DNA of 64,000 bases, from NCBI GenBank assembly GCA_019096065.1, contig JAGUCH010000001.1, forward strand, positions 1,984,001 through 2,048,000, written 5' to 3'. The DNA is from Paracyclopina nana. Lineage: Eukaryota; Arthropoda; Copepoda; Cyclopoida; Cyclopettidae. Positions 1 through 64,000 of the stretch are shown piece after piece. The stretch's first letter is position 1. Every line of letters begins with the position of its first letter. The notes beneath the pieces were generated by a model that was given only the letters and a program-made list of their open reading frames with translations, did no database searches and was not told the origin of the DNA. A program made the translations under genes and the position numbers.

Positions 1-580
1 TCAGGTTTTTGTTAATGTCATGGTTGTTGTAGCAACCTGGAATTGAGAGCGACCTTGGGAGAAGCCAGCCTGTACTCTTGCACCATTTTATACTTTTGTT
101 ACAAAGGACGCAAAGAAAGTTTTCAACTACTTGAATAGGAACGCGAATTGACGGAAAATTACTTCGAGCTTTTGCTTTGGAAATTTCCATGGCTACGCAG
201 GATAAACCTAGGATATTGTTTCAAAACATATTTTTAGCAATGAACGGTATACCAGTTATGCAAGTTGGGCCACGTGACACGTCCAGCTCCTTACATATCT
301 ACGAGTTACATGAAGCATGCATTATTGATTTCACCTTATGCTGGTCTAGTTTAAAAGAAGCATTTTCTAGTTACTTTTCGGATATTTTGATGCATTAACA
401 TCTCTTGTTTCTTCTCGATAGTCTTGCCTTGGCGATGACGCAGTATAAAAACTGGTTTTCAACAAGCTAGTACATTGCTCGAGCCGACCTCATTTACATG
501 AGAGAATAGAGTGTTCTTGACTCTGCATGAAAATTTGTATAGGCATGTCAAATCCAAATGACATGCAGCAAAAATGTTCT
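1..580. other. Noncoding stretch, probably intron of the PRL phosphatase gene
   Basis: No convincing coding exon is visible here. Because only the last exon of a PRL-type phosphatase is present at 1333-1605, its earlier exons must lie to the left, so this stretch and the TMEM86 gene after it are inferred to lie in a PRL intron. I looked on the + strand for the N-terminal half of PRL (the CDATYD region) and did not find it. Confidence 0.4.
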
Positions 581-1240
581 TTATTCTTTTTTGCCTTTCG
601 CAATTTCTTTAGAGGCAGACAAAGTGATGCAAAATTGAGCGCTGTAGTAAGTGGACATTATCAGGAATTGGGGGTTGGGCAGCTTGTAGTAGAACATGTT
701 CACTCCGATGCATCCATCCGAGATGAGGAACAAAAGTGCTCCCAATGCAGTTATTTTTTCTGCGCCTCCCTGGTCGAATCTTGCCAGGGCTCTCCAAGCC
801 ATTGTCCCAAGGAGCATAGAGTAAGCTGGGAAGCCTATTTTAAGTGGGAGTTCCTCTATATTAGGCAGTAGCTGGGACAACACTCCACAAAGGAGGGCAA
901 AGATAGTAAGACCTATCAAAGGCTTCAGTGGCTCAAACTTGAATGCTTTGATAAAGCAAACATGAGCAAGGGCGAACGATAGCATGCCCAATATGAAGAA
1001 GTCGTCGTATACCAGGCACGCGTCTCCTCCAATCGAGAATACCATTCCCCAGTGTAGCCAGTTGACCGTGGGATTTTTGGTTTGTCCAGAGAAACCAATG
1101 TAGCACGCCAAGGTTGACACTGGCAGACATTTCACGAGTAGTGTCAGCAATCCTGGTTGATCACTCGGGATGTATAGGATGCCCCAGTAGAGGATCTGGC
1201 TCAAGTAGAACGGAGTCAGCTTGAGTAGTTCAGTCTGCAT
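581..1240 (-). CDS. TMEM86: TMEM86-type lysoplasmalogenase (YhhN family)
   Basis: Multi-pass membrane protein of 219 residues in a single exon. The TMEM86/YhhN family hydrolyses the vinyl-ether bond of lysoplasmalogens in the endoplasmic reticulum. Family-type motifs seen are a VFSIGGDACL segment near residue 70, LISDGCIGVN near 180 and LIMSTYYSAQ near 200, with hydrophobic spans between them and a basic tail ending AKGKKE. Length fits the family (about 220-240). The first in-frame ATG after an upstream in-frame TAG is at 1240; the reading frame extends upstream only to a TTG codon, which I did not take as start. The stop codon TAA lies inside an AATAAA poly(A) signal (585-580 on the minus strand). 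The gene lies on the opposite strand just before the last PRL exon and is probably nested in a PRL intron. Family assignment is confident; the vertebrate A versus B subtype cannot be told. Confidence 0.9.
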   Translation of the reverse strand: MQTELLKLTPFYLSQILYWGILYIPSDQPGLLTLLVKCLPVSTLACYIGFSGQTKNPTVNWLHWGMVFSIGGDACLVYDDFFILGMLSFALAHVCFIKAFKFEPLKPLIGLTIFALLCGVLSQLLPNIEELPLKIGFPAYSMLLGTMAWRALARFDQGGAEKITALGALLFLISDGCIGVNMFYYKLPNPQFLIMSTYYSAQFCITLSASKEIAKGKKE

Positions 1241-1332
1241 CTTTCTGGATGATGCCTTGAAGTTTGCATTGACGAGCTTCAAGCTTATCTAGAAGGTCGT
1301 TGTAAATGTTATTGTTTGCTTATTGCTTGCAG

Positions 1333-1605
1333 GAGATTGTTGACAAGTGGCTAAACATAGTCAAGAAGGAATTCACTGACGATCCGGAAACGTGCATTGG
1401 AGTTCACTGCGTCACCGGCCTCGGCCGGGCTCCCGTCCTCGTGGCCGTGGCCCTGATTGAACTAGGCATGAAGTACGAGGACGCCGTTGACCTCATCAGG
1501 ACCAAGAGACGAGGGGCCATCAACTCCAGACAACTGGAGTTCCTGGCCAAGTACAAGAGGCGAAAGTACTTCCTCAAGGGAAAGAACAAGTGCCAGATTC
1601 AGTAG
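1333..1605 (+). CDS. PRL-1: Protein tyrosine phosphatase type IVA (PRL), terminal exon, partial
   Basis: Last coding exon, 90 codons, entered through a TTGCAG acceptor at 1327-1332 in phase 0. It contains the phosphatase P-loop [10 protein letters not shown] (HCxxGxxR with the nucleophilic Cys). It ends in a basic stretch and the CAAX box CQIQ, which in PRL proteins is prenylated for membrane attachment. Other PRL hallmarks are [20 protein letters not shown] and the preceding [11 protein letters not shown]. The N-terminal half, with the general-acid Asp loop, is absent from the window, so this is a partial gene, not a broken one. An AATAAA signal is at 1699-1704, about 95 bp after the stop. 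The residue after the P-loop Arg is Ala, as in PRLs, instead of the Ser/Thr of classical phosphatases. PRLs act in growth control and magnesium transport through CNNM binding (family knowledge). Confidence 0.93.
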
Positions 1606-2163
1606 ACACATTATTATTTGACGACTGTGTGTGTGCGGAGAAGAGGATTTGTTGTGCAGGAAGGAGATCGCTTTACTACTACTACAACTGTACTACTGAA
1701 TAAACCGGGCACCCGAACTGCTCTCTCTTGCGAGTGCATGTGCACTTGTACAAATGCTTGGATCTTTTTCAAGATGACGGAAGACGAGCCTGTCCCACTC
1801 GCTGTTCGATTGCTTTTTTACGTGTGAGCTTCTTCGAGCAAATTAACGCTACAGTGACATTTTTCCTGTAAATGAAAAGCGAAAAGGCTCCGCCGATAAA
1901 AGAGCATACATTGCATTTTTCACCACATGGTGTAATTTTCCTCATATAGCATAGTTATATATCGATCTCCTTTCTAATGCTCAGGCCTACTGGTGTGTCT
2001 ACTGACGACACTGCAAAGAAGAAGAACACACTCGCACACCAATACAATTATTGCTCCTGAAAATCTCATACTACGATTAAATTTTGCAGTGCATTCATAC
2101 AAAATAGAACATAAACTCACACACCAATACATATTCACGTTTTTTCTACCACTTAGACAAGCT

Positions 2164-3377
2164 ATGATTGAAGTTGTCGGCAGTGTTCTAGAAGGCGGAG
2201 GCCAAGTCTTGAGGATGGCCATGGCCTTGAGCGGCCTCAAGTGCGAGCCCATCCGGATCTCCGACATCCGGGGAGGCAGAGCCAAAAAAGGCCTGGCAGC
2301 GCAGCATGTCTGCGGCCTTCAATTGGTCCAGCAGCTCACAAGTGGAGACCTTCAAGGTAATGACAGTGGTTATTTGTAATGTACCACTGATTGATAAATA
2401 TCATGCCTTTCCCTCCTTGAAGGTTGCAGCCTTGGATCCACCGAAGTCACATTCCACCCAGCTGGCCTTGACGCCAACAAAGCGCAGGATTTCTGCATGG
2501 ACATCAAGACAGCTGGTGCCACGACCTTGTTGGCTCAAGTGTCCTTGCCCTTGGCCTTGTTCCGTGGCAAAAAGACCGTGATGGACTTGAAAGGAGGCAC
2601 GGACGCAGAAATGGCTCCCAGCGTGGACTATTACCAATATGTGTTCTTGAAGCTTCTCAATCAATTCGGAGCCTCTTTTGACGTTGAGCTTGTGAAAAGA
2701 GGCTATTTCCCCCGAGGTGGAGGTCACTTGAGACTTGTCGTTCAGTCTCTGCCTCCAGGCCAACCTTTGAAAGTAATTACTCTCGCATTTGAGAAGATTA
2801 AAGAGTCCATTTAAGAAATGCCTGTTTTCCTCCCAAGGCCATCAGCCTCGTGGATCCTGGTCAAAATGTGGTCAAAGTGGTCATTCACGCCAACTCTGCT
2901 GGAAAAGTCTCGAGTGAGGCTGCCAACAGAATGGCCTTGGCAGCAAAGAAGCATGTGATTAAATTTCTCCCAAGGGACATTGTCTCTCTGGACGTCCATT
3001 ATCTTCACAAGGAAAAGGCTACTGGGAATGGCAGCTCTATATTCATCGAGGCCACGACCTCAACAGGTTGTGTGCTTGGTGCCAGCGCCATTGGATCTCC
3101 CAAGAAGACTCCTGAGGATACTGGCCTTTTTGCTGCTGGAGAGCTGATGAAGGCTATTGCAGCTAAAGTGTGTCTAGACGAGCATGCTCAGGACCAAGTG
3201 ATCATTTTGATGGCCTTGGCGAAAGGCCACTCCAAAGTGCTCACGGGCCGCTTAACTTTGCACACAAAGACTGCAATTTACATCGCAGAGCTACTCACCA
3301 AGGCCAAGTTCACAGTTACTGAAGGGGAAGTGACCTCGATAATTGAGTGTGATGGAATTGGCTATACTGCTAAGTGA
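2164..3377 (+). CDS. RTCA: RNA 3'-terminal phosphate cyclase
   Basis: Three exons: 2164-2356, 2423-2772 and 2838-3377, giving 360 residues, the usual size for RTCA. The enzyme converts RNA 3'-phosphate ends to 2',3'-cyclic phosphates using ATP and acts in RNA repair. Seen in the sequence: SVLEGGGQVLRMAMALS at the N-terminus (family VEGGGQ-type opening), the ISDIRGGR segment, KRGYFPRGGGHL in the middle, and LHTKTAIYIAELL near the C-terminus, where the His fits the adenylylated catalytic histidine. The ATG at 2164 places the first family motif at the expected distance. A splice-acceptor-like tract (polypyrimidine then TTAG) ends at about 2157, so a 5'-UTR intron is possible. Introns are 66 and 65 bp. 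The upstream leader carries the same short string CACACCAATACA twice (about 2035 and 2120). Assignment is secure; RTCA is preferred over the non-catalytic RCL1 because the GGG and His motifs are intact. Confidence 0.95.
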
Positions 3378-4201
3378 GAGTTAGATCTTATCAAGATTCT
3401 AATCAAGTGTCATGTAATTTTGCACTTAAAAACCATTCTTGAATGCCATGTTTGATGTTCCTAAACGTTGAATATAATCATTATTAGTTTCTTGGTGGTA
3501 ATTATGCGATTTTTTGGCTGCCTTCCGATTTGCATTTTGCCAAGGTCAAAAAGCTCTTGTGCTGGCCTCTTCTCAGCTTTTCATGTAGGCTATCGTGCAC
3601 ATGAAGCACTGAAAGCTATTAAGCTCGGCCTTTAATCATCTAAACACGAATATGAACACGAACGTGCTAAATTATAGAGCTTTAATGCCTTAGTATTATG
3701 CTACCAGATATTTTGCAAATATATCGAAATTGCGATTTTTTAAAGAAGTCGTCAATTTCAAAACTAAAAGAATAAGATCAAACTTAAATAATCGATCATA
3801 AAATGGCATGAAATTGCTTATGGTAGGTTTGGTGATCATTGAAGGACACGGCTCGCGTTTCCAGATCGCCACAAAGTAAGCCAAACAAAGTAAATAAAAG
3901 CAAGTTTTAGTGCTCTTTTTTATCGCCAACAGCCAAGACCACAAATTTCGCGAAATTGCACGAGGTTAAGCAAAAAATAAACAAAGACGAAAGCACAAGA
4001 CGGAATAAAGAGCAGGTAAATGAGGCAAATCAAAGGAGAAAAGTATGATTGGAATTGTGGCTTTTTCCAAGAATATTGATTACAGAGTTATTTTGAAACC
4101 AGTTTTTTATCGACTACGGCCTTTCATGCGGCAGCATTTTTGTGCCTAGTGACAGAGGTGGACAAACGTGAAAGTCCCTCAATTCTTTGGTTTCGGTCAT
4201 C
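3378..4201. other. Intergenic, RTCA 3' end to PRPSAP start
   Basis: AT-rich sequence with no supported coding exon. It should hold the RTCA 3' UTR and the PRPSAP promoter. No repeat or RNA gene recognised. Confidence 0.4.
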
Positions 4202-5561
4202 ATGGATCAGCGTGGAAGTGTTTTGCTTGCCGGAAACTCGCATCCGGATCTTGCCAAGGCAATTGCCAGGTACTTGTCTCTTAACGCTTTTACGTTTGCT
4301 TCCTAGTCAATTGTTGATTTTTCTCATTTTTCGAAGGCATTTGGACGTTCGTCTGGGCCGATCGTGCGCATTCCAAAAGACCAACAAGGAAACTGTGGTT
4401 GAGATCCAGGAGTCAGTCCGCGGCAAAGATGTCTACATTGTCCAAACTGGATCAAAGTAGTATTACCAACTGTTTTATTGCTCAAACAAGAAGCATGTCC
4501 CTTTTTCAGAAATGTCAACACTTCTATCATGGAGATGCTCATCATGTGCTACGCTTGCAAAACTTCTTCGTGCAAGAATGTCATCGGAGTTTTGCCCTAT
4601 TTGCCCTACTGCAGTCAAAGTAGGACAATGCAAATGGCTCACTTAATGCACTTGACACTGATTTCTTATCATTTCCAGCCAAAATGAGACGCAGGGGCAA
4701 CATTTCGCTGAAATTGATTGCTCAGATGTTGACCCAGGCTGGCTTCAATCACATCATCACGGTTGACATGCATTCCAAGGAGAGCCAAGGGTTCTTTGAT
4801 TGTGCCATTGACAACCTCAGAGCTTCTCCGTTTCTAATCCAGTACATTCAAGAGAGTGTAAGAAGCTATTTACTCCCTTTATTAGCATCAACTTCAAGAG
4901 AGGCCTGAATTCTTTTTCAGATCCCTGATTTTAACAACGCCGTAATTGTTGCGAAAAACCCTCTGGCAGCCAAAAGGGCGAGCTCCTATGCTGAAAGGCT
5001 CCGGTTGGGAATTGCGTTCATGCATGGCGAGGTGAAGGAAGAAGATGACGAGGAAGATGGGCGGGCCTCGCCACCTCCTTTTACGCCCTCGTTGAATGAC
5101 CGCGTTACTATGGTTGGGGTCACTCTCCCACCCCTTTGTCCCAAGGAGAAGCCTCCAATCAATGTCGTTGGAGATGTGGCTGGCCGCATTGCTATCATGG
5201 TTGATGACCTCATCGACGATGTCCAATCCTTCGTGGATGCAGCTGCTGTCCTCAAGGAGCGCGGAGCCTACAAGATCTACGTCTTGGCCACCCATGGCAT
5301 TTTGTCCAAGGAGGCACCGAGACTCATTGATGATTCAGCCATAGATGAAGTAGGCTTTTCATAAAAAAATGCGAAAAGTGAATAATGACATTTTTTTGAT
5401 AGGTCGTAGTCACTAATACTGTTCCCCATGATGTCCAAAAGTTGCAGTGTCACAAGATCAAAACCGTCGATATTTCTATTCTGTTGGCTGAAGCGATCCG
5501 GAGGATCCATAACAAGGAGTCGATGTCACATTTGTTCAGGCACGTTCGCCTGGAAGATTGA
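4202..5561 (+). CDS. PRPSAP: Phosphoribosyl pyrophosphate synthetase-associated protein
   Basis: Six exons: 4202-4269, 4337-4456, 4510-4619, 4679-4857, 4921-5349 and 5403-5561, 354 residues, close to human PRPSAP1/2. PRPSAPs are non-catalytic or weakly catalytic partners of PRPP synthetase that assemble with it and damp its activity in nucleotide synthesis. Motifs seen: [38 protein letters not shown], the PRPP-binding [22 protein letters not shown] and C-terminal EAIRRIH. The stretch after GIAFMHGEV is an acidic and Pro-rich insert ([15 protein letters not shown]) before the [12 protein letters not shown] block; this insert is what separates PRPSAPs from the catalytic PRPS enzymes, and I rely on it for the call. 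AATAAA lies at 5595-5600. Splice phases all agree. All introns are 52-67 bp. Confidence 0.93.
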
Positions 5562-5600
5562 TCTGTCGAAACAAAATCAGTTTTATTAGAGAGGAATAAA

Positions 5601-6969
5601 ATTGGGATCTAACGATCTGTTTTTTCTGTAAGTATCTTTTCCGAAACATTTGCAAAATTTCATGTTCTAAATCAAGGCCGCAATCCCACTTGTGTCCCCA
5701 TTACGTCAACGGCTAAAATGTGAATTAACCAAATGATAGTTATTCGGAATCAGATATGCTCCATATCGATCACTTAGCAGGAAGCTGTATCTACGGACAC
5801 GTTTTTCCAATTATTTATGTGTCAGCCTCTAAGTTAAGCCCGGTTTAATTACATTTTGATAATTTTTGGCGGTTTTTTTCGATAATGCTCTTATTTGTAT
5901 ATGTTTTTATAACATTATTAACTTTTTTCTTCTTTTTCGTCCTGAAACAATCATCTCAAACAATCATTGTAACATTAGTGGCACAAAAACTGGGCCCTCT
6001 TTTTTATTGATCTTATCAGCAAAGTTGAACAATGGAACATCCTGGTTCAAACTGGTATGAAGAAAATGGGCCTCCATCCACTGCCTGGTTTGGCTCCACA
6101 CTCCTTCGGTGGTTTTCAATAAGAACAGTCACTGTGTGCCAACTTCAGCCAAATATACTAAAATTACAGCAATCAGTTGTGGTCTCCTAAAGGCCGGGTA
6201 CTTCCCTACATCGAGATCTCCTTATTCTTTCTATCCATCTAGCTTATGAGAAACAGTAGTTTATTTCCTTTATTTTACATCATCTAATTTTTGAAGCCGA
6301 CAAGCCAAATATTTCAATCGGAAATTCTTCATTCAAACGCACTCATCATTCCACATGTATCCTGGTAAAAAAAATGAACACATTCAGATTTTTACCTGAA
6401 TGAGATTTTGTCCTTCAATCATATTATAATAAAGAGCACTGCGGGGCTATAGCGGACCTAAAGGCCCGCACTGACTTACCTTTGGACATAGTACATGAAA
6501 TTCTAATTCGGTATTATTCCTAACCATCCCTCATTTATTGAGTATCTTTTTTGCACCAAAATGTTGGCGCACAAGTTCAATTACGATCCACATGTGGATT
6601 CCAGCACGTTCATCGTTATCCCAATAAACCTATCCCATCATGTGTCATATGTTGCTACAGTGACATGAATTTTTCCTCACGAACATTTTCACGGAATCAT
6701 TACCTGATTTCCAAAAATGCTGCCATAAGCAATTAGAGTAATAATTGAGCTAAGTTTGGCTGATTGCTTTTTGGCTAATGATTCAAAATTGATGATCCGA
6801 AATTATACATCAAATTTCATGGCACTGTATAAGCTGGAAAACGCACATTTTTGAAAGGAAGTTCAACCCTCGCAGGCTGCGGCTACACATAGGCTATTAG
6901 TATCATTTGTGTTTTCATATTGTATATGCTACACACATTACTATGTGACATCATCTCAGTTTCCCCATC
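5601..6969. other. Intergenic, 1.4 kb, no gene seen
   Basis: AT-rich sequence without a convincing coding exon, RNA gene or repeat on either strand. The last part upstream of 6970 is expected to hold the promoter of the membrane-protein gene that follows. Confidence 0.4.
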
Positions 6970-7979
6970 ATGATTTGGACATTTTTCATTGTGCTCCTGA
7001 TGACTTTTCTTCGTGCCACTGTGGGCGTAGTTGATGTCTTCTGTGGGTTCGAAAGTCAGCAGAAAAAGTTGGAGTGCGAGTGCATATCTCAAAGTGCCAC
7101 AAATTACTGGGAAGATTTGTACGACATAATTTATCAGAGGTTGCCGCAAGCAGGCCTCGATTTTGCCATTGTTTCATTAGTCAACTGCAGAAGTATTAAG
7201 ATTTCAGTTGATATGGTGTAAGTACTATTTCCTTTTGCACTATGCAGCATGTTGATTAAATTACTTTCAGATCATTATCAACGCTGAGCTCACAAAGAGT
7301 GACATACGTCAATTTTGAGCTGATTGACAACCTTGAGCTGTACATAACCAATATCCCACCTGGTAGTGAACCCATCACGTTTGTAACAGACACAATTGGC
7401 TTCTTGGAGCTGAGTGGGAAAATGTACGAGCTTTCGGCTACACTGAGGTTTTTCCTGAGGAATAATCCCAATGCTCCTGGAGACATAGCTTTCAATCAGT
7501 TTTATGCGACTACGCCAATATCTCTCATCAACGTTCAAGTAATTTATGCTTAGACTCGCAAAATGAAAATGCTTTGTATTCTTTTTCAATAGGATGCAAA
7601 CAATGTCAAAGTCGTGGACTCGACTTTTCAAACAGTGATTGAAGTGGATTTTTTCAGAGTTGGCAGGTGTGAAAACTATTATGGAACAATCAGCTGCAAC
7701 AAAGTTGACCTTTTCATCAATTCATGGGCATGTATGATTCATGAAAAATTTGCCGTGTCATTCATTCCGCATAAGGCTTTTTTTTAATTTTCAGGGCTAG
7801 AACCCAAGTACATCATACTTATTGTGAGCATTATCCTGCTGATTATTGCCATAGCTGTAGGAGTCGGAATTGGCTGTTATGTTGTAAAATGGCGGAAAAA
7901 GAATGATCTTGAGCTTTTAGGCTATCCACCAAAAGTTCCCCCACCCAGGTCGAACCTCTCTTCAACTTCTATTCGCTAA
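6970..7979 (+). CDS. Unrecognised type I membrane protein
   Basis: Four exons: 6970-7217, 7271-7538, 7593-7731 and 7795-7979, 279 residues; all phases agree. I do not recognise the family. It starts with a signal peptide (MIWTFFIVLLMTFLRATVGV). An extracellular part of about 200 residues follows, beginning with a Cys-containing segment (FCGFESQQKKLECECIS) and then beta-rich text with repeated short hydrophobic strands (SLVNCRSIKI, FELIDNLELYI, TIGFLELSGKMYELS). The Cys pair in FFRVGRCENYYGTISCNK precedes one membrane span (YIILIVSIILLIIAIAVGVG). A short basic tail ends in a Pro-rich PPKVPPPRS. The strand-like periodicity suggests a beta-helix-like or leucine-rich-like ectodomain, but that is a guess. 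The stop TAA overlaps an AATAAA signal (7978-7983). The oxidase gene on the other strand ends 5 bp further on. Confidence 0.75.
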
Positions 7980-7983
7980 TAAA
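7978..7983 (+). promoter_or_regulatory. Poly(A) signal overlapping a stop codon
   Basis: AATAAA shares bases with the TAA stop of the type I membrane protein and lies just before the TCA (TGA on the minus strand) that ends the converging polyamine oxidase. Cleavage 10-30 bp downstream would put the 3' end of the plus-strand mRNA inside the coding sequence of the oxidase. Confidence 0.6.
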
Positions 7984-7984
7984 T

Positions 7985-9693
7985 TCAATTTTGAGTTAGT
8001 CCACAAATGAGTCTATCAGCTTCCCTCCACCCGGACTCAATCGCGCCATGGACAGTGGAAAAGTATTTTTCATGAGTTGCTTCTCCAGCAAAAAGGACTC
8101 GATTGTCACCAACTGGCTTTGCTAAGGTTTCCGGGCCAACTCCTTTTAGCTCAGACTCAACTGTTTGATAAGAGTACGATCCAAACACATAAGGAGTTGT
8201 AGCCCATGCGGATCTTATGATGTTGATAGGATCATCCAAGATGTTGCGGAAAGCTGTCATTCTGCCCAAAAACTTTTCGAGCAATTTCTTGACATCCTCT
8301 TTCACTTGTTCATCTGAAAGCGTTTCCATTTTCCTAGCACCCTCCCCTGCAAAAGATTATGGAAGTCTGGAAGCAAAATAGCACTACAACATTAGTATAC
8401 CTGAAAGCCATAAGCTCATTATTTTGGGGTGTTCTTCGACATACGCGCCAATGATGAATCTTGTCCAATCCGCTTTGGCATCATCAGACGAGTAAGCTAT
8501 TCCTGTGTCATTGAATAAGAATTTAATGCCATCAGTTTGTGCTTGCAAAGGTTTGGCAAATTCTAGAAAAATTTTGTTGACAACTCCAAAGCCGATCGTT
8601 TCAATAGCGCTCATTTTGACATCAGGAAGAGCAGGAGTGAACAACTCCTTAGCTTTCGTTTTTAGGTATCCTAGTGAAGATGTGACAATCACAATGTCAG
8701 CTTCATACTCTTTTCCAGATTCTGTTACAACTTTTACAACTTCGCTGGAAGAGTAGTCAATCTTGGACACCACTGTCTCAAGATGAATATTGCTGTAAGG
8801 AATGTCATTCTTGAAGACTTGTACAATATCTTCATACTTGGCATTCTTCTTAAAGGAAACAAGTTGATTGCCTTCGCATAGTTGAAATTGCTTGACGGAG
8901 CCTTTGAAGCTCAAGTCATACCAATTGTCACATCCATCATAGCTTCTGACATACCGATGGTAAAAATCTTTGATTGGCCCTAAATACTTTTTCTCTTTAT
9001 CACTGAATCTGAAAACATTTAAGCATTGATTGCCTTTTGATGATATTTATAAAAAAAAGGTGATATTACTTGGCACTGAACTCTGAAAACTTGTCATTGC
9101 AATAGGTTCCATAAGATAATCCTGGAGAAGCTTGAAACTCATCGGATTTCTCGTCAACTTCTTCAATGAGTTCTTCAAATTTTCCCGACAGCTCCTCCCT
9201 GATGTATCGATTCTCTCCTTCAAAAACAAAATGCTCATCCAATTCGTCCTCAGTTGCACTGTTGGGGTTTACTATTCCAGCATCACTTGCCAGCTTAAAG
9301 GCAACATTGGCTACTTCTCCATGAATCCATTGAGCTCCCAGCTCTAGGTAGGCATTCTTGGTTCGATCAGCATAAGCTGGCACTGACCTGATGCGTCCTC
9401 CAGTTCTATTGGAAGCTTCCAGGATGGTGACATTGACAAAGCCTGACCTTAGGAGCCTGGAGGCTGCTGCCAAGCCAGCAGCTCCAGCACCAATGATCAC
9501 CACTCTTGGGACATTTGACATGTTGGCAATGTCTTGAGGATTGATTGCATCACATTCAGTGCTGAAATGCAACTGTAGGCATTTAAGTTGCAGATGCTAG
9601 ATAAGATGCTTTGTACCTTAATGAAGTTTCAGAGCTTCTTAAAATAGTATAAGCTGACAGTGATACTAAAGCTAGCACGCTTATCATACACAT
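7985..9693 (-). CDS. FAD-dependent polyamine (spermine) oxidase, copy A, with signal peptide
   Basis: Four exons on the minus strand: 9693-9617, 9561-9070, 9008-8401 and 8346-7985, 512 residues. Family enzymes oxidise spermine, spermidine or their acetyl forms, yielding hydrogen peroxide and an aldehyde. Seen: dinucleotide-binding VVIIGAGAAGLAAASRLL, then EASNRTGGRI, LGAQWIHGE (conserved His-Gly), VVNKIFLEFA with the conserved catalytic Lys, and the C-terminal FAD block RVLFAGEATHEKYFSTVHG. Exon 1 encodes a hydrophobic leader (MCMISVLALVSLSAYTIL), so copy A is probably secreted or enters the secretory path, unlike copies B and C. Exon 1 is joined in phase 2 to exon 2, as in the other copies. 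The three genes lie head to tail with identical intron positions, so they arose by tandem duplication. Whether it prefers spermine or acetylated polyamines cannot be read from sequence. Confidence 0.92.
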
Positions 9694-10043
9694 AATGTGC
9701 CAAAGTTCAACACGCTAATGCAATCTCTTATCAGGAGTACGTTTGCATTTGGGAAGATTAAAAAACGATTTTCTTCTTTGCTTACTCCAGCCAATACTGC
9801 AAACTTTGACTCGTATGCATACATTCAAGTTGGACTAAAACTTGTTTACCTTTTTTTAGTTGCTTGCTTCTGTCTTGAATGCATAGTGATATGCGTATGT
9901 GGCTGTGTCACTTTGTCAATAGCTGGATTTTTTCATTCACCCAACCTTTCAGGCTATTATTTTTGCCATCAGCTTTATTTCAGATACTCTTTGTCACCTT
10001 CTTTTTGCCAATATATTGCTAAATCTACAAAAATTACGATGGT

Positions 10044-11741
10044 TTAAAGTCGTTTAATGAGACGATCCGCCTCTCTCCATCCAGATTCTATGGCTCCATG
10101 CACAGTGGAAAAATATTTTTCGTGCGTTGCTTCTCCAGCAAAAAGCACTCTCCCATTGCCCACTGGCATAGCCAAAGTTTCAGGGCCAACTCCAGCTAAA
10201 TCTGACTCAACTGTTTGGTAGGAGTAAGAGCCGTACACATAGGGAGTAAATGCCCAGTTGGACTTTCTGACACTGATTGGTTCTTCCAAAATGCTCTCGA
10301 AACCTTTCATGCCGAGCAAAAAATGCCTCAACAATCCTGTCACATCTGCTTGAATCTTTTCGAGTGAAAGCGTTTGAACAATTTTCGCACCTTCACCTTA
10401 TTATATAGAAAGGAATCAGCCTTTAAAAAACTAAGCAATTTTGGAAAAATACCTGAAAGCCATAGGATTAATACTCGGGAATGATGGATGTCTTTGTAGG
10501 CTCCTATGATGAATCTTGTCCAATCTCTCTCAGCATCTCTTCTTTCGTAAGCTATGCCATGGTCATCAAACAAAAACTTGATGCCAGTAACATCTTCTGC
10601 TTTCAGAGGTTGGGCAAATTCGAGGAAAATTTTGTCCACTGTTCCAAACCCAATCAAGTCGATAGCTCTCAATTTCAATAGAGGCAACCCAGGGTAGAAC
10701 AATTTGCTACCCCGAGCCTTCAAGAAACCAAGTGAACACGTGACAATGACAAAATCAGCCTCAAAATACTCGTTATTGTCCCCGAGTGTAACTCTGATCA
10801 CGCTCTCGTCAGAATAGTCAATTTTGGTCACTGGAGAGTTCAACAGCACGCGTTTCTTTGGTATATCTTTTGAGAGGACGGAAATGAGGTCAGAAAAGCA
10901 GTGGTATTTCTGGAATTCCACAAACTGATTGCCATTACATTCTTCAAACATGGCTGCTGTTCCTTGGTAACTTATGGTATACCAATTATCAGCACCTTCA
11001 TAGCATCTGACAAGTCGATGATACCAGTCTTTCACTGGCAGTAAATACTTCTTCTGCCCTTCATCAAAACTGAAAAAATTAATTGCTATATTATCATATG
11101 GTATTTATGATTAACGCCCCTTACCCTTTGCTCAGTTCATGAAAAAGCGTATCACAGTAAAAGCCAAATGACTCTCCTCTACTTGGAGAATAATACTTTT
11201 TGCCCTCTTCAATACCCATGATTAACTGATCGTAAATATTGGCAATATCTTCACTTAGAAATCCCCTCTCACCGCGAAACACAAATTTCTCACAGGGCAC
11301 ACAGTTGTCTGAGCTGTCATCCAATAAACCAGCCTCATGCGCCATCTTAAAAGCAATGTTGTCCCGTTCATCTCCATGAATCCATTGAGCTCCCAGCTCA
11401 ACAAATCCTTTTGCATCCGGATCGGAGTAAGCAGGCACCGAATGTATTCTGCCACCAAGTCTATCAGAAGCCTCCAATATTTTGAACCTTCGAAAGCCAG
11501 CCTTGTGCAACTTGGCTCCTGCAGACAAGCCTGCTGCCCCACCCCCAATTATGAGTATTTTAGAGTCGAGACTAACTCCAGATCTCTTCAAGGTTGTTAA
11601 TGTAACAAAGCTGTTTTCTATGCTAGAAAGATATAGGATATTGTATATTAAATCTGTAATTTTGATGGTGTAACTACATACGTACCTTACTAGCTGTTTA
11701 ATTGGCGAAACTCTGTCTGGTTTCGATCGACAGCAACTCAT
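10044..11741 (-). CDS. FAD-dependent polyamine (spermine) oxidase, copy B
   Basis: Four exons: 11741-11686, 11622-11125, 11069-10453 and 10396-10044, 507 residues. It carries the family landmarks: ILIIGGGAAGLSAGAKL (FAD/NAD fold), EASDRLGGRIHS, LGAQWIHGD, TVDKIFLEFA (catalytic Lys) and RVLFAGEATHEKYFSTVHG. Exon 1 begins MSCCRSKPDRVSPIK, which is Cys- and Lys-rich and not a signal peptide, and resembles exon 1 of copy C. The intron after exon 1 is a multiple of three without an in-frame stop, so retaining it would insert about 21 residues without breaking the frame. This makes the exon 1 border less certain than the others. The protein ends earlier than A and C (LIKRL). It is the middle of three tandem copies; spacing to A and C is about 0.35 kb each. 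Confidence 0.9.
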
Positions 11742-12084
11742 AATTGCGGATGTTGCCTCGAAATTATAAACTATTTCCTAGGTACATGATTCGGGACACC
11801 TCATGAGTTTTCGCGCCTTCAATAATGTGCTACCTGCTTCAATTTTGTTGAAAGTTTCTCGAGTCTCTATGGACACAATCGACTTGGATAGCCATGGCTT
11901 GCTTTCTCAAACCACGTGTACGTCAAAGAAGAATGCATTCATTATGTAGAAAAATATTTCATTCAATAATTATAAAAACCACCAGGCTCCTAATTGTTGA
12001 AGTTGCACTTTAAATTTGTATTCGAAAAATTGGATAGTACAGCAGAGAGTCTCCAATTGGGTAGTGATTGCAGTGCTAAAAGCA

Positions 12085-13787
12085 TTATTTTTCATCAAGG
12101 CCACAAATGATACGATCAGCCTCCCTTATGCCTGATTCAATAGCTCCATGAACAGTGGAAAAGAAACGTTCATGAGTGGCCTCTCCAGCAAAAAGAACCC
12201 TATTGTCTCCAACTGGCATCGCCAAGGTTTCAGGCCCAACTCCTGCTGCTTCAGACTCTAGGGTTTGGTAGGAGTAGGATCCAAACACATATGGTGTTGT
12301 GCCCCAGTTGGATTTCTTGATGCTGATGGGCTCTTGAAGGATCTCCTGGAACTCTTCCATGTCACTCAGAAAATGTCGCAACAATTTCATCACATCTGAT
12401 TGCACTTGTTCAGCTGACAACGTTTCCATTTTCCTGGCTCCTTCGCCTGAAATTTTGCTTGGAGTTATGTTTGATTTTTCGTCTGTGAACTTATTTTACC
12501 TGAAAGCCATAAGCTCACAATTTTGGGGCGTTCTTCTTTATATGCAGTCAGCATGAATCTTGTCCAATCTCTCTCGGCATCTTCTTTGGAGTAAGAAATT
12601 CCATTGTCATTGAACAAAAAGTTGATGCCATCAGTGTCAGCCTTGACAGGACTGGCAAACTCAAGAAAAATCTTGTTGACAACTCCAAAACCGATCGAAT
12701 CGATAGCTTTGGATTTCAAGGCAGGCAGGGCTGGATAAAACAACTCCTGAGATTTGGCTTTCAAGAAACCTAGGGAAGCCGTGACCATGACAATATCAGC
12801 CTGGAACTCTTGTCCAGTCTCTGATGTGACTACAATGTCCTCTGGATCTGAATAATCAATCCTTGAAACGGGTGTATCCAAATGGACAATGCTTGAAGGA
12901 ATGTCCTTGCGAATGATTTCAATCAAGTCCTCATATTTGTGATCAGCTTTGTATGACACAAGTTGATTGCCTTCTGTTTCCTCAAACATCACAGCCGTTC
13001 CTTGGTAGCTCATGGTATACCAATTCTCAGCAGCATCATGGCTCCTGACACTTCTGTGGTACCAATCTTTGACTGGAAGGTAATACTTCCTCTCCTCTTC
13101 ATCAAAGCTGAAACCGCTCTTAATTAAATTAGCTAAATACTAATTTTTGGTAGCCTTACTCTGAGCTGAACTCTTTGAATTTTTCATCAGCAAATGCTCC
13201 ATATGACATGCCAGGTTCTGGCTCAAAGTCATCAATGGCATCTTCCACATCTCCAATGAGTTCATCATAAACAGTGCTAATGGCATCATTCAAATAAGCC
13301 CCTTCTCCTTCAAAAACATAGTTCTCATAGATGTCATCTTCAGTTCTGCTCAAGTTGACCAATCCTGCAGCATTGGCAATTTTGAACGCAATGTTATCTG
13401 AGTGGTTGCCATGAATCCACTGCGCTCCAATCTCAACAAAGCCAGGCTCATCTGGATTGGAATATGCTGGCGCTGACTTGATTCTTCCTCCATATCTTTG
13501 CGTAGCTTCCAGAATTTTCACATTGGTGAATCCTGCCTTGAGGAGTCTATCAGCTGCTGAAAGCCCAGAAGCTCCTGCTCCAATGATGATGATTCTGGCT
13601 GACTTGGATACATCTGGGACATTTTCATCCTCGAATGCATTGCAATCAGTCCTAATTAAGTGTGATGAATATAGTAAGGTTTGAGCCTCTTATTTTTCTA
13701 GAAATTGGGCAAAAGCCGGCTCAATTCATAGTACCTTTTTATGTTATTTCTCATTGCTGAAACTCGAGTGCGTTTGCAGCAGTTCAT
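12085..13787 (-). CDS. FAD-dependent polyamine (spermine) oxidase, copy C
   Basis: Four exons: 13787-13735, 13651-13160, 13107-12500 and 12446-12085, 504 residues. Motifs: IIIIGAGASGLSAADRLL, EATQRYGGRIKS, IGAQWIHGN, VVNKIFLEFA with the catalytic Lys, and RVLFAGEATHERFFSTVHG. Exons 2, 3 and 4 have exactly the same lengths as in copy A (492, 608 and 362 nt), which shows these two are close relatives or are kept alike by gene conversion. Exon 1 (MNCCKRTRVSAMRNN) instead resembles copy B (MSCCRSK...RVS), so N-terminus and body give different pairings. There is no signal peptide; a dicysteine near the start could be a lipidation site (inference). It is the most upstream gene of the array and presumably keeps the ancestral promoter. 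Confidence 0.92.
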
Positions 13788-14934
13788 TGCACGAAATAGT
13801 CAAGCAATTTGTCTAGCCATTTTACGAAGATTGCAAAAAGCCCACTGAGCAAATATTTGATAAGAGCTAAGCACTTAAAAGTGCGTCTAGTTATATCTCG
13901 TTTGAGTTTACCTTGCTTGACAGGTACACTACACTCGTGAACTTTACTTGGCTGATAAAACTGGGACCTTTCTTCAATATCCAATATAAAGGCAGGTAGA
14001 CTAATGCAGTTACACTATATGCTGACAAAAAGGATCTCACTTGTTGATTGCAAAAATGAAAGCTAGCTGCCAGTTTATACCATGCAATTATGACTATTTA
14101 ATGCTTACTGGCTTTCTCCTGTCATGCAACAAGGGAATAAGGCAAAAAATACCAGTGTTGAACTGTAATGCATGTTTCCTCTTGTATGCACTATTCAAGA
14201 ATGGGGTTGCCTTGCAATTGGAGGCCTCTAGCTATTGTATTTTGATGAAAAGATCAAGTGTCTTTTCTCCTCTTTGTTGCCTCGTAGCGAGACATTGGAC
14301 AAATACTATTAGTACTTACTCTGAAAGGACGAATCTGGATTTAGCCAGACCAAAAAAGATGCAGCTCAGCATCCACCAAGGCAACATTGTAAACTGAGCA
14401 ACAATTTTTCGATGTGCAACCTTAAATAAGCTAAATCTCAAGCACTATCTGGTTGCGTATATGTACTTTGTGTGCTTTGCGTCACGTCTGCAAACATACT
14501 CAAGCAATTGGTCAATATGGCGAAAAAAACTGTTGCTGCCTTCAAAATTAAAATATATAATATATCATATTTTGAAATTATTTTGAATTACTTTCAGGTA
14601 TATATTAAAGAACATATTCAAAGGCAACAAATAACACTTCCAAATGAGTTAATACTATGTAAGAGCGTTATCAAACTCAAGCACCAAATTAGTGACAGAG
14701 GCGTTTCTACTAGCTACATTAATTTGACTTTTTAGCTCTATCCTAGTTGGCTGATTGTTGGCATCATGTCAACTACTTCTGGAAATCCAGCTTGCAGTGA
14801 AGATGCAATTTCTTATTCCTCCATGGGAGGAATTTCCCTGAATAGGTTGCAGAAAAAAATATTGGTTTTTTTCCTCAAGTGATGAAGGATTTTTTATTAG
14901 GAGTCTTCTGAATCCATCAAATAGATTTGGCCAG
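13788..14934. other. Intergenic between oxidase array and C1q-like gene
   Basis: AT-rich. The two genes diverge from here, so it should hold both promoters. No coding exon, RNA gene or clear repeat was recognised. Confidence 0.4.
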
Positions 14935-17154
14935 ATGAACTCGACCAAATTCAGTTTGACACCTACCCTCATGCTCAAAATTGGAGTAACTTTAATTGGT
15001 TTAGCCTGTTTAAGTGCAATTGCTTGGGCAGCAATTTCAAGCAGGGCAGCTCATAGGGAAGATGGCAAGGAAGGACATGTCAGCATTGACACTATCCAAG
15101 TTAATTTAGCAATAAGTGTTATTAGAGAAGATTAAAGTTGGCAAATTAAACTTTCAGACTGAAAAACTAACCAATGTGGAATCCCAGGTCAAGGGAATGA
15201 TGAAGAAATATGACAAACTATTGAGGAAATTGGAGGACAAGTTGGATGAGCATATTGGCCATTTTGTGTCTTCCAAGCTAATCAATAGCAAAGAAGTGAA
15301 CCCTGAGGATTTGGACATTTTCACTGAGAGCATTGAAATATTTCAAACGAGAATAACTAACCTGGAGGACCAGGTTGAAATTCTGACCAGGAATGCTACC
15401 AAGAATCCTAGTAGTGCTCATACTGATAGCATAAACGTCAGCCTGCTTAACCAGTTCATCAATAGAACCAGAGGTAGGCTATAGTTGTTCTATGTAACTT
15501 TTGTTATATGTTCAAAATAGTCAATGGGAGATTGATTGCTGGGCTTGCTGGTGACTTGACTCAAATTGCATCGTGGAGAAAGCAAGTGGATGGAAAGCTC
15601 AATGATTTAAAGCCCCCTTCGACGACCGGAAGTGTGATGGTTCTCCCCGATTTAACCAGTTTCACCAATCAGCTGAACATGCTGCAGAGTGATGTGGACG
15701 CCCTCAAGTCAAAAGCTGGCCAAAAAAGTATGAGTTTTTATTGCAGTTCTTAGATCAAACTTTGAATTAAAAAAAATACTAGGTGCTAAGAACTGTGAGG
15801 ACTATTTCGACAACGGTTTAACCAGTTCAGGGAGTTTTATGATCGACCCAGACGATGATGGTCCATTGGCACCATTTCAGGTCAAATGTGACTTTGACAC
15901 AAGTATGCTTATAGTGTATTTTCAGCTATAAATAAATGAATTTATTTGCTTTCTTGTAGAATCCACCAAAATATACCATGACAAAATGGGACAACAGGAA
16001 ATCTCTAATTGCACAGAATTGGATTGCTATTCATTAGAATTAACCTATCAGGCAAGCATGGACCAGATCATCACACTCATCGATGCTTCTCAGAGTTGCT
16101 CCCAATTTATCCAGGTGAAAAAGTAAAATAATTAAATCTCCTGCACCGTTGATTTTTTTGTATAGTTTGATTGCTTTTTGTCAAAATTAACCACGATTGG
16201 AAGTTGGTCAGACCGATTTGGAGCGAGGCAGACTTACTTCTCGGGTGCAAATTATGGGCAAAAGATATGCGACTGTGCCACGCAAACGCCCAGTAATTGC
16301 ACGACTTTTGGCATTGAAAACTACTGCAATTGTGACCTGAAGGATCCTCTGGACAGATTTGATTCCGGCTACATTACCAACAAGACAGCCTTGCCGATAC
16401 AGTCATTTCACTATGGCATGATGTATTTGCCCACGCAGAAAGCATCAGTGACCATTGGTCCCTTGGAGTGCAAGGGAAAAACGAGCCAGGAATTCAATGG
16501 GGGATCCTGTCAATCCCTGAAAATGCAGGGCAGGCCTTCAGGTTATTACTTGCTTGATACCAGCAATGGCACGAGCAACCTCATCAACTCCAAAAAGTAA
16601 ACTAAAGTGATTTTAAGTGAAAAAATATTAAAAAAATCATTCCAAGGCCTGTACTGCATGTATCCATGTGCAATATGTCGATGAGCATGACTGACCCCAA
16701 TTTCCAAGTGGATCTGGGATTCGTGACACTTTTCTCTGGTTCGGTGCACGTCATTGTCATTATCACCAAGGGACATAGGGTGATCATGGGCGAACGTATT
16801 CCATTTGACAAGGTATAACTCTCGCATGATTAAATGTAATGAATTATGTTATTGAATATTTAGACTGTGATGGACCCCTCGAACTCATTCACGCTTCAAA
16901 ATTCCACCTTTGTTGCTCCTTGGGATGGGAGCTTTTCCTTTTCCAAGCACCGATTCAGGTGTACCTCCAATGACAGAGACTTGTACGGATACATCAACGG
17001 AGAGCCGAGTCAAAGCTTCGAGATCCGCACAACGGATACAGCCAAGTATTTGTCGAGCGGCCAATTCGTGGTGATTATGCGCAAGGACTCGAGCATAACT
17101 TTAGGCTGCACTGAGACAGATCCTTGCACGCTGACAATCAAGGGCGAGCAATGA
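14935..17154 (+). CDS. Type II membrane protein with coiled coil, CNTNAP-like and C1q-like regions
   Basis: Eight exons: 14935-15099, 15158-15473, 15521-15727, 15783-15902, 15960-16114, 16166-16596, 16647-16812 and 16864-17154, 616 residues; every phase agrees. Order: short N-terminal cytoplasmic segment, one membrane span (LMLKIGVTLIGLACLSAIAW), then about 180 residues of coiled-coil-rich text (VKGMMKKYDKLLRKLEDKL, ITNLEDQVEILTRN) with N-glycosylation sequons. Next is a Cys-rich fibrinogen-like segment of the kind seen in contactin-associated proteins (CEDYFDNGLTSSGSFMIDPD, CNCD, TIGPLECKG). The last 150 residues resemble a C1q/TNF jelly roll (RIPFDKTVMDPSNSF, STFVAPWDGSFSFSKH). A surface oligomer (trimer through the coiled coil and C1q head) would be the natural reading, possibly in recognition or adhesion; this is inference. 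Start codon is the first ATG before the membrane span. I do not know a named orthologue. Confidence 0.8.
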
Positions 17155-17505
17155 TGATTCAACTAGTCATAGATTTTTATTGATATCACACTAAACTATG
17201 CCACAGTAATTTTTCGGTTGGCATAAAATGATTCTTCACACAAAATAGAGCAGCTAGCGGTATTGACACGTGAAGCCATCCACATTGCAATACACGCGGG
17301 AGCGGGACACACAATAATCAGAGATGATCAATGCAGGAAAAAAACACCAAGACATAAATGGCATGCAATTCAACTATTTTTCTGGCGATGCGCGGTTGAC
17401 GGAGCACCACAAAAATCAGCTGCTTTCAAAGAAACGCGGCGTGACCGGCGCACTGGTCACGATCACCAGCTGCGTATGCTAAATGCTATAATCATAGTAT
17501 AATTA
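17155..17505. other. Convergent 3' gap
   Basis: Holds the 3' UTRs of the C1q-like gene (+) and ARID5 (-). A minus-strand AATAAA (plus TTTATT, 17176-17181) fits the ARID5 transcript and lies only 22 bp from the stop of the converging gene. Confidence 0.5.
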
Positions 17506-20500
17506 TTAAGAATCTTTGCGTGGTCCACTTGGTGGCGGGAATCCAGGGTAGCCCAAAAGGCCGCTCAGGCCCGGCGGGTAGCCATAGGGGTTCGCGGCTG
17601 CGGCTGCGGCGGCCGCAGCCGCAGCCGCAGCTTGGTTTTGGCCTCGGCTCATCATAGCATGTAGGGCCATGAGATCAGCTGTGCTCGACATGTGCTGTTG
17701 CATTCCAGGCAGCCTCATTCCAGCATAGGGAGACATTCCCGCATAGAGGCTTTGGTTGTAGAGGGCCGCGTAGTACGCGGCTGTGGCCGGATCCATCATG
17801 GGTGCGGAGGAGTATGCGGCTGCGGCCGCAGCCGCAGCTTGCGCATGCTGCTGGGCCTGCGTGGTCGCAGTTGAGGCCGTCTTGGCCATTCCGGCCGAGA
17901 CAGAGGACGAGAGGCCGAAGTAGGGGTTGGACATGGCGAAGCTGGAGGGCGGGAGAGGCTGGCTGGCTGTGGATGCGGGTGTGGCTGCGGCTGCGGCCCC
18001 GAGTCCCAGGAGTGCGGCCTGGAAAGACAGGTCCTTGTTTTTGTCCTCGCGGACCACCGGGCTGACCGGAATGGCCGGCTTGGAGGCCATTGACGAGGCC
18101 GCCATTCTGAGGCCGGCCATGGGTGTGACGGGGGTGTGCCAAGGACTAGAACGAGCCTTTTCTTGCTGATGGTGCTGCTGCGGCCTCGAGGTTGGCGGGG
18201 TCTTGGCCGCGGGCTTGGAAAGCAGGGCCTCTGCTGAAAAGGGGCTGACCTTCACCTCATTCCTGTGGTGCAGCCTTGAGGCCGCGGGCTGCATTGGGGC
18301 CGTCAAGGCCGACTCCTTTTTGAGGTTGAGGAGGTTATTCGAGGACGACCTCCGGCTGAGGTCCATGGGCGCGGCCATGTCTGCCAAGTTGGTCTCCTTC
18401 AACTTGGCCAAATCCGCAGTTGGGTCCTTGTAGATGTTTGACGTCTGCGAAAATGCGCAGGGCGTGTGGCCTTGCAGGGCCGGTGGCCTTTTGGCATCCA
18501 AGGGCAGCCGATTGACCTTGCTTCGATCCCGGTCTTTGGCACTGAGTTGGGGCGACCCCGAGGGGTGTCTCGTGGGCTTGGGGGAGTTGCTCTTCGAGCT
18601 CGAGGGCGTGGCCGCCAGGTTGGAGGAGGCGGCGCCCGCCGCGCCCTTCAGGGTCTTTTCGTACATCTGGAGGAATTGCATGACGTCCGGAGCCAGCTTG
18701 TCCCCGAATGGGGCGGGAAACAGGGACATGGCCGCGGCGGCGTTGCCGCCCTTGCCAGTGGCCTTGTTGTTGAACAAGCCCGGGGGAAGCATGGAGAGCA
18801 AGCTTTGCTGCTGGGCCGGAGTCATTATAGGGTTGGCAATCGAGGTCGACGTCGAGGTCGCCGTCAGCATGAGTGGCAACGAGTCCGACTCCAATTTGGG
18901 CTTCTTGGCTGCCACCACCACGCCAGGTTCATCCTTTTGGTATCTGGATGCGATTTTGGCCAGGCTTTGGAGGGCGGAGCCGCCCTCGGGAGGCGTGGCC
19001 GCCATGCTGTGGTTGGGTATGATGATGAGGTCGTCGATTTGAAGCTGTTTGCCCTCCGGATCCATTTTCATGTGGCTCTCTGGCTTTGCACTACCTATCA
19101 GGCTCTTCACTTGATCCAGCAGATTTGGAGGCTGCTGCTGCTGCTGAGGTGGTGGCACAACAGGTTTGTCCTCGTCGTCCTCTGGTTTGACCTCTTCCGG
19201 ATCTGACTTGATCTGGTCTGACTTGGCCTCATCACTCGAGGGAGACTGCAAGAATGACATTTCAGCGCATGATTAATCATTAGATGATTTATGATACTAC
19301 CTTTTCACTGCCACTGTCTGATTTTTCGTCGATGCCTTTGGTATGCCTCTCGTATGGCAACAAGAACCTGCAATATGAGGTTGACATTACAAAAAATTCT
19401 GGGGAACAACATGCAGAGAAGATGCAAAGCTACCATCAGATGCCCTTATAACGTATTTGTGAACTTTAAAGTAGGAATAACAACTCACTTTTCGTAATGC
19501 CTTCTGGTACAGGTCGCAGCTGAAGTGTTTTGAGGATTTCCCCCCAGGTCATCATAGATGGACTTCCAGGCCTTTTTCGTCATACATCCATCGTAGCCTC
19601 CCAATTGAGACACTTTTTCAAAGAATAAATGCAAGTCAACTGAAAAATGACACCACATTAATCAAGCATGAAATTTACTCAACTTTTACTGCTTCAAAAG
19701 TGAACCGCTAGATGGCGTGCTATTAAAAGTAGGATACTCACTTTGTTTGTACCCTAACATTGGCGGTCGTTCAATGGGAGTATTTCTGCAGTCCATGTAT
19801 GCGATTAGCTTCTTCAGGAATTCCAACTCCTCCTTTGTATTCTTCTGGCTCAAAATGGAAAGCAGATCCTTCTTGATGCCATTCTTTGAACCGGACTGAA
19901 AATCAAAATATTTCACTTATCTAGCCAGTTATTTTCATGCTAATAATTCATACTTTTGACGAAGCTGCTGAAAGGGACTGCGAGGTTGACGCGGAGGATT
20001 CGGAGCTGGCTGATTCCGGAGATCCGGGCCGCTTGATCTTCTTCCGTTTGCGGGGGCGACCCTTCAATTTTGGGGCTGAAAAAGGCAAAAAGGAGTGTTG
20101 CAATTAGTTTGAGCTCGAGGCTGCAACAGCAGCAGCAGCAGCGCTTTGAAGTTGGTTAATTAAAACTCCATTCTGAGCTCTGCTCAAAGGAGACCAGCAA
20201 AATATTAGTGCATTAGATTCATTTCGAATGGATAGTATCTGAAAAAACAAGTTTTGTACCTAAGTGGTTGCAAAGATAAGGATGCTCCTCCAGTTCGGCG
20301 TAGTCGAAAATTTCTCTACAAAAGAGGACAAACGTCCTTCTCGTTTGGGTAGTGAATCCTCCCAAAGAAACGATGAGGGAATTATGCATCCAGAACTTCT
20401 CCACGCCACGGATACGCGTCAATACAGCTCTGTAGCGGCTGTATTGCGACCAATTCAGTATTATCACACCCAAATCGTTCAAATCCGGAACATCACCTAT

Positions 20501-23500
20501 TGGCAAAGAAAACAGAATTAAAAATACAAAGATTAAAAATCACTCATTTCTACCTATGGCTTCCTTTTCTTGGCGGACATCTGCGAGGAATTCCGCATGG
20601 CCTGGTGCAAATCTGGCATTGAGACCTTTGTCATATTGGTGGGTTAATCCCTCTGAATTTGGCAAATTTTGGCAATCAGCCTCGCACACTCCGCGGAGGC
20701 CACGATCCCAATGTATTTCTTTGGGGCTTGCAATCCAATCCAGGAGATCATTAACGCGCAAAACGGCTTTCTCGGAAACGGCAACAATTTCATCCTGCAA
20801 AAAATATGCCAAGAAATTTTGTAGTAAGCATTTTTTCGTGCTTATCTCTGAATCAACAGTGATATTTACACTGATCAATGTTGACCTTTTACTATTTTAG
20901 CCCAGATTGTGTGAGGAGAGCAAATTGACAATTTTTTAGCATATGCGTAGCTTTCCCTAATCTCAAAAGGGGGAGTGAGTTTCCCATGGGATTTTAGGCG
21001 AGTTTAAAAAACTTGTCAAATTGTTGACCCCTATTAAGTCTGGGTCACATTGTAGAATGCAATCTTCTCTGCTATCTCGGAATGCGAGAAAGCTATTTTC
21101 AGCTTACTTTCAATAAGAAAAAAGTCGAGGAGAAGGAAATTGCAATTTTATGCAGAATTTGCAATTTTTTGCTTCACCAACTCTAAAGAGCACAAAGCTT
21201 CCTTTTGAATGAATTTATGTTATGAAAATTGCCCTTTTTCAAATCATGGCTATGGAAAAAACAAACAAATATCTAGCTTTTAGCCTCATCAGCCGATAAG
21301 AACGAGATAAATCAAGATTTAAAAAAGTGGAAACTGTCACGACAACATAATGAAATTCCTCATGAAAAAATGTTTCAGTAGCCTCAATTGAATGAAAAAT
21401 AGGTATAATTATGATAACTATTATTTACAGGGTGTAAAAAGAAGCAATTTCATCAGATCAAATGTAAGAATTATGCTTATTTATATATCAATCAATTAAC
21501 TTAATGATAGGGTAAGCTTGTTCATTAATTAATGTCATTGCGCACGAAATTGAGGCAGAGGGCTCAGTAATGCGGGCGTGCGCTCCACATAAGCGCGCCC
21601 TCGCGACTCAGCCCACTGTGGGCTCATAAGGCCAAAAAAACTAAAAATATCGAGAACTTACGTCATGCAGTTAAAAATACATTTGATGGCCAGCATTTTG
21701 CGAAAAAGCTAAAAATACAAATTAAGGAAATTGTTTCTGATTTTTGCCCATGGCTGAATGCCTTAATAAGCTAATAAATGTATGTATCAGAGCATGTGCG
21801 CGCTCATTTGTCATTAATGAAAAGTGGCCCTAAAGTGGCCAATTTATTCAAAATGATCCCAATTTATGGACTACCATTTCCCAGAGTGCACTCTTTCTCA
21901 GCCAACAAAATTTTATTTGCACTAACTGGTAGCGAGCGCGCGCCCATAATGGAATATTATTAAATGCCTTTTCCCTAAGCATAATTTAGTTAAAGGTGCT
22001 AAAATTTTGGCCAATAAATTTGCTTGCACTGAAAAAATATTGGACAGCTTTCCAGCTTTTTTGGCCCATTTTGACACCTCTTTTTGGCCTAATAAAAAGT
22101 ACGAGATGCAAAATTGCTCGCTCCGGGGCGCTCGCTCTTTCTCAACTCTGTTGAGATGTGGAGCGGGCGCGCACGCAAAACACGAGCGCGCACACGAGCA
22201 CTTTTGTGGCTATATTTGTAGATTTCATACAGAAATAGAAGACCATTTGCACAATGGGGGAAACGGAGATAAAAAGAGGCATTTTAGGTTTTTTTCTTGA
22301 AAAATAAATGCATCTAGGGAGTTTCTGTGTAGCGTTGCGGGGATTATTGCCGCAAAAGGCCAGTGTGTGCCAAAATTGAGCTTTAGTAGGGCCAGTGTGC
22401 GCTGTTTTGGGGCTTGCCAACTACTTTAGGCTCAGCCAATTTCATGTAGATGAAATTATTTCTTCCACCCATCAATTCTTCCTGACAGCCAAGGACTCGT
22501 TTTCAGTGTATTGAGCAAATCACTTTTTAAACGGTCGCTTTTAATTGGCGCAAAATTCCCATCTCCAACAAGAGTGGCAGTCAATTAACATGGGCATTTA
22601 TGGGGGGAGCGCGCAGAGTGCGCGCGCCCGCTCCAATTATTTGGCATATTAAAATATTCCATGAAAAGTCGATAAATTCACGTCATAAAAATCGTTGACA
22701 TGCTCCCAAAACCTCGGAATGGAAATTGATTTTCAAATGAATTTACCAAAGGTCCCCCATAAATAACCAGAGTGGATTTTTTATTAATGCATTTTTGCAT
22801 GCATCATCATCATCATGGCTGAATAAGAAAAGTTGTTTTGAATTTTTTCTCATGCTTTGCCAACCTCTTCACTATAACATAACAGCATTAGTATTTGTGC
22901 TATGAAGCGAGGCAAAAAAAAACCCAGCATTATTTTAATTGGCAGCTTTTTTTTCCAGTCCTCTAAATAGTTTTGAGTTCGTTCCGCGATGGAAAATGAA
23001 TTATTGTGCAAATGAGACTTTTTTATGGCCTCATTTCCCACAGTTATTGGACAGGAGGAGGGAAAAAATCTTGACTCCACTTTGTTGTGTTCTTTGTGTG
23101 TCAAAATCTATTGATTTTCAAATAGTACCAGCCACTACGTACATAAATTCTCCGTACAGTGTGACCCAAAACATTTTTCACCTGACGGCAAAAAAAGTTG
23201 AATCTGATAGGAGGAAGAAAAAAAGCGATTTACTCTTTTTTTGGGCGCTTTAAAATTGATGGATTTGATAAAGAAAATCGACTTGTCCCATTAATTACAC
23301 GCTTGAGTTATATGAAAAAAAAAAAACTGCTTTCTGCGAAAAAAGGGGAAAAATCTAAAATGGGCTTTCCTTTTTCTCTCTCTCTTTCACTCTCTCCCTA
23401 GTTTAGTTTACGATCCACAAATGTCTTCCCATAGAATTTCAGGGAAGGGAAAATCAATAAAAGACCCCACATACAAACACACAACAATCAAATTCACACC

Positions 23501-26500
23501 AAAAGCCAACTAATCTTTTTTAATTAGATTTTCTTGCAGCTCACACAAGATGCTCTGTTTTCATCAAGCTGGCCAAAAAGGAGGAAAAGTGGGAAAAAAT
23601 AAAAAGTACATCTGGTAGCTTTGCAGCCACTACTTCCTTGAGGCGCTCGAGCGCGCTCCCAAAAAAGAATCCCTGCTCAGCTCGCTCATCCCTTTTGAAC
23701 TAGGGCTCTACTCCCATTTCTGGAGTGTCAACAATCTTGGTTAAATCCCCCCACAGAGAGAGGGAGAGACCTGGTAATACTGTTTACTCTTGTCAGCCCA
23801 TAAAAGCAACAAAGCCCGAGATCTTCAATATCTTGAAGTCATAAAAAGCAACTTGCAGGAGAATGCACAGCTACAAACAGTGACATTTGAATTTTGCATA
23901 TTTTGCATTCCTTTTTAGTAGCAGCAATTCTCTATGACTCTCAGCTGAGTGAAAGCAGCCACTACCACAGTGAAGCACTTTCTATTACAACATATGACAT
24001 AAGGAGCTTACAATCAAAGAAGAGGAAGGATCCTTTTAGAGTAAGTCCAGCTTTTATGGGGGTACTTTTGCCAAAAAGGCAAATGATTACATTATCTTAA
24101 AAACAAAACTTCCCAGCCTGCCAGGTACTTAGTAAAAAAGATGAAAAAACTTTTGCAAAACTCTTGGCAGCAAAAGAAGAGAGAGAGAGAGAGAGCTCTG
24201 CCCTTTAAAAAAGAGGAGCAAAAGAAATCATCTCAAAGGACTATTTCTTTTCCTTTCTCCCCTCTATTACTACATACTGCTATACTGTAAGCTGACACAG
24301 TGGGGAAATACAACTGCTAGCACTGATTTATGGATCCCACCTCAATGTGTATGTACTAATAGACTACTTGATTGAGATTGCTGTATCTACCATTGTTGTG
24401 TTAGCTGGTCTTTTTTTTTAAAGTTCCTAGCTCAGCTAAAGAGTGAGAATTGTGTCCCTGTGTGCACTTGTGAGCTCCTTTCCCTCCTTTTTTCATTTGG
24501 ATGGATGTTAAAATAACAAAAAGGGGGTCATGTTAAAAGGGGAGCTGAGAGAGCAACAAATACATGCTGCACTCATAAATACAGTTATTTACAGAAATCA
24601 ATAGCAACAGCAGAGGAAAAACATGACACACTTAGTTGAGAAGGTTTAATTGAATGTGTGTGTATCTTGTACTGCTACAACAAGAAGACTGTTTATGCTA
24701 TTCAGCTACTACATATACTATTTGGTGGTATATATTGTAGAAATATCAGAGGAGGAAAGCTTGCTTTTGTTATGAGCAGTATTTATTGATTTTGTGTTCC
24801 TGCTTGGCTTTTATTGGAGAGTCCATTTAGATAGAATGGTAATTTTCTCTCCAAAAGTAATTGCGCATCAAAAACTGTGTAAGTGCATATTTTTCCACAT
24901 ATTTTCACCTGGACAAAAAAATGACATTTATGCTGTTGGCCACACATGTTGCCATATTTAAAACACATTGCACTTTGAGGCTTCATTCTGAAAAAAGTAG
25001 CATCATTTACTTTTTGGCAACTTTTTGGGCCCACATGTCAGCAAGTTTGTTTACATTTTGGATCTGGAAAATGTTTGACAGTCAATAAATAACGTAATGC
25101 ATTTATTATGAATCATGCTTTCCTTCTCTTCTAGCGCTACAGAAGATACTTATCATTTTAAGTGCACACAAAAGTAATTGGACATCATTAACTGATGTAT
25201 TACTTCATACATATTTCCTCTCACTCTCTGTTCTTATCTTTGCATTCCCTCTTTCAGCTTTTTCACAATTTGAACCTGCGTGAAATGAAGCCATTAATTT
25301 ATGGAATGATCCAACTTTTTTTCAGCATGGTATATAAAGTTGAGGTTGAGGAAGTAAATCAAAGAGAAAGCCAAGCTGCTCTATCACAATGAGGCAATTC
25401 AGGTAAGTATACAGTGCACAATATTTTAACAATATTTGGATGATAATTTTGTGAGAGTGAGTCAGAATGTAGCATTAAAGCTTGAATTACATTAAGCTAA
25501 TGGCCTCATAAAAGCAGTGAAAAGAAAAAAGGTCATATTGTAGTTGTGTTGTTGTTGAGAGAAGAAAGCTGCTCAAATTTACATACTCCAATATATCTGA
25601 AGAAGAAGAAGGGAAAATTGCTCAAAATGCAACTTCCTCTGTCAAGGAGAGAAGCTTTTGAAATAAAATCAATTGGCAAAAAGAGGATTCAACTCTTGTG
25701 TCATGTACTACTACCTTGTGCAACAAAAAAGGCAGCAAAGATCAATAAAAATACAAAACTAGCACAGCATGTATTGAAAATTCTCCTTTTTTCTTCTTCT
25801 TTTGTTGTGACTAAATTACACTTTTGAACAATTATTGAGCAAGAAGCTTTTACAGGAATTATTCCAAGTGGCATTTTCATTGTTGTTTTGGCTCCTTTTT
25901 GGAGTGACATACACACATCCTTGAAGGCGAAGAATTCACAGCGTAATTGAAAAATAAAGAGTGACTTTTACGTTTCCCCAAAGGTACAAAAAAAAGAAGG
26001 AGGAGAAGGAGCTTTAAATTGAGTTGGGAAAACAAAGAGGCAATTTGACAAATTAAATATTAAGCTCAGCTGATGATGCATTTTTCTGTGGTAGTTAATG
26101 GCCTTTTTCTCTCTCTTTCTTTTTCACAGTTTTGCCTGGAGCCAGAAAAAAAAGTTGTGACTTGGCATTAACTGGTGTAGTGGAACTTTTTATATATATA
26201 TACCTACACACACATTCTGAATTGGATTGAATTCAGTCAAAAGCAGGCAAAAGAACCAAATCCAGCAATAAATTGAACTTTATGCCTGACATTTCACAGC
26301 CAGCTAGGAGAAAATAGCTGCACATAGCCTAATAGAATGACTTGCATGTTTATTTGCAAGTAAACTGCAGGGTTTTTTTACTCTCAAAGGGTCATTTGGA
26401 CAACTTAAAGGCCAATTTGAAATACTTAAAAATGACAGCAGAACAGTCTAGGAATATTAAAAAAACACAAACCTTTTTTGAGCATAAATGAGCTTATTAT

Positions 26501-29500
26501 CATGATAATATTTTTCTGTGTAAATGTGTAAAATTGGAAATTGTCCATGACTAAAGTGAGGAATCTGCCTTTTGAAAAGTTAGAGTTTGAAAAAGGAAAT
26601 ATGGCTCTGATTGATTTGATTGTTATTTGGTTGAGGGTCTCGCGCACTGTGACCCCTGTTTTGCCGTGTCCCATCACTGCTGCCCTCTGATGTCCAGGTA
26701 AAGCTCAAATAATAACACAACTTTTCACCTATGCGCGCCACAAAACTGCCATGCACAGTGGGAAAGAAGCCACTCATATTTGGGGAAATTGCAGTTTTAC
26801 ATGATCATCTCAGCCCACTTTCACTCTAAACTGGAAATAACATAATACATTGCAAAAACAGGGCAGATTTAGCCAGATTTGCTTTTTAAGCTGCAAGCTA
26901 GCAAATATGCCTAAAAGCATTTATTTTTCAAAATCCAGGATTGCTCGCAAATAACAATCCACTTTTCTTTGTTTTGTTACAAAAAGTTTTTCAATATTTG
27001 GCTCTGCAGTCTGAATTTTGCACACCAGCTCGGGTCGTTGGCAATAATAGCTAATTTACTTTTGCGCGACCTTTTTGACCACTGTGCATGTTTTGGCCAC
27101 AACAACATTAACAACAATAAAATACTTGGATCACGCTCGAGAAAACATGAGCACAGAGTGGGCTTTTTTTGCAGCTGACGCATAATGCATATAAAACCTA
27201 AATTCAATCTCATAATTAATTGTCCAAGTCAACATGCAAATGTCAAGCTGAAAATGTTAATAAAAGAAGGAGATTTTTTTTGTCATGTCGAGCTGGTATT
27301 TAGATCTGATAAAATGCCACTGAGTGCAGTAAGTAATCCAAGTATTTGGTGGCTTAAAAATAGCCCGCATTGTCAAATGAGCTAGCTTTTTCAACAATAA
27401 ATTATTTGACCACAACGGAGAGCTTTAAAGCACAAGAAACAACTGCATTTTTCCAAAAAAAAGAGAGCAATTGCTAATTTCATAGTAAAAGCTGAATAGA
27501 AAATTCCAGCTTTGCTGAATATGAGAACAAGCTTTTTCTACCTTTAAATTGAAGCTTAATGTCAGCCATTTTGGCAAAGATGATGGAGAAATGACAAGAA
27601 CCGGTTATTTCAAATCATTATTAGTCACAGAAATTGGAGTAAACATTTCACAATGAATAAAGTGTGAGAGAGTAAAAGTCACTCTACCTTCCTTCCACAA
27701 ATTGCATTTTTAATGGCTGTTCATGCTAAAAATTGCATTTTCAAAATGCTGGTGAAAAAATTGCAAGATTTGCTGATAAGGAAAAAAGTGGAACAAGTTT
27801 GCAAAACATGTTTTTTTGTCTTCTAGTCTTTTATCCAAAGCTGTTGTTTGAAAGGAAAAAATGCATAAAATTAATGCCAACAAAAAGACTTCTTTTGTAA
27901 ATGTATCTCTTCTTGGTCTTCACATGATTAATGATCACTTTTTCCCTCTCTCTTTTCAGAATGATTTAATATTTTTTGCTTCCAAATGCATTCAGCCTCA
28001 GATTTGTAGCCGAAATCTAATTCTTGATATCAACATCATGATTTGGCGCTATAAGCCGAATACTTTTGCTACATAATATTTAGAGGTTATAAATGTCAGC
28101 AGTTTTGAAAAAAAAGCCTGCAAATTGCACGCAATTTAGGACAATGATATGCCATATTAGCAACTTTGTTATTGCAGCAGAGCAAAGGTTTGATATATAC
28201 ATTAAAAGGCTTTTTTTCTCGCGAGAAAAGTTGAAAATGCAGAAAGTTTTGGTGCATTTGCTATTTTTCTGCAAAAACGCCTGAAAGAATTCAGAATAGA
28301 AATATTCGAGTCAGCTTCTCAACAACATTGATATTTTGCTCTGTTAAAAGTATCCAATTTAGAGCCACTTTTTGTCTTGGCAATGTCTATGTAATTTGGC
28401 AGAAAAGGTTGCCAAAAGAAGAAGAAGAAGAGACTGAAGAAGTGGCAATAATGCAAAAGTTCATTTGTTTTTTCAATTTCTCTTGGTGGGCCAGCAAAAC
28501 CAAAACTTTTTTATTGGTTGTAAAATTGAACTGAATAATGGAGACTTTTTTGCTTTATGCTAATTCCAGCCATGGAAAACAAAAGCACAGTGGGCGTAGC
28601 AGCAGCGAAAATTCCCATTTCAAAAAAGGGTCAGGAAAATATGTGTGGCCATAAAAACCAGTCTTTTTTTCCTCTTCTCCAAATAGCTAATAAAAGTAGG
28701 AAATTAAATAAAGTGACTAGGAATCTGGCTGAAAAACTGCGTTTGATCCCATAATTGTTTTACGTGCCATTTAACAAGAAAATGATGATTTATATTATTC
28801 TAGTCCAGATTGAAGCCATCACCAAGAAAAGTGCATTTGGCAAAAAAAGTAATGTTGCTGCAGTATCAGTGGCTGAATGCATTTTGCTCACGAGTTTTTC
28901 AGGAGTAATAACAGAACTATGAATAATTATTACACCAGCACTAATTAACAGCATTCTCATAATAATAGATTTTGGCCAATGAGAAAAAACTAATTGATTT
29001 CTCACAGTAATCCCACGTCTTAGAGCAGTGATACAAAAAAGGCAAAGAATAAAAAATATGAGCTAATTAAGCTTGATCATTGTGCGACCGAGATTTATTA
29101 AAACTCAGATGCTATCAGATTTGCTTGATTTATATTTAGTCCATTCAGCCAACTAATTGCCATTTTACATGAAAAAAATCATTAAAAGCTGTTATGGAAA
29201 GAAAAAACTATGTGAAACATTCAGATTACTGTGCACGCTATTTTAATCAAAATTGAGCCCTTACTTCTAGCCTATAATTACCTTTTTTGTAGCTGCTCAA
29301 AATTGACCTTTTTTCCCCCCGATGTTGTCTACTTTATGGTGCCGAGCTGCCATTTTTAGGGCGCGCGAACCAGCTCAGACATCTGAGAAAAATGATTCCA
29401 CAATGGAAAAATATTTCACTTCTCATCTTTTCATCCAATGCGGAAAAAAAGATATGAATTTTAATAGAGAGCTCCTCACATTTTGGCAATCATTTTTAAT

Positions 29501-32500
29501 AGTCAACGCGCGACAGATGTTATTATAACAGTAGAAAGGGAGGAAAAATCAATACAATTAAGCCCAACAAAAACGTGATTCATAATCCAGATAAAGTCAA
29601 ACATGTTTTGCCAATTTGGCAGAAAATTGGCAAGCAAAAACCACAGTGTTAAAAACAGCCTACGCACCTCAGTTTTTTTTCATTTGTATTTGTAGTGTAT
29701 GTAAATAGATGACCAGGGCTGAGCACACAGGACTAAAATGCTGACAAAAGCCATTTTCGACGTTAGTGTCATTTTCGCCATAAATTGCCTTGGAAGCCTC
29801 CCACTGTGCCAAAATATCATTATGACACAAAAAGTCCCAACTTTTTTGCCTAGCGAAGGTCAAGCAATGAATAAATGTAATTTTGCCAAAATTGCTTTTT
29901 TCCACACACACTGGGAAAAGCTGGCCGCAAAAAAGTGCAGCAGCACACAACTCATTTGAGCTAAAAGTTTTTCACAAGAAGTATGCAGATTATTTGTGGA
30001 ATGTACGAATATTTCCGCCTCTCTCGCATTTTTTCAAATGTTAGAGACCTCTCGATGATAGAGCATCGCCTAGTTACAGATCTGCATACACAGAGAAAAG
30101 TGCATTGGCTCCCATATTTTATATTTGGGAGATTTTAACTGTTTTTTCAGTTGTCAAGCCAGAAACACATTTGATGTTTTTCTATTTACACAATTTCCCA
30201 GAAAATAGTTTTTTTTCAAATGCTTTTGCCCTCCATTTGTGTAAAAGCTTTCGGCTAATTTGGCTGACAGAATGTGTATTGATTTTTTTCGCTTTAGGGG
30301 GAAGCAAAATTAGTCCAAATATTCTTCTTCTTCTTCTTCTCTCAAGTTTCATGGGAGTACCAAACTTTTCGAAATCCAAGGGGGGTCTCACTAAATCCAA
30401 CATCTCATCAAATAGCTAAATATTTACTACAAGCTCATCCATAAATCATGACTTTTCACAGGGAAGAGCCAATATTATTTAAAGGGGCAATTTAGTGCGG
30501 CATTGTGCAGTAATGTATAAAAGAGATTTGAGCCAGCAGGAAAAAGGGCGAATAGTACGAAAAAAAGGAGGCTCTTTCTTCTTCTGCTTCTTCTTTTTGA
30601 GAAAGTTTCTTTGTTGTTAGAGAGAGAGAGAAAACTTTCCTATTTTGCCCAACTTGTACAAAATATAACCAAATAGCACAGCAATATTATTAGTATGTCC
30701 CAAAAGCCAGCATGAAATTTCCAATATCATGGTAAATTGGGGGTCTTAATTGGCTGTTGAAACATATAATAGCAAAAGTAGGAAAATAGGGAAAAAATGA
30801 ATGTGGATGATCATAAATCAGGTCGTGAATAAACTAAATAAAAAAAAATGTGGACAAAGAGCAAAACAAAAGATCAAGGTGAAACAGCATTGAAAAAAAA
30901 GAGGGCAGATTGCGCTTCGCCGTGCAACTTGTGAATTTACAAGTGTTTAGCACATTTATTGAACGCGTCCCTCTTTGTGTCAAAGTTGAAGTTCTCGGTT
31001 CAAGTTTCAACATATTTATTTTCTCTTCCCCTCAAATAGTTAGATAAGCACAAGCATTTTTCAAATACTGACATGAAAATTTTGCCAGCTTTTTCTGCTG
31101 AGCTGTTGAAAAATGGTAATTGGACACACAATGAAATGTGCAGAGCATAAAAAAATTTATGGACCAAATTTAGCGAGTTTAATTAGTCATCTGTGTTTTT
31201 TTCCGCTCGCATCAGCAAAAATTCAGCCAGATTTCCATTTTATATGGCTTCTTCTTCACTTTTGATAGCCATATATTCATGAAGAAATATTTTGTCAGTC
31301 ATGAAGGGAAAAAAAGGTTATCTTCAGAACAATCTGGGAAAAATGGGAGGATTTATGGGCCAAACCAAGCCACAGTGGGCCAGATTAGCTGCAAAATATG
31401 TGTGCTCACCATAAGAAGGTTTGGAGCATTATTGCTCTCCTTTGTCCACCAGTGGTGACAATTCCAAAAATACCCATGCACACAAACAAAAAATTAAACC
31501 TCAATAGAATTGCTAATTTGAAGGGCAGTAAGAAAACAAGGAAAATTCAGATTTTAATCTGCTTGTGCAAAGTGGGAAAATCTGTCAAGGAAGCCTCTCT
31601 TATTTTCCGCTACTCTATATTTATTTTGGCGAGTTTTCCTTGCACGAGGAGAAAATGAGTGCGCGGAGTTTTCGCAGTAACCTGACCCTCACAGTGGCCA
31701 TTTTGAGCATGGTTATTTAACTCCTATTTTAAGCTCCATTTTGCCCGGGCGCGCAAAGGCTCGCTCTTGTAACAACAATCCTAACTCAGCTCTGTTGAAT
31801 TGACTCCTTTATCTCCAATTTGTGGAACAACTTTGCAAATAAGATTTTTTTTGGTGTGTTGCTGCACAGTGGGAAAAAGAGTTGCAGAGCATTGAAGAGA
31901 GCCAGCCAGGCAAAATGTGTGTGTTTATGAATGAGGAAGAAAAGTCGTGACTGCTCTGCAGTTACTTTTTTTCCTACAAAAGAGGAGCTCGCTCACAGTG
32001 CAATTCCAAACATATTATGACCACTGTGTGGCACACAGATTCGCACATTGAATGACAAAAGCAAAAATATGAAATTCGAAAAAAGTAAATTATGGCAGAA
32101 AAATGGAATTTTCTTGTGCATACAGGTTGACTTAACAATAATGCAGTTCATATTTGAAGAGAGGGAGGGAGGGAGGGAGAGGAAAAGGGGAGAGAGGGAG
32201 AAGAAAAAGCAGCAGCTTTCCTTTTTGCACAAAATTGACTTTCCCATACTTTCACGGAAAATATAAATCAATATCAAATTACATGATAAAATTTGCATTA
32301 GTCACAATAACAATAATAATAATTATTATTACGGCTTCGATGCTCCAGGCATGAAAATGAAAAAACGTGGTGACACTTGTGTACAGTAAAACAGTGTTAT
32401 CTTGCATTGCCCCCGCGAATCTCAACAAGTGTCAATTATGCTACAAATAAACGAATATCCATTGGGAGCTCTCAGCCGATTTTAATTTATACATAGGCGT

Positions 32501-33291
32501 AATTGGGCAAATTCAATCCGAGTTACTCAGCTGCATTAGTACTGCACCAACAACGCACACTCTGACAGATTGTGACAATCAATGACAAGAGCGTCAAAGT
32601 GACAAAAGTGACAATCCCAAGAAGAGAGTCAGCTTGAGGTGTATGCAGCGCAAAAACGACAAAAAACCACATAAGCATGAGAAAAAAAATCCCAAATTAA
32701 ATGGCTCTTACGCAAGAAAATAATCATCGCAGTCAAGTGCCTGAACAACATGTTCAATTTGCCTTAATTAGAATTCCGAGAAGCGCTCGTTACAATTCAA
32801 AATTCGTACTTCGAAATTCAAAATTCAAATAATATTAGCTTTCTTACCTCTCCGTGGTAATGCATGCGCCCGTCCGGCGTGTATTCGGGCAGGAAATACA
32901 ATCTGAGGCTGGACAGGGTCTGGTTGGTGTTCTTGTCCTCCCACAGCAACTGGAGCTCGGCAATGGCCACCAAGTCCGAGTTCGGCCAGATTTTGATGAA
33001 GAAAAACTCGCCGAGGCTGAGGATTTTCGTCCTCCCGTTTTTCACGTATTTGATGGCCTTGTAGAAGGAGTAAGCCGCGTGATGCCCACACGACGGACCC
33101 ACGAACTGCAAGAATTTTTTCGTGCTCTTATAATCTTCCGACGTTAGCTTTTTCGGCATGGGCGGCGTGAGGAATCCGTTAAACGGCACGTTATTGTTAA
33201 CGGTCAGAGCAGTAGTCACTTTCTTGCCGCCCGAGGCTCCGATTTTCACCGTTTTCTTGCCCGGTGGGGCACCGTGACCGCCTTCCACCAT
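17506..33291 (-). CDS. ARID5: ARID5-type AT-rich interaction domain transcription factor
   Basis: Eight coding exons: 33291-32848, 20794-20554, 20496-20260, 20075-19954, 19895-19742, 19639-19489, 19367-19301 and 19245-17506; 1051 residues. ARID5 proteins bind AT-rich DNA and recruit the PHF2 demethylase (family knowledge). The N-terminal half has the ARID5-specific domain: QFVGPSCGHHAAYSFYKAI, LGEFFFIKIW, AIAELQLLWED, LYFLPEYTPDGR, then DEIVAVSEKAVLRVNDLLDW and VLFCREIFDY. Exon 4 adds an AT-hook-like GRPRKRKK. The ARID itself follows: EFLKKLIAYMDCRNTPIERP, LGGYDGCMTKKAW, SIYDDLGGNPQNTSAATCTR. The large last exon is disordered and rich in Ser, Pro, Gln and Ala, with several poly-Ala tracts near the C-terminus. 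The ATG at 19260, inside the last intron, opens in frame into the last exon, so a short ARID-less isoform is conceivable. The first coding intron is 12 kb; all others are under 200 bp. Confidence 0.92.
17590..17632 (-). repeat. Coding poly-alanine tract in ARID5
   Basis: GCG/GCC/GCA/GCT-type Ala codons in a run of about 14, followed by NPYGYPPGL. The mixed codons suggest selection on the protein, not simple slippage. A shorter Ala run lies at about 17815-17845. Confidence 0.75.
24177..24195. repeat. (GA)n microsatellite
   Basis: Run of about nine GA units inside the ARID5 intron. Confidence 0.8.
32158..32182. repeat. (GGGA)n microsatellite
   Basis: Purine tract with about five GGGA units followed by more G/A-rich sequence, in the ARID5 intron. 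Confidence 0.75.
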
Positions 33292-33566
33292 GCTCGCAGT
33301 TCACTCGTTATTTCCACTAATTTTAACGGGCCGACCCGTTACCGTAACGGTTTTCCACGACTCACTAACATGTTACGTAGCGCTCATTTTTCTTCAACTA
33401 CTTTTTATGCGTCGATTTTGGGCGAATGAAAAATACGCTCGCTTTTTTCCGTTAATTGGTTGAGAGCATTTTAATCACTGCTAGGGCAACATTTTTTGGG
33501 ACCAAAGCGATTTTGCAGAGCGCTGTGGGGAGCGCGCGCTCGCGCTGCTACACACAATTGGCTTCG

Positions 33567-33584
33567 ACGCGCGCGCGCGCGCCC
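33567..33584. repeat. (CG)n dinucleotide run
   Basis: Alternating C and G for about 17 bases, 270 bp upstream of the ARID5 start codon, within AT-rich surroundings. Such a run could adopt Z-DNA. Confidence 0.8.
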
Positions 33585-36573
33585 ACTCCAATGAGCTCTG
33601 CACAGTGGGCTAAGCTATTAGATCCGAAATTAGTGCGGAAACGACTTGGAAAAGCAAATATTATAGCTAATGCGCTACCCAAATTAAAATGCACCCTTTT
33701 TCTTGTATGAAATCAGGGTGTTTTTTTTTCACCCCAGTGTGCTCGAAAAATGATCGCAATTAGCACTTATTTTCAGCGTGTAAGATGCACTGTAAGTAAT
33801 TTGAAAAAGGGGGTAGTTGTTTCACTTCATCCATGATGGGGATGGAAAAAACTGAATATTACTCAAGAATGAGGGGAGCAAGGAAAACACATCATTTAAT
33901 GGGGGGAGAAGAGAGGATTTTTTTAAATACGACTACATTGAGATCAAGAGATTGGAAAACAGGAAATAACTACAAACTTTTTTTGGCCAAAAGCACATAG
34001 GGAGCAAATTTCAATTCCAAAAGCATCCATTTTGAGAAAATAAACTATTACGGAAAATGACTTAATTTTTTTTGTTTCAATTTATATTATTTCGAGCAGA
34101 AATGAATTCCCACAGTGCGATATGCAGAATTGTAAAATAGGTCGCATGATTTTTAATGGAAAGACCACACAAAAATATTTGCTGCTGCAAGGCCAACAAC
34201 TTGTTTTGAGAGTGCTGACAAATTCCATAAATTGCTAAATGGAAATCAATGGGTGAAAAAAGGTGGGCGGAAAAGGAGATTTCTTTGGGAAAATGGTTAG
34301 ATGTAGTTACCACATCAAAAGCAACAACTATCGATTTTCAATGTTGGTGCTCGAGATTAAAGGAGGCAGAGAAAGGACAGAATAACGATCCTTGAATGCA
34401 CAGTGGGACCGACACATCAACTCTCCTCCCCCCTCTCGCTTAATGGCTTTATTCATTTTCAACTAGATTAGGCTTTTCAACTCTTCTTACTGCGAACGAG
34501 TGTGTGTGTGTGTTTTCCTTATCAGAAAATTCCGCGAATCAGCTCATCTCTCTCATTTCGCCAACTTGTCGAGTTTCAACATTTGAAGTAATGAAGCATT
34601 TAATTTTCCAAAGCATCATCATTTGTATGCATGCCAATTGTTTGTCCACGGTGTGAATTTTGCCAGTGTGTGTGAACTCTGTTCACCGACAAAAAAAGTC
34701 AATTTGCGCGGCCATAAAACGAGGTCTTTTTTTTGAGAGCTGAGTAAAAACTCCAAATTCTGCTCTTTACAGCTTCAAACTTGAATGGCACGGCTACATC
34801 ATATAAAGAATAGTGCTAGCAGCAATAATTGAGATTTTTCAAATAAAAACGAATGACTCCAAAATGTTTGTAAATAAAAAATAACGCCTTTTTAGCCCTC
34901 TGAGGATTACATGAAAAAAGGTTCCTATTTTTTCCCAAATCACGCTAAATGTAGCGGCAAGAGACTTTTTTCCTCTTTTCAGGTTGCAGCGAAAAGTTAA
35001 GTCAAACTTGTTTTCAATTAAATCACTGCGCGATAAGTTGTGTGCGCCAGTGTAAACAAATAGCTATTATTGACACAGTGGAACTGCAGCAATAGCAATG
35101 GCTCCCCTCTCCTCCTAACATTTTCAGCTTTTATTAGCTAAGAAGAAACATAATGATTCACGGTTTTTTGCGCGCACTCAACTCCCCACTGTGCAGGAGC
35201 GCGAAATGACTCACAACAAGCAATGTGAGCAAATAAATCAAATTTGAGAAAAACTTTCCGTCAACTTTTGTCATTTAAAGTTCGCGAGCATATTTACCGC
35301 GAGCCTCGTATGTTTGCTATTTCAAAAAAATAGAAACCCCTTTATATTCGGGCAAAATAGTCATTAAAATGCATAATTTTTTTTTGCTGCTTTGTCATGA
35401 AAAACAGATTACCCCACATTTTCCATGCACACTGGTCCGAACTGGAATATTTTGCGGACCAAGTCCGCAAAACTTAAATGTACTTTCAAGATTTCATTTA
35501 CGCATTTTCAAAGGGAAAAAGGTCGATTTTACCAAAAGAAAAGATGAGCAAGGCTCTTAGTTGCACAACAAACCATCAAATTTGAAATTTCCATGTAAGG
35601 TACGATATCCGCCCCATTCTTTATTTTTATGAGCGTGGCATGCTGAAGGGAAAACGAGTTTTGGACCTTTTTTGTGAATTTGAAGGAGCCCATTGTGCGA
35701 CAGCTCGCCTAATATGTTAGAGGGGAAAGATATAAACTCCCCTAATAATAGAAGGAAAAGGAGATCGAAAAAAAGTTGCTGGCGAAGGGAGAAGTACTTT
35801 TTACTCCAACTCTTCCACACTCGATAATTTTCTTCGCGTTTTATTTGTTTTCCCACAGCAGCAAAAGAGCAACTCAATTAGACCAAAAAAGGGGGAAATT
35901 TTAGAATATTATTTCAAGAGGACATTTTGAATGTCAACTTATTTCAATGGTCAAAAAAGAGGCAAACAATGAGTGCGCGCGCGCCCTCTTTATTTCCGCT
36001 TGTTTTCCCACACAAAAAAGTGACTCGTATAATTTGTCTTGCACATTGTATAAATTGTTTACTGTGTAGTTCTTTATACATTTTCATTCATGCCAGCCAA
36101 TGGCAGCCAGCAAAGCTAGAAAAGCTCTCAAGAAGATATTGCGTAACGCCCCTTTAATCCAGCAATATTGAAGCTTTTTAAAAAAAATCCAGCGCAGGAT
36201 TACATTGATTATTATCATGGCAATTTGAGATCTGCAACTTGCCTAGACTCGCTAAATAAGAGGTTGGTGTAGCGGAAAAATTGCCAGGTCTGTAATTTTT
36301 TGGGCTATTATTATTTTTGGGTCAATGTGCTCGTTTCAGCAGCATACAAAGTGCGACGCGTTGATACAAATTCACCTTTACCAAACACACGCACAAAAAC
36401 GTCAATTTTCAGCTACATCCATAATGTGGTGCAAAGCAAACATGCTAATTTCATTAAGTATCAATTATCTTGACAATACGGGATTGCCGCGTTAATTTGA
36501 TGTGCATGCAATCTGCGCATGAATGGGACACTTTTTTCCTCCCCTTTTCCCACAGTGCACTGACAAAAGAGTG

Positions 36574-36590
36574 AGCGCGCGCGCGCGCGT
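36574..36590. repeat. (GC)n dinucleotide run
   Basis: Alternating GC run, preceded within 25 bp by CACAGTGCACTG; same association as at 33567. Confidence 0.8.
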
Positions 36591-37905
36591 TTACTCACAT
36601 TTCACCAAATGTATTATATTATGGCTGGACAATTCCTTTACAAATATACTACAGATGCTTTTATTGCCTCTTTCCTGTGGATGATTTGGCTCCCACTTTC
36701 AATCAATTTGCCAGTGTGGCAGGAGCAGCAGCAAATATGCCATGATTTGATTTTTTTCAATATTTGCCATTTGATTACTTTATCGTAAAAGGTCTATTTT
36801 TACAATGCTGAAAAAATTAGCATTCAATTTTCGAGCTGAATTGTTCTCGGTTTCCTGGGAATATTTGAAATTAGGGTCACATTGGAAATTCAGCTTTCAC
36901 TGTTATTACCTCCTCCTTTTTAGCACAATGAGGGGCAACAAATTACAAGGGTCAGCTTCAAGTTGAAGCTGGAATTTGCCAGATTATCAAAGCAGGTAGA
37001 TCAAATTTCCAGAAAGCAAGAGACTCATAGCTTCAGCAGAACAACTAATCCTATTAGCAATATTAGACCATGCATCAGAAAATGACATAATCTCCTACTA
37101 GGAATCAATAATTTTTACAAAATGCCAGCATTGGAAAAACTATACGGAGCCATTCCATTTTTTTCCTCATTTTTTAAATTATTCATATTTGTTCACACCT
37201 CATTACACCTAAGAAGCGCTCAAATAAGACAATCAAATTTTTACAAAAATCAGCCTAACTTGAACTGAATCGATTTCAGATCGGAAGAAAACTTTCATTA
37301 TGGATTTAGGTCAAATGGTAATAAAATGTTATTAATGATGAATGCCCTCAGGGTAGGAACTGCAAATTTGCAATTTTTCCGCGAAAACGGCCGCTTCGAA
37401 CGCCGCCCAAAAGCCCAATTTTGGACCCAAAATTGACGCGAAATTGGGTGAATTTTGCTTACCTCAAACTCGTGTGATTCCATGGCAATTTGCGTAATAA
37501 AATGTGCAATAATCTCAAAGTGTCTTGATGATTTTGTCTTCCATTCTCAATAAGTACGAAAGGTGAAGATTGCAAAGTTGCCAAATAATGAAGAAAAAAG
37601 CCACTGAGTAGCTGGCGATTGCATTAAAAAGTGGCCACTTGCGTTAGCGCCAAGCTACATGTAGCGTCTTTAGCTGTTCTCTTTTAGAGTAACGCCCACG
37701 TGGTTGGTTGCTTTGAAGTCGCGCCGGGTCTCACAATAACAGACGAGGTTGCGTGATTCTTGGCTTTTCAATTGTTCCGCTAAATTGTTGCTTTTTAATT
37801 TCGACTTTGAAGAAATTATGCCCAAAATACAACAGCAATTTCCTTATTAAAAAGTAAGAGAGGAATAAATTAGTTTAGTTGATTTCGGCACTAGAATAGA
37901 AAAAC

Positions 37906-38866
37906 ATGTTCTTACTGCTTATTGTCTACATTTCTTCCATTTCTTACTCCGTTTGCGCAAAGATTCACAATTCCTTCTTGAGCAAAAAGGCCATCGGCAT
38001 GCAAACTTTGTATGACAAGGTGGTCATTTTGGCCACCAATTGCTACAATCTGGAAGCTTGGAGCTTCACCCTGGTTTTCACATTGACAACAGCTAGTCAA
38101 AATTGGAGCCCAATTTTTGCAAGCATTATTGGATTTATCTGTGCTTTCACAGTTATGAACACTGCTCTAGTCGTAATCATTCTGGCCTTAGTGAGGTACG
38201 TCTCCAAATCACCACACAAAACTATAATTTCATTTATTCCTTAAAATGTATTACTACAGATTTGTAAGTATTGGTTGGTATGGAGTGTTTGAAACCAGTT
38301 ATACGGATGGCCAAATTGTTAGAATGATGTTGCTGATTGCATCCGGATTTTCAGTGATCATTTTATCTTTGGATTTTATTTTACTGAGCAAAATCGATAC
38401 TCTTATTTGGTTTGTTTTACTCACTGGCCAACCATTAGAGCATATTTCAGCCCCTGTGAGCTCTCGCATAATTCTATTCCTTTCTGTTCTCACTTTGGTC
38501 TTACTCCAAGTGTACATTGAAGCCAAACGATTTTCTGAAGGACCAAATGGATCAATTATTAATTGGCTAAGAAGCTTTGTATCCTCAAATGATTCAGTCG
38601 AGGATAATCAAGTGGATGATTCTATCTCCTTGCATCGAGTTTTGCTAAGCTTTATTCTGATTCTAGTAGGAATTTCAATGTTTGTCAATCCGTTTACAAC
38701 TCTAAAGGGCGAGAAGATTCCAACCTTGAAAGTGGTTCAGATCCTCATCATAAACGTGCTCATTCTTGGGTTGCTTGTCAGCAAAGGAAAATCCATGAAG
38801 ACTCACATCATGCATTTAATTTCTAATTTCATGTCTTATCCCTCCATCATCGAGCTTAATTTATGA
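37906..38866 (+). CDS. Seven-TM-type membrane protein, copy 1
   Basis: Two exons, 37906-38195 and 38260-38866, 298 residues, family not recognised. Hydrophobic spans alternate with short loops through the whole length: an opening span (MFLLLIVYISSISYSVCA), then a loop with IGMQTLYDKVVILATNC, SFTLVFTLTTAS, TVMNTALVVIILALVRF, and further spans around LLIASGFSVIILSLDFILL, IILFLSVLTLVLLQVYI, VLLSFILILVGISMF and VVQILIINVLILGLLV. The segment VRFVSIGW sits where a rhodopsin-like receptor would have its DRY box, so a divergent GPCR is possible but not proven; no NPxxY motif is seen. Copy 2 lies 240 bp downstream in the same direction and is clearly paralogous. AATAAA lies at 38883-38888. The 64-bp intron splits the VR-F codon in phase 2. 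Confidence 0.8.
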
Positions 38867-39111
38867 TTGCATTTCTGTCAACAATAAAGCATATAACAAA
38901 GTTCTTATTTAGATTAAATATTGTTTGCTTGTTAAGGATTTGATGTGAAATAAGTCATTTTTTTACGCCGTTACTTTACCTGTATTGTGAGTGGGCTTGG
39001 CTTCCGGAAGACAAACTGAGCTCAATTTGGGATATTATTCCACAGAGACTTTTCTTTACCAGTCATCAACTTGAGTTTGGAGAGGACGTACATTTCAAAT
39101 AGGTGAAAACA

Positions 39112-40005
39112 ATGATCTTGCTCGCAACTACTTATTTTTCATTTGTGTTTTACTCAGTATGCGCTTTCATTTTTACTTCGTTCCTCAAGAGTAAACCCTT
39201 GGGAATGGAAACACTGTATGACAAAGTTCTCATTTTGGCAGTCAACACTCACATATTTCTGGCATTTAGTGTAACACTGGTTTTCACTCTAGCCTCAATA
39301 GGGAGCAATTGGGATCCTTTGTTTGCCCAAGTCTTAAGCTTCATAACAGCCAGCAGCCTACTCAATCTTGGATTTGTCATAGGCAATCTGGTAATCGTCA
39401 GATACCTCAGCATTGCTTGGCCTCTTCTTTTTGATGGAGCCTACGCAGACAGCCAAATTGTAAAAGTGATTGGCATTGCATCTGGATCGATATCAGTGAT
39501 TTTGTTAGTAATTGACTTTATTTTTGTCAGTGATGCCAAGTTCACTTTATGGTACATTTTACTCACTGGTGAAAAATTGGAAATCACTGAGGCTCCCTTG
39601 CTGTCCCGTATTTCTCTCATTTCCTCGATTTTTGCTCTTATCATCTGCCAAATTTACGTGGAGATCAAACAATTGCACAGTGCAGGAACAGCAACTGCTT
39701 TGCAATGCTTAAAATGCCTTTTTTGCAAATCTCCGGAGCAAAATGGAGGCCACGAGATGGTATCTCTAAATCGAGTTGTGCTACTGGTGGGACTGATAAC
39801 TGCTGGCATTTCTCTATTCCTTCAACCTTTGGAATCACTTGGAGCAGAAAGAATTCCAAAGTTGAAGGTTTTTCAACTTTTGGTACCAGATGGGCTCATT
39901 TTAGGGATGATTCTGCAAAAAGGAGAACCAATGAAAGCACACATTTTAAGCATACTTTACAACCTTTTTGGTATTGAGCCTCCCATGATTGCACCAAGTT
40001 TGTAA
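39112..40005 (+). CDS. Seven-TM-type membrane protein, copy 2 (intronless)
   Basis: Single exon, 297 residues from the ATG at 39112 (the frame opens 9 bp earlier with GTG, which I did not use). Paralogue of copy 1: shared blocks are LGMETLYDKVLILAVN / IGMQTLYDKVVILATN, FSVTLVFTLAS / FTLVFTLTTAS, IVRYLSIAWP / LVRFVSIGWY, DSQIV / DGQIV, WYILLTGEKLE / WFVLLTGQPLE and a C-terminal KGEPMKAHI / KGKSMKTHI. The VRYLSIAWP segment recalls the DRYLSI-P pattern at the end of TM3 in class A receptors, with Val in place of Asp. The intron of copy 1 is absent here, at exactly the same codon. A Cys-rich loop (LQCLKCLFC) precedes the last two spans. AATAAA at 40028-40033. Function unknown. Confidence 0.82.
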   Translation: MILLATTYFSFVFYSVCAFIFTSFLKSKPLGMETLYDKVLILAVNTHIFLAFSVTLVFTLASIGSNWDPLFAQVLSFITASSLLNLGFVIGNLVIVRYLSIAWPLLFDGAYADSQIVKVIGIASGSISVILLVIDFIFVSDAKFTLWYILLTGEKLEITEAPLLSRISLISSIFALIICQIYVEIKQLHSAGTATALQCLKCLFCKSPEQNGGHEMVSLNRVVLLVGLITAGISLFLQPLESLGAERIPKLKVFQLLVPDGLILGMILQKGEPMKAHILSILYNLFGIEPPMIAPSL

Positions 40006-42418
40006 ATTGTATGCTAATTCTTATGAAAATAAATTTGCAGCTAAGGTTGCGTGATTATTTCTTAGCGGCAAAAGTTGCGCGCGAAAAGTGTGCAATATTA
40101 CTGAGAATCCAACTAGGAATTGCCCGCGAATCAGTTTTTCTGAGATCTCAGTGCCATTGCGAGAATTTGGCGAAATTCACTGGCAAAATTCATTGCTTTT
40201 TTCCGATAAAGTGCAACTCCATTCGTCATATTTTGAGCGCGAAAGTGCATTGTGAAGATTCCAGGCTATAAGCGCCTGTTGATTGACTTTGGACTTGGAC
40301 CGAACTTTGAGATTCGAATCCTGGCTAAAACTCTCAAATTTTGCCTAGTTGATGCAAATTCGGGAAAAAAGAGCCAAAGACTTTCCTAAAAACTACGAAG
40401 TGCAGGTAAGCCAAACTCTTAAAAAAGTTTTTTCTTATATTTTATTTTTAATTAATCCTTGAAAATCCTAAGCTACCAAAAGCTGATGAAAATTAGTTTT
40501 CAACAAAGCTTTAATTTATTTGATTTTAAAGCTGCTTTAGATCGCCCTTAACATCTTTGTTCAATACTCAGTGAAAAAAGACTCATACAAAGAACAATGG
40601 GAAGCCCTAAAAATTGGATCAAATTTCATAATGCCTGGAGCTAGGGAAAAGGGAATTTTGAACTTGATTTTGAGCCATATATTGAATGTGGAACACAATG
40701 GCTGTGATGATGATTATGTGGTTATTTGAACACAAAGATATTTTTTGTCGTTGTACTAGTGATCATCCAGGTGATCTCCAGGTGAGTAATTCAGCTGTTG
40801 CGCTGGTTCAGTCTAGGTAGTTGCAGTAGTCACTTCATAGGAAGAGAGATTTTCAGGCCAATCTCCGGCCAATGAGCTACTTTAACCTAACACAAAGTCA
40901 CAAAGAAGACCAAAAAATATGACCATCACTTGATATAAGGTAAGCCCTCTCTCTGCCATTCATCTAATATTTAATTATCAAATGAGCACAATTGCCATTC
41001 AATTTTTGAGGCATTTTCAAGCCTCAAAGGTGGCTAAATTTGACCCAATTCAGGTACTTTCAAGCTGCCTCAAAGTTATCAAGTGAGGAAAATTTGAGCT
41101 CGTTGTGCGATAAAAATACCATGTTGTTGACTCTGCCAGACTTACTGAACTTCAGTGCAGTTCAAGGTTTTGAACAGTATCAGTCCAAACTAGATAAGGC
41201 AGTCCTGAAATTCAAGTTTTTCCGCTTTATTTTTTGAACACCTAACAGAACAACCAATCTGGCAGATTACTTCCACCATCTCATGTGATTGGATGTGGAA
41301 ATGAAACTTATGCTGGCTACTTTGCACTCCATGTAAGTGAATCAAATTATCACTGGCCTTTTCGTAATAAGCTCCTGAAAAGCAAACTTTCTATCACTTC
41401 AAATTGGATCTTTTATTGGATCTAAATTGCAAGAATGAGTTAACAGGAATCTGGATTGGATTTTAACTCCAGGCATCATCACTTGGTATTTAACTAGAGT
41501 GAAATTTTAATTTAACCTGTTTCATGGAAGATTCAGAAGTGATTAGCATTTTAATCATGATTTGCCTCTCTGAAATTTACCAAGCATCATCCCATCTAGT
41601 TGCATTCGATTAATGGCAGGAATTTTCTCCAGGATTTTAAGCATGTGAAGCAGCAGCAAAATGCCATGAATAACTCGTTAAATTGAATTGCCAAGTCACA
41701 CTTTACTAGCAGTAATTGGTTAAGAATGCAAATTACATAAATTACTATGTGTAGATGGGGAAGGAAAAGTTTCTCTTTGTTGTGAAAAACTGAAGGCCTT
41801 TGCACAAATGGTATCAAGTTTTTCCCTCTCCTTGTTATAATCAAGGTCATAAAACAAGAGACATATGATATGTGCCATTGCAGTTTTATACAAAGAGTAA
41901 AAATTCTAATCTTGATGGTTCTGTTGTTTCATGCTCCATAGAAATGCTTTTCACTCTTAACCACTGGAATTTTTCAAAAATGATTCAGTCTAACCATATT
42001 TTGGTGCACTCCGAGGATGTTGCCAAGAGTGAAGTAACCTGCAAATCATTTCATGACATTTGCAGATAGTATACACTTGGTCAAAGGATTAAAGCAGTGC
42101 CATATTGGCAAATGCTAATAGTACATTATGCAATAACCGTTTCAACTAAAACATTCCTTGGCATGGAATAATCCCACAAATGCCCACCAGCATGAAGAAG
42201 TAAATCATCCTCTTTTGTCTGCTGTGGTATGAATGCAGCTTGAGCTAATATGGCATAAAAAAGATTCATTATGGCTAGAAAACCTGTGTGACATGCTTGG
42301 AATCACTTGCATTGTATAGATGAATGGCTATTGACATTCAAGGAAGTCATTGGAGCAAATATTGCATTGCTACTATGGTAATTAGCCAGCTATCATTTCA
42401 TGTTAATGCCTTTTGCAG
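40006..42418. other. 2.4 kb before the PH/PDZ gene; possible noncoding or decayed exons
   Basis: No recognised gene. A CAG acceptor at 42416-42418 opens the first coding exon of the PH/PDZ gene, so a 5' UTR exon must lie upstream, probably here. A spliceable open stretch is seen at 40356-40406 plus 40535-40729: an ATG frame, a GTAAGC donor and a CTTTAG acceptor, which would give about 80 residues ending DDDYVVI. It resembles nothing I know and may be chance or a decayed gene. Confidence 0.3.
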
Positions 42419-42419
42419 G

Positions 42420-44794
42420 ATGAATGCAACTTCCTCTCATGGACCTTGGTCCCCTGCCACCCCAACTGGACCAGGTGGTGGTCCAAATAGTCTATCTGGG
42501 CCTCATTTTAGGCCTTTGGGCCCTCGCCTCTCTGGACAACTAAATAGGCCCCCCAGGCCCTTTTTTGTGAGAGAAATCTACAAGAATGGATTTCTCAAAA
42601 GGTTGCCATACAATGAGAAGAAGAGTTCTGCTCTGAGTAAACTCATGAAGACTGACAGGTATAAATATTAGCAAAACCTCATTCTGCTGAAGAATGAGTG
42701 GCAAATGGCTTCTGTGTGAAAAAAAACTTAGCTCCAAGCTACGGTGAAAAAAGACTCTCCACCACTTCCTAATTTGCTCTTTCTAGGTATTGGGTTGTAT
42801 TTTCGGTGCATGATGACACCATCCCTTTTTTGGAGTTATGGGCAGAGCCCACTGAAGTTGCATCCAAGCCTCCACAGTTCATGTTCCCCTTGGCAGTTTG
42901 TCAGCACATCTCACCCAGTCTGGTCCCAGCTGGGGACCATGAGTGGACATTTGTGGTCAATTTTGAAACTGCTGCCATAAGATTCTCTTGCAACTCCAGA
43001 GAAACCATGGAGGAATGGGTGGACTGCATCAGAAATAAGCTGGGTGAAATGGGAATCCTGAATCCAAAAGGCAACTTGTACACCAGGGTTGGCCATACTC
43101 CTACCAAGACCAGGAATCCTATGTCACCCTTGCCTCAGCCACCAAATGACAATAATTCTGCTGCTGCTGCTGTGGACACTGAAGCTAGACCACAACAACA
43201 AACTAATAATAATAATAATCAGTCTTTCACCACCAGTATCTATTTGAACAGAGTTGCTAGGCCTACTGTGGCTGCAACAACCACAGCTTCTGAGGCTGTG
43301 ACAGTGTCTGCTCAGACCACTTCAAGCACTTCAGTGTCCACTGTGGCCTCTTCAGGCTCAGCAAATACATCTAGTGTGTATTTGAACAAGAGTAATCCCA
43401 CAAGGCATGTCACAGTCATTCCAATCAACAAGGATGCTGCTGAAGAGGGAGAAGCCACTGAATCACCAACTGAGGTTGCTTCAGCTGTGGTGGCATCTCC
43501 CAGCCAAAAGACCTCTGAAGAGCCTTATTATGATGCCATAGCTGACATTGAGCCACCTCCAAATCTAAAGGCCAAGGTTCCAGCATCAATGTTGAAGAAG
43601 TCCAGGCAACAATCTCCCACGAAACACAAGGAAGAGCTCTCAAGGAAATACTCTGAGAATAACCAGAGAATCAAGAAGAAGAGTCAAAGGTCCTCCAGTT
43701 TAGGCCCTTTGTTGGATGAACAGCCTCCAATTGGGTCCTCTATGGCCAATACAAACTCCCTGGAGAGCATTGATAGCAATCCACGGCAGAAATTACCAAA
43801 AGGAGACCTATTGAGGGCTCATGGAAGAATCAGGGCCACTGGAGCAGTTCCCAGGAGGCCACTTGCCATCTCAAACAGTCAGGATAGCAGTGCCACTCAA
43901 CAGCAACAGCCTCTGGCCTCCAGTCCAGTTCATTTTGGATCTCCTCCAAGGCATTTGGAGCACAGGCCTCCTCCTTACATGCCTGGGCCTCCAATGCCAG
44001 GCACACATCCACCTCATCCTCCTCACATTCCATTGCCAGGGCTCACCTGCCAACTTTCACTGTTGCTGCCACAGCCTCAACAAGGGCCTCAGATAACTGG
44101 CAGTACAAATGACCTCCACTTGAGAGAACAGCAGGTCTACAGGCTCAGACAGGAGATTGCCCATCCTGCTGGAGTGAGACTCACTCTCAGAAAGAGGGAT
44201 TGCCAAAACAGTCTGGCTTTGGTGGAGATATTTGGCTGTCTATGGGTGGCTGGGTGGAAGCAGAGAGATTTTCCCATTTTGTTCAACGCTTTTCACGTGG
44301 GAGACCAAATTCTATCTGTGGCAGGTCAACCAGTGAGAACTTCCTCGGACTTCCACAAATTGGTCAAATCAAAGCCTTCCTCATTAACTGGAAGTGGAGT
44401 TCAACCCGAGGTTCTGCATGTGGAAATAATTGTGAGGAGGCTGCCTTTTGCTCAGGTCTACCATCTAAAACGGGACATTGATGGCCAGCCCTTGGGACTT
44501 GTTTTGTGTGGCAACACCACTGAAGTGAGGGAAATTGTGCCTGGAAGCCCAGCAAGTATCCATGGCATGTCTGCCAGGGTGAGGAGCCTTGATGGCCAAG
44601 CTCTGGTGGCATGGAACATCACTGAGGTAAATGGGAGGCCACTTAATATCCTTGCCAAAGATGGAGAGGCCTCCTCAAGACTCCAGGCTCTTGGCAGAGA
44701 TGTGTCTGTCCTCATCCAACCTTCAGACTTTTTGGCCAAACTCAAGAAGCAGCTTAAAGCTCACAAGAACTACAAGGACTATCTTTTGGGCTAG
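42420..44794 (+). CDS. PH- and PDZ-domain adaptor protein
   Basis: Two coding exons, 42420-42658 and 42787-44794, 748 residues. A Pro/Gly-rich start is followed by a PH-like domain (VREIYKNGFLKRLPYN, DRYWVVFSVHDD, LELWAEP, FVVNFETAAIRFSC, ETMEEWVDCIRNKL), with the Trp near its end typical of PH folds. About 320 disordered residues follow, rich in Ser, Thr, Pro and Gln, including a possible phosphotyrosine site (SEEPYYDAIADIEP). The C-terminal 230 residues contain PDZ-like repeats (FNAFHVGDQILSVAGQPV, GLVLCGNTTEVREIVPGSPA). The protein ends in a basic tail (KLKKQLKAHKNYKDYLL). PH plus PDZ implies a membrane-associated scaffold. I cannot name an orthologue. The ATG lies one base after a CAG acceptor, so the 5' UTR is spliced. 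AATAAA at 45090-45095; the TULP4 tail converges there. Confidence 0.82.
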
Positions 44795-45089
44795 CTCTCG
44801 CCACAAAATGGCTTTCCCCCTCTCATATTAGTTTACTGTACATATCTCTCAGGTTTTGTTTCTTCTGCTGCTGATGACTGGAGTGCAGTGCAGTAATTAG
44901 TTGCATTCATGATGAAGAGATTGTCTGCACAAATGTGTAATCAAGCTCCACACATCTATTATACTTAAGTTGATGCTGCACAGTGGCCTAAAGGTTCTCT
45001 CATACTACTAGTATCTAAACATTTGTAAGCCATGTGATAAAATGGTTGTTAAATCATATAATTATCTTGTAGACTAGCCTTTACATAGA

Positions 45090-45123
45090 AATAAATACCT
45101 TCAGACATTTAAGCTTTTTTATT
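45090..45123. promoter_or_regulatory. Facing poly(A) signals of the PH/PDZ gene and TULP4
   Basis: Plus-strand AATAAA at 45090-45095 and minus-strand AATAAA (TTTATT) at 45118-45123 face each other 22 bp apart. With cleavage 10-30 bp beyond each signal the two mRNAs would overlap at their 3' ends. Confidence 0.6.
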
Positions 45124-45274
45124 TTTGAAAGGAGCTGGAAGCACCAAAATCAAGTTAATACAGTTAGTACACACACACATCAGTTGTATTATTGTTGCTC
45201 TGTGAGGGTCAGACCTTATGAATGCTAGATGATGACATTAGTCAGTTCTGGCAGGATGAAAAAAATACCTTGTG

Positions 45275-48200
45275 TTACTTCAGTCTTTGAGTTACATTTG
45301 CCAAAGCCACAGCAAATGCCTGAACTGCAGAAAATGGATATTGAAAGTCTAATGTATATGCGTTGTGGTCAATTCGTCCAAATTGCATGACCTGGAATGC
45401 AGTAATCATTATGAATCTTAAAACCTTCCTTTTAAGCAAACATTCTTCAGTTAATTACCTGTTTGCCTTTATACTCGATTTGGAAGTTTTTTGCTGACTC
45501 TTGAGTCACCCTGCCACCAAAGTCCAACTGGTAAACCTGAAACAGTTTTGCTCAACATTTTAAAAGCTTTTAAAGAATTATAAATCATGCTTTTGTACCT
45601 GGCTAGCTTCATTCCACATGGGTGCTTTGTTGTGTAAAATCAGCCTCTTTCTCTTCTTGTGCAGCAAAAGAGCTTCCTTCTTCTCTGCATCTGTGACATG
45701 AATCTGAAATGCAAATTATTGAATCAGCTTGGGGAGATGATTCTTCAAAAACATGCAAATTGCACTGATTGAAAGAGTTGAAAGCTAGCTCCTTTAAGGC
45801 CCTTTTTCCTTATGAAATCAGGCTTTTCCCTACTTTTACCTCTTCCTCTTGATGTCAGTAGTAACTGCATAACTATGACAACATTATTATGCTCCTTTAT
45901 GACTTTTTCCACCGAATCATTTTGCAACGCAATTTTATGTCCTCTTTTTAATGAAGATTTAGATAATAAACTAGCATTTCACCAGTCATATTCCTCATGG
46001 CATGAACAGCGCCATCTGTGTTTAGAGTACAGAAAACTGTCAACTGTTTATGACACGGCAGATGTGTCATAAAGCCGAGATACACAGGGTAAAATTACCT
46101 TTGAAAAATTGCCTAAAATAGACAAAGTTATAATTTTATTCTGAAGTCAAAGCTTCTGTATAAGTTTGCAAATTTTTTCTTATGTGTCCCAAAGTGAGTA
46201 ATTGTTACCTTTCATAGTGACTCATTTTGTTGCTGATAAGAAAATCGCACAGTGTGGCAAAACTCTAAAATGTATCCCAAAGTGAAACTTACAGAAACAA
46301 GTACTTGAAACGGGTATATAGGCGATCAAATTACTGATGTCATTCTACTTGATGAGTATTTGAAGTTAATGTTCTTGCCTGGTTTTGATGATATTGCTGC
46401 AGTAAGCCATTGAGCCCTCTTCTCTTTGTGTTGGGTGTGGGAATAGGCGTGGAGTTGGGCGTGGCCCCAGGGTGCAGCCCCGCCCCCAACATGCCTTTAT
46501 TGATAGCCCTTCTTGGCAGCAAAGGTGTAGGTGGCTGCAGTAGCCCTGTGGAGTGTTGCAAATTTTTCCTCGGGTGTGGCACCCTTTGCGGGGCGGGGGG
46601 AGGGGAGGGGTATGGCCCAGAGGTCATATTATTGAGGTTTTTGAGCTTTTGTTTCAGCTTTTTTTTCTGGAAAGTCTCAAGGTTGTGATAATGGCCAGAG
46701 TCTTTGTTCAGCTCTTCCTCATCAGAGTCTGTATCTTCTGACTGAATCAATTTGGTTATTTCCACAATGGGCTGGCTTTCACCTTCAATGGTGGCCTGAT
46801 CAGCTGATTTTTCATATCCTGAATCACCACCACAAGGTTTCTTCTTTCTCCTCAGCATGGGAGAATTTAATAGAGTCCTATGAATTGAAAAGGAAAGATA
46901 TTAAGAGGAGACTTTTCCCGAGCCATTGACAGTTTGCTTGAGCAGCAAAACGTGCTGCTTTCTTTCCTGCACTTTTGCTGACATCAGCTCAAAGTAGATA
47001 AAAAAAAGTTTTCCGCACCTGACAGGTGAGAATGAGCGATGCCTTTTCTCCTTCCTCATTTGGGCGGGAGTGTTGGGACTACTTTGACTCTGATTGTCCA
47101 CATCTGGTAGCACTTTTTCCGCTTGAGCCATAGCCGAGTTGTCCGGTCTCCCTTGGGACTGAGCTCGACTCCGACTTCGATTCCAACGCTGTTTGGTGGT
47201 CATCAGTTTGAGTCGAGCTTTCTCAAGAAGGCTGCGAACTGAGTCGAACCTGCGCTTAGCCTTTTTGTCAACAGCAGCAGTAGCAGGCTCAACTGGTTTA
47301 GCATCAGCTGAGTCCACAATTTGTATCATTTCCTCGTCCTGCCTTAGCGTCAACTCTTCACTTAAATTCACGCATTTTTCCTGATCCTCCTCTGGATTGT
47401 GTTTAGTATCCACAATGTCAAACATTTCCCTGTTGAGTTCAATGTCCTGCACCTCTTGGGCCACAACCTGACATTTGTTGCATGCTTGGGCCTCAGTTCG
47501 ACCCCTGATGCAAAAAAGAAAAATTGTCCCACCAAAACGAAAGAGGCAATGAATGTAAATTTGCTTACCTGCAGTCTTTGGCATAAATTGATCTCCGCTT
47601 GACTTCCACCAATAAATCCTGGCCGCCATTTTCTTCCTCTTCTTCGCAACTTTTACTTTTGCTGCCAATTTCCAATGGGAACTTTTTGCTGCTGCTGTTG
47701 TTGTTTCGATTGTTTCGATTATTTCTCCGCTGAATAACTTTCGTCTCGGCCTTCTGTTTATCGGCCTTGAGCAAAAACAGCCTTTTGTTAAAGTCCCTCT
47801 GGCTGAGCAACTCGCTGGGGACGCCCAAAATGTCTACAATCGCATCCAATTCATTGGCACTGCAACTTCTCTGCTTCTCCACATTTTCCCTCAATGGGGA
47901 ATAGGCCGAGGTCACTGAAGTGGTCATGGCTATTTCATCGGCCTTTGTGGCCCATCTCAATGGAGAGCCCTGAAAATAAATGCTCACTTTTATTAGGATC
48001 TGAGGTTGTGGTCCAAGATTGCTGTTTGCCCAGGCTGAGTAAACAAACCTCCTCTTTTTGTATTTTTGTACCTTTGATGAATGTGGACTTCCACTGCCCA
48101 CGCTGTCCCTTCTGCTCAGCGAGAATTTGCCATCTCCAAGGTAATTGTCACAGCTCACTGACATCCTCAGCTTCCTCTTTGATGGGGACTCTTTGACCTC

Positions 48201-51200
48201 TGCAACCTCAATTGTAGAAATGGCTTCTATGACGTCATGCTTGGCAGCTGACAAAATCCGCGGAACAACAGAGGGCGCCACTGTTGGCGACCTTTTGACA
48301 GCTGCCATGCAGTTGACCTCAGCACTGCTGAGAATGGGCTCAGCATCGTTGTTGTGCTCAGCTTCTGACAAGATGGCGTCCAAATGTTGCTGCCTTTGAG
48401 GGGAGAGGCAAAATGAGAGTCTGGATGGAAGTGGGGCAATTGGGGCAACATTGGGCACTTTGGGGCCAAAGTCTGTGACAGCTGTCAAGATGTCGTCTTT
48501 CATGGTGACCACTGTGGAATATGGAGTTGAGCGAAAAAGTGTTCAAAGTGTGTAAAGATATTTTTTGGGGTACCTTTGTCACTCTCTTCATCTTCATCTG
48601 AGAGGAACATGGCTGCACTTCCTGATCTGCTGCGGTTTCCTCCATCCTCACTTTGCTGGTCTTCATCAAACCAACTGAGGTCATCCACCTCATTGTTGAG
48701 CTCATCCAAAGGATCCAGAGATTCCTCTTTGAGATCCGTGATTTCCAGCCTCATTTGCCTTGGTTGCAAGTGTAGCAAACTGGCCTTATAATTGATCTGA
48801 ACCGACAAAAGAATTAAAAAATAGAGTCGATTCATTCAAAAAAGTTATTAACCTGTCCAACATGGAGTGGCAGGTGGGCTTGATTGGTGCCAACAATCTT
48901 AAACTTTGTGCCCCAAATGTTGGAGGTGATTTCTGCCAATTTTTGCTCCTCTGGAAGAATGTTCATGTAATCTGGAGGATCATTGCTGACAAAGCCATAT
49001 CTGCCAGCATGAGGAGGCCGTCTGCAATCATAAAAAAGAGGGATAAAATACAAAGCTTGGATTTTACACAAAAGAGCCAGAAAAAACCTTCTATTTCTGC
49101 GACGCCTCCCACGAGGACTGGCTGTTTCATCGTCTGTGGTTTCAGCGTCTGAATTCTCATTGAGGCTTACGTGCAGCCTTTTTAAATGGGCTGGCAGGTT
49201 AGGAACATGATGCCAAGAGCATTGACCTGACTCTCTGTCAACTGAAAGAAGAGTGAATATTAGGTTTGTTTACTTTTTCTCTGCGCACACTGGTCACACA
49301 GAAGCGTCAGCTGACCATGTAAACAAAAGCAGCAACACTCACTTGGCAGCTGAGGGTCGTAAATGGTGAATTCAGGACGGATTTTGCTCACTCTTCTGCC
49401 TTTGAGTAATGGCAAAAATCCGCCCAAATGCTCCAAGTAGAGCGTGTAAGCTGACTGCTGTGGATAGCTGTTTTGCTCAGCTGACTCCGCCTGAGCTGAG
49501 CCGGCAACAGCTGACGACTGCGCAGCCAGTTTCTCAGCGGCTGCTTGCACACTACTGAGACCTTTCTCACTGTGCCTAATCATGGTGCAGTGAAGTCTTG
49601 TATTTTCTGGCAGTTGAGGCTTGATGACGAAATTCCGCAGATTTTCTGGGTCAGGAATGCAGCACTGGAAAGTATTTTTTGTTTGGTTGTCTGTCATGAC
49701 ATACCCACGTATTAATTAAGTATTTACCCTAATTGTCTGGGTGAATAGCATGCCAATGAGATTCTGCAGTCGGCAAGGAAGCGGCAAGAGCTGAACTTGA
49801 TCCGAGCTCTTGAGGGAGTTGTGAATTTTGAGACGGCTCAAGAGCTGCAGAGATCCGATTGAAGGGGAAACCCAGCCAATGTGGATTTCATTTCCGGTGG
49901 CTACGAATAACCTCTTGTCATTGTGACCCCAAGTGACAGCCGAGACAGGAAACTAGAAAGCAATACAACACATCATTTAGGGACTGAATTTGAGGCTACA
50001 AAAATTGAACTTTCACCATTTGGCTGGGGATGCCAATTTTGTAGACCAAAGTGCCAAAATCATTGTAGAAATGGAGGACGTTTTCGTATCGGATGGTGTG
50101 GTTGGACTTCACTGCAAATTCCCTGGATTTGCCTGCAACTGCCAGCAACTCCCCACTGTTGGTCCAGTCCACACAGTAATTTTGAAAGCCAGTGTGTAAT
50201 ACCTTATTTTTTAGAAAGCATCTTTTATGAAGGGGCACGATTGCATAAAGGCCAAAAACTTACTGTAGGGATGACATCGTCGTAGCTTCTTAACAAAAGG
50301 ATTTCCCCATTTTTCAGGCAGGCAGCCATGACAAATGGTCGACCTGAAAGCAAGATGAAAAGCACTTGATGCACTAGATACCCTCCTTTCACACCATTGA
50401 ATTTAGGCAACTTCAAAGGGCTTTACAACTCTTTTGGCAGGGAGAAATTATTTACCATCTGGCCGCAAGTAGGGCTGAGGCTGTTTTGGATGGTGGTTGT
50501 TTGAGCTGGGGAAAATGTTGAGGTTGTTTTGGTGCTCTGGCTGCTCCTCCATGTTGAATCTCTCGCAATTCCAAGCCATTTCTGCGATGGCAACCCCAGG
50601 TCTCAAATTGGTTTTACCCACCGTGTTGCCATGAAGGTCCATGACCAGAATGTCTCCCTGTAATTGCATTTCCATTCGGATTAGCTTTTGCTAATTAGAT
50701 CAGCCTCTTTCTACGTCTTCTCAAACTTGCCTGGAATTTTACTACACTTGCATAATTACACTGGCAGGCAAGAAAGGCCATTTCCATGGGCCATAAAGGC
50801 CTATACTACCACCAGATAACATGATAAAATCGAGTGCACTTCAAGCTTTGTGCATTTCTTCTTGAAAACACTCAAAGCTCTTGAAAAAAGGCTTTTTTGC
50901 GTGTTTGTGCTCTATCATGCAATCAAAAAAATTGCCTTTTGGCTCTAAAAACATTTTTCTTTCATAGTGATAATGCTACTTAGAGGCAATAATTTGACTT
51001 ATCTTATTGCGTGAAATGTTTCAATTTTGAAAGGGAAATGCTCGTTAATTGCCTTCTAGTCTTCTAGTGGAGACTGAGTAAAATTACCAGAAGTGGATTT
51101 TTTGGTTGTAAGTTCATTTTTGGCTTTTTTGAGGGGGGAATGGCGAAAATTGGTTGATCAAGTTCCTGAATAATTACCTGAGTTGTGCCCAAGTAGACAT

Positions 51201-54200
51201 GCTGGTCATCAGGTGTCCACACTCCACTTGTGATATTGCTGACATCTGGCGGCAACATTGTGGACCAGTATCTCTGGCCTGCCACTGATCCCACCAAGAC
51301 AAATCCGTCTTGGTAGCAAATCAGTGCCATCCTCCCATCATGGGACCAAGAGAAGCAAATCACTGGGGTGCTTCTGTCATTGATCAGCTCAATCGACCAC
51401 CTGCCCTCGTACTTGATCCAGACAAAAATGATCCCTGAGGTGTCACAAGAGGCCAATTTCTGGTAGGGCTCGTTCCATCTGACAAGAGTGACCTGCAAAT
51501 AAAACGACCTCAATAACCTCCATGCTGCAGCCTTCTTCTGCTTCTTTTTTATGGGGCTTTCTCATGAATATAAAGTGAGAATCTGGTATCATTTCCACCA
51601 ATCCCACCAAAAAAGGAGGCCTTTCAGACACACACCAGCCAATTTAATCTTGAAAATGAGGCTCTTTTTATGTAAGCTGCATGCAGCTGCTATTTTATAC
51701 ACACACACAGCATCAAATTTCCTCTCCCTGTCAAGCCTAAAGAAGCCTTTGCCACCTTAAAATTACTTCAAATCAAGGCTGAATTTTGTTTTTTCACAAT
51801 ATTCAGTGGCTCTCTCTCTTAGCACTAGGGTTATAATGGCAAATAAAGAAAAGCTATAAAGGCAGTGGGAAAAATGGTGGCTTTCTTTTATATGACACAA
51901 ACTTCATGGGCCTTCTTCTTCTTCTTCCTCTCTTTTTGCCATTGTTATTGTGTAGTAGTTGTAGCAGTCAGAAAGTTTTATTGTTCAACAACGCTGCTAT
52001 GGCAGAAAGTTGCTGCAATTTTTTTTGCAGGTTTGCTGCTGCCTTAAAATGAGGCATTCTCACGAGACTTAGCTAGGAAAGCCACAAAACGAGCATAACA
52101 CTCTCTCTGCTGCTTTGTCATATAGCATCTAGGTGAAAGCCAATGATTTCAATTGAAAGAGAGCTCTTCTGAAATGCATATTAAATGATTGATCGATATT
52201 AGGCCCATTCCCTCTAAGAAAGCCATTGAGACTGGTGCTATTTCTTTAATAGTAACCTGTGATGGATAATAGTGTGAAAAAACGGTGATCGATGGATCAG
52301 CGCAGTTTTGTGCTTAAGCGAGTCGAACCATATTTCATTCCAGTCAAGAAAAGGCTTTCATCCTACATGGATAGAGAATAAAAAAATGAAATGCTCGTTT
52401 ATAGAAGCAGCTGCTAGCCTTCTGTGGGTCATTTGTATCCCCTTGCATAATGAATAGAGCCCGAAATGATGCTGGACATTCCCTTGGTCTCTGATAATGA
52501 TCTGCTTCTTGGCAGCCACATTTTTGACCAGATGTGTGTTCTGCTCCAGCTGTATCACAAGTTTGCAAAAACTAATGCACAAACAAGAGGAAAACGACTG
52601 CAAAGAAACTGTGGTATTTTAATGTCCTAAAAGTGTGCTAATATTCCATGTTGTGGCATAACCTTGAATTTAGAAAGCCCTCTTATAATCCCATCAAAAA
52701 GGAAAGAAAACTATGCCTGACCAAATTGAATCATCACTCTAGCACATGATTGCATCTGTGAATCTTTGATTGCCTAGTTTCAAGCTTCATTGAGTCAAAT
52801 CTATTCATGCTGAACTTAACTGTATGGTAGTTGTTTGGCAACTCTTATCCTCCTTTGAAGTCCCAAGGGAAGCTTTCCTCTTCCTTCTAAGGCTACAGTA
52901 GATGTTTGTGTGCGCCAGTTAGGACTTTTCAAATGAAAACTTTTCCCACTTGTGATGGTAGGAGGAAACTCTTTAAAAGAGATCCCATTTTTGCTCTGAT
53001 GCATGCAGAATGTAGGGTTGCTTTTTCAGGTAAAAAAAGGAAGATATGGTATATGCTATATGGTACAATTTCTTGAAGTAATGGGATACACAGCCAAGAA
53101 GAAGAGGGGGAGACTGCAACTAATCTAATCTAAGGCAAACACTTGTTTTGGCCCTCTATACAGTGCTATGTTCAAAATGGATCCTCACCACCCCACAAAA
53201 AACAGCCGCCAGACCCATTTGCTCAAATACTGACTTCTGACCACGGCATCACTATTTTCTCATTAAAGGTTCGACTCTAGATAACCACAGTTAATGGGAG
53301 CCTTGGAAGCAGGAGCTTTTAGCAGTTTAATGAAATGACATTAAGGTGTGTCTCTCAGCATATAATACTTGAAACGACGATCACTATCTTTAGACCTCAG
53401 GGAGACTTTTCACAGACCCATTACATTTTCTGCCAGCACATTAAACGAATGCACAGTGGAAAACTGCCTTCTTTAAATATTTTCCTGAGGCTCTTCCCTT
53501 GAATGGCTTCTCTCTTTTTTTGGGTTGGCATTTTGGCCCATTTTTCACCCACTGTGGACAAATGCCAAGAGTTGAGGCTTTTATGGGTCCGAAGGGAAGA
53601 CGAGGAAAAGTGAGGAAGAAAGCCAGAAATTCTCACAATTGCTATGCTTGATCCCAACAACCGTCTATTTCATGCTGCCTATCATTATTGGCATGACCCA
53701 GTTTTCTGGTGCATGAATGCCTGAAACAGGCTGCAAAAATGGCTTCAACATCATCCAGCTTTCTAATTTACTTCTTACGAGAGAGAGCACATTTCTGAAT
53801 GAATTCGGAGCGAAAGTTAAACATGGTGCAGTATATCATAATTACACCCCCTTTCCCATTTCTCTAGCTTGAAGGGTTTCTTATTATGATTCCGGAACAC
53901 TCTGGGAATTCCCAAGGGACTTTCTCAGCTGTGCTATCATCGTATTTCTTTATAGTACTACATTACGCATATACTACTACAAGGGTTGTTGTGCTAATGC
54001 TGCCATGTGGCTACTCGATTTCTGACCAACCTTCCATGTCTAGTATGTGTAAACATATGACCGCATATTTGACGAGAGAAAATGAAGGAGAAACTTTGCG
54101 TCAATTATGGTATACTGAAAATACCTCAAAATACCTCGACACAGCGGATTATTTGTGCTCGCTGACGCGTACCTTCAATGGAAATTTTTCCCTTACAAAA

Positions 54201-55465
54201 CCATTTATTTTTGTGTGGTTCGTAAAACCATTTTATGTGCGCGACTGAGTGGTAGCATAATCCATTGTGGAGCATTTGTGTGAAAAGCTACACGCATGGA
54301 AAACTTTCTCTCCTTTTTTGGGTAGATAAGAGTGATTTTTCCAATCTTTCCACGGTTCATTTGTTACGCTCAAGATTAGTTATGGGACAGATCTTCTTCT
54401 CCCCATTCACACTATTACTTGTGGATCTTTAGGCTAAAAATTGTGTGGAACTTTCCTCTTGCTTCTCTTTTTTTAGCTTTTTTCAGGAGGGAAAATTGAG
54501 GCTAATGAAACTTGATCCGTTTGATGTAATGTATAGAAGCCAAAAAAGGGAACAAAAAGTCAGGTCTCGTTGCTTAGTTCAAGTACTATAAGGACACTCT
54601 CACAGCAGCATAACGAAAATAGAATGCAAGAGCTGAAAAAAGTGCATTTGGCCCCCTTTCTTTGTACACTAACAGAATTACCAACAACGGCAGACATTTT
54701 TGGTGTATAACCTGATAACTTTCCCCTCTTCTTTCCGAAGCAAAACTCAGAGTGAAAAATGATGGGCAAAAAGGTGTTTAAAACTTCCCGAGCTTTCCTG
54801 ACATCAACTAATCGAGCCTGAGATGAAAATCCCAATCAAAAACAAGTTTAAACATAATTAGAAAGCAATTTTCAAAAATGGAATGTTTTCTTACCTCAGC
54901 TCTGTGACCTCGAAGGTTAAAGTTTGTCCTTGAAGGTGGGGCCAACTGAGATGATCCATCTAGGCCACAGTGGGATGTAGTGTAAGTGACGCCCACCACT
55001 CCTCGAAGATTTGCCGTGCTTAACCAGCCTTCTTGGTAGTAATGATTCCGATTCAACTTCCAGCCCTCTTCCTATTTGGTAGCAAAAAAATAGTACAGTT
55101 TGTTATAAGGACCCGAAAAGTATATAAAAAATTTCAAGACAGGAAATTCGCCATTTCGTTTCAGTTTTACCTGAGGAGAAGCAGAAACAGCTCCACGACA
55201 GGATATGTCAAAAGTTTGCGATAAAAGTTTGAAAATCCATGACACATGGTGTGTCTGACTTTCTACCCCCTCGTTTTGGCACACAAAATATTAATGCCTT
55301 ACTTTGGGGGAACTTATTTTCTCAATTTCTTGGATTGGTCCAATTGGAAATTATTCAGAGATTTTTTACCTGGGGAATTTCATCGGGAACCCGGCCCATC
55401 CAAGATAGTGATCGAATGTTGCAATCTCCAGCCGTATTGTGACTGCGTTCCCAATGAAGATGCAT
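45275..55465 (-). CDS. TULP4: Tubby-like protein 4 (WD40 plus tubby domain; Drosophila tusp type)
   Basis: Eighteen coding exons: 55465-55370, 55071-54895, 51492-51178, 50657-50456, 50343-50264, 50202-50017, 49952-49728, 49664-49343, 49241-49088, 49021-48853, 48796-48574, 48511-48072, 47969-47569, 47504-47019, 46877-46349, 45703-45599, 45536-45459 and 45391-45275. These total 1434 residues with all phases consistent (human TULP4 is about 1540). The N-terminus has WD40-type repeats: SLSWMGRVP, YYQEGWLSTANLRGVVGVTY, TLVRWNEPYQKLASCD, IFVWIKYEGRWSIELINDR, DGFVLVGSVAGQRYW. After these come LYLEHLGGFLPLLKGRRVSK and TSNIWGTKFKIVG, then the tubby half starting ASLLHLQPRQM. A long disordered low-complexity middle follows. 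The tubby end is MWNEASQVYQLDFGGRV, QESAKNFQIE, VMQFGRIDHNAYTLDFQYPF and the family terminus VTQRLK. The long insertion splitting the tubby domain is typical of TULP4. The second intron is 3.4 kb; the rest are short. TULP4 is thought to be a CUL5 substrate adaptor. Confidence 0.95.
51493..54894 (-). other. 3.4-kb second intron of TULP4
   Basis: AT-rich and without a supported exon on either strand. It holds CACAGTGG-type motifs near 53453 and 53552 and short CT-rich runs. An open frame of 120 codons at 53886-54248 has no family motif and I treat it as chance. Confidence 0.5.
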
Positions 55466-56565
55466 AATGGAGGCTTTTCCTGGAATTCAAATGGATGTGA
55501 TTTATGTCCTTTTTCCCCGTCCTGGTCACTTTGTTGCAATGGTCACGTTTTCTGATTTATCGAACGAACTCAAGATTCTAGTGAAGAAATTGCAATGACT
55601 CTCCTTTTTCATTTTGACAATGATTGTCACGTTTTCTCAATATTTGCTTTTTTCCCGCTGATATCACGAAAACGAAGAAGAAGCCTTTCTTTCTGGCATG
55701 ACTGGCCTTTTCATTATGAAATCTGATTGCTACTCTGATGAAATTTTTATGCGAAACTTGCCACATGATTGAGCTCAATTAGCCCTCATTTTCGTATTAT
55801 AGGGTAAGCCCACTTTATTTCGAGATTGAAAAAGATACTCACTTTTTGCTGCTAAATTCCATTTGAAAGCATGCTTTCACTTTAGATCTCCACAAGCCAC
55901 TGAAGTGTCAGTTTCCTTTCAGCTGTTTTTGTCCCTTGCATTTGGAAAGGGCGCCCTCTGGTGGATACATCCAAAGGGGCTTTCTCTTTTGGAAATAGCA
56001 GCTTTCTACGCTGGATGTGTCATCACTATTTCTTGGGTGGGTCTCCTTTGATTGTCTTTAAATCCAGACATTGCATTTGGGGCTTTTAGGAGGCAATTTT
56101 TCATCTAAGCGAGACAGCTCACCAACACATATTATTAAGTCTTTATTCTTTGCTTAAAAACGGAGCATATTTTCCCTTTCAAAAGGATATGAGGGATATC
56201 CAAAAAGTGTAACAATGTGTGTACCAAGTGCTAGGGCAAAACACTTGCGCTAAAACACACTTGGCTGAAGAAGCTCGTTTATGAAAGCTCTGACATTTGC
56301 ACTTTTTAATGATAGCCCTAATTAGCATTGTCAGCTTTCTAACAGTTTGAGTTTAAAAGGCCCTTTTATATGGATGAAAAAAGCTGAAAAATGGGCCAGC
56401 TACTACCAGTTGACATTTTGCAGTAATTTATCTCACGTTGTAGGAGCTAGCTACGCTAAAGAAAGCCATTTTGGAGCAGCAGCAAAATGGCGCAGAAAGA
56501 GGCCATTTCTTATGCAAATTAACTCTGCATTTTTGGGACGCCAATAATACATCGTTCATGTATAT
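55466..56565. other. Intergenic between TULP4 5' end and the EF-hand gene 3' end
   Basis: Should hold the TULP4 promoter and the 3' UTR of the EF-hand gene. A minus-strand AATAAA (plus TTTATT, 56142-56147) is the nearest clear poly(A) signal for the latter. Nothing else recognised. Confidence 0.4.
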
Positions 56566-57362
56566 TTAGTCCATTCCCTCAGTCAAGTAGTTGAACAGTT
56601 TCTCCAATAAGAGCATCAATTCAGCATCATTCATGCACCCTCGTAAGAATTCTGCTTCAGACAATATACCATCATTGTTGATGTCGATTTGGCGGAAAAT
56701 TTTGCGGGCTTTCTCCTCGGGGTTTTCGGCTGGCTTTGAGCCTATTACATCCAGCATGCTGTAAATCGACTTGATTGCGCTATTCAGCTCAGACTGACTG
56801 AAATTGGAATTTTGGCAGAAGAAAAAAGTTGTACTATAATTAATCAATACCTCATTGTGCCACTGTTGTCCTTATCGAATCTCTTAAATGCCCACGTGAT
56901 TTTCTCTTCTGGAGTTCGAGCTGCCACCAACTCAATGGCCAGAATGAATTCGCGCAAGTCCAAAAATCCTGAGTTATTGGCATCCAGAGTCCTGAAAAAT
57001 GGCCACAAAAGCCTTGAGCTCATAATATATTGCACTAGTGCTTTTACTTGAAAACCACATCAGACATTTTTCGCGCATTTTTTGTGGTGAAACATTTCTC
57101 AAATTGCCTCTTGCTGATTCCTCCCAAGGGAAATTCGATATTGAATCCTACACAATATTTTGAGTGTCTGTAAAAAATTACTTTGAAAAAAAAGTATTGA
57201 TTTATTTTTACCCATGTAGAGCTGCCTGATTTCTCTCTCGTCGTAATCAGTGTGATTCAGCATCCATTGGAGATCCTCGTCACTGAGGCCTCCAATATTT
57301 TTGGCTGAGCTACAGCAAATTCCACAGCAGCAAAAGCACTTCTTGCACCATTTTAGTACCAT
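56566..57362 (-). CDS. Neuronal-calcium-sensor-like EF-hand protein with Cys-rich N-terminus
   Basis: Four exons: 57362-57212, 57147-57048, 56991-56851 and 56797-56566, 207 residues. The layout is that of the NCS/GCAP/frequenin family: a degenerate first EF hand (FNIEFPLGGISKRQFEK), then three Ca-binding loops, DANNSGFLDLRE, DKDNSGTMSQSE and DINNDGILSEAEF, and a C-terminal helix (LMLLLEKLFNYL). NCS proteins usually start MG and are myristoylated. This one starts MVLKWCKKCFCCCGICC, with seven Cys in 17 residues and no Gly at position 2, so palmitoylation may replace the myristoyl switch (inference). The ATG at 57362 is used; the open frame reaches only a TTG upstream. KChIPs also have palmitoylated N-termini, which makes a KChIP-like role possible, but the body does not let me decide. 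It lies between TULP4 and the dual-bZIP gene on the same strand. Confidence 0.87.
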
Positions 57363-57767
57363 TTTCGTCAATCATTTGTCAATCATTTCCAATAGGTGGG
57401 GCTTTATATTCCTCTATGCTTGACATGTTTATGCAGGTGTTTTAGCTCATTAATCAATAAAAGAAAGTTCCTGTCAGAAAACTCAAGAAATAAGCTTTAA
57501 TGTGGCAAAAACAATAAAACAATGCTTAAAAATGCAAGCTTGTATAAGGCGAAATGTCAAGAAAAGAGTCGCGCAACCTCGTGCCCACAAAATTAGTATA
57601 CAAATGTTTTTAATACAAAAAAGCTGATTTTTTAGGTTGGTCAGGCCATCTTGGGTCAAGCAAAGTAATTTGGATAGCAAAGCATAAAATTGACAATTGT
57701 TTATTTTTAACTCATAACACTAAATATTGAAATCAATTAAAATGATTGGTAGAGTAAAATTTCAGTT

Positions 57768-59485
57768 CTATATAATTATCACGTTAGATATATTGGTATG
57801 ACAGGTATGAGTGATTATTCTCGGATTTGAGTGTTTTTGAGGTGGACATGCATCGTATGGAGGAGCAGAGAATCTAGCCTCTAATGGCTTTTTCATACTT
57901 GCTTTCAATTCTTCAATTGATCTCACCAGAGTTTCGTCACAAGTTAGCGTTGAGGCATCCAAATTCTCAATTTGAGCACGAACTTCATTCAGCTGCTTTC
58001 TAAACTCTCCAATCTCAGATTCATACCTTGCCTTGACGGTTTCCCTTTTCCTTTTTAGTTTGGCAGCGTAGCCCCGATTTTTCAAGGTTCTTCTACGACT
58101 TTTCATGATACTCTGCTCCTCTTTGCTAGATCATAACAAAGCCTTTCAAATAACACAAGAAATCAAGCCTGATTTGAGACATTATTTACCTGATTCCTCT
58201 CCGTTTCACCAGTTTGTTCAGCTGCTTGGTAGACAACTTTATCAAGTCTGAATCAGAAATGACATGGTCATTGTTCCAGTTTTTTTCCTGAAGACAAGAT
58301 GATTTCACTGAATAATTCCTTGTAATGTATCTGTTCCTTTCAAATTCAGTAGAGTCTTTAGTCGAGTCTGCTTCTGCGATCGATATTTTAATTGGCAAGT
58401 TTTTCGTTAAAGCACCTCCTCTGTTCAATGATTCTTGGTATCCTATAATTGCAAGCCCTTCTGAATCAAGACATGCTGCCTCTTTTATAGCTGCGAGCAG
58501 GGCTTGAACGCGCTTGACCTCTTCATTTAGTATTTTATGGGTATTTTTCAAGCCATCTAATTCTGCTTGCCATTTTACTCTACTCTTATAGGCAGCTTCC
58601 TAAAGATAGGTTGGGGGTAAAAATAATGAAAAAAGCAAAAAAGCAAAAAACACTTACTCTATTGATGCCTTTTCTCCTTAATTCTTTCATGGCATTAGCT
58701 TGCTCTTCGGTGGCACAAAAGACCTCGCATAGCCTATTAAACTCATCTTTGTCTTTTACCTACATCACAAATGAACCTGAAATATAATATATCATTCTAA
58801 GAAAGAATTCTACTCACTTTGACCCATTCTGGAATGGAACAAGGTCTTTTTGGGCTCTCAGGAAAATTGACTCCAAAATCAGAAGATTTGACTGAGCTAG
58901 GTCCAGGTTGGTTATCGTATGGCAAATATGAGCAATTTTGTGAAGCTGATGATTGCAATGACTCAAAATCCGAAAAGTTCTCAGAGCTGGTTTGAGGCAA
59001 AGTCAAGGCTCGAGGTTGCTCTGGAATCTCTTGAGGATTTTCCCGTCTTGTCAGAGTTGGACTGAGCAACCAGACAGCAGGTATTGAATTGTCATCCCTA
59101 AATGCAGAATCGCACTTTTGGTGAACATGAGTATTGACTTTAGAAGTAATTTGAGGCTGGTACAATTTGAGATGGGTGAACTGTGAAACCTTCTTTGGCG
59201 AAGCTCCCACCAACTTGCAATGGTCTGTGAAAATAGAGTATAATTAGATAACTTAACCAGAAAATTTTAACCAGTTGCTTAACTATGTTTGCAACCACAG
59301 CTTCAATCTCGAAGATTTTCACCCTTATTTTTCCGATTCTCAAGGAAATGAAAGGAATTTTTGGAGAGAAATTACACTAGTTTTTAAAAAGTTGGCTTAT
59401 AATTGATTTGCCTGAAAGAGGTTACTTCAATTCAGCAAAATTGTCATTTACCAATTTTTTCCAGCTTTAATTGCTCCTCTAACAT
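57768..59485 (-). CDS. Protein with two bZIP domains: CNC-like then small-Maf-like
   Basis: Five exons: 59485-59452, 59224-58818, 58759-58658, 58599-58190 and 58125-57768, 436 residues. After about 145 Ser/Pro-rich residues comes bZIP 1: DEFNRLCEVF, then ELRRKGINREAAYKSR, matching the basic signature N-x-x-A-A-x-x-S-R. The first zipper leucine is 10 residues after that Arg, and heptad positions carry Leu, Leu, Val, Ile. The same exon runs on without a stop into bZIP 2: a Maf-type extended homology region (DLIKLSTKQLNKLVKRRG), then SKEEQSIMKSRRRTLKNRG and YAAKLKRKR with a short zipper (heptad Tyr, Phe, Val, Leu). RRRTLKNRGYAA is diagnostic of Maf proteins; the usual Cys-Arg after it is Leu-Lys here. 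DEFN plus the RRKGINREAA block recalls CNC factors (Nrf2 type). The small first exon (MLEEQLKLEKI) is chosen by splice phase and is the least certain part. A minus-strand AATAAA is at 57705-57700. Confidence 0.85.
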
Positions 59486-60031
59486 TTCACTTATTCACTT
59501 TTGGGTCAACATGAACCATTGCCTAAGGATTGTTTAATGTTTACAGGCTACAGCTACAATGCGCAACTTTTGACTTAATTTTTGCATAACCTCTTCTTGG
59601 AATTGTGCAGTTGTTCAATAAAATGGAATATGCGAAATTGACCCACACACGGAAGAAAGTTATTCTTAAAATATTAAGGGATGAATAATTTAGGAAAAGT
59701 AATGATTTTTATTCATTTCATTTAAAGAAAAAGTGATCTGGATGAATTAAATTAAGCATGTAAATAGTGTAAAAGCATCTTTAGTTTTACTGTGCGCAAT
59801 ATTTATTAAAAAGGCTCACGCAACCTCACGCCAATTTAATGCGCGCAGCGTTTCGTTAATGGCGCTTAAATTGCAGGTTTCGTTTGGCAGCCTGTGATTC
59901 AGCGCGTGAAACAAATGGTTTGTTTGCTTTTCAAGCTGATTTATTTTTCGCTAAATGATTAATGATCGGCTAGTTACATTAAAAACACGTTTGAGCAAGA
60001 ATATGATATTAATTTTATTGCGCGTGCACTT
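59486..60031. other. Intergenic, bZIP promoter side to TLX 3' end
   Basis: AT-rich. A minus-strand AATAAA (plus TTTATT, 60014-60019) lies 13 bp after the TLX stop. No gene seen. Confidence 0.45.
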
Positions 60032-61262
60032 TTATGTAACGGAGTTCCCATTTGTAGAACTTTGAGTTGTAGTCCAAGGTTTCAAGCCCTCCAACGCGGC
60101 CAAAGCTGAAGCCCTCTGAAAATGAAATTTGAGCACATTTTGGCGAGGTGAAAAGAAATGAATTCTCACCTCCACGATAGAAGGCTCTTCAGAATTTGGC
60201 CTTGAGCCTTCGTCAAGACCAGCGGTCGCGGCGGCGGCTGCAGCGGCCGCTGGAGGCAAAGGGGGCGCTGAATTGGATCCACCCGGAGATCCCATCGACC
60301 CTAATTGCATCGACAGAAAATACTTTGTCGCAGCTTGTCGCTCTTGCTCTCTTTCTTCAGCCGTTTGCCTCCTACACCATAAAAAGTGGAAATTATAGTT
60401 CACTAATTTTGTCCACATTTTATAGCGAAATTTCGTTTAACTTTTTTAAAGGTGTTTTTCGTTTTTTTCCAAATCGGTCTAGAATTCTGTATACTATTTA
60501 TAGAGCTTGACACAGCCTTTTTATGCCTTGTTCATGTGTTAAGAATGCCTTAAGGTATGGAAAATATTGTCTTTTAATGAAAAGTGAATCTGCCACTCTA
60601 CGAGTTTAACTTGGGACCGAGCAGCGTTTTTAATGGCAATTTTTGCGATTTTGTTTCATGATAGTTTTCAACAATTTTTCAAACCAAACCAGATTTCCTC
60701 ACGTTTCTTTGATAAAAGTTGAAATCTAACTATTGATTCTGCCAAAAAATGTCTAAAATGTGTCCCATAATTAGCCAAAACTAGATTTGTTTGCTTCCAA
60801 GTTGGCTTAAAGTCGATTTGATTTTTATGTATTAGCTGCTAACCTTGCCATAATTTTTCCCCTTCTCTTAAGGTATTTTTCGTGCATTTTCCTAAGGAGT
60901 CTAGGGCGTACATGAACAGGACATTATGAAAGTGCTAAATTTGTAGGTCCTCGTATTGTTGTGCCTTTTCCCAGCATATTTATATAAGCCACTTGAAAAT
61001 TGATTTAAGAGCAATTACCTCCACTTGGTTCTACGATTTTGGAACCAAGTTTTGACCTGGGCGTCCGTCATCTTCAGATTCTTCGCCAGAGTCGCCCGTT
61101 CCGTGGAGGCCAAGTATTTCTGCTTGTGAAACCGCTTTTCCAGCTCGCAAATTTGCAGCCGCGAAAACGACGTGCGTGGCTTTTTTCGCTTCGGTGGGGT
61201 GCGATTCTGGTAGGGATGTCCAATGCGTCGGCCTGACGCGGCCGCAGCCAGCGCAAAGGGAC
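60032..61262 (-). CDS. C15: TLX/C15 homeobox transcription factor, 3' exons, partial
   Basis: Three terminal exons: 61262-61019, 60371-60170 and 60115-60032, about 176 residues. The first carries [19 protein letters not shown], then the homeodomain ([20 protein letters not shown] through [18 protein letters not shown]). The Thr in VKTWFQNRR, instead of the usual Ile/Val, is the mark of the TLX (Hox11) family, called C15 or clawless in flies, which acts in leg-tip and nervous-system patterning. After the homeodomain follow [15 protein letters not shown], a poly-Ala tract and a short tail ending NGNSVT. The part before the homeodomain (with the expected Eh1 repressor motif) lies further upstream, not found up to the window edge. 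The CTAG acceptor at 61263 shows the exon is spliced to it in phase 1. The 650-bp intron between the first two exons contains one copy of the inverted-repeat element described below. Confidence 0.95.
60524..60924 (+). mobile_element. MITE-like inverted-repeat element, copy 1, inside TLX intron
   Basis: About 400 bp bounded by a TGTTCATGT-type end on the left and its complement (ACATGAACAGGAC) on the right. Internal landmarks shared with the other copies: TTAAGAATG..TTAAGGTA, CTCTACGAGTT, GAGCAGCGTTTTTAATGGC, TTTCTTTGATAAAAG, and near the right end CGTGCATTTTCCTAAGGAG. It has no coding capacity, so it is non-autonomous. TA dinucleotides flank it, weakly suggesting a TA target duplication. Confidence 0.75.
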
Positions 61263-62350
61263 CTAGAAAAAAATGCATTCAACTTTCCAAAATGGGAAAA
61301 AGGTGTCTTCAATCATCCATCATATCTAGATATGGAAGCTGATGAGGGCAAATTATGGCGCCCCTCCATTTGTAAGTGATTACCACCCAAACCACGGCTC
61401 AAAAGTGCCAATCAAATTTACATCATTCATGGCTACTGCGTTATTCTACAATTTCCCATTTTTCGCCAAATGGAGCTAGCGCTCGAAAAAGGGGAAAAAA
61501 GGCCAAAACCAACAACAGCAGCTAGCAGACTGCCCAATTAGGGCCAGAATCAGCCTCTAATAGTTGGCATTAGAGTTGTCATTTGTCTTCCACGAAGAGT
61601 TGTTGCAGGAGATAAAAAGCTGCTTTGAAAATTCTCGGTAATAGCGATCGAGAAAATTGAAGTCATACATGTGGTGCCGGCGCCATGACATAATTGACAG
61701 TTGTCTCCCCCTGCCTTCAAATCGATTGCCCATTCGAGATTTATAATATTATCATCGAGATAATCGATACCCTTGAAAAAAAGACTACAGCTTGACGTCG
61801 AGAGAGGTTAAAGTGCCATCATCATTATTGTCATTATCTCAAACTTTTGAGCTGTTGTTGCATGGGAGCAAAATATTTGAGCTGAATTATTAAATAAAAG
61901 TTGCCAAAGTGAATGTGGCAAAACAGGCATTTGCAAGCTCCTGCTTTGCAAAATCAGGATGTTTTGCCAGCAACAAATTTCTCTCCAATACATGTAAATT
62001 GATTTTGCTGCATATCTGTTTCTGTTCATTAGCCATCACGATACCTTGCATGCTATAGCTTCTATTGCCACTGTGAGGTAATGGGAAAAAAATCCTTTTC
62101 ATGCCACCAGCCCTTTTTTGGGCGTCTCTCCTCACCGTGCTATTTTATGACATGCTTCACAGATGTTCCTTTCTGGGCGAAAATATTGCCCAAAGGAAAC
62201 GAGTGTAATCGATCTTTCGTGCTGCTTTTGCATCAATGATTTAAAAAAAGGTGCAATCAAATATTAATTTCACATCATCACAAGAACACATGGCGAAGCT
62301 TAAAAATTGCCCCAAACAGTTGCATCACATTGAAGATGTACTATATTAAT
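61263..62350. other. Upstream of the TLX homeodomain exon, probably intron
   Basis: No TLX 5' exon or other coding sequence recognised. Inferred to be a TLX intron because the homeodomain exon is entered through a splice acceptor and its N-terminal coding part is missing. Confidence 0.4.
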
Positions 62351-62609
62351 GGCCTGTTCATGTATTAAGAATGTCTTAAGGTATTGAAAAAATGGTCATA
62401 GGGAAAAGTTGCTGACTGCCACTCTACGAGTTCAGCTTGGGGCCGAGCAGCGTTTTTAATGGCAATTTTTGCTATTTTATCTCGTGGTTTTCAGCATATT
62501 TCAAATCAAACTATCTTTCACCACGTTTCTTTGATAAAAGATGAAATTCAACTTTTGATTTTGCTCAAAATGACTAAAATGGAGTTTGGCGTATACATGA
62601 ATAGGACAC
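62351..62609 (+). mobile_element. MITE-like element, copy 2, internally deleted
   Basis: Same left half as copy 1 (CTGTTCATGTATTAAG, CTACGAGTTCAGC, GAGCAGCGTTTTTAATGGC, TTTCTTTGATAAAAG), then a jump to the right end (GGCGTATACATGAATAGGAC). About 140 bp of the interior are missing relative to copy 1. Confidence 0.75.
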
Positions 62610-63350
62610 AAGTCCTTTTACATCAACTAAAATTCAACAAATCTTATGAAATAAATGTGACTTTTATTCAACAATCGAAATTAATGCCAAGTGCATTTTG
62701 CTCTGCTGAAAAATCAATGGTTTCAGTAAATAATTGATTTTTTGAAAAACAAAGCAGAGAAAGGGGACTTTTGTGACGGCGAACACGACACTTCACTTAA
62801 CTTCCTCCCCTGACTTGAAATCCTGATGGTTTCTCAACTGTTTTGATCACAGCCATCTTCCCACAAAGTCAATAAAGTTAATAGGGGATGGCAAAGTGGC
62901 TTGGGGGGCCAAATATCCAGAAAATCGAAATTGATGCTGTTGTCACACACCAGCACCATTCATTCGCAATGATTGACATTTTATTGCAGATCCTCGAAAA
63001 TAAAGCCTGCCATTCACCTAATTGAGATATTGACTGTGCAAGGTGTCTCTTCAAAGACCCAAATTGCACCGCACTCCACCACAACTAAAAGTCTGTGATT
63101 TGCACCTCCAAATTGCCAAGCTGAAGCAAACACTTCTCCAAATTGACATTTTTACATTTAATGCCAGTCACAGTCACAAAAACCCATTTTACTCAAGATA
63201 TCCATTGTTTCATAGTCAGTCAAATTTTCCAATTTGTACGCTACACGCGTCAATTAGGAAATTGTTTGAGCATTATTTGCATTTTTTGCATCTACATACA
63301 AAAACAGATTATCCCACAATTACCAGAGTTGTATGAAGTAGATGGATCTA
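62610..63350. other. Spacer between inverted element copies
   Basis: AT-rich; no gene or further copy of the element recognised. Confidence 0.35.
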
Positions 63351-63760
63351 TGTCCTGTTCATGTACGCCCCAAACTCCTTAGGAAAATGCACGAAAAACA
63401 CCTCAAAGAAAGGAGAAAAATTGTCTTATGACAAGCGCCAGCTGATACTAAAAAAATCGGATCGACTTTAAGCCAACTGGAAAGTAAACAAATCTAATTT
63501 GGGGAACTAAGCACTCCGCATTTTAGCCATTTTGAGCAAAATCACTAGTTAAATTTCATCTCTTATCAAAGAAACGTTAAGAAAGCTAGTTTGTTTTGAA
63601 AAAAAGCTGAAAACCATGCGACAAAATAGCAAAAATTGCCATTGAAAACGCTGCTCGGCCCCAAGCTGAACTCGTAGAGTAGCAGTCAGCAACAGATTCA
63701 CTTTTCCTTATGACAATTTTTTCCATACCTTAAGGCATTCTTAATACATGAACAGGGCAC
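63351..63760 (-). mobile_element. MITE-like element, copy 3, inverted orientation
   Basis: Complete copy in the opposite direction: starts TGTCCTGTTCATGTACGCC, followed by CTCCTTAGGAAAATGCACG, and ends CTTAATACATGAACAGGGC. Flanked by TA on both sides. With copy 2 it forms a large inverted pair spanning 62351-63760. Confidence 0.8.
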
Positions 63761-63764
63761 TAAT

Positions 63765-64000
63765 GTGCTGTTCATGTAGGCCCCAAACTCCTTAGGAAAA
63801 TGCACGAAAAATACCTCAAGGAAAGGAGAAAAATTGTCCTATGACAAGCGCCAGCTGATACTAAAAAATCAGATCAACTTTAAGCCAACTTGAAAGTAAG
63901 CAAATCTAATTTTGGCTATTAGGTGCTCCACATTTTGGGCCTATTGAGCGAAATCTATAGTTATTTTTCATCATTTATCAAGGAAATGTGATGAAAGATA
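63765..64000 (-). mobile_element. MITE-like element, copy 4, cut by the window edge
   Basis: Begins CTGTTCATGTAGGCCCCA only a few bases after copy 3 and follows it almost base for base (TCCTTAGGAAAATGCACG, GACAAGCGCCAGCTGATAC, CTTTAAGCCAACT). It is therefore a head-to-tail neighbour of copy 3 and continues outside the window. Confidence 0.8.

Follow-up and report, generated by a model that had tools for sequence, protein, structure and literature searches.

One open reading frame in the copepod Paracyclopina nana joins a CNC-like and a small-Maf-like bZIP domain: a candidate tethered bZIP pair

We analyzed a window of 64,000 nucleotides, which is the whole stretch of Paracyclopina nana DNA considered here (contig JAGUCH010000001.1, positions 1,984,001 to 2,048,000). 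On its minus strand, from 59485 to 57768, we rebuilt from five exons a frame of 436 codons that has no internal stop (Table 1). The four introns are 227, 58, 58 and 64 nt long, all with GT-AG ends, and the junctions 58658/58599 and 58190/58125 lie in this gene model exactly where the original prediction had placed them. The Pfam family bZIP_Maf (gathering cut-off 22 bits) matches the encoded protein twice (1e-17), with its best match over residues 295-375, and residues 1-256 alone also match it at 27.1 bits over residues 152-218. Domain 1 starts at residue 152, with its basic region at Asn180, and domain 2 starts at residue 295, confirming in silico the claim that two bZIP domains are encoded one after the other in a single frame. 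Zipper 1 also has the canonical spacing that had been described for it; in the canonical zipper register, N-x7-R-x9-L, its d positions read L, L, V and I followed by D. The d positions of zipper 2 are Y, F, V and L followed by C. Methionine is absent between residues 171 and 325 of the protein. With regard to individual exons, exon 2 uses the same acceptor position as exon 2 of a group of stand-alone relatives termed family A, and exon 3 is 102 nt long in the window gene and in all three family A genes. Exon 1 is the least certain of the exons since a counterpart was sought upstream of the three family A genes and no clear one was found. An Rfam scan of the window gave no matches at gathering scores.

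Table 1. Exons, protein parts and polyadenylation signals of the two-bZIP gene, in window coordinates.
Feature	Position	Strand	Content
Exon 1	59452..59485	-	Start codon, residues 1-11
Exon 2	58818..59224	-	N-terminal region common with family A: VGASPKK..., AVWLLSPTLTRR, IPEWVK
Exon 3	58658..58759	-	102 nt; CNC-like region and first part of basic region 1
Exon 4	58190..58599	-	Rest of basic region 1, zipper 1, linker, start of Maf extended homology region
Exon 5	57768..58125	-	Remainder of Maf homology region, basic region 2, zipper 2, C-terminus, stop
Basic region 1 from Asn-Arg|Glu onward, and zipper 1	58486..58599	-	Residues 182-219
Linker	58261..58485	-	Residues 220-294 (75 residues); open frame without Met; weakly similar to family B exon 2
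Remainder of Maf homology region, basic region 2 (RRRTLKNRGYAAKLK), zipper 2	57954..58125	-	
AATAAA	57700..57705	-	Past the stop codon; sole canonical poly(A) signal in 57400-59700
ATTAAA variant	58392		Inside the linker

Other genes were also observed in the window. A homeobox gene, with a homeodomain recognized by Pfam and presumably Tlx/C15-like by motif, adjoins the two-bZIP gene at 60032-61278 (-). The interval 7988-13689 (-) matches Pfam Amino_oxidase in all three reading frames tested, and is probably occupied by three amine-oxidase-like genes in tandem.

Across the genome (92 Mb, 10 contigs) the bZIP_Maf family matches 19 places, and a search with the window protein itself yields 21 matches up to E 1, the window gene accounting for four of them. 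CNC factors and small Mafs, described in the original prediction as partners encoded by separate genes, are indeed found as separate genes in this genome, with cnc1 at C5:6562.7k, cnc2 at C1:8101k and a plain maf-S, which ends in ISIPPELDQY, at C1:7727.7k. Each half of the window protein is also 41-48% identical to a family of stand-alone genes. Specifically, the family A genes at C3:8902k, C2:17397k and C4:152.7k (A_C3, A_C2 and A_C4, with models of 384, 384 and 375 residues) have the N-terminal region and domain 1 in common with the window protein and reach a stop soon after the zipper. The family B genes at C7:4609k, C4:146k and C2:12161k (B_C7, B_C4 and B_C2) have domain 2 in common with it, and first exons of their own are clear in two of the three, the C2 copy being only partly intact. 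The A and B genes and the window gene thus have homologous halves and the same intron positions, but each A or B model contains one bZIP only. In a tblastn search of 8-10 kb per locus, none of the three A loci gave a B half and none of the three B loci gave an A half, so that the window gene is the only one of the loci read with A and B in one frame. On C4 an A gene and a B gene lie head to head, 5.9 kb apart.

Several further sequences related to these families were observed. A strongly diverged B-like gene with a KQERRKNQNRLYSQTGR basic region is located at C7:4605.5k (L029:2863-3419 (+)), about 3 kb from B_C7 and on the other strand. The N-terminal exon of B_C2 (L032) is off by two bases in length relative to the other B copies and has no clear acceptor, and this copy is possibly broken at its 5' part. 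Four more Maf-like genes are present at C3:5475k, C8:4915k, C8:5117k and C1:14628k (L044, L045, L046 and L035, respectively). The first two are related to each other and have a different basic-region intron. Maf-type genes thus seem to have multiplied in this genome. Downstream of A_C4 there is a fragment of the family A N-terminal region (C4:154764-154907, 83% identity). Just downstream of A_C2 there are open frames built of a short repeated unit (HSDQRDQSNLCVLGDHF...; L033:3496-3934 (-)), and this repetition suggests a tandem DNA repeat.

The small-Maf character that had been proposed for domain 2 is borne out by the tree, which groups this domain with family B (98/98) and family B with Maf (96/97). 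Domain 2 contains the Maf extended homology region together with a RRRTLKNRGYA basic region that has Tyr at Asn+3, its profile search against PDB finds MafG at 1.8e-16, and at 15 diagnostic columns it has 12 Maf residues, no CNC residues and three others. Taken together, the sequence comparisons indicate that domain 2 is small-Maf-derived, even though it departs from the short small-Maf form with little beyond the bZIP, being part of a 436-residue protein with two bZIPs. The replacement of Cys-Arg by Leu-Lys in basic region 2, also pointed out earlier, is real. At this site the stand-alone B genes have Cys-Arg, Ser-Arg and Gly-Arg, and the Leu-Lys of the window gene predicts an altered or weaker DNA contact at the Maf half-site.

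The assignment of domain 1 to CNC stood in part, in that its key residues and an intron common with cnc2 point to CNC but the profiles and the tree do not separate CNC from Maf. At the 15 CNC/Maf-diagnostic columns, domain 1 has six CNC residues (Asp-28, Phe-26, Glu-15, Gln-13, Gly-2 and Ala+3), three Maf residues (Lys-8, Arg+1 and Lys+10) and six others. The ungapped CNC register, with Phe 26 residues before the invariant Asn, Glu at -15 and Gln at -13, is present in the window gene and in all three A genes. When the CNC basic region RRRGKNKVAAQNCRKRK is set against the window sequence RRKGINREAAYKSRVKW, Gly, Asn, Ala-Ala and Arg are kept, but Lys, Val and Cys are not. A CNC profile scores domain 1 at 18.9 bits and a Maf profile at 10.0 bits (with 2000 shuffles peaking at 10.7 and 9.2, respectively), as compared to 23.5 for CNC versus 24.1 for Maf with A_C3, and 11.6 versus 20.1 with A_C4. 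The profile search against PDB places NF-E2 p45 first (E 0.013) and MafG next (0.026). In the trees (77 columns, 21 rows; both the profile and tree tests took two of the three A genes and omitted A_C2, which is 94% identical to A_C3) domain 1 groups with family A (94/91). The best tree puts family A beside Maf plus B with weak support (51/80), and a grouping of A with CNC is not rejected (p 0.344).

Intron positions also bear on this assignment. A phase-0 intron between Asn+1 and Asn+2 of basic region 1 occurs in the window gene, in all three A genes and in the genome's own cnc2, and this common position favors CNC for domain 1. Note that cnc1 is without this intron, so only one of the two cnc genes carries it. 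A phase-2 intron within the Ser before Lys-Glu of the Maf homology region is likewise found in the window gene and in all three B genes, and the maf-S intron sits ten residues further on. The spacing of the homology region was also considered as proof of CNC origin and was dropped, since the maf-S gene of the same genome has equal spacing and spacing alone cannot decide between CNC and Maf. We consider domain 1 to be CNC-like with reservations, and its descent from CNC to be tentative.

The same spacing, along with the fact that the broad bZIP_Maf family matches both domains, would be in keeping with the alternative raised in the original prediction, in which the two domains are an internal duplication of one Maf bZIP within the window gene. 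This was rejected by the tree tests, where a clade of domain 1 with domain 2 has an AU p of 0.0006 and a clade of A with B a p of 0.037. The nearest paralogue family also differs between the two domains, and we regard a duplication of this type as highly improbable.

We also considered that there could be adjacent or overlapping A-type and B-type genes with separate transcripts, which are joined only in our model. In favor of this, the B genes are short and their first exons small, a pyrimidine-rich CAG|G in phase 0 is present in the linker at 58288, near the expected start of B exon 3, and the ATTAAA variant also lies within the linker. Against this, the A half has no closing stop and the B half no starting Met, translation from the internal Met325 would leave out most of the Maf homology region, and the linker frame is open in 0.8% of 5000 dinucleotide shuffles. 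For an in-frame intron inside exon 4 that would use the CAG at 58288, there are three GT-like candidate donors. A linker-like open frame was seen in 190 of 3082 window tiles, a count in which the tiles include coding DNA. Two separate genes are thus improbable in our judgment.

Comparison of the linker with the tail and 3' region of the A genes gave no likeness above chance, with a score of 24 versus a shuffle maximum of 33 (60 shuffles) and, in a second test, with 344 and 1748 of 2000 shuffles equally good. When the linker is compared as DNA with exon 2 of family B, the best stretch has one common starting point, GAATTTGAA, whichever of the three B genes is used, with 449, 76 and 12 of 1000 shuffles equally good. 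At the protein level, equally good scores were reached by 210 and 36 of 2000 shuffles for two B genes, and with a profile they were reached by 16 of 1000 shuffles and 10 of 1140 window tiles. These values are only suggestive of homology between the linker and B exon 2. Exon 4 as a whole matches a family A exon over nt 43-105 (score 46 versus a shuffle maximum of 38) and a family B exon over nt 323-410 (score 64 versus 48; 60 shuffles each). The weak linker likeness to B exon 2 would be in keeping with an A gene having been joined, head to tail, to a B gene that was almost complete.

Substitution patterns were compared between the window gene and its relatives, leaving out A_C2. For the A half against A_C3, pS is 0.76 and pN 0.25 (75 codons), and for the B half against B_C7, pS is 0.71 and pN 0.32 (118 codons). 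Overall pS exceeds pN in all six comparisons with A and B genes, with the remaining four having bootstrap ranges above zero. These results show both halves to be under apparent purifying selection, in which selection before and after the joining is not separable. The selection on both halves, with this same caveat as to its timing, the open frame and the intact splice sites all argue against a decaying or dominant-negative copy, in which the Maf half would misread DNA and the gene would block the A or B proteins. Such a copy could account for the Cys-Arg to Leu-Lys change in basic region 2 and for the less usual d positions Y and F in zipper 2, and we rate it as clearly unlikely.

The direction of the event, fusion or fission, was judged from the genes of this one genome. 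In the case of fission the joined gene would be older, and families A and B would be halves copied from it. This is congruent with a tree in which the window gene branches apart from the B copies (95/89) and, at weak support, also from the A copies (90/16), and with both halves being about equally distant (at best 48% identical) from A and B. The A copies and the B copies are younger than the distance that separates the window gene from them, with dS of 0.13-0.28 for three A pairs and of 0.38 and 0.52 for two B pairs. However, this same genome encodes cnc and maf-S separately, and families A and B possess start and stop codons and additional exons of their own. We think that fission is a rather unlikely origin, if one that deserves attention.

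Relatives outside this genome were sought in a collection of 5.8 billion proteins, in which a search reaches only proteins that are 0.55-1.75 times as long as the query. The whole joined protein had no match at E 0.01 (3538 candidates) and a 261-residue piece across the junction had none at E 0.1 (371 candidates), with stand-alone A or B relatives also being absent from both searches. As a control, the genome's maf-S matched 1592 of 1610 candidates at E 0.01, the best at 87% identity. Among the best 120 of these 1592 that were listed, merc is the source label of 18 of the best 20; we take merc to be a marine eukaryote metatranscriptome set, which would point to a small marine crustacean, perhaps a copepod. 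Given that A and B relatives are also unseen, and given the query-length limits, the absence says little on the joined form alone. With no relative found, these searches show no cross-species conservation of the joined form, which counts against the tethered-pair reading given below. Among the papers listed in searches on bZIPs or fusions, titles and the opening parts of abstracts contain no natural CNC-Maf fusion, and the terms 'two bzip', 'fusion' and 'cnc' do not occur, by term search, in the main text of a bZIP family survey (PMC4736632).

In our interpretation, held at somewhat better than an even chance, the window gene encodes one two-module bZIP protein that would act as a natural CNC/Maf-type pair tethered in one chain. 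ARE/MARE sites are bound by heterodimers of a CNC factor with a small Maf, and this network, which serves in oxidative stress, xenobiotic responses and development, is controlled in part through the choice and the supply of partners. The N-terminal module would be of family A type, with its own N-terminal region and a CNC-like bZIP, and the C-terminal module would be of family B type, a small-Maf-derived bZIP tied on by the linker of about 75 residues. A single mRNA would carry both modules, in keeping with the stretch free of Met between residues 171 and 325 and with a sole AATAAA that lies past the stop, the stand-alone A and B proteins would be partners, and the joined protein may bind an ARE/MARE-like site as one chain. 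The existence of each half as a separate paralogue also provides a gene-fusion (Rosetta-stone type) argument for an A-B partnership. Excerpts from PMC12561426 describe an engineered chain with this layout, in which a CNC domain, a flexible 88-residue linker and sMafG form one polypeptide, with the CNC part first and the sMaf part second as in the window gene. The heterodimers of the engineered chain, as described there, bind their own site with higher affinity than homodimers do. It is this common layout that leads us to take a tethered CNC/Maf-type pair as most likely.

Two modes of pairing can be envisaged for such a protein, as its own two zippers could come together or each of its two heads could take up a separate A or B protein. 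A crude tally of g-e' charges gives one attractive and one repulsive contact for zipper 1 with zipper 2, versus two attractive and no repulsive contacts for each zipper with itself, so by this tally pairing of zipper 1 with zipper 2 is not favored. The slight preference for like-with-like, along with the many candidate partners that the genome encodes, would suit a real two-domain protein whose zippers do not pair together and which is instead a two-headed bridge or a chain former on DNA. Each zipper would then homodimerize or take stand-alone A, B, cnc or maf-S partners. We lean against this reading, which seems fairly unlikely, since the tally is small as well as crude, engineered constructs of the same layout assemble as heterodimers according to the excerpts from PMC12561426, and the linker length should permit pairing within the chain. 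Returning to the tethered pair, its strictest form would be a natural single-chain factor in which the zippers pair within the chain to give a fixed-ratio heterodimer that does not need free small Maf, in a lineage that keeps stand-alone partners. This form we advance tentatively, at a good deal less than even expectation.

Known CNC-sMaf heterodimers consist of two proteins from two genes. The complexes of NRF2, NF-E2 p45 or BACH1 with a small Maf (PDB 7x5e, 29hh) contain the same two half types as the window gene, in which, by contrast, both halves are in one frame and both basic regions have diverged. VRI candidates with two predicted bZIP domains from Asterias and Magelona transcriptomes, mentioned in one sentence of PMC9939569, also have two bZIPs in one protein, but they are of VRI type and the passage is silent on a CNC or Maf part. 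In comparison to the engineered CNC-sMafG chain, the window gene is natural with a linker of about 75 residues, whereas the 88-residue linker of the construct is designed and cleavable. As the excerpts from PMC12561426 describe the gel assay as being done on protease-cut protein, that assay indicates that joining steers assembly, and not that an uncut chain works. A gene tying both partners together would, if this reading is true, be the natural counterpart of these tethered laboratory chimeras and would offer a direct test of what is gained by making a bZIP heterodimer obligatory.
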